A stretch of DNA of 39,734 nt from Nitrospirales bacterium (GTDB taxonomy: Bacteria > Nitrospirota > Nitrospiria > Nitrospirales > UBA8639). Within the stretch, counting starts at the first letter, position 1, and each line of letters opens with the position of its first letter. Shown piece by piece: positions 1 through 39,734 of the stretch. The notes under the pieces are model-generated. The model was not told where the DNA came from, did not search any database, and saw only the letters and a list, made by a program, of their open reading frames with translations. A program made the position numbers and the translations under genes. The stretch is taken from positions 1-39,734 of the forward strand of contig JAJDBR010000280.1 in the NCBI GenBank assembly GCA_029261275.1. Reading direction: 5' to 3'.

Positions 1-141
1 ACAAGATGTAGTGTACAATCTTGTTTCTTCCGGTCGCCGTTCCAAGCAACACCGGATTCGAGGGGGTTGAGTCGCTTAGCGTCTCGGCCCTTTCGTTTTT
101 ATAGACTACCACCGCTCTCCCCTGTTGTAAAATTGGTCATG
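1..141. repeat. Terminal direct repeat, left copy
   Basis: Bases 1-141 are identical to 39594-39734. An exact overlap of 141 bases is what a de Bruijn assembler with a maximum k of 141 leaves on a circular contig, so I read it as circular closure and not as a proven physical terminal repeat. The unit genome would then be about 39,593 bp. The copy holds the + strand terminator (64-100) and the 3' end of the interrupted gene at 99-383. Confidence 0.9.
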
Positions 142-383
142 CTCTCTCCGCAATAAATGCACTCAGATTCGCCTTTCTTTGTGACATGGAAACCAGTGAC
201 ACAGGGCTGTTGTTGCGTCTCAGAAGAAGCACTTTGAACAGCATAAGCAACCGCCTCTAACACTCTGGCTGCTGTTGGGTCGATTGGAGGCAATGGTGTA
301 GCTTCACGTGGATTTGACCGTGGTGCCCCATATCGATCTGCTACTTGTCACAATCGATTTACAAAAACCTCAAAGTCAATCAC
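99..383 (-). pseudogene. Early gene interrupted by an in-frame TGA
   Basis: A strong ribosome site (ACAACAGGAGTAG) precedes a GTG at 383-381. The frame runs 11 codons (IDFEVFVNRL after the start) to a TGA at 350-348. It then stays open in the same frame to TAA at 99-101, giving about 82 more residues with a CIYCGE cysteine pair near the end. The second part has no ATG and only a weak TTG at 293. The simplest reading is one gene of about 94 codons broken by a recent nonsense change. TGA clearly works as a stop in many ATGA overlaps elsewhere, so reassignment is unlikely. Alternatives are a sequencing error or an internal TTG/GTG start. It is the last gene of the leftward cluster below the RHH repressor. 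Function unknown. Confidence 0.5.
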
Positions 384-403
384 TACCTACTCCTGTTGTA
401 AAA

Positions 404-700
404 CTACAGCCGCTCTAACTGAACCAGATTGCTCAGGATTTCTTCCTGAATGCGCCGAGCCCTTTCCAAAGCATCGCCCAGTACCTCAATCTCTGCGCGC
501 ACAGGTGTCGGTACTGGGCTATCAAGTGATTCCTTTTGGCCGTCTAGGTCTGTCGGGCCAATAAGCCTAAGACGAAGATCCTGAAGCCGCTGAGAGATGT
601 TCTCGGCTGTTTCATTGTTGGCTTTTGCTTGCTGAGTAAGTTCCTGAATAACGCCTGCCGTGCTTGCTCCTTCGGTGGAAACGATATTTTCTTCGTACAT
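404..700 (-). CDS. Hypothetical coiled-coil early protein (98 aa)
   Basis: I do not recognise the family. The start at 700 is set by a strong AGGAG seven bases upstream (taaacaacaggagtagcaac then ATG); an upstream extension to 823 would run through the intercistronic hairpin. The product is helical and charged, with a heptad-like stretch around residues 20-45 (SQRLQDLRLRL) and another near the C-terminus. It has no cysteines and no membrane segment. It belongs to the leftward small-gene cluster below the RHH repressor gene. The leader between it and the preceding gene is the long hairpin at 727-786. Confidence 0.65.
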   Translation of the reverse strand: MYEENIVSTEGASTAGVIQELTQQAKANNETAENISQRLQDLRLRLIGPTDLDGQKESLDSPVPTPVRAEIEVLGDALERARRIQEEILSNLVQLERL

Positions 701-726
701 GTTGCTACTCCTGTTGTTTACTAGAC

Positions 727-786
727 GCGGCCTCCGGGAAGTGCTGAGAAAAGAGAGAGGCCCAACACTTTTGCCCCAAAGGCCGC
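727..786 (-). ncRNA. Intercistronic long RNA hairpin, minus-sense
   Basis: Minus-strand RNA can fold into an outer 12-bp stem, GCGGCCUUUGGG (786-775) with CCCGGAGGCCGC (738-727). A 4-nt bulge (774-771) and an inner 8-bp stem follow, AAGUGUUG (770-763) with CAGCACUU (746-739), closing a 16-nt pyrimidine-rich loop. Three of the pairs are G-U in the minus sense and would be A-C mismatches in the plus sense, so the structure belongs to the minus transcript. It lies between the stop at 795 and the ribosome site of the 404-700 gene. No U-run follows, so it is not a standard terminator. An RNA processing site, an mRNA stabiliser or a regulatory RNA are possible. Confidence 0.6.
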
Positions 787-794
787 TTGATCGG

Positions 795-950
795 TTAACG
801 AGGCATGGTCCCGTATAACGCATTAAAAATCTTTCTAGTTTCCTCGCGCTCTACTTCAAGATGATTTTGCGCTGATTCAATAATTTTGCATTTTTCATCT
901 AATTGATCCGACATGAATTGAACTCGCAGCTCTTTCGACAAATCACTCAT
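795..950 (-). CDS. Hypothetical small charged protein (51 aa)
   Basis: The gene starts at 950 in an ATGA overlap with the stop of the preceding gene, which supports translation. The product begins MSDLSKELRVQFMSDQL, is mostly helical and strongly charged, and has one cysteine. It has no membrane segment and no family I recognise. It is followed directly by the structured intercistronic region. Confidence 0.6.
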   Translation of the reverse strand: MSDLSKELRVQFMSDQLDEKCKIIESAQNHLEVEREETRKIFNALYGTMPR

Positions 951-1165
951 TCCTCCATCTCCAGCTCATCCATGCAAGCCAACTGATTGGCAGGGCTTGT
1001 AGGGAACATTAATTTACATTGACGTTCGTGTTCCAAGTGAAGCTCTTGCAGAGCCTGTTCTGCCTCTGCTACCCGTATCTGGGCTTTCTCACGAACATCC
1101 ATGAGAGATTGAGCGCCAGCATAAATGACAAGGGATAGAACCAGGATGGCGAGGAGTTTACTCAT
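947..1165 (-). CDS. Small membrane-anchored or exported protein (72 aa)
   Basis: The start at 1165 overlaps the previous stop as ATGA. Residues 4-19 (LLAILVLSLVIYAGAQ) form one hydrophobic segment after a lysine. It could be a type II anchor or a signal peptide ending near AGA-Q. The rest is an amphipathic helix (residues 22-50) with two cysteines at about 50 and 64. N-terminal anchor plus coiled coil recalls Rz-type spanins or superinfection-exclusion proteins, but the early-gene position argues against lysis. Function unknown. Confidence 0.6.
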   Translation of the reverse strand: MSKLLAILVLSLVIYAGAQSLMDVREKAQIRVAEAEQALQELHLEHERQCKLMFPTSPANQLACMDELEMEE

Positions 1166-1386
1166 TGCTTCTGTTCCTGTAGGGCAGAGTACTTTTCATG
1201 TAACTCATGCCATCGGGCTGCATTGTTGGCCTTGCCTAGTACGTCTGTGAACCGATTAAACTCGTAAGCATCGATTCGCGGGTTGTAGTGGTCGTGCTGC
1301 ATAAACCCCGGTACTTCTTCTATCTGGTCCTGAATATGACGAAAGAATCGGTACATCGCTTTCTCGTATTTATCGGCTTTAGTCAT
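1162..1386 (-). CDS. Hypothetical early protein (74 aa)
   Basis: The start at 1386 and the preceding stop share ATGA; the end overlaps the next start in the same way. The protein is soluble and helical, rich in aromatic and charged residues (begins MTKADKYEKAMYRFF). No motif is recognised. It is part of a continuous run of coupled genes on the minus strand. Confidence 0.6.
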   Translation of the reverse strand: MTKADKYEKAMYRFFRHIQDQIEEVPGFMQHDHYNPRIDAYEFNRFTDVLGKANNAARWHELHEKYSALQEQKQ

Positions 1387-1646
1387 CTTGTCAATCCGCA
1401 GTGGCCGGCTGGTTTGACATTACTCAGTGGATGACGAACAGTTGTCTCACTGGGTTGTGTCGGGTATTCGTTATCAGTCGCCACCCACATCATGCAGTCT
1501 GATGCTATGCATAACGATTCTGGTTTTGGCTGTCCGTGAGCGCCCCTGTTGCCTGCTGCCGGCGATATACCAGGACCATCGTTATCGTGAAAGTGAATCA
1601 CTCGCGCCATCGGACACCACTTCGTTTTTGCTTCGTCTTCAGTCAT
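1383..1646 (-). CDS. Conserved-type phage protein with WCPMARV / CIASDCMMW motifs (87 aa)
   Basis: The start at 1646 overlaps the previous TGA as TGATG. The N-terminal KTKWCPMARV, a central CIASDCMMW and a C-terminal GHCGL resemble a widespread family of small phage proteins with paired cysteines and unknown function, probably metal-binding. That similarity is from memory of family patterns. The gene sits between a membrane protein and a small helical protein in the leftward early cluster. Confidence 0.6.
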   Translation of the reverse strand: MTEDEAKTKWCPMARVIHFHDNDGPGISPAAGNRGAHGQPKPESLCIASDCMMWVATDNEYPTQPSETTVRHPLSNVKPAGHCGLTR

Positions 1647-1834
1647 CACTGATAATCCCGCTTGCGATATTTCAGCTTGCCGTCAGATAGTTTCTCTGCT
1701 TGCCGGAACTCCAGCCAGGTCAGCACGTAAAACACAATCATGACGATGCCGACTGTCGCCATAAACCAGCCATCCGTGTCGCTACCGTAAAACGCGATAG
1801 ACAGCATTATTGATAAGAACTGTTTCTCAGTCAT
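1646..1834 (-). CDS. Small membrane protein (62 aa)
   Basis: The ATG at 1834 overlaps the stop of the upstream gene (ATGA). Hydrophobic stretches lie at residues 6-17 and 23-41 (WFMATVGIVMIVFYVLTWL), followed by a basic tail ending KYRKRDYQ. It probably has one or two membrane passes with the C-terminus in the cytoplasm. Function unknown; host membrane modulation or superinfection exclusion are typical roles for such early phage proteins. Confidence 0.6.
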   Translation of the reverse strand: MTEKQFLSIMLSIAFYGSDTDGWFMATVGIVMIVFYVLTWLEFRQAEKLSDGKLKYRKRDYQ

Positions 1835-1983
1835 TTTGACTCCCAATAACAATCTTCAAGAACGCCACAAACATCTGTTGGGCCGGGAAGGTGACCAAAT
1901 CCGATAATGCCAACCAATAAAATTATCAAGCATATCCATGCGACTATCATGCCGCGCCTTATTTCTGGTGGCAGACGGCTCAT
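1831..1983 (-). CDS. Small single-pass membrane protein (50 aa)
   Basis: The start at 1983 shares one base with the RHH gene's stop (TGATG). An in-frame upstream extension would lie inside the RHH gene and is rejected. Residues 9-29 (RGMIVAWICLIILLVGIIGF) form one transmembrane helix after a basic N-terminus. The tail holds two cysteines (VCGVLEDCYW). It is translationally coupled to the presumed repressor. Confidence 0.6.
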   Translation of the reverse strand: MSRLPPEIRRGMIVAWICLIILLVGIIGFGHLPGPTDVCGVLEDCYWESK

Positions 1984-2138
1984 CACGCCCAGACCTTTTT
2001 TCGTTTGGCCGCTTTTCGGATCTGGTTTTTGACCCATTTTGACATGGTTACACCGTCATTTTCAGCAAGCTTTTCAAGGGCTTGCCTCTCTTGTTGGTTC
2101 ATTCGAAGATCGAACCTGTCATAGTTGTATTTAGTCAT
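1983..2138 (-). CDS. Arc-like ribbon-helix-helix DNA-binding protein, presumed repressor (51 aa)
   Basis: The product has the ribbon-helix-helix pattern: a short beta strand (residues 4-12, YNYDRFDLR), helix A (NQQERQALEKLAE), a turn (NDG) and helix B (VTMSKWVKNQIRKAA), then a basic tail. RHH proteins dimerise and insert the paired strands into the DNA major groove. I choose the ATG at 2138 because AAGG lies eight bases upstream; the open frame continues to 2192 without a better site. It is the first gene leftward from the divergent control region, next to three GTACGGAA boxes, so autoregulation and control of the rightward early promoter are likely. No CI-like repressor is present, making this the best candidate master regulator. 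Confidence 0.75.
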   Translation of the reverse strand: MTKYNYDRFDLRMNQQERQALEKLAENDGVTMSKWVKNQIRKAAKRKKVWA

Positions 2139-2203
2139 GTACGGAACCTTAACATAGACAGGTACGGAATTAAAGCTAATTATCACTTGCAATTCTTCCG
2201 TAC
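2139..2203. promoter_or_regulatory. Three GTACGGAA boxes, candidate RHH operator
   Basis: GTACGGAA occurs at 2139-2146 and 2162-2169 and, inverted as TTCCGTAC, at 2196-2203. The first abuts the RHH start codon, between Shine-Dalgarno and ATG. The third lies in the spacer of the rightward promoter. Three copies of one 8-mer within 65 bases beside an RHH gene are what an autoregulated operator looks like. Binding is inferred, not shown. Confidence 0.6.
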
Positions 2204-2214
2204 TGTGCTATCGT
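2187..2214 (+). promoter_or_regulatory. Rightward early sigma70 promoter with extended -10
   Basis: TTGCAA at 2187-2192, a 16-base spacer, then TATCGT at 2209-2214 preceded by TG at 2206-2207 (extended -10). It would start transcription near 2221, just upstream of the + early operon beginning at 2249. The inverted GTACGGAA box sits in the spacer, as expected for repression by blocking polymerase. The leftward promoter in the same gap is not clear; GATAAT or TTTAAT could serve as its -10 but no good -35 is seen. Confidence 0.5.
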
Positions 2215-2240
2215 TACATTCAATCAACGAGCGAGATGAG

Positions 2241-2307
2241 AAAGGACTATGACCCATAGCGGTGGAAAGCCACACGCAGTCGGCGACCGAGGACAGCGAT
2301 ACGAAGT
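2241..2307 (+). repeat. Inverted duplication, copy A (5' end of 2249-2470 gene)
   Basis: Matches the reverse complement of 37169-37235 at 63 of 67 positions, with the first 43 bases identical. It spans the ribosome site AAAGGACT and the first 19 codons. The copies face opposite ways about 4.6 kb apart across the circle junction. Confidence 0.85.
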
Positions 2308-2470
2308 TACATACATGGACCCAGGCGGCAAGCGATGCGTTTTTGGATGGTCAGAAACATGGGTAGGCGCCGACGATATGGTCAAGAGCATCGATCTACA
2401 CCCGGTTTGGGAAGACGGACTAATTAGAGACCGGAACGCAGACGGTAAAGGACACGCTACCAATGGATGA
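2249..2470 (+). CDS. Early phage protein, MTHSGGKP paralogue A (73 aa)
   Basis: First gene of the rightward operon. AAAGGA lies five bases before ATG. The N-terminus (MTHSGGKPHAVGDRGQRYEV) is almost identical to that of the protein at 36967-37227. The middle (CVFGWSETWVGADDMVKSI, then LHPVW) is diverged but alignable. The C-terminus ends with the shared DADGKG-type tag. Proteins of this pattern (RYEV ... GW ... HP.W) are common small early phage proteins of unknown function. The stop overlaps the next start by eight bases within a repeated junction sequence. Confidence 0.7.
   Translation: MTHSGGKPHAVGDRGQRYEVTYMDPGGKRCVFGWSETWVGADDMVKSIDLHPVWEDGLIRDRNADGKGHATNG
2436..2465 (+). repeat. Gene-junction repeat J1
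   Basis: The sequence encoding NADGKGHAT plus the start of the next gene (GCAGACGGTAAAGGACACG, CTACCAATG). It supplies AAAGGA as ribosome site ten bases before the downstream ATG. Related copies are at 6690-6729 (+), 36977-37002 (-) and 36628-36655 (-); shorter relatives lie at 37224-37240 (-) and 6873-6891 (+). Confidence 0.75.
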
Positions 2471-2666
2471 TGAAGAAGAAATGCAAGGCAAGGTACGCGG
2501 CAACAACGCTGATTTGACTGTTGGAATATTACTGCTTTCGGCAATTCAAGGTAGGCCATATGACGAGCAAGTCGAGATCTTTGCCGCCACCGTTTTAGAG
2601 CTTTCCCGTAAGTTTCGTGATGCTGTGAAGGCTATAGAGTCTGAGCGCGACCCCAAGGACCAATAA
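2463..2666 (+). CDS. Hypothetical early protein (67 aa)
   Basis: The ATG at 2463 is inside the junction repeat, with AAAGGA ten bases upstream. The N-terminus is acidic (MDDEEEMQGK), followed by two predicted helices (LTVGILLLSAI and a longer one from about residue 36 to 60). It is soluble, with no recognised family. The last base of its stop is shared with the next start (TAATG). Confidence 0.6.
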   Translation: MDDEEEMQGKVRGNNADLTVGILLLSAIQGRPYDEQVEIFAATVLELSRKFRDAVKAIESERDPKDQ

Positions 2667-2998
2667 TGGACTTTCAAGCGCTGATAGCAGAGATCGTAGC
2701 CAGAGAAACCCCTGGGTCTGTGGACTTTGGTGAGTTGCCCGTCACAGAGCGCCAGAGGCTCGTAGCGGCCTATATAGAGCAGGACGCTACCGACGTTAAC
2801 GAGGTCATTGCAAACCTTCCTGTGGGCTATCAGAGGGCCGTATTTAGCCAAATGATGCTGGGGGTGGCTGATACCTACGACTTCCAGAGTATGTTCCGTA
2901 ACGCGGCTCTGAGCGTCTATGAGGACACCATTCAGGGTGAGCTGGACGATTACACCCGAGATTTCAATCTTGATAACGGTATATCGGAGGTAGCATGA
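2666..2998 (+). CDS. Hypothetical early protein (110 aa)
   Basis: TAATG overlap at the start and ATGA at the end. The protein is acidic and mostly helical (begins MDFQALIAEIVARETPG), without cysteines, membrane segments or known motifs. Its operon position suggests an early accessory role; function not recognised. Confidence 0.65.
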   Translation: MDFQALIAEIVARETPGSVDFGELPVTERQRLVAAYIEQDATDVNEVIANLPVGYQRAVFSQMMLGVADTYDFQSMFRNAALSVYEDTIQGELDDYTRDFNLDNGISEVA

Positions 2999-3258
2999 GT
3001 CAATGGAATCCGGGAGATAGGGCCTTATTTAAAAAAGGGGCTGGCGCTGATGATATTGGTCTTGGTGACGGAACAATAGTCACGTTGGAAAGGCGCATGC
3101 CAGAAAATGACTGGCAGGCGTCAAGCGGTGTTGCTTGGCAAATTGGACCAAAAAAGGGTGTTTGCCAAAGCTGTCTTTACCCCATCCCAGACGAATACGA
3201 CGGACACCAGACAACCACATGGGATGAATGCGTCTGGCAGCCGGGAGTAACGGCATGA
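2995..3258 (+). CDS. SH3/KOW-like small early protein (87 aa)
   Basis: The start overlaps the previous stop (ATGA). The N-terminus MSQWNPGDRALFKKG and the following GDGTIVTLE look like a small SH3-type beta barrel, a common pattern in short phage early proteins. Two cysteines form a CQSC pair at about residues 58-61 and a third is near the C-terminus. The barrel assignment is by pattern only. The end overlaps the next start (ATGA). Confidence 0.55.
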   Translation: MSQWNPGDRALFKKGAGADDIGLGDGTIVTLERRMPENDWQASSGVAWQIGPKKGVCQSCLYPIPDEYDGHQTTTWDECVWQPGVTA

Positions 3259-3410
3259 ACTACACAAAATGGACGCTATACAAGGCGGCACACCAGAACA
3301 GGGTCTGTGTCACTCTCTGGAGTATACAAGACATCGATTTTTTAATGCGCAGCGACTATCGGCTTAAGATGGAAGGTCAGGATGTTTACGCTGTGAAGGA
3401 TTTGCACTGA
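3255..3410 (+). CDS. Hypothetical small early protein (51 aa)
   Basis: The ATG at 3255 overlaps the preceding TGA; the in-frame start at 3228 would lie inside the upstream gene and is rejected. The product (begins MNYTKWTLYKAAHQ) is soluble, mixed alpha/beta, with no recognised motif. Its stop shares a base with the next start (TGATG). Confidence 0.6.
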   Translation: MNYTKWTLYKAAHQNRVCVTLWSIQDIDFLMRSDYRLKMEGQDVYAVKDLH

Positions 3411-3457
3411 TGGTTACCGATGATGCACGACGTCTCGCTACCGAGGAGAAGAAATGA
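3410..3457 (+). CDS. 15-residue microprotein MVTDDARRLATEEKK
   Basis: The ATG at 3410 shares a base with the previous TGA (TGATG). The stop at 3455-3457 overlaps the next ATG (ATGA). It therefore fills the only gap in an otherwise unbroken chain of overlaps. A frame of 15 codons could arise by chance, but the two correct junctions support translation, perhaps mainly to couple ribosomes to the next gene. Its own last codons provide GAGGAG for the downstream start. Confidence 0.45.
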   Translation: MVTDDARRLATEEKK

Positions 3458-3612
3458 CCTTTATAGACATTGTTTTTGATGGCCCACCAGGACCGGAGGC
3501 TGGCCGCTTTGTAGAGGTCGAGAACGAACTCGGAGCATCGATTAGCTTTGGCGAGTGGATTGAGCGTGACGATGGTTTCTGGGTATTGCGAATCAAGAAG
3601 GAAGGATCATGA
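3454..3612 (+). CDS. Conserved phage protein, DIVFDGPPGPEAGRFVEVE type (52 aa)
   Basis: The ATG at 3454 overlaps the microprotein's stop, with GAGGAG upstream. The pattern IDIVFDGPPGPEAGRFVEVE, GASISFGEW and DGFWVLRI is one I know as a recurrent small protein in phages of proteobacteria and actinobacteria. Its function is unknown, probably a small beta-rich domain. It is too short for routine ORF calling but the motif and overlaps make it credible. The end overlaps the next start (ATGA). Confidence 0.75.
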   Translation: MTFIDIVFDGPPGPEAGRFVEVENELGASISFGEWIERDDGFWVLRIKKEGS

Positions 3613-3944
3613 CGCCAGATATTCAAGATTTTAAAATGGTCTTTGTTGCATGGAGTAATTCTGATCTGACAGAGGGCCGGGGCTATTCAATACCGTATGC
3701 AGTGTGCGAGTCGAAATCTACGGCATTACGACTGGGCAGAAAGAAAAGCGTCCAAGGGAGTGATTGTCGCGTTACTAGAGAGATTGCCCTGAAGGTGGAT
3801 GGAAAATGGCTTGGACCAACAAGAATAGAGCGCTCCTCAAAAGAAGATGACGCTGGTGACGAGCGCATTGCAAAGCGGATTGCGGCAATAGAAAAGGCGA
3901 AAGCAGCAGGGTTGACCGCAGATGAAATTGCCGCAATCCGCTGA
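3609..3944 (+). CDS. Hypothetical early protein (111 aa)
   Basis: ATGA overlap at the start. An N-terminal mixed domain (MTPDIQDFKMVFVAWSNSD) is followed by a basic and then acidic helical C-terminus (KAKAAGLTADEIAAIR). The last part resembles a short helix-turn-helix end, but no family is recognised. Confidence 0.6.
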   Translation: MTPDIQDFKMVFVAWSNSDLTEGRGYSIPYAVCESKSTALRLGRKKSVQGSDCRVTREIALKVDGKWLGPTRIERSSKEDDAGDERIAKRIAAIEKAKAAGLTADEIAAIR

Positions 3945-3965
3945 CTACAACCGACAGGAACCCCA

Positions 3966-4058
3966 ATGAACATTGCAGACATATTCTGGTATTTCCTTGT
4001 CTGTCTGGCTATCTACTGGACCTATCAGGCAATAAGGACTAAGCGGTGGAGAGGATGA
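3966..4058 (+). CDS. Membrane microprotein (30 aa)
   Basis: MNIADIFWYFLVCLAIYWTY is one hydrophobic helix followed by a basic end (RTKRWRG). AGGA lies about seven bases upstream, and the stop overlaps the next start (ATGA). Single-pass microproteins like this are common among phage early genes; function unknown. Confidence 0.5.
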   Translation: MNIADIFWYFLVCLAIYWTYQAIRTKRWRG

Positions 4059-4168
4059 ACTTCAAAGAGGAAGAAAGACGAATTCGCATTTATCGCAAAC
4101 AGGGAAAGTCTGCGTCTTGGATTAAAAGCTGGCTGAGAGGTTGGCGAATGGTAGGAGAAACCAAATGA
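4055..4168 (+). CDS. Basic microprotein (37 aa)
   Basis: ATGA overlaps on both sides. The product is strongly basic and tryptophan-rich (MNFKEEERRIRIYRKQGKS ... SWLRGWRMVGETK), suggesting nucleic-acid or membrane-surface contact. It directly precedes the recombination genes and is translationally coupled to the ERF-like gene. No family recognised. Confidence 0.5.
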   Translation: MNFKEEERRIRIYRKQGKSASWIKSWLRGWRMVGETK

Positions 4169-4872
4169 ACACAGCAATTGCAGAAAAAAATGATTCAGCG
4201 GTTACCACTATTACGCCGATGCACATGTTGCAGATCGCGGTTGAAAAGGGTCACGACCTGGATCGGATCGAAAAACTAATGGAACTTGAGCGCATCTGGA
4301 AAGCAGATCAGGCAAGGGAAGCGTATCAACTGGCGCTGTCTGAGTTCAAGAAAGAACAGGTGACGGTCACCAAGGACAAGGAGAACACGCAGTATGGTTC
4401 GCGCTATACCGGCATAGGTAACCTGGTCAACACCGTTGGTCCTGCTATGGCCCCATTTGGACTGAATGCTCGTTGGTCCATTGACCAATCGGATGGTATT
4501 TCAGTGACCTGTATTCTGTCGCACACGCTTGGGCATAACGAGTCTGTAACGATGTCCGGGCCTCCTGATAAATCCGGCTCCAAGAATGAGCTTCAGCAAA
4601 TCAAGTCGACTATCACTTATCTCAAAATAGAAACGTTTCAATCTGTAACTGGAACTGTCTCGCAGGACGCAGGCGATGACGACGGCAACGCTGCCGGTGA
4701 GCCGACGATCACTGAGACTCAGGTAGCAGACCTTGAGGCTCTTATCAGCGAGGTTGATGCAAACAAAAATAAATTTCTGACCGCTTGCGGCGTTGATGCG
4801 CTTGAGGATATTTTCGCCTCAAATTACAAGCTGGTTGTTTCGAAGCTCAAAGCAAAGCGGAACGCATCGTAA
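4165..4872 (+). CDS. ERF-family single-strand annealing protein (235 aa)
   Basis: ERF-type proteins anneal complementary single strands, usually with a partner exonuclease, to circularise or recombine phage DNA. Visible family features are an N-terminal helical part (LMELERIWKADQAREAY), the motif YTGIGNLVNTVGPAM, and the core IKSTITYLKIETFQSVTG followed by DAGDDDGN. The C-terminal 50 residues form a separate small helical region. The start at 4165 (ATGA overlap with the preceding gene) is preferred over the in-frame ATG at 4141. The very next gene is a YqaJ-type exonuclease, the usual partner. Confidence 0.8.
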   Translation: MNTAIAEKNDSAVTTITPMHMLQIAVEKGHDLDRIEKLMELERIWKADQAREAYQLALSEFKKEQVTVTKDKENTQYGSRYTGIGNLVNTVGPAMAPFGLNARWSIDQSDGISVTCILSHTLGHNESVTMSGPPDKSGSKNELQQIKSTITYLKIETFQSVTGTVSQDAGDDDGNAAGEPTITETQVADLEALISEVDANKNKFLTACGVDALEDIFASNYKLVVSKLKAKRNAS

Positions 4873-5480
4873 TGATGGAGATATTCGACTTTGAGCAAAA
4901 CAGCCCTGAGTGGTTTTCTGCTCGCTGTGGAATTCCCACTGCTTCAGTGTTTTCCGATGTCATCGCCAAGAAAGGTCCAAGAGGCGGGCTGCCGAAGGGC
5001 AGACAGAAACTGCTTTCAAGGCTAACCGGAGAAATTATCACTGGCGAACCAGAGGAAACTTACAAAAACGAATACATGCAGCGCGGTCACGAACAGGAGA
5101 AAGAAGCTGCGGATCTGTATGCCATGATTCGTGACACAGAGCCAGCCATAGTTGGGTTTATCAAGAACGGTAATTGTGGGTGCAGCCCGGACAGGCTTAT
5201 TGGCGATAAGGGTATGCTCGAGATAAAGACCGCGAAGGCTTCTATTCAGATTGAGAGGCTCTTAGCAGGGGGTTTGCCGCCAGAACACAAGGCACAGTGC
5301 CAAGGGCAGCTAATGGTCTCGCAGCGAAGCTGGGTAGATTTTCTCAGCTACTGCCGAGGTCTGCCGCCGCTAATCATTCGCGTTGAACGCGATGAAGAAT
5401 TCATAGCTGCGCTGCGAACGGATATCGATGAGTTTGTTTTTGAGCTCAACGAACTGGTCGGAAAGATAGGGGCAATGTAA
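4872..5480 (+). CDS. YqaJ / lambda-exonuclease family nuclease (202 aa)
   Basis: A 5'-3' dsDNA exonuclease of the PD-(D/E)XK fold would make the single strands the ERF-like protein anneals. Visible motifs: NSPEWFSARCGIPTAS (residues 10-25), YMQRGHEQEKEAADLY (68-83, acidic residues of motif I), CSPDRLI with D107, LEIKT with E117 and K119, and the glutamine motif QCQGQLMVS (142-150). Length is typical. TAATG overlap at the start; ATG-ATG leaves a choice of one codon. Together with the upstream gene it forms a complete exonuclease plus annealing module. Confidence 0.85.
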   Translation: MMEIFDFEQNSPEWFSARCGIPTASVFSDVIAKKGPRGGLPKGRQKLLSRLTGEIITGEPEETYKNEYMQRGHEQEKEAADLYAMIRDTEPAIVGFIKNGNCGCSPDRLIGDKGMLEIKTAKASIQIERLLAGGLPPEHKAQCQGQLMVSQRSWVDFLSYCRGLPPLIIRVERDEEFIAALRTDIDEFVFELNELVGKIGAM

Positions 5481-5716
5481 TGTCACAATTCACCAAAAAA
5501 GGCCAGCCACCCAGCCACAAGACACCCTTTGAAAAGATAGAGCAGTGCCGGCAAATGAGAACAGATGGTATGACTTACGCCCACATCGCGCAGATTGCGC
5601 ACATCGGGGAATCCACGGTTAAGCGATACACCAAAGATATTCCTCTGGTGCAGAAAAAGCCGCTTCCAACCAATCGTGTGACCAGTCTTTTGGCCGCATG
5701 GCCGGTAGCACAATGA
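5480..5716 (+). CDS. Helix-turn-helix protein (78 aa)
   Basis: Residues 18-50 (RQMRTDGMTYAHIAQIAHIG, then ESTVKRYTKDI) match a resolvase/transposase-type helix-turn-helix, with ESTVKRY as recognition helix. Most likely a small DNA-binding regulator. TAATG overlap with the exonuclease gene; the end overlaps a membrane microprotein (ATGA). No regulated site can be assigned. Confidence 0.6.
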   Translation: MSQFTKKGQPPSHKTPFEKIEQCRQMRTDGMTYAHIAQIAHIGESTVKRYTKDIPLVQKKPLPTNRVTSLLAAWPVAQ

Positions 5717-5859
5717 ACATTCAAGCACAGTTCTGGACCGGTACATTTATGATAGCCACTGGCATCGTATGGATTGGTCTTGACACCAAAGCAGCTTATG
5801 TCATCCCAATGCTCATGATGATTGCTGGTGGGGTTATTCTGGGGCGGATGTTGAGATGA
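5713..5859 (+). CDS. Small membrane protein (48 aa)
   Basis: ATGA overlaps on both sides. Two hydrophobic stretches, residues 7-22 (FWTGTFMIATGIVWIG) and 27-45 (AAYVIPMLMMIAGGVILG), are joined by a short polar turn (LDTK), i.e. a two-pass hairpin. Function unknown. Confidence 0.55.
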   Translation: MNIQAQFWTGTFMIATGIVWIGLDTKAAYVIPMLMMIAGGVILGRMLR

Positions 5860-5975
5860 TAGTCATGTGCCTCAAATGTTTTGGCTACGGAATAATCCTG
5901 GAATGTGATGAGGAAGGCGAATGTATTGGGTATGAGGATTGTCCTGAGCGTGGATTGGCCGGGACGATATCGTGA
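5856..5975 (+). CDS. Cysteine-rich microprotein (39 aa)
   Basis: The start overlaps the previous stop (ATGATAG context). Cysteines at residues 5, 8, 17, 23 and 29 (MIVMCLKCFGYG, ECDEEGECIGYEDC) suggest a small zinc knuckle. It is the first of several cysteine-rich microproteins in this half of the operon. Confidence 0.5.
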   Translation: MIVMCLKCFGYGIILECDEEGECIGYEDCPERGLAGTIS

Positions 5976-5994
5976 ACACTGACGGAGATAGACA

Positions 5995-6450
5995 GTGAAC
6001 TTTGATAAGAAAATTGAGTTCTCGCCGGCTTTCGACAAACGACATTCCGACCCATCGAAAAACTACGGCATTCACGGCGCAGATATGCGGTGGTATCTGA
6101 TGGGGCCGGAAGGTGCAGTCCAGTTCGTTGTCTACACATCATGGCATCTGCCACATGTACAGGCCGAAATGGATTTGAAGCCATTGTCAGAAGGCTGTAC
6201 TCGATATATGCACCACAAGCCGCTTCCGGCAGATATTGGCTATCACTCGAAGGTGCCTCAATACGAGGGCCAAGAGTCTATAGATGACGATTGCGAGTTC
6301 ACTGGCGGCAAGTGCTACTACGACGGATCGGGGCTCAACGCGAAAAAGGGATTCGAGTTACTGGTTGAAAAGGGAAGTGATGCGGTCTGGGAATGGATGG
6401 AGGAATGTTATTCAGACTGGCTCACTCCCGCCGAGAAAGGACGCGGGTAA
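5995..6450 (+). CDS. Hypothetical early protein (151 aa)
   Basis: GTG start with GGAG eight bases upstream. The protein is mixed alpha/beta and aromatic-rich, with a histidine-rich middle (TSWHLPHVQAEM, YMHHKPLPADIGYH) and a CEFTGGKCYYDGSG cysteine pair, then a helix with EWMEECYSDWL. I have seen similar proteins among phages without assigned function. His/Cys content hints at metal binding. TAATG overlap with the next gene. Confidence 0.6.
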   Translation: MNFDKKIEFSPAFDKRHSDPSKNYGIHGADMRWYLMGPEGAVQFVVYTSWHLPHVQAEMDLKPLSEGCTRYMHHKPLPADIGYHSKVPQYEGQESIDDDCEFTGGKCYYDGSGLNAKKGFELLVEKGSDAVWEWMEECYSDWLTPAEKGRG

Positions 6451-6731
6451 TGGGAACCTACGACAACAGTACCGGCGGCGCATTAAGTCCAAATTACGGG
6501 CCGGACTCTATTTGCGGTGTCTGTGGCGATGTACCAGGCGAAGGATGCGATTGCGATCTCTGCATAATCTGTAGTGAGGATGACGACGCGGACACGCTTG
6601 CCACTCATGTCGGCCTTGACCAGTACGGCGTATCGGTTCTTCTATGCGACGCTCACAAGAGCCGCTACTACGATGCCGAGCCGATTCCCGACCACGACGC
6701 AGACGGTAAGGGGCACGCTACCGATGATTGA
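6450..6731 (+). CDS. Cysteine-rich zinc-ribbon-like protein with DADGKGHAT tail (93 aa)
   Basis: The start at 6450 shares a base with the previous TAA (TAATG); upstream extension to 6393 is in the preceding gene. CGVCGDVPGEGCDCDLCIIC (residues 21-40) is a dense cysteine cluster fit for one or two zinc ions. The C-terminus ends with the shared DHDADGKGHATDD tag of the junction repeat J2, whose DNA also provides the ribosome site and start of the next gene. Confidence 0.65.
   Translation: MGTYDNSTGGALSPNYGPDSICGVCGDVPGEGCDCDLCIICSEDDDADTLATHVGLDQYGVSVLLCDAHKSRYYDAEPIPDHDADGKGHATDD
6690..6729 (+). repeat. Gene-junction repeat J2
   Basis: GACCACGACGCAGACGGTAA, then GGGGCACGCTACCGATGATT. It encodes the C-terminal tag of one gene and the start codon of the next (ATG 6724). 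The end CTACCGATGATT is identical to J4 on the other strand at 36628-36655. Confidence 0.8.
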
Positions 6732-6891
6732 GCAACAGTCGCTTTCGTTGGTATTACCGAATCAATGCGCGCAGTGTGATGGTTGGTGCGGTTGGTGGGT
6801 AGACGTCATCTATCTTTGGGCCGGCAAAGCAAAGGAATGGCATTGGTGCTCGATTTGTCGCGGACGTGGCTGTGACGGTAAAGGGCAGTGA
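6724..6891 (+). CDS. Zinc-ribbon-like microprotein (55 aa)
   Basis: ATGATTGA overlap with the preceding stop; AAGGGG ten bases upstream. CAQCDGWCGWW (residues 15-25) and WCSICRGRGC (41-50) form a CxxC...CxxC zinc-ribbon pattern, as in the DnaJ-type or treble-clef knuckles of small phage proteins. It ends GCDGKGQ, a shortened form of the tag. Confidence 0.6.
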   Translation: MIEQQSLSLVLPNQCAQCDGWCGWWVDVIYLWAGKAKEWHWCSICRGRGCDGKGQ

Positions 6892-7004
6892 GCGTACAGA
6901 CAATTATGGGTAATAAATTATTTTGTGATAAGCACGGCTCATGGCCCTGCAAGATTTGCGGGGCATCTCACTATAATGGCTGCGAGTGCAGTTTCTGTAA
7001 ATGA
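6888..7004 (+). CDS. Zinc-binding microprotein (38 aa)
   Basis: GTG at 6888 overlaps the previous stop (GTGA); an internal ATG at 6906 is an alternative start. CDKHGSWPCKICGASHYNG, then CECSFCK, contains seven cysteines and histidines in a zinc-ribbon arrangement. The stop overlaps the HNH gene's start (ATGA). A second 38-residue cysteine-rich protein lies at 35469-35585 on the other arm. Confidence 0.55.
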   Translation: MSVQTIMGNKLFCDKHGSWPCKICGASHYNGCECSFCK

Positions 7005-7486
7005 TTACACATAGCGAATTACTTAGTCTATTGCGTTATGAGCCAGAAACAGGACGTTTCTTTTGGCGTAAAAAGTGCGGTGCAAGAGCGTTGCCTGGAA
7101 ACGAAGCTGGATGTTTGAATATGAATGGGTATACAAAAATAAAAATACGTCGTGTCGAATACCAACGCAGTAGGCTAGCTTGGTTATACGTTCACGGAGA
7201 ATGGCCGCCGCTATTTATTGACCATATAAATAGAAACCGAAGCGATGATCGAATAATTAACCTTAGAATAGCAACCAGAACACAAAATAACTGTAATACA
7301 AAGATTCGATCAGACAACACAACAGGAACAAAGGGCGTCGTAAGGCACAACGGTAAGTTCATGGCAAGAATAAATTTTCAAGGAAAATCGATATACCTTG
7401 GAATACATAAAACAATCGATGCTGCCGCTGATGCTGTAAGGGACGCATCAATAAAATACCACAAAGACTTTTCTAGTCATCCCTGA
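7001..7486 (+). CDS. HNH homing-type endonuclease with AP2 DNA-binding domain (161 aa)
   Basis: HNH_3-type core at residues 55-100: RLAWLYVHGEWPP, then the catalytic block FIDHINRNRSDDRIINLR with D74, H75 and N87. An AP2/ERF-type DNA-binding domain follows at 105-155 (GVVRHNGKFMARI, YLGIHKTIDAAADA). Such proteins are free-standing mobile endonucleases common in phages. It is the last gene of the + operon, coupled by ATGA. It converges tail-to-tail with the last late gene, overlapping it by 14 bases. It is more A-rich than its neighbours, consistent with recent arrival. Confidence 0.85.
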   Translation: MITHSELLSLLRYEPETGRFFWRKKCGARALPGNEAGCLNMNGYTKIKIRRVEYQRSRLAWLYVHGEWPPLFIDHINRNRSDDRIINLRIATRTQNNCNTKIRSDNTTGTKGVVRHNGKFMARINFQGKSIYLGIHKTIDAAADAVRDASIKYHKDFSSHP

Positions 7487-7661
7487 ATTGATCTTCAATG
7501 AACTTCGTGAGTTTCTTGTCAATTTTTTCGCCCATGTCAATAATAAGATCAAGGGTTTCATCATCTTCAATAAATCGATTCAGTATCAAACGATCGATCA
7601 TGCTAATCTTCGCTGCGACTGCACTGCAACATATAGCACCCTTACACGATCTGTTACTCAT
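7473..7661 (-). CDS. Hypothetical small protein, last late gene (62 aa)
   Basis: Begins MSNRSCKGAICCSAVAAK with three cysteines, then a helical part rich in Asp/Glu/Ile. ATGA overlap with the gene before it. The 3' end overlaps the convergent HNH gene by 14 bases and no terminator is visible at this convergence. Function unknown; it is downstream of the lysis genes. Confidence 0.5.
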   Translation of the reverse strand: MSNRSCKGAICCSAVAAKISMIDRLILNRFIEDDETLDLIIDMGEKIDKKLTKFIEDQFRDD

Positions 7662-7894
7662 TTTCGTTCCTCTGGATTAAATCCATGCGCCTTTAAATCA
7701 GCGTGTAGATTGTTTATGTATATTTCTGCAACATCGACCTTATCTAATGCGTGATCAAGGTCTGAGCGCATCGACGTTGTTTGCGATACCGACCATGTTA
7801 TTGCGGCCGCTGAAAAAGCAATGGCGATCATGGAGAAAATCAGAGCAATCAATATGACCTGATCAATCTTTTCCTTTTCTGAGGTGTTGTTCAA
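7658..7894 (-). CDS. Membrane-anchored small protein (78 aa)
   Basis: TTG start at 7894 with AGG six bases upstream; it overlaps the preceding gene by 32 bases. Residues 12-35 (QVILIALIFSMIAIAFSAAA) form one membrane helix, followed by a periplasmic-like helical part (SMRSDLDHALDKVDVAEIYI). One of four consecutive proteins built as N-terminal helix plus coiled coil. Possible spanin or lysis accessory, not assignable. Confidence 0.5.
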   Translation of the reverse strand: MNNTSEKEKIDQVILIALIFSMIAIAFSAAAITWSVSQTTSMRSDLDHALDKVDVAEIYINNLHADLKAHGFNPEERK

Positions 7895-8162
7895 TGGAAC
7901 CTATCCTCTTGCCGTTCGTGTCTGTTTGAGTCTGTACCGTGGTAATTGCAGTAATTACAGCATCGTTATGGCTTTTCAGGGTCGAGATGGTTTCTTTGTG
8001 CTGTTCGTCCAAATACTTCTTATCGGACTCTAACACAGACACACGACTGCCTAAGCCGAAAAAACGTCTGAATATTTCCACAACAGCCACATATAGGGGA
8101 ACCCACAACCATTCAATAATCCAGGGAATTGCTCCATTATCCACCACGTTACCTTTTTTCAC
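7863..8162 (-). CDS. Membrane-anchored coiled-coil protein (99 aa)
   Basis: GTG start, GTGA overlap with the previous stop. Hydrophobic residues 12-35 (IPWIIEWLWVPLYVAVVEIF) are followed by a long heptad-bearing helix (SRVSVLESDKKYLDEQHKE to about residue 95). The design resembles phage Rz-type or tape-like lysis accessories. No family assigned. Confidence 0.55.
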   Translation of the reverse strand: MKKGNVVDNGAIPWIIEWLWVPLYVAVVEIFRRFFGLGSRVSVLESDKKYLDEQHKETISTLKSHNDAVITAITTVQTQTDTNGKRIGSIEQHLRKGKD

Positions 8163-8458
8163 GATCCATCATCGCCCATCCTGTCTGTTAGCCTGTCAAG
8201 TTTGACATTGATGGCCTTTAGTTCAGCGGTAATAATCTGCCGTTCCAGTTCCCACTCACGTCGTGATAAAGCACCCGGACGAATAGAATCAGGTAATTGA
8301 CTGTGCAAAATAAACTCATCGAATACAATTGCTTTCGAGTTCAGATACCAAAGATTTGTAAACGCACCAATCATGCCGGCAGCAATTAAGACAGCCATTA
8401 CACCTGCTAAAAACTTTGACAGATAAATGCCTTCTGCCGGATGTACTACCTCGCCCAT
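8159..8458 (-). CDS. Membrane-anchored coiled-coil protein (99 aa)
   Basis: ATG follows the previous TAA directly. Residues 15-38 (FLAGVMAVLIAAGMIGAFTN) form the membrane helix. The remainder is a charged helix ending ELKAINVKLDRLTDRMGDDG. It sits in the lysis cassette between other membrane proteins. An inner-membrane spanin-like role is possible but unproven. Confidence 0.55.
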   Translation of the reverse strand: MGEVVHPAEGIYLSKFLAGVMAVLIAAGMIGAFTNLWYLNSKAIVFDEFILHSQLPDSIRPGALSRREWELERQIITAELKAINVKLDRLTDRMGDDGS

Positions 8459-8728
8459 TTACTGACACAACTTGTCGTCTGGTCTGATTTCGCACAGCGT
8501 AGCAATTGTATCCTCAAGGTCCTCAATGAGATATTCGTCATACGGATCATCATCAAGCAGCCTGTTGATATCACGGATTGACTGTTTTAAGTCCAGCACA
8601 TAACGGGACAGTTCAGCATCAAGGTGCTTATCGAAATCAGATTGTGGGGTGAAATTAGTTACAGCCCATGCAATGCCACCGCCTAAAAGCACAAGGCAGG
8701 CAATCATGGTTTTGATGAAATCGTTCAT
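8459..8728 (-). CDS. Membrane-anchored helical protein, spanin candidate (89 aa)
   Basis: The start at 8728 overlaps the holin stop (ATGA); the longer frame to 8818 is inside the holin gene. MNDFIKTMIACLVLLGGGIA is the N-terminal anchor, then a helical acidic domain (LSRYVLDLKQSIRDINRLLD) with two late cysteines (ATLCEIRPDDKLC). The topology fits an i-spanin, but no o-spanin lipoprotein is embedded in it. Confidence 0.5.
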   Translation of the reverse strand: MNDFIKTMIACLVLLGGGIAWAVTNFTPQSDFDKHLDAELSRYVLDLKQSIRDINRLLDDDPYDEYLIEDLEDTIATLCEIRPDDKLCQ

Positions 8729-9150
8729 CGCACTACTGACTTGATAGCTTGTGGGATGTCTTTCACAAGGAACCGCCCACCAAACCAGAAACCGAGAATA
8801 ATCTGCGTAATGGTCCAATACTGCGGATCAATCGATTGTGGTGGTGGTAGTTCCCAATAGCCAAACAGACTGCCAACCACGGTGATTGTAACCCACGGCC
8901 TGATCAAGCGGTTAACGCCATTCACTGTGGCATCAATGATGGCGATACCAGAGTTCATTGGCTGGTCGTGCGCTCTTGCGCTTGCGTATGACTTCTCAAG
9001 GAAGTTAGCAACCTCCATTTCTAGCTCTTGGCGCTTACCCTCGCCGGGCTTCCATCGCTCGACAATATCGGCGACACCGCCCGCAACCTCAGTAACAGCC
9101 TTACCAGCGCCGCCACCAAGCCAACCAAATACCTTACCTAAAACGCCCAT
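8725..9150 (-). CDS. 3TM-type holin (GTA_holin_3TM-like, 141 aa)
   Basis: Holins permeabilise the inner membrane to release the endolysin. The N-terminal amphipathic part (LGKVFGWLGGGAGKAVTEVA), a helix rich in Glu/Lys, then two hydrophobic segments at about 82-101 (PWVTITVVGSLFGYW) and 110-127 (WTITQIILGFWFGGRFLVK) match the family pattern. IILGFWFGGR is characteristic. It lies in the lysis cassette three genes after the endolysin gene. Confidence 0.7.
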   Translation of the reverse strand: MGVLGKVFGWLGGGAGKAVTEVAGGVADIVERWKPGEGKRQELEMEVANFLEKSYASARAHDQPMNSGIAIIDATVNGVNRLIRPWVTITVVGSLFGYWELPPPQSIDPQYWTITQIILGFWFGGRFLVKDIPQAIKSVVR

Positions 9151-9293
9151 AACGCCGCTCCAATTGACAAGCCAACCGTGAATCCGATAAAGATCACCAG
9201 TACAAACACAACCGGGTATTTCTTCACCAACATCAGGGCGCGATCATCAGCTTTAGATATCCGCTCTTTCGTGCTTTCTTTTTTCTTCGCCAT
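9138..9293 (-). CDS. Small single-pass membrane protein (51 aa)
   Basis: The ATG at 9293 follows the previous stop by a few bases. The basic N-terminus MAKKKESTKERISKADDR precedes one strong membrane helix (residues 27-50, PVVFVLVIFIGFTVGLSIGA). It overlaps the holin start by 13 bases. Basic tail plus one helix resembles pinholin/antiholin-like small lysis proteins; role not proven. Confidence 0.55.
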   Translation of the reverse strand: MAKKKESTKERISKADDRALMLVKKYPVVFVLVIFIGFTVGLSIGAALWAF

Positions 9294-9295
9294 GT

Positions 9296-9538
9296 TCAAA
9301 CGTTCCATTTAGTGAAAAAATGAGGAATTATCCAAATGAAAAACAGCACCATCAGTCCACGAGCAACCCACCTGTACCAATCCCGAACGCCATCTGATCC
9401 GGTATCGGTAATCCACCAGATAAAGTTTGAAAAGGCAGCGTTCGGTATCTGATAACGAACCGCAATGAACTCGACCACACCGAATCCAATAACAATCCAG
9501 CATATCCAGTAGATTTTGAAAAAGTCTGGCGGAACCAT
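9296..9538 (-). CDS. Two-pass membrane protein, lysis cassette (80 aa)
   Basis: The ATG at 9538 shares a base with the endolysin stop (TGATG); upstream starts lie in the endolysin gene. Segments at residues 7-26 (FKIYWICWIVIGFGVVEFIA) and 58-75 (GLMVLFFIWIIPHFF) flank an aromatic middle. Directly after the endolysin it could be a second holin or antiholin. Confidence 0.6.
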   Translation of the reverse strand: MVPPDFFKIYWICWIVIGFGVVEFIAVRYQIPNAAFSNFIWWITDTGSDGVRDWYRWVARGLMVLFFIWIIPHFFTKWNV

Positions 9539-9882
9539 CACATCACCCCGTTGTGTTCGAATGAATGGTGGACGGCATCTCTGTTGCGAAAATTTCCGCC
9601 CCATCTGCAAAGCGTATGCATAGTCTTCCACTTTTCGCCAATTGGCTCATATGCCTCAAGATCCCAGGTAACAACACCGTCGATTGTGCGGAACACATCG
9701 ACGGCCAGTTTTTTGGTATGCACACTGTTTTTAATTCCCTTTCCGCGACGCGCATATTCTTCAGCAACCCAAGTCGGCCTGAACGCCTCCGCAAGAATGA
9801 TCGGATATCCGTTATCGAAACACCAGACAGTCCATCTTGCTTGTAGTTCAGTAAATAATATCTGCTTCTCGTTGAGTGTCAT
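9538..9882 (-). CDS. Peptidase M15-type endolysin (114 aa)
   Basis: An L-Ala-D-Glu (M15/VanY-like) peptidase cleaving the peptidoglycan stem. Motifs: EAFRPTW (32-38), SVHTKKLAVDVF with zinc ligands H55 and D62, WGGNF (94-98) and DAVHHSFEHNG with H105 and catalytic E109 context. Length is typical of the single-domain form. No signal peptide, so it needs a holin, which is encoded nearby. ATGA overlap with the preceding fibre gene. Confidence 0.85.
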   Translation of the reverse strand: MTLNEKQILFTELQARWTVWCFDNGYPIILAEAFRPTWVAEEYARRGKGIKNSVHTKKLAVDVFRTIDGVVTWDLEAYEPIGEKWKTMHTLCRWGGNFRNRDAVHHSFEHNGVM

Positions 9883-10313
9883 GGACTTTCCATCGTTGCA
9901 GAGAATGCATACGATTCGAAGTCATAGGTTACTGTGGGCGATCCAGCATTCCAGTCTTTAACAGTGAAAGTAGCGGAAGCTGTTGCGGTTGATGAGGGCG
10001 TTTGGTTCTGCACGTCATAATCACGGTTTGCATTTAATTGCAAAGGACCGGCACCAGCATCGGTTGTTAATGTTCCTGTAACGGTTCCTCGTGTTATTGA
10101 GTAGTCAGTATTAACACCGGTTAGCATCCATGTACCAAACCGACTCACGCCGCCGACTGAATTGAGCTTATATAGCTCGCCATCTGCACCAAACCTAATG
10201 CCAGAATATACAATGCTCTGTGCAGGCGATCCGGTATTGGTTAGATCAGTTGCTGTAAGCGCAGCACCATTGGCAACAGGACCCTCAGAGTCTTGTGTTT
10301 GATGTACCATCAT
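9879..10313 (-). CDS. Tail fibre-associated beta-rich protein (144 aa)
   Basis: TAATG overlap sets the start at 10313. The protein (MMVHQTQDSEGPVANG ...) is Thr/Gly/Ser-rich and beta-rich, with SATFTVKDWNAGSPTVTYDF near the end, typical of a virion surface protein. It follows a tail fibre gene and precedes the endolysin. Role inferred from composition and position. Confidence 0.6.
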   Translation of the reverse strand: MMVHQTQDSEGPVANGAALTATDLTNTGSPAQSIVYSGIRFGADGELYKLNSVGGVSRFGTWMLTGVNTDYSITRGTVTGTLTTDAGAGPLQLNANRDYDVQNQTPSSTATASATFTVKDWNAGSPTVTYDFESYAFSATMESP

Positions 10314-11176
10314 TATGCGTATGCCTGGCTGAAGTTTCCGTACCATGTCGTACCGGCATCAATGGTCCATAGCGTCACATCATCAACCGCATCATTACCC
10401 GTTGATATTGTAGGTGCAGTACCTCCGGGCCATAAGACAGAGGCAGGCCAGGTAACGGTATAAGCGCCTCCCGCCCCATCCTGAATAATCTTGATATGTA
10501 CCTCGCAAAACCGTCCTGTCGCTGATGGATTGCTTATTGAGAATGTGGCGTTCTGCGTTAATGTGATGACAAAAGAGTTAGCCCCTGTCGAGGCGATATC
10601 AAAGTCCGGCGTTCCGTCGATTTGTGTAACGACCGCATGTCTTATCGCGTAATCACCGATATGCGGCCTTGTAATAAAGTTATCCGCCATTCCCAGACTA
10701 CCGGTAAGGAAGGTATAGATCGCGGTAATACTGGCGTGGTTTCTATCGTCTTTTAGATAGTTTGTACCAATGTCTGCAAGTACGTCCTCGACATTGGCAT
10801 CAGCGAAATTACCCGCAGAGTCCTCGACCCCGACAAGCGATGCACCCTCTGCATTCGCGGTGCTTGCAAGGATAACCAGTGAGTCTTTGAGATTGTCACC
10901 GGTCCATATGGTCGTGCCGGCAAGGTTCTTGCCAACGATCTTAAGGCTTACCGAGCTATCTCGAAACAGCGTCAGGACGTTTCCGCCAGATTCCGGATAG
11001 CCCGCAGAGTTTAATGTGACAGACGTACCAACAACTGTTCCGGAGTTATCGCTGAATATATTCGTCGGTGTCGACGTTCCTGCAAGGAAGAATTCAAGCG
11101 TACCACCACTAAGGTTTAATGAGGTGGTGCCATCAGCTAACTGTACAGGGATATTTGCTAAAGGTACGAACGCCAA
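10313..11176 (-). CDS. Tail fibre/spike protein (287 aa)
   Basis: The N-terminal about 100 residues (FVPLANIPVQLADGT, GTLEFFLAGTSTPTNIFSD, NSAGYPESGG, LTLFRDSSVSLKI) match the phage head/tail-binding domain seen at the start of many podovirus tailspikes and fibres. The C-terminal half is beta-rich with no catalytic motif visible. ATG start; the gene is followed by a coupled beta-rich protein. Probably a host-binding or fibre-base component. Confidence 0.7.
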   Translation of the reverse strand: MAFVPLANIPVQLADGTTSLNLSGGTLEFFLAGTSTPTNIFSDNSGTVVGTSVTLNSAGYPESGGNVLTLFRDSSVSLKIVGKNLAGTTIWTGDNLKDSLVILASTANAEGASLVGVEDSAGNFADANVEDVLADIGTNYLKDDRNHASITAIYTFLTGSLGMADNFITRPHIGDYAIRHAVVTQIDGTPDFDIASTGANSFVITLTQNATFSISNPSATGRFCEVHIKIIQDGAGGAYTVTWPASVLWPGGTAPTISTGNDAVDDVTLWTIDAGTTWYGNFSQAYA

Positions 11177-11212
11177 TGTACTTCTCCGTAATTACGTTAT
11201 AGAATATGTCGC

Positions 11213-11851
11213 ATGACTAGCTTAATTGATATTACAGGCCAAATATTTGGCCGCCTAACGGTTCTTAAGAAGGGGCCGACCAGAGATCGCACAACAACTT
11301 GGGTTTGTGAATGTAAATGCGGAAATTATACAACCGTGTTAAAAAATAATCTTACATCCGGTAACACCATTTCTTGCGGATGTTATAACGCAGACGTAGT
11401 AAAAGCTGCATCAACAACCCACGGTATGAGACACACACAAGAATATAATGCTTGGGCAGGCATGAAAAATAGATGTAATAACGATCCTCGCTATATAAAA
11501 CGAAAAATTAATGTGTGTAAAAAATGGATAAATAATTTTCAATCATTTTATGACGACATTGGCCCACGACCAAGTGCAGCGCACTCAATTGATCGGATTA
11601 ACAACGACGGCAATTACGAACCTGATAATTGTCGGTGGGCTACCGCAACACAACAAGCACAAAATCGCCGGAAAACATCAAAAACGTCATCCGGTATCGT
11701 TGGTGTTTATTGGAACAAAAAACAATCAAAATGGGTTGCAAGAATAACAGCGAACAAACAAGTTATTTACTTAGGTTGCTTTACCGTTCTTTCCGAAGCA
11801 ATCACAGCACGCGAAAAAGCCGAACTAAAATATTGGAGTAAAGTATGTTGA
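11213..11851 (+). CDS. Zinc-ribbon HNH-type endonuclease with AP2 domain (212 aa)
   Basis: A mobile endonuclease gene on the strand opposite to the surrounding late genes. An N-terminal zinc ribbon (WVCECKCGN and ISCGC; residues 30-58), an HNH-like core (EYNAWAGMKNRCNN, then AHSIDRINNDGNYEPDNCRW at 123-142) and a C-terminal AP2 DNA-binding domain (160-207, GIVGVYWNKKQSKWVARI). This architecture is well known in phage homing-type proteins. It is A/T-rich relative to its neighbours. It is coupled by overlap to a membrane microprotein. The 36-base gap to 11176 must hold any promoters for both directions; I see none that is convincing. Confidence 0.85.
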   Translation: MTSLIDITGQIFGRLTVLKKGPTRDRTTTWVCECKCGNYTTVLKNNLTSGNTISCGCYNADVVKAASTTHGMRHTQEYNAWAGMKNRCNNDPRYIKRKINVCKKWINNFQSFYDDIGPRPSAAHSIDRINNDGNYEPDNCRWATATQQAQNRRKTSKTSSGIVGVYWNKKQSKWVARITANKQVIYLGCFTVLSEAITAREKAELKYWSKVC

Positions 11852-11970
11852 TAATCTGGTTAATAGCCGTTCCAGTGTGTTACGCAGCAATGCTGGTAAA
11901 TACGCCACTCGGGCTTGTTGCCTGGATTGCGTTTTTAGTGCTTCAGGCACCACTAGCCGGCAAGCTGTAA
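11845..11970 (+). CDS. Membrane microprotein on + strand (41 aa)
   Basis: The ATG at 11845 overlaps the endonuclease stop (ATGTTGA). Nearly all of it is hydrophobic: MLIIWLIAVPVCYAAMLVNT, then PLGLVAWIAFLVLQAP. That makes two short membrane segments. It ends exactly where the convergent ejection-protein gene ends (11970/11971). It may have entered with the endonuclease or be older; no family recognised. Confidence 0.5.
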   Translation: MLIIWLIAVPVCYAAMLVNTPLGLVAWIAFLVLQAPLAGKL

Positions 11971-13467
11971 TCACTTCTTTGGACCTCTCACCGCCGCTTC
12001 TCTTGCAGCGATTGCGGCCTTCTTTGTGCCGCGTCTTGCGGCAAGCCGGCCCAAAATACCAACGGTTGGAACCGCAATGGCCCCAGCAGGGCCGGCAATC
12101 TGAAAGCCAACACCGGCACCAATGCCGCCAGAAACAATTCCTGTCGGTGCAGCCTTACCAAGCAGGCGCATTGCATTTCGAAAGTTAGTTCCCTCGGCAA
12201 CAGCGCGAATAAACTGCTGTTCCTCTGCCGTCCATAGCTTTTTAAAACCCTTCTTTCTGGCGATCTTTGCAAATTCCGACCGGAGAGCGTTTTCCAGGCC
12301 AGAGGCAGAAAAATTACGTTTTGCAGTAAGTTGAGCCGCGTCTATCGCGCTCTCAACAGTTTCTGTTTTCTTCACCCTGGTCCAGATGCCACGCGCCGAC
12401 TTTATGAACTGCCGAATTTCATCAGGAGCAACACCTGCTGGGCCACTTAAGTTTTTGGGCGCAACCGTTTCGATAAACTTGTCCCACTTTTGCAGCAAGA
12501 TAGTGCTGGTGGCCGCATCAGATCCCTCAATACTCTTTTGACCCTGCTTGATAATCCGGCGAATTTCTTCTGCTTTTTTCAGCGTCAGCGGATTACCTGA
12601 TTCAACCTCTTTGACTATTTCATCCAACGATGACTGAGTTTTTGGCGTTAATTTTGAGCGAACGCCCTTTTGCGACATTTCTTCAATCATCTTTATGGCC
12701 GCGGTTTCAAATGCATCGTTGGTTATCGCAACGCCAGAATCATCCACTACCTTCAGCAAAGATTTATATTCTGTTCGTAGACCTTCTACAGTTGGCAGTT
12801 TCGGTTTATTAATTGCAGACTTAATTTTGCTAGCACCACCAGCACCAACGGCTAGCGCTGCCAGATCAGGAGAAATCTCGGCAAAGGTCGCGACCAAAGG
12901 AGACGCGCCATTGTCCTGTGCCAGTTCTCCCAAATAATCTCCCAAAGGAACATCCATAAATTCTTCGCGTTCTTCGCTGCCGCCTATAGCAAATGGAACG
13001 GCAGAAAGAACCGTTTTAACAGGTTTGGCAACAGACTCAATACCCTCACTGAGCCTCGTGTCCGCTTCGATCTGCTGTGGTGACTCCGCTGCAAATAACC
13101 TGTCTCCAGCGGCCTCAACGTCTCTCACAGCCTCCGCAGAGCGATTGATACTGCCTGGCGTCAACCCCCCTGGACCGCCTCTGACCGCGGTAGCAATACC
13201 GGTAAGTCCGGCGGCTGCCTTGGTGCCAAGAGATGTTGCAACACGACCTACGGAGCGAATACCAGACTCAATAGGATTAAGCTCTGTACGCGGCGGGCCT
13301 TCCGCCGTCTCAGCATTCAGGCTTTGAGCATTCAGGTTTTGAACAGGCTCACTAATCGACGGCTCAGGATTTCTAATAGCCTCTATCCTGGCCATTACCG
13401 CCTCGCGTGTCGGGCCTGATACGGTTGCTGTTCGGCCATCTGGAAATGTTACTGTTGCTGTTTCCAT
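11971..13467 (-). CDS. Putative internal/ejection protein (498 aa)
   Basis: Third of three genes in the position of P22 gp7-gp20-gp16 ejection proteins. The N-terminus carries a short beta domain (TATVTFPDGRTATVSGPTRE) seen in phage virion-internal proteins. A long helical middle follows, then a glycine/alanine-rich hydrophobic stretch near the C-terminus (GIVSGGIGAGVGFQIAGPAG) that could insert into a membrane. That suits a protein ejected into the host envelope. Exact homologue not identifiable by eye. Confidence 0.65.
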   Translation of the reverse strand: METATVTFPDGRTATVSGPTREAVMARIEAIRNPEPSISEPVQNLNAQSLNAETAEGPPRTELNPIESGIRSVGRVATSLGTKAAAGLTGIATAVRGGPGGLTPGSINRSAEAVRDVEAAGDRLFAAESPQQIEADTRLSEGIESVAKPVKTVLSAVPFAIGGSEEREEFMDVPLGDYLGELAQDNGASPLVATFAEISPDLAALAVGAGGASKIKSAINKPKLPTVEGLRTEYKSLLKVVDDSGVAITNDAFETAAIKMIEEMSQKGVRSKLTPKTQSSLDEIVKEVESGNPLTLKKAEEIRRIIKQGQKSIEGSDAATSTILLQKWDKFIETVAPKNLSGPAGVAPDEIRQFIKSARGIWTRVKKTETVESAIDAAQLTAKRNFSASGLENALRSEFAKIARKKGFKKLWTAEEQQFIRAVAEGTNFRNAMRLLGKAAPTGIVSGGIGAGVGFQIAGPAGAIAVPTVGILGRLAARRGTKKAAIAAREAAVRGPKK

Positions 13468-14744
13468 CAGTTGAATGTCACCGTTGTACCATCATCGAAA
13501 GTCTCTGTTTGTGGCTGTGTAGTTTGTGGTTGTCCGTCTAGCAGCGCCTCGTCGGCATCAACCTGCCCAGAGATAACCGCCTTCCAGTTATTGTAGTGCG
13601 TAAGCACTTTCTCGAACGCCCTTCGAACTTCCTCCTCGCTATTCGCCTGATCCAAAGACACCACAGCCGCACCAAGAAGCGATAATTCGCGTTCAGATAC
13701 CTGCCCCAAGGCACCGCCTGTTGGAGAGTTTTTGCGCATCTCCGCAATCCTGTCGAAACTGAGATTCGCCTGGATCGTGTCTATCTTTCTGGCAAGGGCA
13801 AAAGCAGAGGTGCCGGCGACGTTCCTCAGCGCCTGACCCTGTATGCCGGTAGTGCTGCCAGATATATCCTGAATAGCCAGGTTAGCCTCCTCCATCACAC
13901 CGTCAATGCGGGCAATACTCGAGTTCGCCGCCTGAATACGCTTGGGTGCCTCTGCGGCAAATTCTGCCTCAAATTGTGCCTGCACTTTTTCCGGTATTGC
14001 GGCAACCTGGGCTTCTTGTCTTGCGGCCTCAACCTGCCGCGCCTGCTCTGCCGCTGCACCTGCTGTTTGGTCTGACCTTGAAAGATCGGCATCAATAACA
14101 TTGGTACGCTTGCCGCCGGCAGTCAATTCTTCGCGCCTTTGTCGTTCTGCTGGCGTTTCTCCCAATGAGGACTGCACAGACCCCTCAAATGGCGTTTCAA
14201 TTAACTCAACACTGTTGCTGTTTGGATCAAATGTTGGTGTAACAACCACCTGACTACCATCTGGACGAGTTACTCGAAATGGCGTTGATTTCTGAGAAGG
14301 GCTGGCGGCATTACCAACAGGCTCGATAATGCCGGCCTGTTGCCCTTCAACCAGATCAGACTCAAGCTGACTGGCTAATGCGCCGCCCTGTCCTTGATTT
14401 AACAACTGAAGTCGAAGCTCCGTATCTTTTGTGTCCCTGCCAGTGCTTTCCAGTTGCTGAAGTCTTTTTTGTAAGTGACGAACCGCACCTGGCATATCTT
14501 CATTGTCAACAAAAGTTTTAAGCTTTAAAGTATCAATGGCAAAGTCAGTGGCACGTGCAAGTTTTCCAGCACTTTGCTTGGACGCCTCACGATCTTCTTT
14601 CGCGCTTTCAAGCTGAAATTCATTTGATTGCGTGGCAAGGTCAAGCAGCTTGTTCCTGGTCTTGATCTCCCGGCCCTCGGCAATACCTTCTAAGGGATTC
14701 GGAATATTTCCAGCCAGTATTAACCTGGCATCTGAACGTGGCAT
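13467..14744 (-). CDS. Putative ejection protein, coiled-coil and Gln-rich (425 aa)
   Basis: Overlaps its neighbours by one base on each side (TGATG and TAATG). The protein is long, helical and rich in Gln, Glu, Ala and Arg (AAEQARQVEAARQEAQVAAI), without cysteines. This is typical of podovirus internal proteins released with DNA. The order gp7-like, this gene, 498-aa gene mirrors the P22 ejection cluster. Function inferred from position and composition. Confidence 0.65.
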   Translation of the reverse strand: MPRSDARLILAGNIPNPLEGIAEGREIKTRNKLLDLATQSNEFQLESAKEDREASKQSAGKLARATDFAIDTLKLKTFVDNEDMPGAVRHLQKRLQQLESTGRDTKDTELRLQLLNQGQGGALASQLESDLVEGQQAGIIEPVGNAASPSQKSTPFRVTRPDGSQVVVTPTFDPNSNSVELIETPFEGSVQSSLGETPAERQRREELTAGGKRTNVIDADLSRSDQTAGAAAEQARQVEAARQEAQVAAIPEKVQAQFEAEFAAEAPKRIQAANSSIARIDGVMEEANLAIQDISGSTTGIQGQALRNVAGTSAFALARKIDTIQANLSFDRIAEMRKNSPTGGALGQVSERELSLLGAAVVSLDQANSEEEVRRAFEKVLTHYNNWKAVISGQVDADEALLDGQPQTTQPQTETFDDGTTVTFN

Positions 14745-15304
14745 TAAGTAGCTCCAATAAGTTGTTTAGGCTTATTAAGCCCGGCAGTCAGGAATGAAGT
14801 AATGCCCTTCAAGGTCTTACCTATCTGATTCGATGAACCAATACGACCAGCGGCCAATGCATCACCCTTGCCGACAATCGTATCGGCAATGCCCCGACCG
14901 GAGATGAGCGATGCATTCGCCTGACCACTGGCCGCATTTGCGCCAAGCGTTGCAAGATTGAATAGTTCGCTGAAGCGATTCTGTCTGTTACCCTCATTCA
15001 GACGATTATTGAAGCTCGTCAGACCCTCAAGCGTATCACCGGAATTTAGCTTGCCACGCGCCGCAGAGCTTCGCTGAATATCGTTAAAGCCTGCCGAGCG
15101 GGTTAATTCTGTCTCCGGGCCTTCTCTTACAAAGTCGCCCAGAAAGTCAAGAATGCCGGCACCAGCATCTTTGAACGGCGCAAGGTCAGAGCGCGCAACG
15201 TCCCTTGATCGCTCCTGAGATGCAATAGCACGGTCAGAGGCATCCGCCTGTAGTCTTGCCGCATCTCGTGCCGCGCCCCCAAACAAATCGCGAATAAATC
15301 CCAT
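14744..15304 (-). CDS. P22 gp7-like DNA transfer (ejection) protein (186 aa)
   Basis: The N-terminus MGFIRDLFGGAARDAARLQA, followed by ASQERSRDVARSDLAPFKDAG, matches the recurrent start of phage DNA-transfer proteins. The C-terminal half is Ala/Gly/Asn-rich. Start at 15304 (MGF) preferred over the TTG at 15313. A near-consensus sigma70 promoter lies just upstream, so this gene heads its own transcription unit. Confidence 0.75.
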   Translation of the reverse strand: MGFIRDLFGGAARDAARLQADASDRAIASQERSRDVARSDLAPFKDAGAGILDFLGDFVREGPETELTRSAGFNDIQRSSAARGKLNSGDTLEGLTSFNNRLNEGNRQNRFSELFNLATLGANAASGQANASLISGRGIADTIVGKGDALAAGRIGSSNQIGKTLKGITSFLTAGLNKPKQLIGAT

Positions 15305-15322
15305 ATATTTCAATCACTTAGC

Positions 15323-15350
15323 ATTATATGCCAAGCTCCTATTTAGTCAA
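15323..15350 (-). promoter_or_regulatory. Near-consensus sigma70 promoter before ejection genes
   Basis: On the minus strand TTGACT (15350-15345), 16 bases, TATAAT (15328-15323). It overlaps the 3' end of the 69-aa gene and would start transcription about seven bases downstream of the -10, near 15316. It is the best promoter-like sequence I see in the window. Confidence 0.7.
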
Positions 15351-15548
15351 CCCATGTGTTTGATTAGCTGAAATAAGTCCATCAACTGCGGTTTTTAATG
15401 ACGTGACATCTGCGGTCGGACTATCAATTGCATCCAATTGCTTGGTCGTTAAATCGTGTAGCGTTTTGTTCAACTGGTTAAAATACGGTGCCAGTTCAGG
15501 ATCATCTGCGATCTTTCTGGGTAACGGCACAAGAAATGGTGATGTCAT
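15339..15548 (-). CDS. Small virion-associated protein (69 aa)
   Basis: ATGA overlap with the gp10-like gene. The N-terminus MTSPFLVPLPRKIADDPELA, followed by helices with heptad character (LKTAVDGLISANQ), recalls short proteins that follow gp10 homologues in podovirus genomes. It could be a minimal tail-needle-like or structural accessory. Function uncertain. Confidence 0.55.
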   Translation of the reverse strand: MTSPFLVPLPRKIADDPELAPYFNQLNKTLHDLTTKQLDAIDSPTADVTSLKTAVDGLISANQTHGLTK

Positions 15549-16981
15549 AGCACCGTTACATCCGCATTTGCCTCGATAATCGCAAAAGGTGTCGGTTCTG
15601 AATACGTCAGTTCATACACCCTTTGAAAAGCTCTGCCCTGTCTTGTCAACACAACCCTCTGGTCATATTCACCGCCAACCCCGACCTCATGCCAGTCCTC
15701 GGCAGACCATGTGCGTCCGTGATCGTCAGAATAATGGATCATCACCTGCGGGTCCGAACCCTGTCCAGTGGTTAGACCCCGTCCTGTCTCGATAACGAAC
15801 TCAACCTGATCGAAGGACATCTCGGCACCGGGGAAACCGTATAGCCCGCCATGAATAACCGCCGTCGCTCTTTTCCTCTGGATGACCGTGCCATTGTCTG
15901 TGAAGGTGTCAAAGTCAAGCTCATAAACCTCTGATGTCTCGTAATCAAAGACCAGATGTTTGCCATAAACAAAAGCATATCCATCAGCCCTGTGTCTGCG
16001 CTCGTCAGTGCCGAAACTTAGCTGAAACCAGGAACCCGAGGACTCGTGGTATACCCAGCTCTTATTAGGCCCTGGAAAGTTGTACTGCACATAGCGTTCA
16101 TGGTCCAAAGTAAAGGTAAAGACCGTGACATCGTTGACCCGAACGTAGTCAGCCCATTCCTGGCCCAGCGCCGGATTACCAATATTTTGCACCTGAAGGC
16201 CGAACATTCGTCTTGGGATTCTCTGGTCGTCAAGGAAATAGATAAACTCATCCGATACATCTATCGCCCACTTTCCAGCAAGCCCATAAGGACGGGATGC
16301 GCCGATAATCGGGTCAAAGGGAGGTGAACCTACCCCTGAGTTCCACCACGGATCAATGCTGTTCGAGCCAAAGAAATACACCTGGCCGTTATATTCTTTG
16401 ATTCTGGATATGTCGTCAGGGTGGGTATCGGCAACCGCAAAGTCGAGCGCATCGACAAAATCACCCGCCGTTAAAGGCTCACTCACCTGCGTTGTGACAA
16501 ATTCTCCCTTACTTGAAGTCTCATCGTTATTATCGAAAATAAACTGGCTGTTGAGATAATCAACCGTTGAAGGATTTGTGATGCTCGCGTCCGTTATCTC
16601 ATCGAACGAATCGGTAGAGGCCGTATACATATACAAAGGCCCACCGGTTGCAATCATCAACTGATCGCCGTTATTGGCAAGGTCACACTTTGACGTACCG
16701 CCTACCGTCCCTTTAGAACCGGCAACGATTACCCCGTCGGCATCCCACTGTCTAAGCTCGCCACCGGCAACCACGTATAACTGGTCTGACATGACATCAT
16801 GGCCGCGAAAGTTCGCAGCCGTCGGTGTGCCAAAACTCAAAAGGCCGGGATAAGCATGCAGCGAGATAATGCTGCGCCCTTCTGGATTAATTTCTGGCAT
16901 TAATCCTTTAGTAACTTGAGCCGATAACGGAAGCGAACGTGACTGGTAAGCTGGACCCACGATAGGCAGTGGCACTCTCAC
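15545..16981 (-). CDS. P22 gp10-like packaged-DNA stabilisation / tail protein (478 aa)
   Basis: The start MRVPLPIVGPAYQSRSLPLS, then QVTKGLMPEINPEG, is the signature opening of the gp10 (Phage_stabilise) family, which forms the lower tail hub that plugs the portal after packaging. The rest is a beta-propeller-like protein, with YNGQVYFFGSNSIDPWWNSG in the middle as in homologues. Length matches P22 gp10 (about 470 aa). It overlaps its neighbours by one to four bases. Confidence 0.85.
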   Translation of the reverse strand: MRVPLPIVGPAYQSRSLPLSAQVTKGLMPEINPEGRSIISLHAYPGLLSFGTPTAANFRGHDVMSDQLYVVAGGELRQWDADGVIVAGSKGTVGGTSKCDLANNGDQLMIATGGPLYMYTASTDSFDEITDASITNPSTVDYLNSQFIFDNNDETSSKGEFVTTQVSEPLTAGDFVDALDFAVADTHPDDISRIKEYNGQVYFFGSNSIDPWWNSGVGSPPFDPIIGASRPYGLAGKWAIDVSDEFIYFLDDQRIPRRMFGLQVQNIGNPALGQEWADYVRVNDVTVFTFTLDHERYVQYNFPGPNKSWVYHESSGSWFQLSFGTDERRHRADGYAFVYGKHLVFDYETSEVYELDFDTFTDNGTVIQRKRATAVIHGGLYGFPGAEMSFDQVEFVIETGRGLTTGQGSDPQVMIHYSDDHGRTWSAEDWHEVGVGGEYDQRVVLTRQGRAFQRVYELTYSEPTPFAIIEANADVTVL

Positions 16982-17328
16982 TAAAATTCCTCGATTTCAG
17001 TTTCTCCGACACGCCCCTGGTTCTGCATCTCCCGAATATTAAGTTCCGCCACCAGATCGTCCTGAATAATCAGGCTACGACGCGGCTCCGCAACCGCATA
17101 GGTATCAAGACGTCGCCGGCTCATCATGGCCACAATATCGTTGACAAACTCATCAGGAATGTCATCCGTTGATGACCATGTGGTCAAGCCCTTAACGTCC
17201 AGCTCGCCGTAAACCTCTGTATAGGCATTATCCAGATCGTTCTGGTCCTGAGATTTCACGGTCTGACCACGCCCGACGATATAAAGCCGTTCAGCCGCTT
17301 TTTGACGCATTTCTGTCGTTGTAGCCAC
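16981..17328 (-). CDS. Head-tail adaptor, P22 gp4-like (115 aa)
   Basis: GTG start immediately after the previous TAA. A helical protein (MATTTEMRQKAAERLYIVGR, LDNAYTEVYGELD, IPDEFVNDIVAMM) in the place where P22 gp4 lies, directly before gp10. gp4-type adaptors bind below the portal ring. It is shorter than P22 gp4 (166 aa). Assignment by position and helical pattern. Confidence 0.6.
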   Translation of the reverse strand: MATTTEMRQKAAERLYIVGRGQTVKSQDQNDLDNAYTEVYGELDVKGLTTWSSTDDIPDEFVNDIVAMMSRRRLDTYAVAEPRRSLIIQDDLVAELNIREMQNQGRVGETEIEEF

Positions 17329-17508
17329 TTAAAACCCCATGTCTCGCATATCATTTCTGCTGTGCACGTTATCACGAATCTTGCCAAACCCGCCTGTGCC
17401 GCAAACCTCAATCTCCACCTTTCCTTTCCACCCGGACACTTTTTTCTGTGGCTTACACATCTTGCAACCAGCTCGGGCATGTGGGTGTCTTTTTCGTTTA
17501 TGGTTCAT
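17329..17508 (-). CDS. Conserved small basic phage protein, HAGCKMCKP-type (59 aa)
   Basis: ATGA overlap with the oxygenase stop; its TAA abuts the adaptor GTG. The N-terminus MNHKRKRHPHARAGCKMCKP has a CxxC after a basic stretch, which I recognise as a recurrent small protein near head-tail genes in podoviruses. Function unknown. Confidence 0.65.
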   Translation of the reverse strand: MNHKRKRHPHARAGCKMCKPQKKVSGWKGKVEIEVCGTGGFGKIRDNVHSRNDMRDMGF

Positions 17509-17954
17509 TGGTATGCTGTCGCGATTAACGCTATTCTCGGCCTTGTGCCATTATTCCTCCAGACACCATGCTTTACCCCGTTCGGGATATACACGGTTTG
17601 GTTGTTCTGTGGAATCATTGAAAAAACGACCTCGTCGCCCTCAAATACGTCCAATGCAGGCGGTTTATCGCCAACATCGATGTAATGGACCAGGGTTGTC
17701 GCTCTGTTGTCCACATGGACGTGCGGATAGCCCTTGTCATAGCCTTTTGCCTTATCAGGCAGCATCACGTTCAGCCATGTTCGAAGGCGCTTACACGGGA
17801 TCTGACGCGCTTTGAAGGCTTGTGTCGCCCGCGCAACAAACCTCAGTCTGTCAGCCGAATCGTCCTTAACCTCCTCAACCCTGCCCCTGCCTTGCCATGT
17901 GGAAAGTACGTAGTGGGCCAGTCCTTGAGGCTGCCAGTTCTCAACAATTAACAG
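17505..17954 (-). CDS. 2OG-Fe(II) oxygenase-like protein, start uncertain (149 aa)
   Basis: The C-terminal half has the iron-binding facial triad pattern of 2-oxoglutarate dioxygenases: HVHVDN with H80 and D82, then NGVKHGVWRN with H129 and R133 for 2-oxoglutarate. The coding frame extends well upstream of the GTG/ATG at 17768, giving a normal N-terminal part (IVENWQPQGLAHYVLSTW). There is no ATG, GTG or TTG in frame near the N-terminus. Candidates are CTG at 17954 or ATT at 17948, overlapping the stop of the preceding gene. Phage oxygenases of this type may modify virion or host targets; substrate unknown. It sits among head-tail genes. Confidence 0.65.
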   Translation of the reverse strand: MLIVENWQPQGLAHYVLSTWQGRGRVEEVKDDSADRLRFVARATQAFKARQIPCKRLRTWLNVMLPDKAKGYDKGYPHVHVDNRATTLVHYIDVGDKPPALDVFEGDEVVFSMIPQNNQTVYIPNGVKHGVWRNNGTRPRIALIATAYQ

Positions 17955-18148
17955 CGTTCAAAGTCCGTATTGATAGAAAGTCTTGCGGCAATAGCCTCAT
18001 CATCAACCAGCGTCGGCATACCTTTATCAAAAAACCTTCCATAAATCATCATGTCATCGGCATCACCGATATATTTGAATTTAGGGCCGGTTGATTCTTT
18101 CTCAACAGGTTTGCTTACCGCCTTCTTCGTTACCTTTTTCTTATTCAT
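17948..18148 (-). CDS. Hypothetical small late protein (66 aa)
   Basis: ATGA overlap with the 84-aa gene. The lysine-rich N-terminus (MNKKKVTKKAVSKPVEKE) is followed by a compact segment FKYIGDADDMMIYGRFFDKG. Small head-region proteins of this pattern occur after coat genes; the later part looks like a short beta domain. Role unknown. Confidence 0.55.
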   Translation of the reverse strand: MNKKKVTKKAVSKPVEKESTGPKFKYIGDADDMMIYGRFFDKGMPTLVDDEAIAARLSINTDFERC

Positions 18149-18399
18149 AAAGCACCCGTAAATTCTTCTAGCTTCTTTTGAATGCGAGCCAGCTTTTTTT
18201 CAGTTAATTTACCGCTCTCCATGTAACCATCAAGCCATGCCTTAAGTTCGGCAACTTGATCCCGTTGGTAGACAGGATATGAGTAATACGGCTGATACCA
18301 TTGCGTGTACGCTGGCGACTGATCCAACCACGCTGTACTTGTGACTGTGTTACCAAGTGGAGGGTCACCAATAGAAACTACATTGGTTGATGAATTCAT
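18145..18399 (-). CDS. Hypothetical late protein (84 aa)
   Basis: First gene after the strong terminator, with AAGGGA about five bases upstream of ATG. A Tyr/Pro/Gln-rich middle (YTQWYQPYYSYPVYQRDQ) followed by a coiled-coil helix (VAELKAWLDGYMESGKL). Possibly a virion accessory or assembly factor; not recognised. Confidence 0.55.
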   Translation of the reverse strand: MNSSTNVVSIGDPPLGNTVTSTAWLDQSPAYTQWYQPYYSYPVYQRDQVAELKAWLDGYMESGKLTEKKLARIQKKLEEFTGAL

Positions 18400-18410
18400 A
18401 ACTTTCCCTT

Positions 18411-18434
18411 AAAAAGAAGGGGGCCGAAGCCCCC
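18411..18434 (-). terminator. Rho-independent terminator after the coat gene cluster
   Basis: Minus-strand RNA GGGGGC-UUCG-GCCCCC (18434-18419), then UUCUUUUU (18418-18411). A six-bp GC stem closed by a UUCG tetraloop and a U-run is a textbook terminator. It lies just after the decoration-like gene, so it would lower expression of connector and ejection genes relative to capsid genes. Confidence 0.9.
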
Positions 18435-18439
18435 AACTG

Positions 18440-18949
18440 TTACACCGGAGGCTCAACCACCGACAAATCGTCGTTGTAGAGGTACATAACCACCACAGTA
18501 ACATTCATTGCCACGCCTGTTGCAGCCGCGGTGTTGGTTTCAAGCTGAATCAGCGTGTCAACCGTGAACGTCTTGGGACCGGCCGATAACAGCACACCGC
18601 CGAGCATGAGCTGGTTTCCCACCTCAGAACTTCCGCCATGTGTCGCATCACCAGTCCAGACACCCAGATTACCGAACCCATCGGGATCGGCGGCATCCAC
18701 ACCGTTTGCAGCCCAGCCAATATCAATGTCGAGCGCCTCGATACCGGTATCACCATCGCCGGCAAGAATCCAGCCACCAATTACGGTCGCCCCTGCCGGT
18801 ACATAACACACCTGGAAAATGTCGCCATCCTCCGACAATGCATCGATAGTAATTTCACCGACGTTGCACTTAACATCGTACCCTGAACCCGCACCGCCCA
18901 AAGGAACGGTGGTTAAAGCTCTTGTTCCTGCTAATGTTGCAGCAGCCAT
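18440..18949 (-). CDS. Capsid decoration-like protein (169 aa)
   Basis: A perfect Shine-Dalgarno (AAAGGAGGTG) lies five to six bases before ATG, so strong expression is expected. The sequence (begins MAAATLAGTRALTTVPLGG) is Gly/Ala/Thr-rich, acidic and beta-rich, with no catalytic motif. It follows the major coat gene and precedes the terminator, the usual place of a head decoration or minor capsid protein. Confidence 0.6.
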   Translation of the reverse strand: MAAATLAGTRALTTVPLGGAGSGYDVKCNVGEITIDALSEDGDIFQVCYVPAGATVIGGWILAGDGDTGIEALDIDIGWAANGVDAADPDGFGNLGVWTGDATHGGSSEVGNQLMLGGVLLSAGPKTFTVDTLIQLETNTAAATGVAMNVTVVVMYLYNDDLSVVEPPV

Positions 18950-18961
18950 ATCACACCTCCT

Positions 18962-20044
18962 TTATGCAGCGCCTGAAAAGTAGCCAGTGACAATACCGTG
19001 CTGGAAGTCGTTAAAGAACGTCTTTTTGATGTCCTCTTTCAACTCAACAGCAACACCCGGCTGGAAATCATAGTCGTAGGTTCGGTCCACATGAATCTGC
19101 GGAAGCTGGCCCATACCATGCATCAAGCCTTGAGTGCCACAGAGAAACGCAGGTTCAACCGCAATGGAACTTGCACCCGCCGAAGCCAGTGGTTTGCCCG
19201 TTGCAGAGAATATCTTCGTAATCTCCGGTACTTTTCGGATTATGACACCATCCCAGAACATGTCGCCATCACGGGCAAGAATATTGCCGCCCTTGGTGAT
19301 TTTCATGCCCCGGACATCAGCGTTTGAGTGCAGTGTCTGCAAGTTGGCTTTAAGATCGCGAAATGCAATCGAGCCAACAAACAGTACAAAGATCTCACTC
19401 TCCTGGTCCGTTCGTAACGGATGGATATGCGGATCTGCATCCTCGGCTTTACGCCGAAGATCACTGACACGAACAGACGTTAATGTATCGTTGGTGCCGT
19501 CAATTCCACCCAACTCAGCACTGTCATCACCCGTTAAGGTAATGTTAGCGCCGTAAATCACGCGGTCGGCATTGGTGACCTGCCAGGCATCCTTGGCGGC
19601 CTCCGTTGCGTCAACGTAATTTGAGTAAGTGGTCCCGTTGTAGATAGCACCCATCGCCTGGATCTGTCGATCCCGCGTGGCGGCCATCGCCCATTCCATG
19701 AGTAACGGACGCGATTCCTGCATTAACGCCAGGTTGGTCTTTTCAAGGTTTTCCTTGTCAAACTCAACCGCATGACGGTAATACGTTGGATTCGTGTCCC
19801 AGGAATAGGTGCCGATATTTTCACCACTTCCGCGCAGTGTAGTAGAACCGGTGACGCCTCCACCCTTCAATCTCGAAACGAGAGGGTGGCGTATCGTCGG
19901 CCCACGATCTTGCTTGACGTTTATGACGTTATCGACCTTCGTACCCGAATAGGGTGAAAGACGATTTTTCCGCACATACTCGCGAGCAAAATCCTGTCGG
20001 AACTTGATGACATTCAGCGATGTCGCTGGAACTGTATTTGCCAT
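18962..20044 (-). CDS. Major capsid protein, N4-gp56 family (360 aa)
   Basis: HK97-fold coat protein of the N4-gp56/DUF4043 type. Characteristic parts: FAREYVRKNRLSPYSGTKVD (16-35), RHPLVSRLKGGGVTGSTTLR (52-71), YYRHAVEFDKE and LLMEWAMAATRDRQIQAMGA, then the C-terminal DYDFQPGVAVELKEDIKK. Length is typical. It directly follows the scaffold gene with no gap and precedes the decoration-like gene, forming a normal capsid cluster. Confidence 0.85.
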   Translation of the reverse strand: MANTVPATSLNVIKFRQDFAREYVRKNRLSPYSGTKVDNVINVKQDRGPTIRHPLVSRLKGGGVTGSTTLRGSGENIGTYSWDTNPTYYRHAVEFDKENLEKTNLALMQESRPLLMEWAMAATRDRQIQAMGAIYNGTTYSNYVDATEAAKDAWQVTNADRVIYGANITLTGDDSAELGGIDGTNDTLTSVRVSDLRRKAEDADPHIHPLRTDQESEIFVLFVGSIAFRDLKANLQTLHSNADVRGMKITKGGNILARDGDMFWDGVIIRKVPEITKIFSATGKPLASAGASSIAVEPAFLCGTQGLMHGMGQLPQIHVDRTYDYDFQPGVAVELKEDIKKTFFNDFQHGIVTGYFSGAA

Positions 20045-20827
20045 TTAGTTTTCCAAAATGTCGTCAACCTTCTGATCTTCAGTAACAACATCGTCGTTAC
20101 CGCCAACAGAACGTTGATCAGCCAAAGATGGGGTTATGGCGTCACGCTTGGATTTGTCCTTGTCCGCTTCTTCTGATAATTCCTTGCGAAGTTCTTCTTT
20201 CAGTTCTTCGCGCCATTCGGCTTGCAGCTTTTCCTTGGTTTCAGGGAGGTTCTCCATTTCCTTGAGTTCAGCATGACGTACCGCTGTTTCGTAAGCAAAG
20301 CGCGCCGGGTTCGGGTGTTCACGCAACTGCTTTTGCAGCGTCGTGTCCTCCTTTGCCAACGTCATAAACTCTGCTTCACGGTCAAGATAATCATCCTTGA
20401 TCATTCCCATGAAGTCCCTCGACAACTCGAATTTGTCATTCAGCCTTTCAGCCGCCTGACGTTCCTCGATTGTCGAGAAAGCCTTTTCCTCATCATCAAA
20501 AACAGACGGACGCTTCTCGGTTTCTGCCTCACGCTCTGCAAGCTGAGCCTTAAGCTCATCTCGATCACGTTCCGCTTGCTGCCGTTTGTCGCGTTCATCC
20601 AATAACCCTGCCAGTGGAACAGTCTTGTCTGAGTCCGAAGGCGACTCATCGACCGATTCTGTCGTTTCCTCCTTGGTTTCCTCTTTCGATTCTTCCGTAG
20701 ATTCTTCCGTTTCCTCGGCTTTTACTTCCGTGCTTTGTTCAGGTTCAGGTTCCTTCTCGGGTTCGGCTAATGCCTGATCCAATCCAAAATCCTCTACTTC
20801 AACCATCTCCTCAGCTTCGTCTGCCAT
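20045..20827 (-). CDS. Capsid scaffolding protein (260 aa)
   Basis: Highly acidic, helical and directly upstream of the coat gene. A Glu/Ser/Thr-rich N-terminal third (residues 18-65, e.g. EETEESTEESKEETKEE), a charged coiled coil (DERDKRQQAERDRDELKAQL) and a basic end (DKDKSKRDAITP) that could contact coat subunits. AGGAG lies upstream of ATG. No protease motif is visible, so the scaffold is probably released or digested by another factor. Confidence 0.8.
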   Translation of the reverse strand: MADEAEEMVEVEDFGLDQALAEPEKEPEPEQSTEVKAEETEESTEESKEETKEETTESVDESPSDSDKTVPLAGLLDERDKRQQAERDRDELKAQLAEREAETEKRPSVFDDEEKAFSTIEERQAAERLNDKFELSRDFMGMIKDDYLDREAEFMTLAKEDTTLQKQLREHPNPARFAYETAVRHAELKEMENLPETKEKLQAEWREELKEELRKELSEEADKDKSKRDAITPSLADQRSVGGNDDVVTEDQKVDDILEN

Positions 20828-20942
20828 GTTCCACTCCTACTCACCCGTTAAAACCCGGTGGCGGTTTATCGACCTTTCGTTGTCGTCACGTCTCGACCGG
20901 TTATGCGTCGTCCATCAAGCCCTAAAGGACTTCAAAAATAAA
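20828..20942 (-). other. Gap with small hairpin upstream of scaffold gene
   Basis: This 115-base gap holds no gene that I can support. Minus-strand RNA forms AAGUCC-UUUA-GGGCUU (20932-20917), with a G-U pair that exists only in the minus sense. It may be a processing or translation-control element between the SGNH gene and the capsid cluster. No clear promoter is seen. Confidence 0.45.
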
Positions 20943-22076
20943 TTAGTTGGCGATTCTTAAAACCTTGAATCCGACACCGCCTGAATCATCCGCACCAACA
21001 GACACTTGCTGTAATGCGCCGTTATCCAGATCGTAAAGCCACAAAGACGTTTCAGTTGCAGCAAGGTCTGCTGAATCCTCGACTCGCAAAGCCTCAATCG
21101 CGCCACAAATTACAGAGACATTATCAGCAATGTGGTGACTTATTCCGGTATCAGTATCAGATTGCCAACTGTAAGTAGGGATCGTTGTGCCATTCGCCAG
21201 CGTTAGTGAGTGAGGGATATAGAAATTTCCGGCGCTTGGACCCATAAACGCAGTGCCGTTCCACGTGAATTGTTGAACACCGGCAATCGCAAGACTCAGG
21301 CTGTTGTCTATGACCTCCCAAAACCCCGTGTTGCCATCACCAAAAGCTACTGTAGGCGCTCCAGCGCTACCACCAAGTGGGAGCGTTATCTGCTCACCAG
21401 TCTCAAGCGAGTGCATCTGGGCACGAGTCATCTTCTTTGATGTGCCGCCCTGATTAACGGCGAACTCATCCGTAGTGGCGGCAGTAGTCACCGCCGGTAG
21501 AGCTGAAATTTTTGCATCTGCCATGTTTATGCCTGTAAAGAGTGAGTCAATAATCGGGTTGGCAACACCAGCAACAATTGCATCGCCGGTTGCGTTTGGA
21601 TGCAGTCCGTCGCCACTGTCATTCGCCGCTAATAGTTCGTCTGTGCCAGGATCTTCTAGCGCCGTGTAAATATCTAAATAAGTGAATCCCTGAATCGATG
21701 CCTGTGCAGCCAGCCAGGTGTTGTAATCGTCGGTAAGTGTTTGAAGCGCCGATGTCCAGTTAACATTGTTCTTCCACGGCGTCATGCCCATGACCAGCGT
21801 GGTTAGCCCACCTGTTGTTGCACTGGTTACTATCGAAGTTAGTGCCGTCTTGATGTCGGCCAGTGTTTCACCAGCTACAGCATCATTAACGCCGCCCTGT
21901 ATCACGGTATAAACCGTGGTGTTAATTGCGTTGTCTACCTTTGATTGGTAGGTAGGCTCGATATGGACAATCAGCTTGTTCCCACCGCCCGCAAAGTCAT
22001 TTACAGTGGTATTTAATAATGGCGGCCAGGTTCCAGCACTGATGGAATCGCCAACAACAAAACCAAGAATACTCAC
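20943..22076 (-). CDS. SGNH/GDSL hydrolase fused to fibre-like C-terminal region (377 aa)
   Basis: An N-terminal SGNH esterase domain (about residues 1-180): block I FVVGDSIS with Ser11, block III QGGVND with Asn64, block V DGLHPN with Asp156 and His159. These are the catalytic Ser, oxyanion Asn and Asp/His pair. After a linker comes a region typical of virion fibres (DAKISALPAVTTAATTDEFA) and a Gly/Ser/Thr-rich beta part. Likely a virion enzyme that deacetylates or trims surface polysaccharide. GTG start in a TAGTG overlap. The position between portal and scaffold genes is unusual for a receptor enzyme. Confidence 0.75.
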   Translation of the reverse strand: MSILGFVVGDSISAGTWPPLLNTTVNDFAGGGNKLIVHIEPTYQSKVDNAINTTVYTVIQGGVNDAVAGETLADIKTALTSIVTSATTGGLTTLVMGMTPWKNNVNWTSALQTLTDDYNTWLAAQASIQGFTYLDIYTALEDPGTDELLAANDSGDGLHPNATGDAIVAGVANPIIDSLFTGINMADAKISALPAVTTAATTDEFAVNQGGTSKKMTRAQMHSLETGEQITLPLGGSAGAPTVAFGDGNTGFWEVIDNSLSLAIAGVQQFTWNGTAFMGPSAGNFYIPHSLTLANGTTIPTYSWQSDTDTGISHHIADNVSVICGAIEALRVEDSADLAATETSLWLYDLDNGALQQVSVGADDSGGVGFKVLRIAN

Positions 22077-22222
22077 TACTCAAGCAACAACAATGAACCG
22101 TCTTCAAGCAACAAATTATCGCTGCTCTCCAATAAAAGATTGGCAGTGTCGCCAGGGGCCGCAACAATCTCCCTTACCAACTCTCTGGTGTCATCCCTAA
22201 CAAGATCGCGAACTAAGGTCAT
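22076..22222 (-). CDS. Small Leu/Glu-rich protein (48 aa)
   Basis: The ATG at 22222 lies five bases after the previous stop, with a CAGGGAAG ribosome site upstream. Begins MTLVRDLVRDDTRELVREIV and ends with a repeated motif (LLLESSDNLLLEDGSLLLLE). The C-terminal repeat of the type LLLESG.LLLEDG is common at the ends of phage virion proteins. TAGTG overlap with the SGNH gene. Confidence 0.55.
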   Translation of the reverse strand: MTLVRDLVRDDTRELVREIVAAPGDTANLLLESSDNLLLEDGSLLLLE

Positions 22223-22226
22223 TGGT

Positions 22227-22523
22227 TTACGCTTCCCTGCCCTTAAATTCAGCCACTATCGCAGGGGTCGTCGAGCTAGCAACATTCCAACGTAACTCTG
22301 TGATCACAGCCTCGGGATAATCAATAACCTTGCTGCCAGCAGTCGTTGTAAACGATGCGCCAACCACGTCAACCGTCGTGCCGGTAGGATTTCTCCTCTG
22401 AACTTTTGTTGTACCGTTTAGTGTCGCGCCACTAAATATAGCAACCACTGGTCCGATAAATTTATACCATTCAGAGCTGTCATCACCCGTGAAAGTGTTA
22501 ACAGTGTTTTGTGAGTTTGCCAT
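22227..22523 (-). CDS. Small beta-rich virion protein (98 aa)
   Basis: AGAGGA ribosome site before ATG. The sequence (MANSQNTVNTFTGDDSSEWY, TTVDVVGASFTTTAGSKVID, AIVAEFKGREA) is beta-rich without cysteines, like decoration or neck accessory proteins. Function inferred only from composition and location. Confidence 0.55.
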   Translation of the reverse strand: MANSQNTVNTFTGDDSSEWYKFIGPVVAIFSGATLNGTTKVQRRNPTGTTVDVVGASFTTTAGSKVIDYPEAVITELRWNVASSTTPAIVAEFKGREA

Positions 22524-22533
22524 CTTAATTCCT

Positions 22534-22695
22534 CTAATCTACCGTGGCTAAAAATTTCTCTATAACTTTCATCAAGCCTTCATTAATTCTGTTATCTGAT
22601 TCAACTGGGCCTATCGATGGGTCGGGACCGCCACTATCAGGTGGAACTACTCGCTCTCCACCCGCACCGCCGAGATTTCTCAGCAATAAAATCAC
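22534..22695 (-). CDS. Small protein in GTGA overlap (53 aa)
   Basis: GTG at 22695 overlaps the stop of the 452-aa protein. It reads ILLLRNLGGAGGERVVPPDS, then a Pro/Gly/Asp-rich part and a helical end (EGLMKVIEKFLATVD). The frame fills the gap exactly, which supports it. No family recognised. Confidence 0.5.
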   Translation of the reverse strand: MILLLRNLGGAGGERVVPPDSGGPDPSIGPVESDNRINEGLMKVIEKFLATVD

Positions 22696-24050
22696 TGAAT
22701 CTCTCTCCAGAGCAAACTACCGGCAATATCGGCGTTCGAACTAAAGGGTCTGGCAATAAGGTAAATCTCATCCCTCGTGCCATCGATTGCCGCGCCTAAT
22801 CTAATGGCAGTCTGAATATCAACATCGCTGGAACCGGAACTGACGCCAGCCTTTACAAAGCCACCCGCTAACACAGTGCCGCCTGTTGCTGTGCTGTTCG
22901 ATGGATTTCCGGCATTCCCAGGGCCGGTCTGCACCGCACCATTGCTTTCATCGGCAAAGGTAATCGCATTCGCCAGTGTTGGATTGAGAATTAACTGCCA
23001 CTCATAGTCATCAGATGTCGTTGCAATAATCGATTGACCGATAATCTTTATCGTAGCACCCAAATATGTTGTCTTCAGGCGTATGCCATAAATGACATAT
23101 TTCGTTCCAGCGGTATTACAATTAATTGTCGTGATACCAGTCGATGCGCATCTTACAGCGCCGGTGTCCTGACTACCTCCCTCACTGATTACGCTAGAAC
23201 AAATATGATCAAGCGTCGTCGCATCGCCCGTGCCATCATTCTCGATCTGATACCGGAGCGGTAGATTAGGTGTACTCATGTACACCACGCCCAAGGTATT
23301 GGCGTTATTCACTTGATGGGCAAGAATTAAATCCCCGTCTATAACAAATCCAAACCTGACAGAACCGGTGCCAAGCCATTCAATATCAAACCATAGAATC
23401 TGCGTTTTGATTGGGTCTAGCGTCACGCCGCTGGCCCCTGTACCGTCCAGTGGATCGCCATTAAACGCAGACTGTGAAACCTTGGTATCTACTGCTGAAC
23501 CAGTGACATTGGAGCGAATTACTGCTTTCAGCGTAGTGCCGTCCATCTGAAAGAAAAATCCGTTATCATCATCAAACAACCCTGCACCAGAAGTCACGCC
23601 GGACGCCCCGCCACTGGTCAATACCGTGGTCATCAATACCAGTTGAGATTTACCCGGCTGGTAGTTAAAGCGCATGAACGTCTGGCGCGTTCGCTTGCCT
23701 GCTGTGGTTGCGGCAACACCCAACCTTGTCCTTGCCGCATCAGCACTGTGTACCGATGTCGTGCCACTTCCTGATTCCTCCTGATCATCCCAAAAAAGCG
23801 GCTGATTATCGAATATCTGCTTGGAATCAAAAATAGTCTCGGGGTTCGATACCCGCAATCTCCCAAAGGCATCATGTCGTACCGACATCCAGTCAATGGG
23901 TAGTCCATCCGTAGGCGTAACATCAGTCGCCACACCATCAGCGCCATATTGCACCTTGACCCGTTGATGTTTGACCCCACCGATATCGTCTGTGGCAATT
24001 ACATCACCACCCGGAATATTGGGTGCGTTTAATTGCGTATTATCGACCAT
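22692..24050 (-). CDS. Virion structural protein, beta-rich (452 aa)
   Basis: TGATG overlap with the preceding gene. A start of the type GGDVIATDDIGGVKHQRVKV, then DGLPIDWMSVRHDAFGRLRV, is frequent in environmental phage virion proteins that lie near portal genes. The body is Gly/Ser/Thr-rich and looks like a concanavalin-type jelly roll (WFDIEWLGTGSVRFGFVIDG). No enzymatic motif visible. Probably a head or neck surface protein. Confidence 0.65.
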   Translation of the reverse strand: MVDNTQLNAPNIPGGDVIATDDIGGVKHQRVKVQYGADGVATDVTPTDGLPIDWMSVRHDAFGRLRVSNPETIFDSKQIFDNQPLFWDDQEESGSGTTSVHSADAARTRLGVAATTAGKRTRQTFMRFNYQPGKSQLVLMTTVLTSGGASGVTSGAGLFDDDNGFFFQMDGTTLKAVIRSNVTGSAVDTKVSQSAFNGDPLDGTGASGVTLDPIKTQILWFDIEWLGTGSVRFGFVIDGDLILAHQVNNANTLGVVYMSTPNLPLRYQIENDGTGDATTLDHICSSVISEGGSQDTGAVRCASTGITTINCNTAGTKYVIYGIRLKTTYLGATIKIIGQSIIATTSDDYEWQLILNPTLANAITFADESNGAVQTGPGNAGNPSNSTATGGTVLAGGFVKAGVSSGSSDVDIQTAIRLGAAIDGTRDEIYLIARPFSSNADIAGSLLWREIQ

Positions 24051-24583
24051 CAGACTTCAAACGCCCGTATTTCCTTGATCTCATCGCTGAACGTTTCGCG
24101 CTCAATCTCAAAGCGCCACTTCTTTTTCTCTGGTTCTGGTAAGTCCACCTCCATTGGTTCGTCCAGTTTGACGGCAATCATTTTCAGCATATCCACGATG
24201 TGCGTAAAGTCAGTCTCAGGTATTCGAATTGCGGCGATAGCGTTATTCACGGCCTGAATTTCTTCACTGTGACTGATGGGTGTTGGTATTTCCGGAAAGG
24301 CAGGGAAGTTCCGCGGAATGGTCGATACATCAGTATTGATTGCCCTTAATGCCGAATCAATGCGCTCCTGACCTTTACGCCCCTTATCACCATTGGACTG
24401 AACCAGCCCTTCAATCTTGTTAATCGCCTGGTTTTGCGACTCAATAGCGCCCTGCATTTCATTCAACATCGAAACCAGCGCACGGAAAGTCTCTTTAACA
24501 CCGCCAAGCTCACCACTGACATTGTTCAGCGCAGTATCAGCAGGGGTTTCCTCCTTCCTTAAAAGATGCTCAAGCTGCCCCAT
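24050..24583 (-). CDS. Coiled-coil virion-associated protein (177 aa)
   Basis: The ATG at 24583 overlaps the portal stop by 14 bases. The helical N-terminal half (TFRALVSMLNEMQGAIESQN) predicts a coiled coil, and the C-terminus is acidic and proline-containing (DLPEPEKKKWRFEIERE). It may be an internal or connector accessory. Not assigned to a family. Confidence 0.6.
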   Translation of the reverse strand: MGQLEHLLRKEETPADTALNNVSGELGGVKETFRALVSMLNEMQGAIESQNQAINKIEGLVQSNGDKGRKGQERIDSALRAINTDVSTIPRNFPAFPEIPTPISHSEEIQAVNNAIAAIRIPETDFTHIVDMLKMIAVKLDEPMEVDLPEPEKKKWRFEIERETFSDEIKEIRAFEV

Positions 24584-26393
24584 TGACAATCCCTAATTGC
24601 TGGGCGACAACCTCGTTCTCGATATTCTGAGCATCGGCGTCTGCCTGATCCTTAGCGGCCTTAGCAGCTTTTGCAGCCGTATCAGCGTTCTTGTTGTTCA
24701 GTTCAGATTCAGCCTCTATCGACTGAAGTTCCACTTGGGCCTGTACTTGCTCCTGGTCCTGCTCCTCTGGTTTCAACAGCTCAAGAACGTCCTCTTTGTC
24801 CGTCATGTCAGACAATCTGAGCATAGCCTCGAACGGAACCTCTTGAGGTCCATAAGCCTGAGCAAGTTGTGCAAGGGTGTCGAACTGTTCCTGCCTGATG
24901 GTCACGATATCTTTGGACTCAGACAGTTCAATATCCACATCAAGCTCTGCAACATTATTCCTGACCTCAACCACCTCGTTGAGCCGTGGATCGTCAATCA
25001 ACTGCTGTAACGCAGCCTGTGCCCGCTCATCGCCCTGTTGTGCAGATTCCTGAAGCTTCTGACCCAGTGTAATGGGCTGGTTAAGCCCTACCCACTGCAA
25101 ATCTGATTGATCGTCGGTAACCCGGATCCACTTCTCTTGGTCCCAGAACTGCCGGATACGATTCCAGACCTGACGGTAGATACGCTGTTTCCACGCCCTG
25201 TGGCCATCAAAGAGTCCTGCAAGCTCGGTCAGACCTCCCTGCTGTAACGCTGTGATCGCCCTACCTGAAAGTTGCGTATCAGGCTCACCGCTTAATGCAG
25301 AATTAGCACCAATCGAATCAAGTTCGCTTTTACCGTCTTGATAAAGCAAAAACTGCGATGAATTAACATCACTGTTCTCAAGTAGTTCGAACCGCTTGCC
25401 AGGTACGGTCTCGACATGACCGTTAGCTTTCGCAAGTTCTGACTTGGCGACGTTAATATCGTCAACCGCGCCCTTGTCGCCCACTGTCTGGCGTACAGAG
25501 ATCATGTACAGGAACTTACTCCTGCGATGATTGATCTCATCCTGCACCCAGATATAACCCCTGACCTCGCCGTATCGATTACCCTCACGGTCGATATAGG
25601 CAGACTGGGCCTCGATTGGATTGATTGGCTCCTCAAACTCATCCAGTAACGGACTTGGCCGTGGCTCCATCAAAAACAGGCTGTCAGTGAAGTAGGCTAA
25701 ATGCCATACCCCGTTTTCTTTGTAGTAGTGCCGGCAAACCCTGATGCGCTTGCGCTTTCTGTCCAACCATTTCGGCTGATCATCGAAGGTAGAACCATCA
25801 ACCGAGTCACTCGAGGAGGTAAGCACAGACTCGATATCGTCCTTTTTCTTTGGAAACTGGGCAACAGCATCGTCCTGGTCCATCCAGATCGATATGCCCA
25901 TGTACTTCGCATCAGAGAAATCCAGCTTGCGTGAATGAGGATCATAGTAAAACCTGTCCCCCGCTATACCGTTAATCGCTATCTCAAAGTCATCACCCTT
26001 CTCTGATACCTCGGTAATAGCCGCCTCAGTTCCCCAGACAATATAGTCCTCAAATGAAGCCGAGGCCGTTTGATCAAGGTCGGTATTGTCGGCAACAAAT
26101 CTTAACCCTTTGGTCGCAGCATCTGCCGCATCCTCATGGTCTGGTGTTCTCGGAAGTGCCTTTGGATCAGTCCTGCCAGAACGCTCAGCCCCTGTGAGGA
26201 AATTGACCTTGACCTTGGTACGATTGATGACAATGGGCGATTGACCACGGGCAGCGAGCTTACTGATCTCATCGTCCGTCCATTGCTTATGATCGACGTA
26301 ATCACGATCACGGGCTGCCTGGTTTCTTGACTCGTCTGTGACTGTGAGAAAATTCTCGAAGTCACCAGTAAAGTCTTTAATTTCTCTAGGCAT
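24570..26393 (-). CDS. Portal protein, P22 type (607 aa)
   Basis: The dodecameric vertex through which DNA is packaged and ejected. The N-terminal part (NQAARDRDYVDHKQWTDDEI, ARGQSPIVINRTKVKVNFLT) is characteristic of the P22-like portal family. GYIWVQDEINHRRSKFLYMI lies in the middle, and a Gln/Ala/Glu-rich C-terminal helix corresponds to the barrel. ATG at 26393 (ATGCCTAG overlap) is preferred over the GTG at 26408. Length is close to that of P22-like portals. Confidence 0.85.
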   Translation of the reverse strand: MPREIKDFTGDFENFLTVTDESRNQAARDRDYVDHKQWTDDEISKLAARGQSPIVINRTKVKVNFLTGAERSGRTDPKALPRTPDHEDAADAATKGLRFVADNTDLDQTASASFEDYIVWGTEAAITEVSEKGDDFEIAINGIAGDRFYYDPHSRKLDFSDAKYMGISIWMDQDDAVAQFPKKKDDIESVLTSSSDSVDGSTFDDQPKWLDRKRKRIRVCRHYYKENGVWHLAYFTDSLFLMEPRPSPLLDEFEEPINPIEAQSAYIDREGNRYGEVRGYIWVQDEINHRRSKFLYMISVRQTVGDKGAVDDINVAKSELAKANGHVETVPGKRFELLENSDVNSSQFLLYQDGKSELDSIGANSALSGEPDTQLSGRAITALQQGGLTELAGLFDGHRAWKQRIYRQVWNRIRQFWDQEKWIRVTDDQSDLQWVGLNQPITLGQKLQESAQQGDERAQAALQQLIDDPRLNEVVEVRNNVAELDVDIELSESKDIVTIRQEQFDTLAQLAQAYGPQEVPFEAMLRLSDMTDKEDVLELLKPEEQDQEQVQAQVELQSIEAESELNNKNADTAAKAAKAAKDQADADAQNIENEVVAQQLGIVNGAA

Positions 26394-26652
26394 TAACGGC
26401 AAGCTCACTAGTTAACATCAACTTGCAATCCTCTATTTCCTGCTGTGATGAATCCCCCGGAATAACCATTGAAACACTATAACTTTCGAAGCCAGAAGAA
26501 ACGCTCCCAAGAACATATATTTTGTTGCCATAATCAAAGGTACGATCAATATTCCACACAATCTCTGTAGGCCACGCCGAAAATGCCGCAGCAGGTATAG
26601 CAGAAGCACTTACTGTCAATACGGCTGCATTTAAGAGCTCTCGTCTATTCAT
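26386..26652 (-). CDS. Small protein with Tat-type signal peptide (88 aa)
   Basis: The ATG at 26652 overlaps the terminase stop (ATGA). MNRRELLNAAVLTVSASAIP, then AAAFSA, has twin arginines at residues 3-4, a moderately hydrophobic h-region and an A-x-A-like cleavage site near residues 21-26, i.e. a Tat-type export signal. The mature part is about 62 residues with two Cys/Trp-poor beta segments (TEIVWNIDRTFDYGNKIYVL). Export of a folded small protein from an infected cell would be odd for a head-module gene, so a moron role is possible. Alternatively it is a membrane-associated assembly protein. Confidence 0.6.
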   Translation of the reverse strand: MNRRELLNAAVLTVSASAIPAAAFSAWPTEIVWNIDRTFDYGNKIYVLGSVSSGFESYSVSMVIPGDSSQQEIEDCKLMLTSELAVNA

Positions 26653-28103
26653 ATCGTTTTCCAATTACCATCTGACTTTCTTGGTCTGCCCCACGGATCT
26701 GTCTCTGGCTCACTAACCTTTGGCTCCTTCTTGATCCACGGTCTTGACATGCAGGCATAACGCCACTCATCGGCAGCATGATCCTCTGCATTGGTGTCAA
26801 CATCCTCTGCCCTGTTCGGGTCGTGCTGCAAGACCGGAATAGTCCTGATCGAATCTGTGCAGGTCTGAAAAGTGAAAATCATTGGCTCACCATCGTCAAG
26901 GATCGTTCCGTCATCCTCAACTGACCTTGTACCAATGATTCTCTGGCGCATCTCATCCCAACCACCTGGAGAACCGTATCTTGCAATGCGCTTGTTATCG
27001 GCCTTCTGCCAGTAAATGCCCTCGTTGCCATGTGTCTCAGCAATCGATGGCCCGCCGTCCTCGGCAAATATCGCCGGGTCTGCCACGCTGTACGCTATCT
27101 TTTCACCCTCTTGCTCTTTGGCTAGTATCCCTTGTGCTACAGCCTCTTTTGAGAGTTTGAGCCCAACGTTCGGTTCGCCCTTCTTGCAGCCGTACCATTC
27201 CCGATACCGAACCATAGCGCCACGGCGAATACGGCTAGCATTATGAAGATAATCGTCTGATGCGACAGCCCACCAGCCGACAGAAAATGGTCTAGCTGAT
27301 CCCCAATCAAAAGACCGAAACCGAAGCCAATGCTCAGGCACCTCAAAAGGCCGTATGACATTTTTATCGCTCCAGCAGTCAAAGAATGCGCCTTCTACAA
27401 TAGACCAGTCGCCATTCAACCAAGCCTTGACCAATTGTTCAGAACCGGCCTGCCTTAATCTGCCCACATAGCCCGGATCAGCGGTCAGTAACTCAAGATT
27501 GTCTGTTAGCTTCGCCGGGATAAATACCCGCTCATTACCATCCTTGTCAGTCAATACCTCGTATCCTGACGGGCATGGATCAATGTATCTTGCCTTCACC
27601 CAGTTATGGCCAGGTCCACCTGGATTGCACGTTGCATGAAACTGGCAAGGTACTCCGGCACCGCTTCTCAACGTAGCTCTGAGCTTATTGACAGGCCTTG
27701 GGTCTGGATAGTTGGTCAGTTCCTCAAAGTATATGTCCGTGTAGTCATGGCCCATGTACTTCTCAGCATCGCTATCACGCTCTAACGGCCTGAACTTCAA
27801 TGTCGCGCCATTTGGATGCGTGAATGTCTTTTTCTGCTCTGCCCAGCTCCATCCAAGCGGTAAGTAGATATCCTTGCAACGCTCTATTGCCGCCTCAAGC
27901 TGTGGTAGCTCACGACGAAAGAAAATGCCCTTCTGGTGCAATCCATATCGATCAGCCTTAATCGCATTCTTGGCGATCATGCCATCAGTCTTGCCACCAC
28001 CTCGAGCACCGCCATAACATATCTCAGCTACAGGGCAGGTTATTAATGAGGCTTGGGGTCCGGGCTGGGGCTGCCAGATAACACTTGGTGCTTCTTCTGC
28101 CAT
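26649..28103 (-). CDS. Terminase large subunit (484 aa)
   Basis: The ATPase-nuclease motor that packages DNA into the prohead. Walker A GGARGGGKT (31-39), Walker B DIYFEE (123-128), coupling motif ATCNPGGPGHNW (157-168), and the nuclease domain beginning RFRSFDWGSARPF with D266. The start MAEEAPSVIWQPQPGPQ is canonical. It overlaps the small subunit gene by 61 bases. A headful (pac) mechanism is plausible given the P22-like head genes, but the termini cannot be read from the sequence. Confidence 0.9.
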   Translation of the reverse strand: MAEEAPSVIWQPQPGPQASLITCPVAEICYGGARGGGKTDGMIAKNAIKADRYGLHQKGIFFRRELPQLEAAIERCKDIYLPLGWSWAEQKKTFTHPNGATLKFRPLERDSDAEKYMGHDYTDIYFEELTNYPDPRPVNKLRATLRSGAGVPCQFHATCNPGGPGHNWVKARYIDPCPSGYEVLTDKDGNERVFIPAKLTDNLELLTADPGYVGRLRQAGSEQLVKAWLNGDWSIVEGAFFDCWSDKNVIRPFEVPEHWLRFRSFDWGSARPFSVGWWAVASDDYLHNASRIRRGAMVRYREWYGCKKGEPNVGLKLSKEAVAQGILAKEQEGEKIAYSVADPAIFAEDGGPSIAETHGNEGIYWQKADNKRIARYGSPGGWDEMRQRIIGTRSVEDDGTILDDGEPMIFTFQTCTDSIRTIPVLQHDPNRAEDVDTNAEDHAADEWRYACMSRPWIKKEPKVSEPETDPWGRPRKSDGNWKTI

Positions 28104-28396
28104 GCTTCTACCGAGTCCTCTGGACTAGCATTGATAACCATGTGTCTGACTGTTGATTCGCTGGTTACGTCCATGCTTTGGTGTGGCTTACCATCCAATC
28201 GATTGCCAATCTCTTGCCATGCGTCCTTGTTTCCAACCATAGCCAGTTCAACTACCTGTTCGGCAACCTTTCTTAAGGCTTGACCTCGCTTGACTCCATT
28301 CTTCTTGTTCTCGTACATGAGGAGGGCTTTTCGTAGTTCATCAGACCACAATTTCCCTTTTACAGCGTTGTTGTTTCCTTTCGGTGCTCCGGCCAT
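28043..28396 (-). CDS. Terminase small subunit (117 aa)
   Basis: MAGAPKGNNNAVKGKLWSDE is a common opening of phage small terminases. A helical DNA-recognition region follows, with GQALRKVAEQVVELAMVGNK. It lies directly upstream of the large subunit and overlaps it by 61 bases. Its role is to recognise the packaging start site. Confidence 0.8.
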   Translation of the reverse strand: MAGAPKGNNNAVKGKLWSDELRKALLMYENKKNGVKRGQALRKVAEQVVELAMVGNKDAWQEIGNRLDGKPHQSMDVTSESTVRHMVINASPEDSVEAWQKKHQVLSGSPSPDPKPH

Positions 28397-28422
28397 ATTG
28401 ACTCAATCTTTAAATATTTGAA

Positions 28423-28725
28423 TTAACCAGTCTTTCTCACAACCTTGACCAGTATTGATCTTGATTCTGTTCTGGCCACGGTATCTGCTGTAACGATTTG
28501 TGTTTTTACCCAGTATTCTGAATTTAATGCAGTGCCTGATGGTACAGAAAAATAGGCGGTTGCTGTAGTGGTTGTGTTTGATTCGTCTGAAATCGTCAGG
28601 TTTGTGTTAGTGACTGACCATGTTACTGAGGCGATTGTTGAGGTTCCAAGCCATCTGGCGAACTTCCATTCGAACAATATCTTGTCGCCTGGTTCTATCT
28701 GTATAATTTCGTTAGCAACGCTCAC
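28423..28725 (-). CDS. Ig-like small virion protein (100 aa)
   Basis: ATGA overlap with the large tail gene. The sequence (IQIEPGDKILFEWKFARWLG, IASVTWSVTNTNLTISDESN, SEYWVKTQIVTADTVARTES) has the strand pattern of a single immunoglobulin-like domain, as in fibre-to-tail adaptor proteins. It separates the receptor-binding genes from the terminase genes. Confidence 0.6.
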   Translation of the reverse strand: MSVANEIIQIEPGDKILFEWKFARWLGTSTIASVTWSVTNTNLTISDESNTTTTATAYFSVPSGTALNSEYWVKTQIVTADTVARTESRSILVKVVRKTG

Positions 28726-30806
28726 CAGTTAAACTCCGTTCGCTCTTTGCGTATGTCAAAAGATGATTTTTCTGGTAAGACCGTTACCGAAAACTGTGCT
28801 TTGCTAAGAGTGGTCGAAACCTCCCCGTCCTCATCCTGTGGTATTTGTACAGCATAGACAATATTGATGTTCGTTGCATCGCCTACCGAGTCTGTTGCTG
28901 TGACAACCGCGACATCGCCGCTTTCCGCTGTTGGTGTGCCACTTATCGTACCTGCGTTGTGCGTAACGCCATCAGGTAGATTAGCCACATCCCAGACAAT
29001 GACATCTCCCTCAAAGTCATCGATGTAAGTGCTTAATACTATTGGTGTTATTGCCTCATCGACAATCCATAGCTGTCCAGGTATTGCCGAACCAATGAGT
29101 GCCGGCGCAACATTGTTGATTGTGAACGTTGCCTCACCGCACATAGCTCCAAGGGAAACATCGTAGGCATCGACAACTATTGTCTGGCGTGACTGATCGC
29201 TTGCAGCGGCATAAGAAAACGTTCCATCAACATTCGCTGTTACCGTATAGCCGTCAGAACTTGTCAGGAGGTCAATTCGTTCGATATCTCCATCGGCAAG
29301 ACTTGAGTTCTCAAGCACAGAAATGCCCGGCGCGATAACACCACCGCTTGTATAGGTCGTGTATCCGGTTGAGTCGATGTCATCAAGGTCCAGTGTGTTC
29401 GCATCAACTACCGTTACATCATAATAAAGCAGGCCATCATCAGGGCTTAGCGACTTATCGCCACCATCGTTTAGCTCTGTCATTCCACCAACACCCCAGA
29501 TGCGACATTGCTGGGCTGTGGTAAATCCGTGACCTGTAACGGTAATTCTACAAGGATCTGCCTTCGATGCTGCTGTTATCTCCTTGAGTGCAATTGTGAC
29601 ATGCTGCTTACCAGTCGGGGCATCAAGTGCCTCATCAACCAGTGTCGTGAGTGCACTATCACCATCTGTATTGCTCGATACAACGTAAAGATCATAGATC
29701 GGAAATGTCAGGCCACTAAGAACCAGATCACTTGGCTCGGTGTCACCCAGCATTGCTTTGTTAGCACTTGCCTGTGCCGCTACATCTCCCGTTCCATTGC
29801 CGGCCTTGACCTGTGCAATGGTTGGCGCTGTCTCGTCTTTCTTGACGGCAACCGCGTACATCGTGGCATCAAAGTCTGTCTCTGCCGTGATGTTGTAACT
29901 GGTCGAGTCTTGAAGGGTTACCGAAGGGGCAGTCAAATAACCCGGTGTCTCATCAACAAAAGAAAGCGTTGAACCGGACGCATTGCTATCACCAAGGTTT
30001 TGCTCGACAAAGCAATACAATGTGTCGGTATGATCTAAAGTTCCTCGAACCGCCGTGAAGTTGATCGATGTATCAGCCCATGATGTTACTGTCTGCTCTA
30101 CCGCATTGGCATCATTGATATTGTCAGTCGGTGATATCTTGACAAAACCAACGCCCTGGCTTGCACCGAAATTCGTTCCGGTAATCGTTACATTATTTTG
30201 TCCATTGAATATGGTCGTGTCGTCAATAGACGAAATAGTCGGTGTGGTTGTCAGATCACCAAATTCACCTGATTCCCACTGGACATCTGTTTCGGTTACC
30301 GCTGTAAAACCACCGATACCCGGCTTACCCGTTGATAACGTTGCGTCTGTTTCTGTTTTTCTTAAGGTCCCCTTGAAATAAACCCTTAAAGTAGTTCCCT
30401 CACATTCGAGCCTTAATACATCACCAGCACCAGGGGCGGATGCAACGTTAACCGTCGATCCTATCGCGGTAAAAGCACCCGCACCGTCATTGTGTTCAAG
30501 CAATACATCAACCGTTGAATTGCCCTTGGCATTCGCAGAGGCCACATAACACTCTGCCGTTGTCGGGTCCATTCTGACCGCGACTTGTGCCCATGCATTC
30601 GTCGTGTCTACAAAGACTGATAAAGTGCCTTGCACATAATGATCGTTCGCATAAGCCTCAGCATCACGCTTGGCCATGCAAGCCGATACTGTCGTGCTGG
30701 TCTTAAGATCACTACTGCCAGTAATCTCCATGACATCGTAAGTGCCCTGACCATTGGAGTAATTACCGCCAATCGTGGCACGTTCAAAATCGTCTGTTGC
30801 GGCCAT
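28722..30806 (-). CDS. Multi-domain tail fibre / adhesin (694 aa)
   Basis: Visible domain order: an N-terminal concanavalin-like jelly roll (residues 1-185), an IPT/TIG immunoglobulin-like domain (about 190-285, PTISSIDDTTIFNGQNNVTI), further beta domains, a GHGFTTAQQCRIWGVGGMTE domain typical of phage tail proteins, and an Ig-like putative cell-wall-binding domain (VWDVANLPDGVTHNAGTISG). It ends with a charged stretch (SSFDIRKERTEFNW). Almost no cysteines. Probably a receptor-binding or tail-tip protein. Confidence 0.75.
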   Translation of the reverse strand: MAATDDFERATIGGNYSNGQGTYDVMEITGSSDLKTSTTVSACMAKRDAEAYANDHYVQGTLSVFVDTTNAWAQVAVRMDPTTAECYVASANAKGNSTVDVLLEHNDGAGAFTAIGSTVNVASAPGAGDVLRLECEGTTLRVYFKGTLRKTETDATLSTGKPGIGGFTAVTETDVQWESGEFGDLTTTPTISSIDDTTIFNGQNNVTITGTNFGASQGVGFVKISPTDNINDANAVEQTVTSWADTSINFTAVRGTLDHTDTLYCFVEQNLGDSNASGSTLSFVDETPGYLTAPSVTLQDSTSYNITAETDFDATMYAVAVKKDETAPTIAQVKAGNGTGDVAAQASANKAMLGDTEPSDLVLSGLTFPIYDLYVVSSNTDGDSALTTLVDEALDAPTGKQHVTIALKEITAASKADPCRITVTGHGFTTAQQCRIWGVGGMTELNDGGDKSLSPDDGLLYYDVTVVDANTLDLDDIDSTGYTTYTSGGVIAPGISVLENSSLADGDIERIDLLTSSDGYTVTANVDGTFSYAAASDQSRQTIVVDAYDVSLGAMCGEATFTINNVAPALIGSAIPGQLWIVDEAITPIVLSTYIDDFEGDVIVWDVANLPDGVTHNAGTISGTPTAESGDVAVVTATDSVGDATNINIVYAVQIPQDEDGEVSTTLSKAQFSVTVLPEKSSFDIRKERTEFNW

Positions 30807-31999
30807 TACAGCGCCGGATGAGGTGAGACGTAGCTATAACCCGTGTTAGCAGTGCTGGCACCGTGATTTTGTACCTCAGCAGCCGCCTTAGCCGTTGCTG
30901 TATCGCCGTTTGTCCCAGGTGTTAGCCAGTGAACCTCCGGATGTATAAACGAGCCTCCAATATTGGGATTAGGATGATCATCGCTAACAATGTATCTGGA
31001 TGGATCGCCAAACCTGCCTGGGGCCGGCACGTACTGGCCGAAAATCGGGTAGCCTCCGGGCTGCCAGTAGTAACAATTCTCAAGGTCTGGATCGAATGCC
31101 ATTGAATCGTGCGCACCAAACCCGGCAAAGGCTCCCATAGATCCCTCTAACGCTCGACCGTCCGTGTAGTCCTCGTTGGTTAAGATGCAGGTGTAATTAC
31201 GTGCTTGAAAGTCCAGCTTGTGACATCCGAAAGAGCCGCACTTTTGATGTATCGCCATGCCAGCCTGCCCGCCTTGCATGAAGATGTTTTCCAATTTCAC
31301 CCATCGCAGGAACGTCATATCCCCACCAACACCGCTGTTATCAGCGCCCTGCTGTTGGAATAAATCTTGGTGAACAAACCACTGGCTACCAACAGAACCC
31401 TCAAATCGACTGTTCTGTATATGGAATTCCCTGGTCGTATTAGCGGGCGTAACGTAAGGGCCGTCAATACCGCGGCTGTCGATCATGTCACATTCCATGC
31501 CGTTAGCCTCGATCTTAACGCCATGACAAAAAACGTTAGAACGGGCACTAATAAGGATCGCAATACCACCATTTTGAAGGATGGGATTTGCGTTAAAAGC
31601 ATTCGGTGTCGTCGGCCTTGAATCGAATATCTGGCCAATACCACCACCTGATGGCACCTCAAGGTCAAGTTCTGGAGCTTCGACAAATACTTGTTGCCAA
31701 TTGCGGATGTTTATAGGGATCGGCAGTGCCAGCGATTCCCCTGACAGATTGAGTATCAGGTCTTTTGTACCGTCCCCCGTGATCTGGTAGTGATCGCCAC
31801 CCGGAACAATGTTGGAATTGACTGACGAGAAAGTGTCCCTGTAAGTCGATTCAAGCAAAGAAACAGTATTTATCTCCACAGCGCCCGCACTAGGCGTTCC
31901 TGGAGATAGATTGACAACATCCCATGCAAAGCCACCGCCACCAACACCCGTGGTTGTTCGTGAAATGCTCGGACCGAACTCGCTGGTATTAGCTGTCAT
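30806..31999 (-). CDS. Tailspike-like beta-helix protein (397 aa)
   Basis: The ATG at 31999 overlaps the previous stop (ATGA). The middle has right-handed parallel beta-helix character (NPILQNGGIAILISARSNVF, CHGVKIEANGMECDMIDSRG, FHIQNSRFEGSVGSQWF). The end is rich in Gly/Pro/aromatics. Beta-helix proteins next to fibres often carry glycan-degrading activity, but no catalytic residues can be assigned by eye. Confidence 0.65.
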   Translation of the reverse strand: MTANTSEFGPSISRTTTGVGGGGFAWDVVNLSPGTPSAGAVEINTVSLLESTYRDTFSSVNSNIVPGGDHYQITGDGTKDLILNLSGESLALPIPINIRNWQQVFVEAPELDLEVPSGGGIGQIFDSRPTTPNAFNANPILQNGGIAILISARSNVFCHGVKIEANGMECDMIDSRGIDGPYVTPANTTREFHIQNSRFEGSVGSQWFVHQDLFQQQGADNSGVGGDMTFLRWVKLENIFMQGGQAGMAIHQKCGSFGCHKLDFQARNYTCILTNEDYTDGRALEGSMGAFAGFGAHDSMAFDPDLENCYYWQPGGYPIFGQYVPAPGRFGDPSRYIVSDDHPNPNIGGSFIHPEVHWLTPGTNGDTATAKAAAEVQNHGASTANTGYSYVSPHPAL

Positions 32000-33396
32000 G
32001 GTGTAGCGTCCACGCCCTTGCACTTGTATTCGTAAAGCGTGTCCTCGGTAAGCCCTGTATCTGAATGCGTTATCAGCGCAAGGTTTTGCAGAGAAACCTC
32101 CTCAAAATCCACCGTTGCTGTCGTGTTCAAAAGACCTGAATTAAGAAAAAATCCAGCCTGAACATTGGCGTTCATGACAATGGTTTCCTGCCTGTTTTGT
32201 GTCCAGCCAGTATCGCCTTGCTTAAAGATATAGCAGGTAAACACATCGCCGGTTCGATTGATCCAAAAGTAATAATCACCACTTAAATCAGTTTGTGGGT
32301 TGGCAAACTGAATAGACCCACCGGTAACGGCTCGAAATTTAACCTCTGAGAATTTCGGGTCAGGTGATGAAGCAGAGTTAGATAATCTCCCTGATGTGAT
32401 GAATTTTGAATCAACAGCAATGGTTTCTCTTACCATTAGTTGCGCAGATGTCTTGCTTAAAAGCGGCGCTGTATAACTTGGTATGCGGCAGGTTAAATCA
32501 AAGTCACCACTCACCGGTCCTGATATATAGTAAATGTCATCAGCCTGTACGACACTACTGTCAAGCCCGATAACGCCCTCTGCCGTAACCTCCCAGTCAG
32601 CACCAGTCTGTGTAGAGCTTGGGCTTACCCCGTGCGTACCAATCGTGTTGGCACTCATCTGGATAGAAATGCCGGCGCTTATGCTTTTTGTCGCCAGCAA
32701 TGAAAACGACCCAGCACCGGCTTTGCTGTGAAGCTCAACAGATGCCATCCCATTAGCATCGCTTGCCGGCGACTTGGGGTCAGAGGGTGGGATGATGACA
32801 ATATCGTTTTGCGTATCAGTACCCGTCACTGACTTTATCAGCGGTACTGTTGGTGCCAGTGTGTCTGATGCCGGCGTTACAATAGATAGCGCGAAAGAAT
32901 TTGAAAAGAAATCATTACCGCCAACCGACGCCTTAAGCTGAAATACCCCAGCACCTAGAACTGTTGCTGGTGTGCTGAGAAAATCAAGGCTTTGAATAGT
33001 AGCTAAAAGAGTTGCCGCCGTATCACCGGAAATATCTATGATGCTGATAACGGCTGTTGCCGCCCCCGTTCCGGACATGTAGGCCGTGCGCAATTCTTGT
33101 GAGAATGCCGATGACTGCAATTGATTTTCAAAATTAGGAACAGTTGACCATGAAACATCAAGCGCAGCAGCGGGCGCTGGTCTTTGGGTATCGACATTAC
33201 CGGACGCATCGGGAACAACTGTGATAGAGCGAGCAGTAAGCGTCACCTCGTAATAAACCTCTGCGCCAATCCTGATCTGATAAGTACCAGGACCTTGATT
33301 GATCGCGCTCTCAACGGCGTCAACCAGGCTCTGATGGCGGGAAACGTACTCATCACCCCAGACCTCAAGGTAAGCCTTTCTGGTGATTTCAAGCAC
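31996..33396 (-). CDS. Tail fibre / adhesin, first late gene (466 aa)
   Basis: GTG start with GAGG four bases upstream. The N-terminus (MLEITRKAYLEVWGDEYVSR) is a helical structural anchor. A beta-rich body follows, then a C-terminal jelly roll (about residues 290-440, GPVSGDFDLTCRIPSYTAPL, YYFWINRTGDVFTCYIFKQG) similar to DUF1349/LamG-type carbohydrate-binding folds. It heads the late operon below the structured leader. Confidence 0.65.
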   Translation of the reverse strand: MLEITRKAYLEVWGDEYVSRHQSLVDAVESAINQGPGTYQIRIGAEVYYEVTLTARSITVVPDASGNVDTQRPAPAAALDVSWSTVPNFENQLQSSAFSQELRTAYMSGTGAATAVISIIDISGDTAATLLATIQSLDFLSTPATVLGAGVFQLKASVGGNDFFSNSFALSIVTPASDTLAPTVPLIKSVTGTDTQNDIVIIPPSDPKSPASDANGMASVELHSKAGAGSFSLLATKSISAGISIQMSANTIGTHGVSPSSTQTGADWEVTAEGVIGLDSSVVQADDIYYISGPVSGDFDLTCRIPSYTAPLLSKTSAQLMVRETIAVDSKFITSGRLSNSASSPDPKFSEVKFRAVTGGSIQFANPQTDLSGDYYFWINRTGDVFTCYIFKQGDTGWTQNRQETIVMNANVQAGFFLNSGLLNTTATVDFEEVSLQNLALITHSDTGLTEDTLYEYKCKGVDATP

Positions 33397-33412
33397 ATGA
33401 CCTCACGAATAA

Positions 33413-33431
33413 AGCCGGATGTTCACCGGCT
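33413..33431 (-). other. Second leader hairpin before first late gene
   Basis: Minus RNA AGCCGG-UGAACAU-CCGGCU (33431-33413) followed by UUAUUCG. The stem is strong, but the following U-run is short, so termination is uncertain. It could instead shield or present the GTG start 17 bases downstream. Confidence 0.4.
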
Positions 33432-33468
33432 GCTCACTCCGCTGTTGGGTGAGCCATAGAATTTGGGC

Positions 33469-33577
33469 AAAAAAATACCGCCGTTAAGCGGTTGGGGTCT
33501 GCCACCCGGAGGAGTTACACCCCGTTGTTATATCCATCGCTCTCCACGGGTTTCGTATGCATCCTACTAACCGCTTA
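33469..33577 (-). promoter_or_regulatory. Late leader: attenuator with mutually exclusive stems
   Basis: Minus RNA has a terminator, ACCGC-UUAACG-GCGGU (33492-33477), then A and U7 (33475-33469). The upstream UAAGCGGUU (33577-33569) pairs perfectly over 9 bp with AACCGCUUA (33493-33485), which contains the whole 5' arm of the terminator. The two pairings exclude each other. The 75 nt enclosed can form CCCGU/ACGGG and GGGU-GGCAG-ACCC stems. This equals a riboswitch- or attenuator-type architecture, or a lambda tR'-like Q-dependent leader, between the Q-like gene and the first late gene. Confidence 0.6.
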
Positions 33578-33638
33578 CCGCTACAGGTGGCATTGCGTTT
33601 ATTCAGGGCGCAAGAAAGCGCCATAAGACGGTCAGATT

Positions 33639-33989
33639 TTAATTGAATCCATCCAGAGTTGCAATGTGTTCACCGACTCTGGATTTTGCCTCTAATAACA
33701 ACAACTTAATACCATGTTCAGAGGTGAAAAATTGTAACGATATTTCTATGCAGGACAATCTGCCGAGATAATATCTTGCAATGACACGCCAGTAAGCCTT
33801 TTCTTCCAGCTTCACTCTTGCCATCGCTCGCTCTGTGATAGCGATTTCATCGGTCATTTCGTAAGAGTCGGCGGCTTGGTCAAGCCGTTCCTTCAGATAT
33901 CCGGAAACACTGTTGACAGATCCCATAGACGGGCTTCGCGCCCAGTTAGCCCAGCGTTCTAAACGCTCGTCCAGTTCCTTGCTGTCCAT
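33639..33989 (-). CDS. Q-like late antitermination protein (116 aa)
   Basis: The N-terminus MDSKELDERLERWANWARSP is typical of the phage Q/antitermQ family (LE.W..W.R pattern). The rest is helical, with a region like a sigma-type helix-turn-helix (AYWRVIARYYLGRLSCIEIS) near the end. The position is as expected: last gene of the leftward early-middle operon, directly upstream of the leader and terminator that precede the late genes. It should act on RNA polymerase to read through that terminator. Shorter than lambda Q (207 aa). Confidence 0.7.
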   Translation of the reverse strand: MDSKELDERLERWANWARSPSMGSVNSVSGYLKERLDQAADSYEMTDEIAITERAMARVKLEEKAYWRVIARYYLGRLSCIEISLQFFTSEHGIKLLLLEAKSRVGEHIATLDGFN

Positions 33990-34023
33990 CGCTCGCTTTA
34001 AAGTTCGAAAATGTGGATGTAAG

Positions 34024-34944
34024 TCATTCCTCCCAACCAGGAATTAATGACTGAACAGATCTCTTTATTCCATTGTATTCTTTCTTTGCAATAATTAGTA
34101 ACTTCACGTCTGGGTGATACTTTGCCATCCTTCTAATTTTGGTTTTGCTTCTACTGTCCATCCACCCCTTTACTTCATGGTATTCAATTGAATCACTATT
34201 GTTTGTGACACGGAAGTCTGGCAAGTAACTTACAGAGCCGCGCTTTACACCCTCAAACCAAAATATCTCTGGTTCGTGCTCCCATCTTTTAATCTCGCCG
34301 AGCGATCTAAGCCACTCAAGATAACGCGCATAGTTTGCTTCCCACCTAGACCTATAAAACTTGCGAATACCACCAATTTCACGCCAACCTGATTTCCATG
34401 TGGTCTTATGTCGTGGCCGCACATAACTGCCGTTCTTAAATGCGGTTTTAGCCTGTTTTAGAGTGCGAACCATTTTTTGTTCATCTGTCATTTTCTCCCA
34501 ATTTTTCTTTGCTCTGATCTTTGCCGCTTCCTTCATTTCTTCGCTGTGCTTCATCCCAAGAGCGCCGCGTGGGTGTCCATTCTTCTTAATCCGTAATTTA
34601 GCTCGTTCGCTTATCCCCTGGCCAATATCCTTCGTACTTTTCCTTGATAGCATTGTCAAGTCCATTTGACCTGCAAAGCGACAAATGAGATTTTTACTCC
34701 TTCCCATTTCTTCCGCAAGTCGATCAAGCCTTCCATCTCCGTTAATAAACCCATCTTTGTAAAAAGATTCTATCTTTTTAATCTCTTCCTGAGACATTGG
34801 AGCGTTTTTTCGACCAACCCCCATCTGAACCAACCGCCTTTGAACGGTTTGCCCTGAACACCCAACCAGCTCACCGGCACACCAAACATTACCGGTTTTT
34901 TCATATGCCGAGCGAATCTGTTCGTCTGAAAATCTTCTTGGCAC
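34024..34944 (-). CDS. Putative homing-type endonuclease: two HTH, NUMOD3, PD-(D/E)XK (306 aa)
   Basis: GTG start in a TAGTG overlap. Domains in order: helix-turn-helix (6-44, QIRSAYEKTGNVWCAGELVG), a second HTH-like segment (52-95), a NUMOD3 helix repeat (122-150, GHPRGALGMKHSEEMKEAAK) and a C-terminal nuclease (195-290) with E202, LPDFRV containing D243, and YHEVKGW with E257 and K259. NUMOD3 is a DNA-binding motif of homing endonucleases; the nuclease resembles DUF1064-type phage proteins. NUMOD3 usually joins GIY-YIG or HNH cores, so this combination is unusual. It separates the Q-like gene from the recombination genes, suggesting insertion. Confidence 0.7.
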   Translation of the reverse strand: MPRRFSDEQIRSAYEKTGNVWCAGELVGCSGQTVQRRLVQMGVGRKNAPMSQEEIKKIESFYKDGFINGDGRLDRLAEEMGRSKNLICRFAGQMDLTMLSRKSTKDIGQGISERAKLRIKKNGHPRGALGMKHSEEMKEAAKIRAKKNWEKMTDEQKMVRTLKQAKTAFKNGSYVRPRHKTTWKSGWREIGGIRKFYRSRWEANYARYLEWLRSLGEIKRWEHEPEIFWFEGVKRGSVSYLPDFRVTNNSDSIEYHEVKGWMDSRSKTKIRRMAKYHPDVKLLIIAKKEYNGIKRSVQSLIPGWEE

Positions 34945-35201
34945 TACAAAAACCTCTCGCGAAAATCATTCAAGGGCACACAAATAAATCCATCTTTTAC
35001 CTCGGATCTGTACTCTTGAACAATTAATGCAGGCAACTGTTGACCAACAGACCTGTCTTTCGCCAACTCAATTCCGCCCTTAAACCAGCGTGGCAAACTA
35101 ACCTTAAGCACTAACTCTATTGACAGCCAATTATGGATCAACACGTCATCATTCAGTTTGGCACCAACATATTCACCAACAACTTGGTCGGAGTTCACCA
35201 T
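34944..35201 (-). CDS. Degenerate PD-(D/E)XK-like nuclease fragment (85 aa)
   Basis: Patterns DDVLIHNWLSIELVLKVSLP (18-37), QQLPALIVQEYRSEVKDGF and CVPLNDFRERF match the second half of small phage PD-(D/E)XK resolvase-like proteins (D, then E-x-K, LP, a glutamine/LP.lI..E, L.DF). The E-x-K motif is altered to ELVLK and the N-terminal part is missing, so activity is doubtful. It may be a remnant, or complemented by the nuclease domain of the next gene. ATG overlaps the YbcO-like stop. Confidence 0.45.
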   Translation of the reverse strand: MVNSDQVVGEYVGAKLNDDVLIHNWLSIELVLKVSLPRWFKGGIELAKDRSVGQQLPALIVQEYRSEVKDGFICVPLNDFRERFL

Positions 35202-35476
35202 TTTAAAATCCCATCCTTTATTAGCCGATACTGAGTTCGAATAACACCCTCAAGAAAGGCTCGTTGTATTTGGTCATCACCCTTATATGCTTCTGTGACG
35301 CGATGACATTCTGAACAGGCCCATGACGCCAGAAGATCTGGACTTTTCTGCCCTGCGCCAGTTACACCAGCCAACCTCACATGAGCCAAGACAACCGTAC
35401 TTGGATCGCGATTACAAACACCAAGCAACCTGACCTGACACTCTTTGTCACGAGCAATCTTGCGAAGATCAGCCAC
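35195..35476 (-). CDS. YbcO/DUF1364-like HNH-type nuclease (93 aa)
   Basis: The GTG start at 35476 gives the canonical N-terminus MADLRKIARDKECQVRLLGV; upstream extension to 35521 belongs to the zinc microprotein frame. Family motifs: C13 and C21 (CNRDPSTVVLAHVRLAG with H32), PDLLASWACSECH with C54, C57 and H58, and the end LEGVIRTQYRLIKDG. The Cys/His pattern binds zinc in a small HNH-type nuclease. It is found in lambdoid nin-type regions with NinB, as here. Confidence 0.8.
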   Translation of the reverse strand: MADLRKIARDKECQVRLLGVCNRDPSTVVLAHVRLAGVTGAGQKSPDLLASWACSECHRVTEAYKGDDQIQRAFLEGVIRTQYRLIKDGILKW

Positions 35477-35585
35477 CACAAAACCCGCAAGGCTTGTGAC
35501 TGAAAACATAACGCCATGCACCGCACCTTTTGCAAAGTTGAGTCATTACTCTTGCGCTTTGTGTTATTGCCTTGCTTTTAATCAC
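35469..35585 (-). CDS. Zinc-ribbon microprotein (38 aa)
   Basis: GTG at 35585 with AGGAA five bases upstream. The frame reads MIKSKAITQSARVMTQLC, then CKRCGAWRYVFSHKPCGFCG, giving a CxxC...CxxC zinc ribbon. The stop (35471-35469) overlaps the YbcO-like GTG. It matches in length (38 aa) and style the + strand microprotein at 6888-7004. Confidence 0.6.
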   Translation of the reverse strand: MIKSKAITQSARVMTQLCKRCGAWRYVFSHKPCGFCGG

Positions 35586-35606
35586 TGCTGTTCCTGTTCT
35601 GTTTGG

Positions 35607-35822
35607 TCAGTGGATCGGCCTCGGGCCGCCACGCTTCAAAGTGATTCGCGGATCTTGTCCGTCAAGTAATTCGTAGTCTTCTTTCCAAACAGTCACCTCA
35701 TCTGGCGTGTACCCCAGGTAGCCCTTAATGCTTTTGAGATAGGCATTCAGGCGGCGTCTGGCCCAACCCTTGCGAGCAGCCCTGCTGCGGCTCTCGAATG
35801 GCTCTGTGTCTAATCGGCTCAT
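35607..35822 (-). CDS. Hypothetical basic protein (71 aa)
   Basis: ATGA overlap with the NinB-like gene. Basic helical N-terminus (SRSRAARKGWARRRLNAYLK), then a mixed segment (DEVTVWKEDYELLDGQDPRI). It sits within the recombination cluster, perhaps a DNA-binding accessory. No family recognised. Confidence 0.55.
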   Translation of the reverse strand: MSRLDTEPFESRSRAARKGWARRRLNAYLKSIKGYLGYTPDEVTVWKEDYELLDGQDPRITLKRGGPRPIH

Positions 35823-36268
35823 GGCGCGGGACTTCGTGGATCAGTGTCCATACATGATGCTTCCTCATTCGGGTTTGGAATATAAATGCCCAGCTCTGCC
35901 ATTTTCTGTTGAATGAAATCGATAAATGCCATGAACTCTGATTTGCTCAAAGCAGAACTTCTATTCACTGGCTTCATTCTCTTGCGGCCAAAACCCTCGA
36001 TTACCTGCCAGCCAAAGTGCTCGCCAAGCAGATATTCGTGAATATCGCTATTCGTCCAGCCGGCCAACGTCTCGCCGCCTTGTTCCAGTATCGTTTTGTA
36101 CACAACGCCCCAAAGGTATGCGTTTTGTTCAAGTGATCGCTTGTTCTTTGTGACAAGCTTAAAGCGAACGTATTCACCAACATCCATTTTCTTTACGAAT
36201 GCAATAGAGTCCTGGTGTTTCGGATAGAGGCGGTTATTAGCGTCTTTGCAGAAGTAGAAGTCAGTCAT
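35819..36268 (-). CDS. NinB-like recombination protein (149 aa)
   Basis: NinB (lambda Orf) proteins bind single-stranded DNA and substitute for RecFOR in recombination. Family features: VTKNKRSLEQNAYLWGVVYK (40-60), IHEYLLGEHFGWQ, RSSALSKSEFMAFIDFIQQK and LGIYIPNPNE near the end. The start at 36268 overlaps the preceding stop (ATGACTGA). It groups with YbcO-like and Q-like genes as in lambdoid phages. Confidence 0.75.
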   Translation of the reverse strand: MTDFYFCKDANNRLYPKHQDSIAFVKKMDVGEYVRFKLVTKNKRSLEQNAYLWGVVYKTILEQGGETLAGWTNSDIHEYLLGEHFGWQVIEGFGRKRMKPVNRSSALSKSEFMAFIDFIQQKMAELGIYIPNPNEEASCMDTDPRSPAP

Positions 36269-36494
36269 TGGTTTCGCGCCGTGTAGCGACTCGGACCTCG
36301 TGAAGCGTTTGAGTCACAAATACACACGTTGGCGTGTCTCTGCGCTTAATGCGGAGCAACGTCTCCAGATACAAATCCCTTTCGTCCGTCAGGCGTTGGA
36401 TCTCGTTTCTTTGCCAAGCACAGACCTTATCGTTGATCTGCAACCCATCGTCGAACACCGAGATTCCGTATTTTTCTTTATCTTCTGGGGTCAT
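36261..36494 (-). CDS. Hypothetical helical protein (77 aa)
   Basis: The ATG at 36494 is preferred. The longer open frame to 36590 coincides with the zinc-ribbon microprotein in another frame and has no good ribosome site. The protein (MTPEDKEKYGISVFDDGLQI) has a helix NEIQRLTDERDLYLETLLRI and a single Cys pair. It overlaps its neighbours by 17 and 8 bases. Function unknown. Confidence 0.5.
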   Translation of the reverse strand: MTPEDKEKYGISVFDDGLQINDKVCAWQRNEIQRLTDERDLYLETLLRIKRRDTPTCVFVTQTLHEVRVATRRETND

Positions 36495-36633
36495 TTCTTT
36501 CTCGAAGCTGCCTATACTCAGCCGCCACGCAAGAGCCGCTGCAATGCGTGTGTTCTGGGTTGACGACACGCCCACACCAGCGGCACACATCACCCCTGAA
36601 CCAAGCGCAGATGTATTTAAATGTCTTAATCAT
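36478..36633 (-). CDS. Zinc-ribbon microprotein at a junction repeat (51 aa)
   Basis: The ATG at 36633 is inside junction repeat J4 (CTACCGATGATTAA, overlapping the previous stop). The product MIKTFKYICAWFRGDVCRWC, then GRVVNPEHTHCSGSCVAAEY, has C9, C17, C20, H30, C31 and C35, a zinc-binding layout. The same junction sequence on the other arm precedes another zinc-ribbon protein (6724-6891), supporting both. Confidence 0.6.
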   Translation of the reverse strand: MIKTFKYICAWFRGDVCRWCGRVVNPEHTHCSGSCVAAEYRQLRERNDPRR

Positions 36634-36970
36634 CGGTAGCCCGTCCGTCGTGGTCGGTGATCGCTTTCAATGCGAGTTTGCAAACACCCTTCTTTACATC
36701 GTCGTTATTGGATTGAGCTATCCACGCGGCCCCCTTGTACAGATCAACGCAATTCAGTGAATTGGTGTTGAATTCAATATTGATGTCATACGATTGCTTA
36801 TTCAGCGCCCCTATCAACGCTTCGCAGTGGTTGGCATCAGTGTCAGGTGTCCAGTACCTTGATGTGCCGTTCGCCATGTCGAGAACGACAGCGCCATCCC
36901 GAATGTAGTAATCGCGAATACTTCTCGGCTTCGCAAACTCGGCCAGTCGAATCTTGTCTTGCTCGTTCAT
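36626..36970 (-). CDS. Hypothetical protein with WTPDTDANHC motif (114 aa)
   Basis: ATGA overlap with the paralogue B gene. Two parts are visible: an N-terminal beta part (RDYYIRDGAVVLDMANGTSR) and then YWTPDTDANHCEALIGALN with a helical C-terminus (GVCKLALKAITDHD). The latter recalls the phage ABA-sandwich pattern common in small accessory proteins, but this is weak. The C-terminal tag DHDGRATDD belongs to junction repeat J4. Confidence 0.6.
   Translation of the reverse strand: MNEQDKIRLAEFAKPRSIRDYYIRDGAVVLDMANGTSRYWTPDTDANHCEALIGALNKQSYDINIEFNTNSLNCVDLYKGAAWIAQSNNDDVKKGVCKLALKAITDHDGRATDD
36628..36655 (-). repeat. Gene-junction repeat J4
   Basis: Minus-strand GACCACGACG, then GACGGGCTACCGATGATT. 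It encodes the C-terminal tag of the 114-aa protein (DHDGRATDD) and the start of the zinc-ribbon microprotein. A shortened relative of J2, with an identical 3' part. Confidence 0.75.
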
Positions 36971-37227
36971 TCCGTCTGTCCTTTACCGTCTGCGTCGTGG
37001 TCAGTTGCCTTGCAGGATGGGTGGTGTCGGTCGTGAATCTCTCCATCGCACCAAGTGGGATGTCGTGAGATAGCGCCAACCATTCGCTTCGCGCTTTCGA
37101 GCGTGTCTGTCCAACCCAAAACACAAGGCTCCCTTTCGTCATCCCAATCGCCAACGTCAAAATATCTGACTTCGTATCGCTGCCCACGATCTCCGACTGC
37201 GTGTGGCTTTCCACCGCTATGGGTCAT
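36967..37227 (-). CDS. Early phage protein, MTHSGGKP paralogue B (86 aa)
   Basis: N-terminus nearly identical to the 2249-2470 product (MTHSGGKPHAVGDRGQRYEV), followed by a longer middle (DVGDWDDEREPCVLGWTDTL, ISRHPTWCDGEIHDR) and the DHDADGKG tag. ATGA overlap with the previous gene. The two copies show 63/67 identical bases at the 5' end, a recent duplication or conversion. Function unknown; possibly a nucleic-acid or metal-binding small domain (several His/Cys). Confidence 0.7.
   Translation of the reverse strand: MTHSGGKPHAVGDRGQRYEVRYFDVGDWDDEREPCVLGWTDTLESAKRMVGAISRHPTWCDGEIHDRHHPSCKATDHDADGKGQTE
36977..37002 (-). repeat. Gene-junction repeat J3
   Basis: Minus-strand GACCACGACGCAGACGGTAA, then AGGACA. 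It ends paralogue B and provides AAAGGA eight bases before the ATG of the 114-aa gene. Same core as J1 and J2. Confidence 0.75.
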
Positions 37228-37235
37228 AGTCCTTT
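37169..37235 (-). repeat. Inverted duplication, copy B
   Basis: Reverse complement of 2241-2307 at 63 of 67 positions. It includes the ribosome site and start of the 36967-37227 gene and the last codons of the gene before it. Confidence 0.85.
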
Positions 37236-37541
37236 ACCATCGCGCAACCGCCACACTCTCTGCATATTGCCGTGCCCCTGAACCAGGGCGCTTCTTCGGT
37301 ACTTGCCGGTCCACTCAAAATTACCGCCCTTGAATACCGCGCCCCACGCATTCGGATGCAACGGCTCTATCGGACAGGCTTTGCGTACATCGTCTGATGT
37401 GATTTCGTACTTTGCTGTAGCAAGACTTCTGGCAATGTTTCTCGCTACTTCAAGGAAGTGAGCGTTGTTCTTTGCAACCTGCTTGATACCAGCATCACGC
37501 CGATGTATTGCTTCTGTGAGGTCAAATGCTGTTTGGTTCAT
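37224..37541 (-). CDS. Conserved-type early protein, HPNAWGAVF motif (105 aa)
   Basis: ATGA overlap at the start. ITSDDVRKACP, then LHPNAWGAVFKGG and GHGNMQRVWRLRDGKG, is a pattern I know from many small phage proteins with a winged-helix-like fold and no assigned function. Its C-terminus (DGKGL) shares DNA with the junction repeats and supplies AAAGGA for paralogue B. Confidence 0.65.
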   Translation of the reverse strand: MNQTAFDLTEAIHRRDAGIKQVAKNNAHFLEVARNIARSLATAKYEITSDDVRKACPIEPLHPNAWGAVFKGGNFEWTGKYRRSALVQGHGNMQRVWRLRDGKGL

Positions 37542-37939
37542 TTTGCAGCCTCGTTTCCAATATGAAAACCACCATCCTGTTTATCTAGAGCAGCGATACA
37601 AGCCTCAATGATGGCGCGTGGGAGTGATTCGTTAGAGCGGTCAAGATACGTGCCATAAGGGTTGGTGGCGCTTGTTGACACAGACGCCTCAAAACTTTCT
37701 ATTGTCGGATGATATGACCCCATAACGGTCCTCAATTTATCTGGACCTTCCATAGTCACTTTCTCCATCAGTGCCCCGGCTACCCGCCAGTCGGTTACAA
37801 ATTGATCTGCTAAATCTTGTACAGAATGGTCACCAACGTAACTGTCCATTGAATATCGTGGATCAATATCCCCTATGTGCTTCACTAATCTGCCAACACC
37901 ATGCGCAACCACTGCGTCTGCTAATTCTTGATCATTCAC
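37538..37939 (-). CDS. DUF2591/NinX-like phage protein (133 aa)
   Basis: GTG start in a GTGA overlap with an 11-codon leader frame (37971-37936; MINTDRQGLGQ, with GGAG five bases before its ATG), suggesting translational coupling. The WRVAGALMEK segment and the end SLPRAIIEACIAALDK fit the small phage proteins annotated DUF2591/NinX. Function unknown. It sits in a nin-like accessory region together with NinB and YbcO. Confidence 0.6.
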   Translation of the reverse strand: MNDQELADAVVAHGVGRLVKHIGDIDPRYSMDSYVGDHSVQDLADQFVTDWRVAGALMEKVTMEGPDKLRTVMGSYHPTIESFEASVSTSATNPYGTYLDRSNESLPRAIIEACIAALDKQDGGFHIGNEAAK

Positions 37940-37995
37940 TGACCCAGCCCCTGTCGATCTGTATTAATCATTTCGACTCCAAATTCAATTTTCAA
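37940..37995 (-). promoter_or_regulatory. Short gap with leader frame and weak promoter candidate
   Basis: One of the few gaps in the leftward operon. It holds the 11-codon leader frame and a weak match TTGAAT-N16-TAATAC on the minus strand. The promoter is doubtful (-10 matches 4 of 6). Confidence 0.3.
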
Positions 37996-38202
37996 TCATT
38001 TTGGCTCAGACCCTTCATCGTCCTCTAACCAATTCCCGCACTTACATCCATCGACAAGACAATCAAATGGCTCGCCATAACCATACGAATGCTGACTGCA
38101 AATATGACCACACCGAGCGCATTTATAATCACAATCAAATGGATCGGCAAAGTGCCTGCAAAACGGCCCTGACCCGTAAGCCTCCGAATAGGTGTCGCTC
38201 AT
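37996..38202 (-). CDS. Cysteine/histidine-rich protein (68 aa)
   Basis: ATGA overlap with the preceding gene. FCRHFADPFDCDYKCARCGH and CSQHSYGYGEPFDCLVDGCK contain ten Cys/His residues, a two-site zinc-binding layout. Many phage proteins of this sort have unknown function. Confidence 0.6.
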   Translation of the reverse strand: MSDTYSEAYGSGPFCRHFADPFDCDYKCARCGHICSQHSYGYGEPFDCLVDGCKCGNWLEDDEGSEPK

Positions 38203-38513
38203 TTCGCTCTCGCCTTCCGAATCAACGGATCGCTTTCAAATGCCAGAATATCGGCCTGTCTTTGTTCGTCGGTCACAACCTCAACAACCCTTGGTTTAAC
38301 GTCACGATGTAACAATCCATACTTGTCTGCCTGTCTGAACCACCTTTTCCACGCTCTGTTCCAGTCGAAATAAGCCCGCTTGTATTCCCATTCGTGCCAA
38401 AGTTCTGTTTGTCTCTCTACTTCCTTTTCTGTGATGTTGAAAGTCTTGATAGCCCAAGCGAGGTGCTTCTCAGTTATCTCAAAATCATTTGGTGGGCAGT
38501 AGCTTCGTTTCAT
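38199..38513 (-). CDS. O/DnaT C-terminal-like helical protein (104 aa)
   Basis: The only replication-like candidate in the genome. The sequence FEITEKHLAWAIKTFNITEK, then EWEYKRAYFDWNRAWKRWFR, resembles the conserved C-terminal domain of phage O/DnaT-type initiator proteins (a W..W motif preceded by DW), which contacts the helicase loader. No N-terminal DNA-binding domain is present, so it may be a free-standing partner or a remnant. ATGA overlap at the end. Confidence is modest. Confidence 0.45.
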   Translation of the reverse strand: MKRSYCPPNDFEITEKHLAWAIKTFNITEKEVERQTELWHEWEYKRAYFDWNRAWKRWFRQADKYGLLHRDVKPRVVEVVTDEQRQADILAFESDPLIRKARAK

Positions 38514-38528
38514 TAACTTGATTCACTA

Positions 38529-38699
38529 CTAATCATCAGAGCCCAACACTTTGGTCGCTTTCAATATTAAATTGCGTCGTTCGTCGTATATATCGTCTTC
38601 TGTGGTTCTTGGGCCACCAAAAGCATGCGAAAAACTTTTTTGTGAGTGATTCCACCGCTTGAATCTGTTTAATATTTCTATCGCTTCGTCTCTAGTCAT
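38529..38699 (-). CDS. Hypothetical small protein (56 aa)
   Basis: ATGA overlap with the basic 62-aa gene. MTRDEAIEILNRFKRWNHSQ, then FGGPRTTEDDIYDERRNLIL, is helical and charged. No family recognised. A 15-base gap follows before the O-C-terminal-like gene. Confidence 0.55.
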   Translation of the reverse strand: MTRDEAIEILNRFKRWNHSQKSFSHAFGGPRTTEDDIYDERRNLILKATKVLGSDD

Positions 38700-38884
38700 T
38701 TCGCCCTTCTTTGCATCAAAACTTCACGTCTGTAGGCTGCCCTATCGTTATACCTGAATGGTATACGGACATTTTGGTCGTCTCTGGTTTCTGAGTTGTA
38801 GCGCAGTTTTGGAGATGGGGTCGGCAAGTAGTATCGAACCCATTTGCCAGCCTTCTTCCTCCACGCAGTTGTTCCGCTTTTCAT
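38696..38884 (-). CDS. Hypothetical small basic protein (62 aa)
   Basis: AGGGG six bases before ATG. Lysine/arginine-rich throughout (MKSGTTAWRKKAGKWVRYYL, ending REVLMQRRAK), suggesting nucleic-acid contact. No family recognised. Confidence 0.55.
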   Translation of the reverse strand: MKSGTTAWRKKAGKWVRYYLPTPSPKLRYNSETRDDQNVRIPFRYNDRAAYRREVLMQRRAK

Positions 38885-38893
38885 GCTTTACCC

Positions 38894-39370
38894 CTATTCA
38901 AAAACACAAAGAGCCTCCAAAGAAAACCACTCTCCACGAATATGGAATTTGCTTGCCTTCCTTTGCAATCTTTTTTCGAGGTTCTTTGCGTGTTGTTTGT
39001 TCTCACAAAGTATCGTTTTCAGAAGCTTAATGTCATCAGGGTTGCTTGTCTGAATAGACCTGACTCGCTTTTTTGGGTCATTGCTATACCCTATCTTCAA
39101 TCGCTCACTTGCTTGCATCGCATAAACAAAGTAGCCGGCCTTGCGTTCCTTTGGTTTCATCGTCAAATGCTGCTCACGCTCAAACTGCCTGACCAACCGA
39201 TGAACACAAAACCATTGCTTCTGAGATAAATATCCTTTCCTGCAAAACTGCTGAACCAGCGAAGACTTAAATTCTATGTCCTTGTCGGCTGTGAACTTGG
39301 CCTTCTGAAGTGCCACAATTGCCTTCTCATGATTCGTCAATAAATCTTTCTTTTTTCTGCGTTTAACCAT
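38894..39370 (-). CDS. GIY-YIG endonuclease, T5orf172/MUG113 type (158 aa)
   Basis: The C-terminal domain (79-155) carries the GIY-YIG-like strands GYFVYAM (79-85) and LKIGY (91-95), then NDPKKRVRSIQTSNPD with R102 as candidate catalytic arginine, and E132 in KNLEKRL, ending RGEWFS. The N-terminal part (1-75) is basic and helical (SLVQQFCRKGYLSQKQWFC), probably DNA-binding. First gene left of the circle junction; a small hairpin (39385-39398) lies upstream. Mobile endonuclease or host-DNA nuclease. Confidence 0.75.
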   Translation of the reverse strand: MVKRRKKKDLLTNHEKAIVALQKAKFTADKDIEFKSSLVQQFCRKGYLSQKQWFCVHRLVRQFEREQHLTMKPKERKAGYFVYAMQASERLKIGYSNDPKKRVRSIQTSNPDDIKLLKTILCENKQHAKNLEKRLQRKASKFHIRGEWFSLEALCVFE

Positions 39371-39421
39371 AGGTAAAGCTTTTCCCTGATAGGTCAGGTA
39401 CTAGTTTCCTTTTATCTGATA

Positions 39422-39693
39422 GGCTCCCTTGTGGGACCGAACTTACAGCAGCTATGCCTATTCCGGGTTTCTGCCAGAAATTTCTGACTATTGAGCTGAT
39501 ATTTCACCTGGAAGCCATCCAGCGGGGTTCGGGTTACGGCCAAACGTCGATAAGCGCCGACCGGTATATGTTGGGAGGGGTTTTGCAGAAGGCACAAGAT
39601 GTAGTGTACAATCTTGTTTCTTCCGGTCGCCGTTCCAAGCAACACCGGATTCGAGGGGGTTGAGTCGCTTAGCGTCTCGGCCCTTTCGTTTTT
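39422..39693 (+). ncRNA. Candidate + strand structured transcript at the circle junction
   Basis: No gene continues through 39371-39593 on the minus strand. The + sense contains TCCC-UUGU-GGGA (39425-39436), palindrome CAGAAATTTCTG (39475-39486), CUGGA/UCCAG hairpin (39508-39522), CGACCGG (39558-39564) pairing with CCGGUCG (39623-39629), and inside that the ACAAGAU hairpin (39594-39617), then the strong terminator. A frame of 69 codons (39454-39663, MPIPGFCQKFL...) also runs + but its stop falls in the terminator stem, so a small gene cannot be excluded. No promoter is obvious. Confidence 0.45.
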
Positions 39694-39734
39694 ATAGACT
39701 ACCACCGCTCTCCCCTGTTGTAAAATTGGTCATG
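39594..39734. repeat. Terminal direct repeat, right copy
   Basis: Identical to bases 1-141. A single physical copy is expected in the circular or permuted molecule. It starts with a hairpin: arms ACAAGATGTA and TAC-A-ATCTTGT, with a 3-nt loop. Confidence 0.9.
39657..39693 (+). terminator. Strong + strand terminator at the circle junction (also 64-100)
   Basis: GGGUUGAGUCGC-UUA-GCGUCUCGGCCC, then UUUCGUUUUU. The stem has 12 positions with one U-U mismatch and two G-U pairs. The G-U pairs exist only in the + sense. The minus strand has no U-run after the hairpin. So it ends a rightward transcript, although all flanking genes run leftward. Confidence 0.8.

Follow-up and report, generated by a model that had tools for sequence, protein, structure and literature searches.

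The window, the 39,734-nucleotide stretch of DNA from an uncultivated phage that was analyzed, carries on its minus strand a Q-like late antiterminator gene, a predicted untranslated leader with an intrinsic terminator, and a block of late phage genes. An initial annotation had placed a switch-like RNA exactly between the Q-like gene and the whole late block, and the gene order agrees with that placement. Upstream of the Q-like gene are the recombination genes Erf and YqaJ, NinB, YbcO, and a Holliday resolvase, in a lambda/P22-like order. Downstream, all on the minus strand, are terminase, a P22-type portal, capsid, and head closure genes. The features needed for the argument are as follows.

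33639-33989, minus strand: Q-like late antiterminator gene, 116 aa (PF06530, PHROG 79)
33636-33664, minus strand: predicted pR' promoter, TTGCAA (33664-33659), 17 nt, TAAAAT (33641-33636)
33469-33629, minus strand: predicted leader RNA of about 161 nt; the promoter position gives its inferred +1 (33629), and the terminator its end at the last U
33597-33629, minus strand: part of the leader common to L002 (start GTCT, hairpin GGCGC-loop-GCGCC, then CCCTGAATAAAC)
33497-33592, minus strand: second, interleaved helix, UGCCACC (33592-33586) with GGUGGCA (33503-33497)
33569-33577, minus strand: 5' strand of the competing helix, UAAGCGGUU
33485-33493, minus strand: 3' strand of the competing helix, AACCGCUUA, overlapping the 5' arm of the tR' terminator
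33484-33537, minus strand: possible 17-codon leader ORF, MDITTGCNSSGWQTPTA, with GGAG at 33545-33542 and its stop in the terminator loop
33469-33492, minus strand: intrinsic terminator tR' (6-bp stem, UAAC loop, A, U7)
33413-33431, minus strand: second, weaker terminator-like hairpin, AGCCGG-7-CCGGCT, then TTATT
31996-33396, minus strand: first late-block gene, 466 aa; over its N-terminal 60 aa it is homologous to its positional counterpart in L002

RESULTS

Gene context, promoter-like site, and terminator

The product of the Q-like gene matches PF06530 (Phage_antitermQ) with an E value of 6.9e-6 and 26.4 bits, barely above the cut-off of 26, and it also matches PHROG 79 ("anti-termination protein Q-like"). 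The assignment of a Q-family gene directly upstream of the leader is marginal but consistent, and the Q protein of L002, the closest relative that we found, is encoded in the same place. An AlphaFold model of the Q-like protein (pLDDT 54) was too poor for use. At the other end of the region, the 466-aa protein encoded at 31996-33396 belongs to no family, only its N-terminal 60 aa recurring in L002, and a 694-aa protein with TIG/FCCH-like domains is encoded ahead of terminase (28722-30806, minus strand).

The -10 hexamer of the predicted pR' overlaps the stop codon of the Q-like gene. Its 9 of 12 consensus matches are alone not significant, as the match count in the region is that expected by chance. 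Promoter-like sites with stronger hexamers occupy the same place in L002 (TTGACA-17-AAAAAT) and in L109-L111 (TTGACA-18-TATAAA), and in L109-L111 the site again overlaps the Q stop. Inspection by eye gave no convincing Q-binding repeat or -10-like pause element, in that no clear direct repeat or TANNNT was common to the window and L002.

Between the promoter-like site and the late genes lies an intrinsic terminator, a hairpin of ACCGCU, UAAC, and GGCGGU (33492-33477) with a computed free energy of -7.4 kcal/mol, followed by an A and by seven U residues (33475-33469). The weaker terminator-like hairpin at 33413-33431 sits between this terminator and the first late gene.

A helix that competes with the terminator

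In the minus-strand RNA, UAAGCGGUU (33577-33569) pairs perfectly with AACCGCUUA (33493-33485) over 9 bp, with 75 nt between the two strands. This pairing had been proposed in the initial annotation, and both its coordinates and its complementarity were confirmed from the sequence; it can be extended to 12 positions with one mismatch. The annotation was also right that this pairing and the terminator with its U7 cannot both form, because ACCGCU is common to the two helices. The leader of the window contains a mutually exclusive terminator and putative antiterminator, as transcriptional riboswitch and attenuator leaders do.

The chance tests for pairings and helices were all post hoc, chosen with the sequence already seen. 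When the terminator was kept and the upstream leader was dinucleotide-shuffled, a Watson-Crick helix of at least 9 bp onto the 5' arm of the terminator arose in 3 of 2000 shuffles, or in 48 of 2000 when G-U pairs were counted, and a helix of at least 9 bp at any position of the leader arose in 2.6% of shuffles. Of the 38 distinct terminator-like sites compared, drawn from the window and 565 kb of related phage DNA, the tR' of the window alone had at least nine Watson-Crick pairs. The interleaved helix (UGCCACC/GGUGGCA) would make a pseudoknot together with the 9-bp helix, and two interleaved helices at least that long occurred in 0.3% of shuffles. Comparative support for the interleaved helix was nil, and in nested folding it was unpopulated, even with the 9-bp helix blocked.

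The description of the intervening region as GC-rich and able to fold fared less well. A hand count puts the GC content of the 75 nt between the strands at about 56%, compared to 46-51% in the window's 4-kb blocks, but the leader (146 nt) shows no excess folding, at -42.2 kcal/mol versus -43.1 +/- 4.2 kcal/mol for shuffles (z 0.21). Partition functions calculated for RNA beginning at 33629 show that the 9-bp helix is dominant (0.7-0.94) only while the transcript end lies at about 33485-33480 and that the terminator is favored once its 3' arm has emerged (0.95-0.98 at 33477-33476). The equilibrium outcome is termination, while kinetics are not settled by an equilibrium calculation. Because the 9-bp helix is favored just ahead of the terminator's 3' arm, a transient contest between the two is possible.

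Comparison with related Q lineages

In 2.9 million viral contigs, the only close Q relative was that of L002, which is 60% identical; the Q proteins of a distant group, L109-L114, show 27-30% identity. Baits made from Q and neighboring proteins led only to L002 and to the L109-L114 group. Searches of 270 genomes from the class, of 396 from the phylum, and of the genome collection yielded no Q relative, and tblastn found no relative of the Q-like protein among 50,697 phage records.

The three lineages (the window, L002, and L109-L114) have in common the order of Q, a promoter-like site at the 3' end of Q, a leader, a terminator, and the late genes. Their leaders measure 161 nt in the window, 54 nt in L002, and 73 nt in the L109 group, and their terminators carry U6-U7. 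Since the leader of the window is two to three times longer than those of its relatives, the extra stretch of about 110 nt may serve some function. The first 33 nt or so of the window leader align with L002. Both leaders begin with GTCT, a hairpin, and CCCTRAATAAAC, and L002 has GTCTAAGGCGTGCTTCGTGCACCCTAAATAAAC where the window has CCCTGAATAAAC. Directly after this common start, L002 has its terminator, AGCCCUGAGAGGGCUUUUUUU, and it lacks the roughly 110 nt in which the putative switch lies. Neither L002 nor L109-L111 has a Watson-Crick or G-U helix onto the terminator arm. According to the initial annotation, homologs with a broken 9-bp pairing and no compensating changes would speak against a switch, and L002 presents the strongest form of this, with the whole element missing. 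That absence argues against a required role for the element, though not against a lineage-specific one.

Homolog searches

An Rfam search, which the initial annotation had proposed as a check, gave only chance matches to the leader at gathering and at relaxed thresholds. When the leader was compared by BLAST with phages, plasmids, E. coli, and the genomes available for the family and the class, no homolog was returned; matches of 19 nt within the family fell in sequence that is unrelated and apparently codes for SecY- and AtpB-like proteins. We found no conserved sensor domain with covariation, as the segment had no homolog in these searches and is missing in L002 and L109-L111. Loci recovered by pattern scans with three leader pieces and the hairpin motif (L013, L014, L106, L107, and L108) proved unrelated. 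The resolvase, used as bait, recovered 80 loci, with a detectable Q relative only in L050-L052 and a similar leader in none. An HDV-type ribozyme was considered for the interleaved helices and was rejected on inspection, there being no P4 and no catalytic joining segment.

The frame of the 17-codon leader ORF is also open from an ATG at 33624, giving 46 codons (33484-33624, minus strand) that span most of the leader. The leader ORF peptide had no protein match, and the 46-codon frame likewise had no database match. The hits that did appear had E values above 1 and, where checked, lay on the opposite strand of other genes. The cI region of phage P4, suspected because of similar peptides, showed no similarity.

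DISCUSSION

On the evidence of sequence and its comparison, we consider it likely (a probability of about 0.75) that this region is an ordinary pR'-tR' leader of a late operon under Q control and that the 9-bp pairing, a lineage-specific feature, is not needed for late control. The pairing is probably dispensable, without an essential role. This reading draws on sequence features, gene order, comparative anatomy, and folding energies, with promoter use, Q action, and termination as its predicted elements. Transcription would start at the promoter overlapping the 3' end of Q, and a leader of about 161 nt would be made, with a default stop at the intrinsic terminator ending at 33469. By analogy with known Q systems, the Q-like protein would load on an early paused polymerase and take it through tR' into the late genes. 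Since it shares sequence with the terminator's 5' arm, the 9-bp pairing could compete briefly during transcription; it may slightly lower default termination and, in this phage, may modulate basal read-through.

The resemblance to lambdoid phages 21, 82, and lambda extends across the locus: Q lies directly upstream, with a promoter-like site at its 3' end, followed by an untranslated leader, an intrinsic terminator, and the whole late block, and the Q proteins belong to the same family (PF06530 / PHROG 79). The wider neighborhood is like that of lambda and P22, with NinB, YbcO, and resolvase upstream and terminase, portal, and capsid downstream. Compared to the lambdoid leaders, however, the Q protein of the window is very divergent, neither a Q-binding repeat nor a -10-like pause element was clear, and there is an additional stretch of about 110 nt with a helix that competes with tR'. 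Structural work on phage 21 has shown that its Q uses DNA elements for its recruitment at pR' and keeps hairpins from forming in the RNA exit channel (PMC6606751). Given that Q21 acts via DNA elements and the exit channel, no antiterminator RNA fold is needed. Of the two options in the initial annotation, the first stands in part: gene order, the promoter-like site, and two other Q lineages give good support to a Q-dependent tR'-type leader, but not to the "built-in antitermination fold" that was attached to it. Several observations count against our reading: a 9-bp helix onto the terminator arm is better than chance (3 of 2000 with Watson-Crick pairs), the leader has its additional length, a 9/12 promoter match is weak by itself, and neither a pause element nor a Q-binding repeat was convincing.

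The other option, a ligand- or protein-sensing RNA, is unsupported given that the segment is missing in L002 and has no Rfam match, no homolog in our searches, and no excess folding. Stated more broadly, the leader could be a true conditional RNA switch, whether a riboswitch or an attenuator controlled by protein or RNA, in which a signal chooses between the 9-bp antiterminator and tR' and the 9-bp helix closes a multibranch or pseudoknotted receptor between 33568 and 33494. The exact overlap with the terminator arm, rarely reproduced by shuffling, the rarity of the interleaved arrangement, and the fact that the 9-bp helix is the favored fold just before the 3' arm emerges would all fit such a switch. 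Yet the pairing is missing in both L002 and the L109 group, the statistics are post hoc and folding is not in excess (z 0.2), and the interleaved helix never formed in the nested ensemble, even with its competitor blocked. Riboswitch and attenuator leaders share with the window an exclusive helix and an intrinsic terminator that use one strand in common, but the window is without a conserved aptamer, homologs, or covariation, and the element is missing in the closest relative. We regard a conditional switch as unlikely. A related and distinctly doubtful idea is that the extra 110 nt or so are an acquired structured, possibly pseudoknotted RNA, whose 9-bp antiterminator would make late entry depend on Q and on a further signal. 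Were that segment a genuine sensor, phage late genes would be subject to a second checkpoint, and that would be novel.

Translation could provide the coupling instead. A ribosome on a small ORF whose stop codon is in the terminator loop, either the 17 codons from 33537 or the 46 from 33624, would cover the 5' arm and let polymerase pass. The ATG at 33537 does have GGAG upstream, and a stop TAA lies inside the terminator loop; a like arrangement occurs in 3.7% of shuffled leaders. Against this, the peptide has no homolog, the ORF contains no run of regulatory codons and is missing in L002, and Q is already present in this phage's late operon, making a translation-coupled attenuator very unlikely. 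We think it highly improbable that the leader folds into a put-like RNA antiterminator, as in HK022, that modifies polymerase directly. A structured cis RNA right behind a promoter in a lambda-type phage is in keeping with that idea in overall layout, but a Q gene is present and a two-stem fold is not favored in the leader. The put RNAs are about 70 nt long, form two long stem-loops, and act in early operons without protein (PMC9378689), and the gene context in the window differs.

If the leader is the Q-dependent one that we favor, the pR'-tR' layout of late control is now recorded for a divergent Q family without a relative in the phage reference collection. Our comparison also illustrates how a pairing that looks strikingly like a switch in one genome can be wholly missing from the nearest relative.

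Additional observations on the phage genome

An exact 141-bp direct repeat occupies both ends of the window (1-141 and 39594-39734), which suggests that the window is an entire phage genome of about 39,593 bp, circular or circularly permuted. The repeat itself is likely an assembly overlap. This apparent phage genome sits in a bacterial bin, and that bin need not be its host. At 11213-11851, on the plus strand and thus opposite to the flanking late genes, is an HNH endonuclease with an AP2-like domain (PHROG 374, E 1e-72), which looks like a free-standing homing endonuclease. A gene of the GDSL lipase/acylhydrolase family (20943-22076, minus strand; PF13472, E 3e-13) lies in the late block near the capsid genes.
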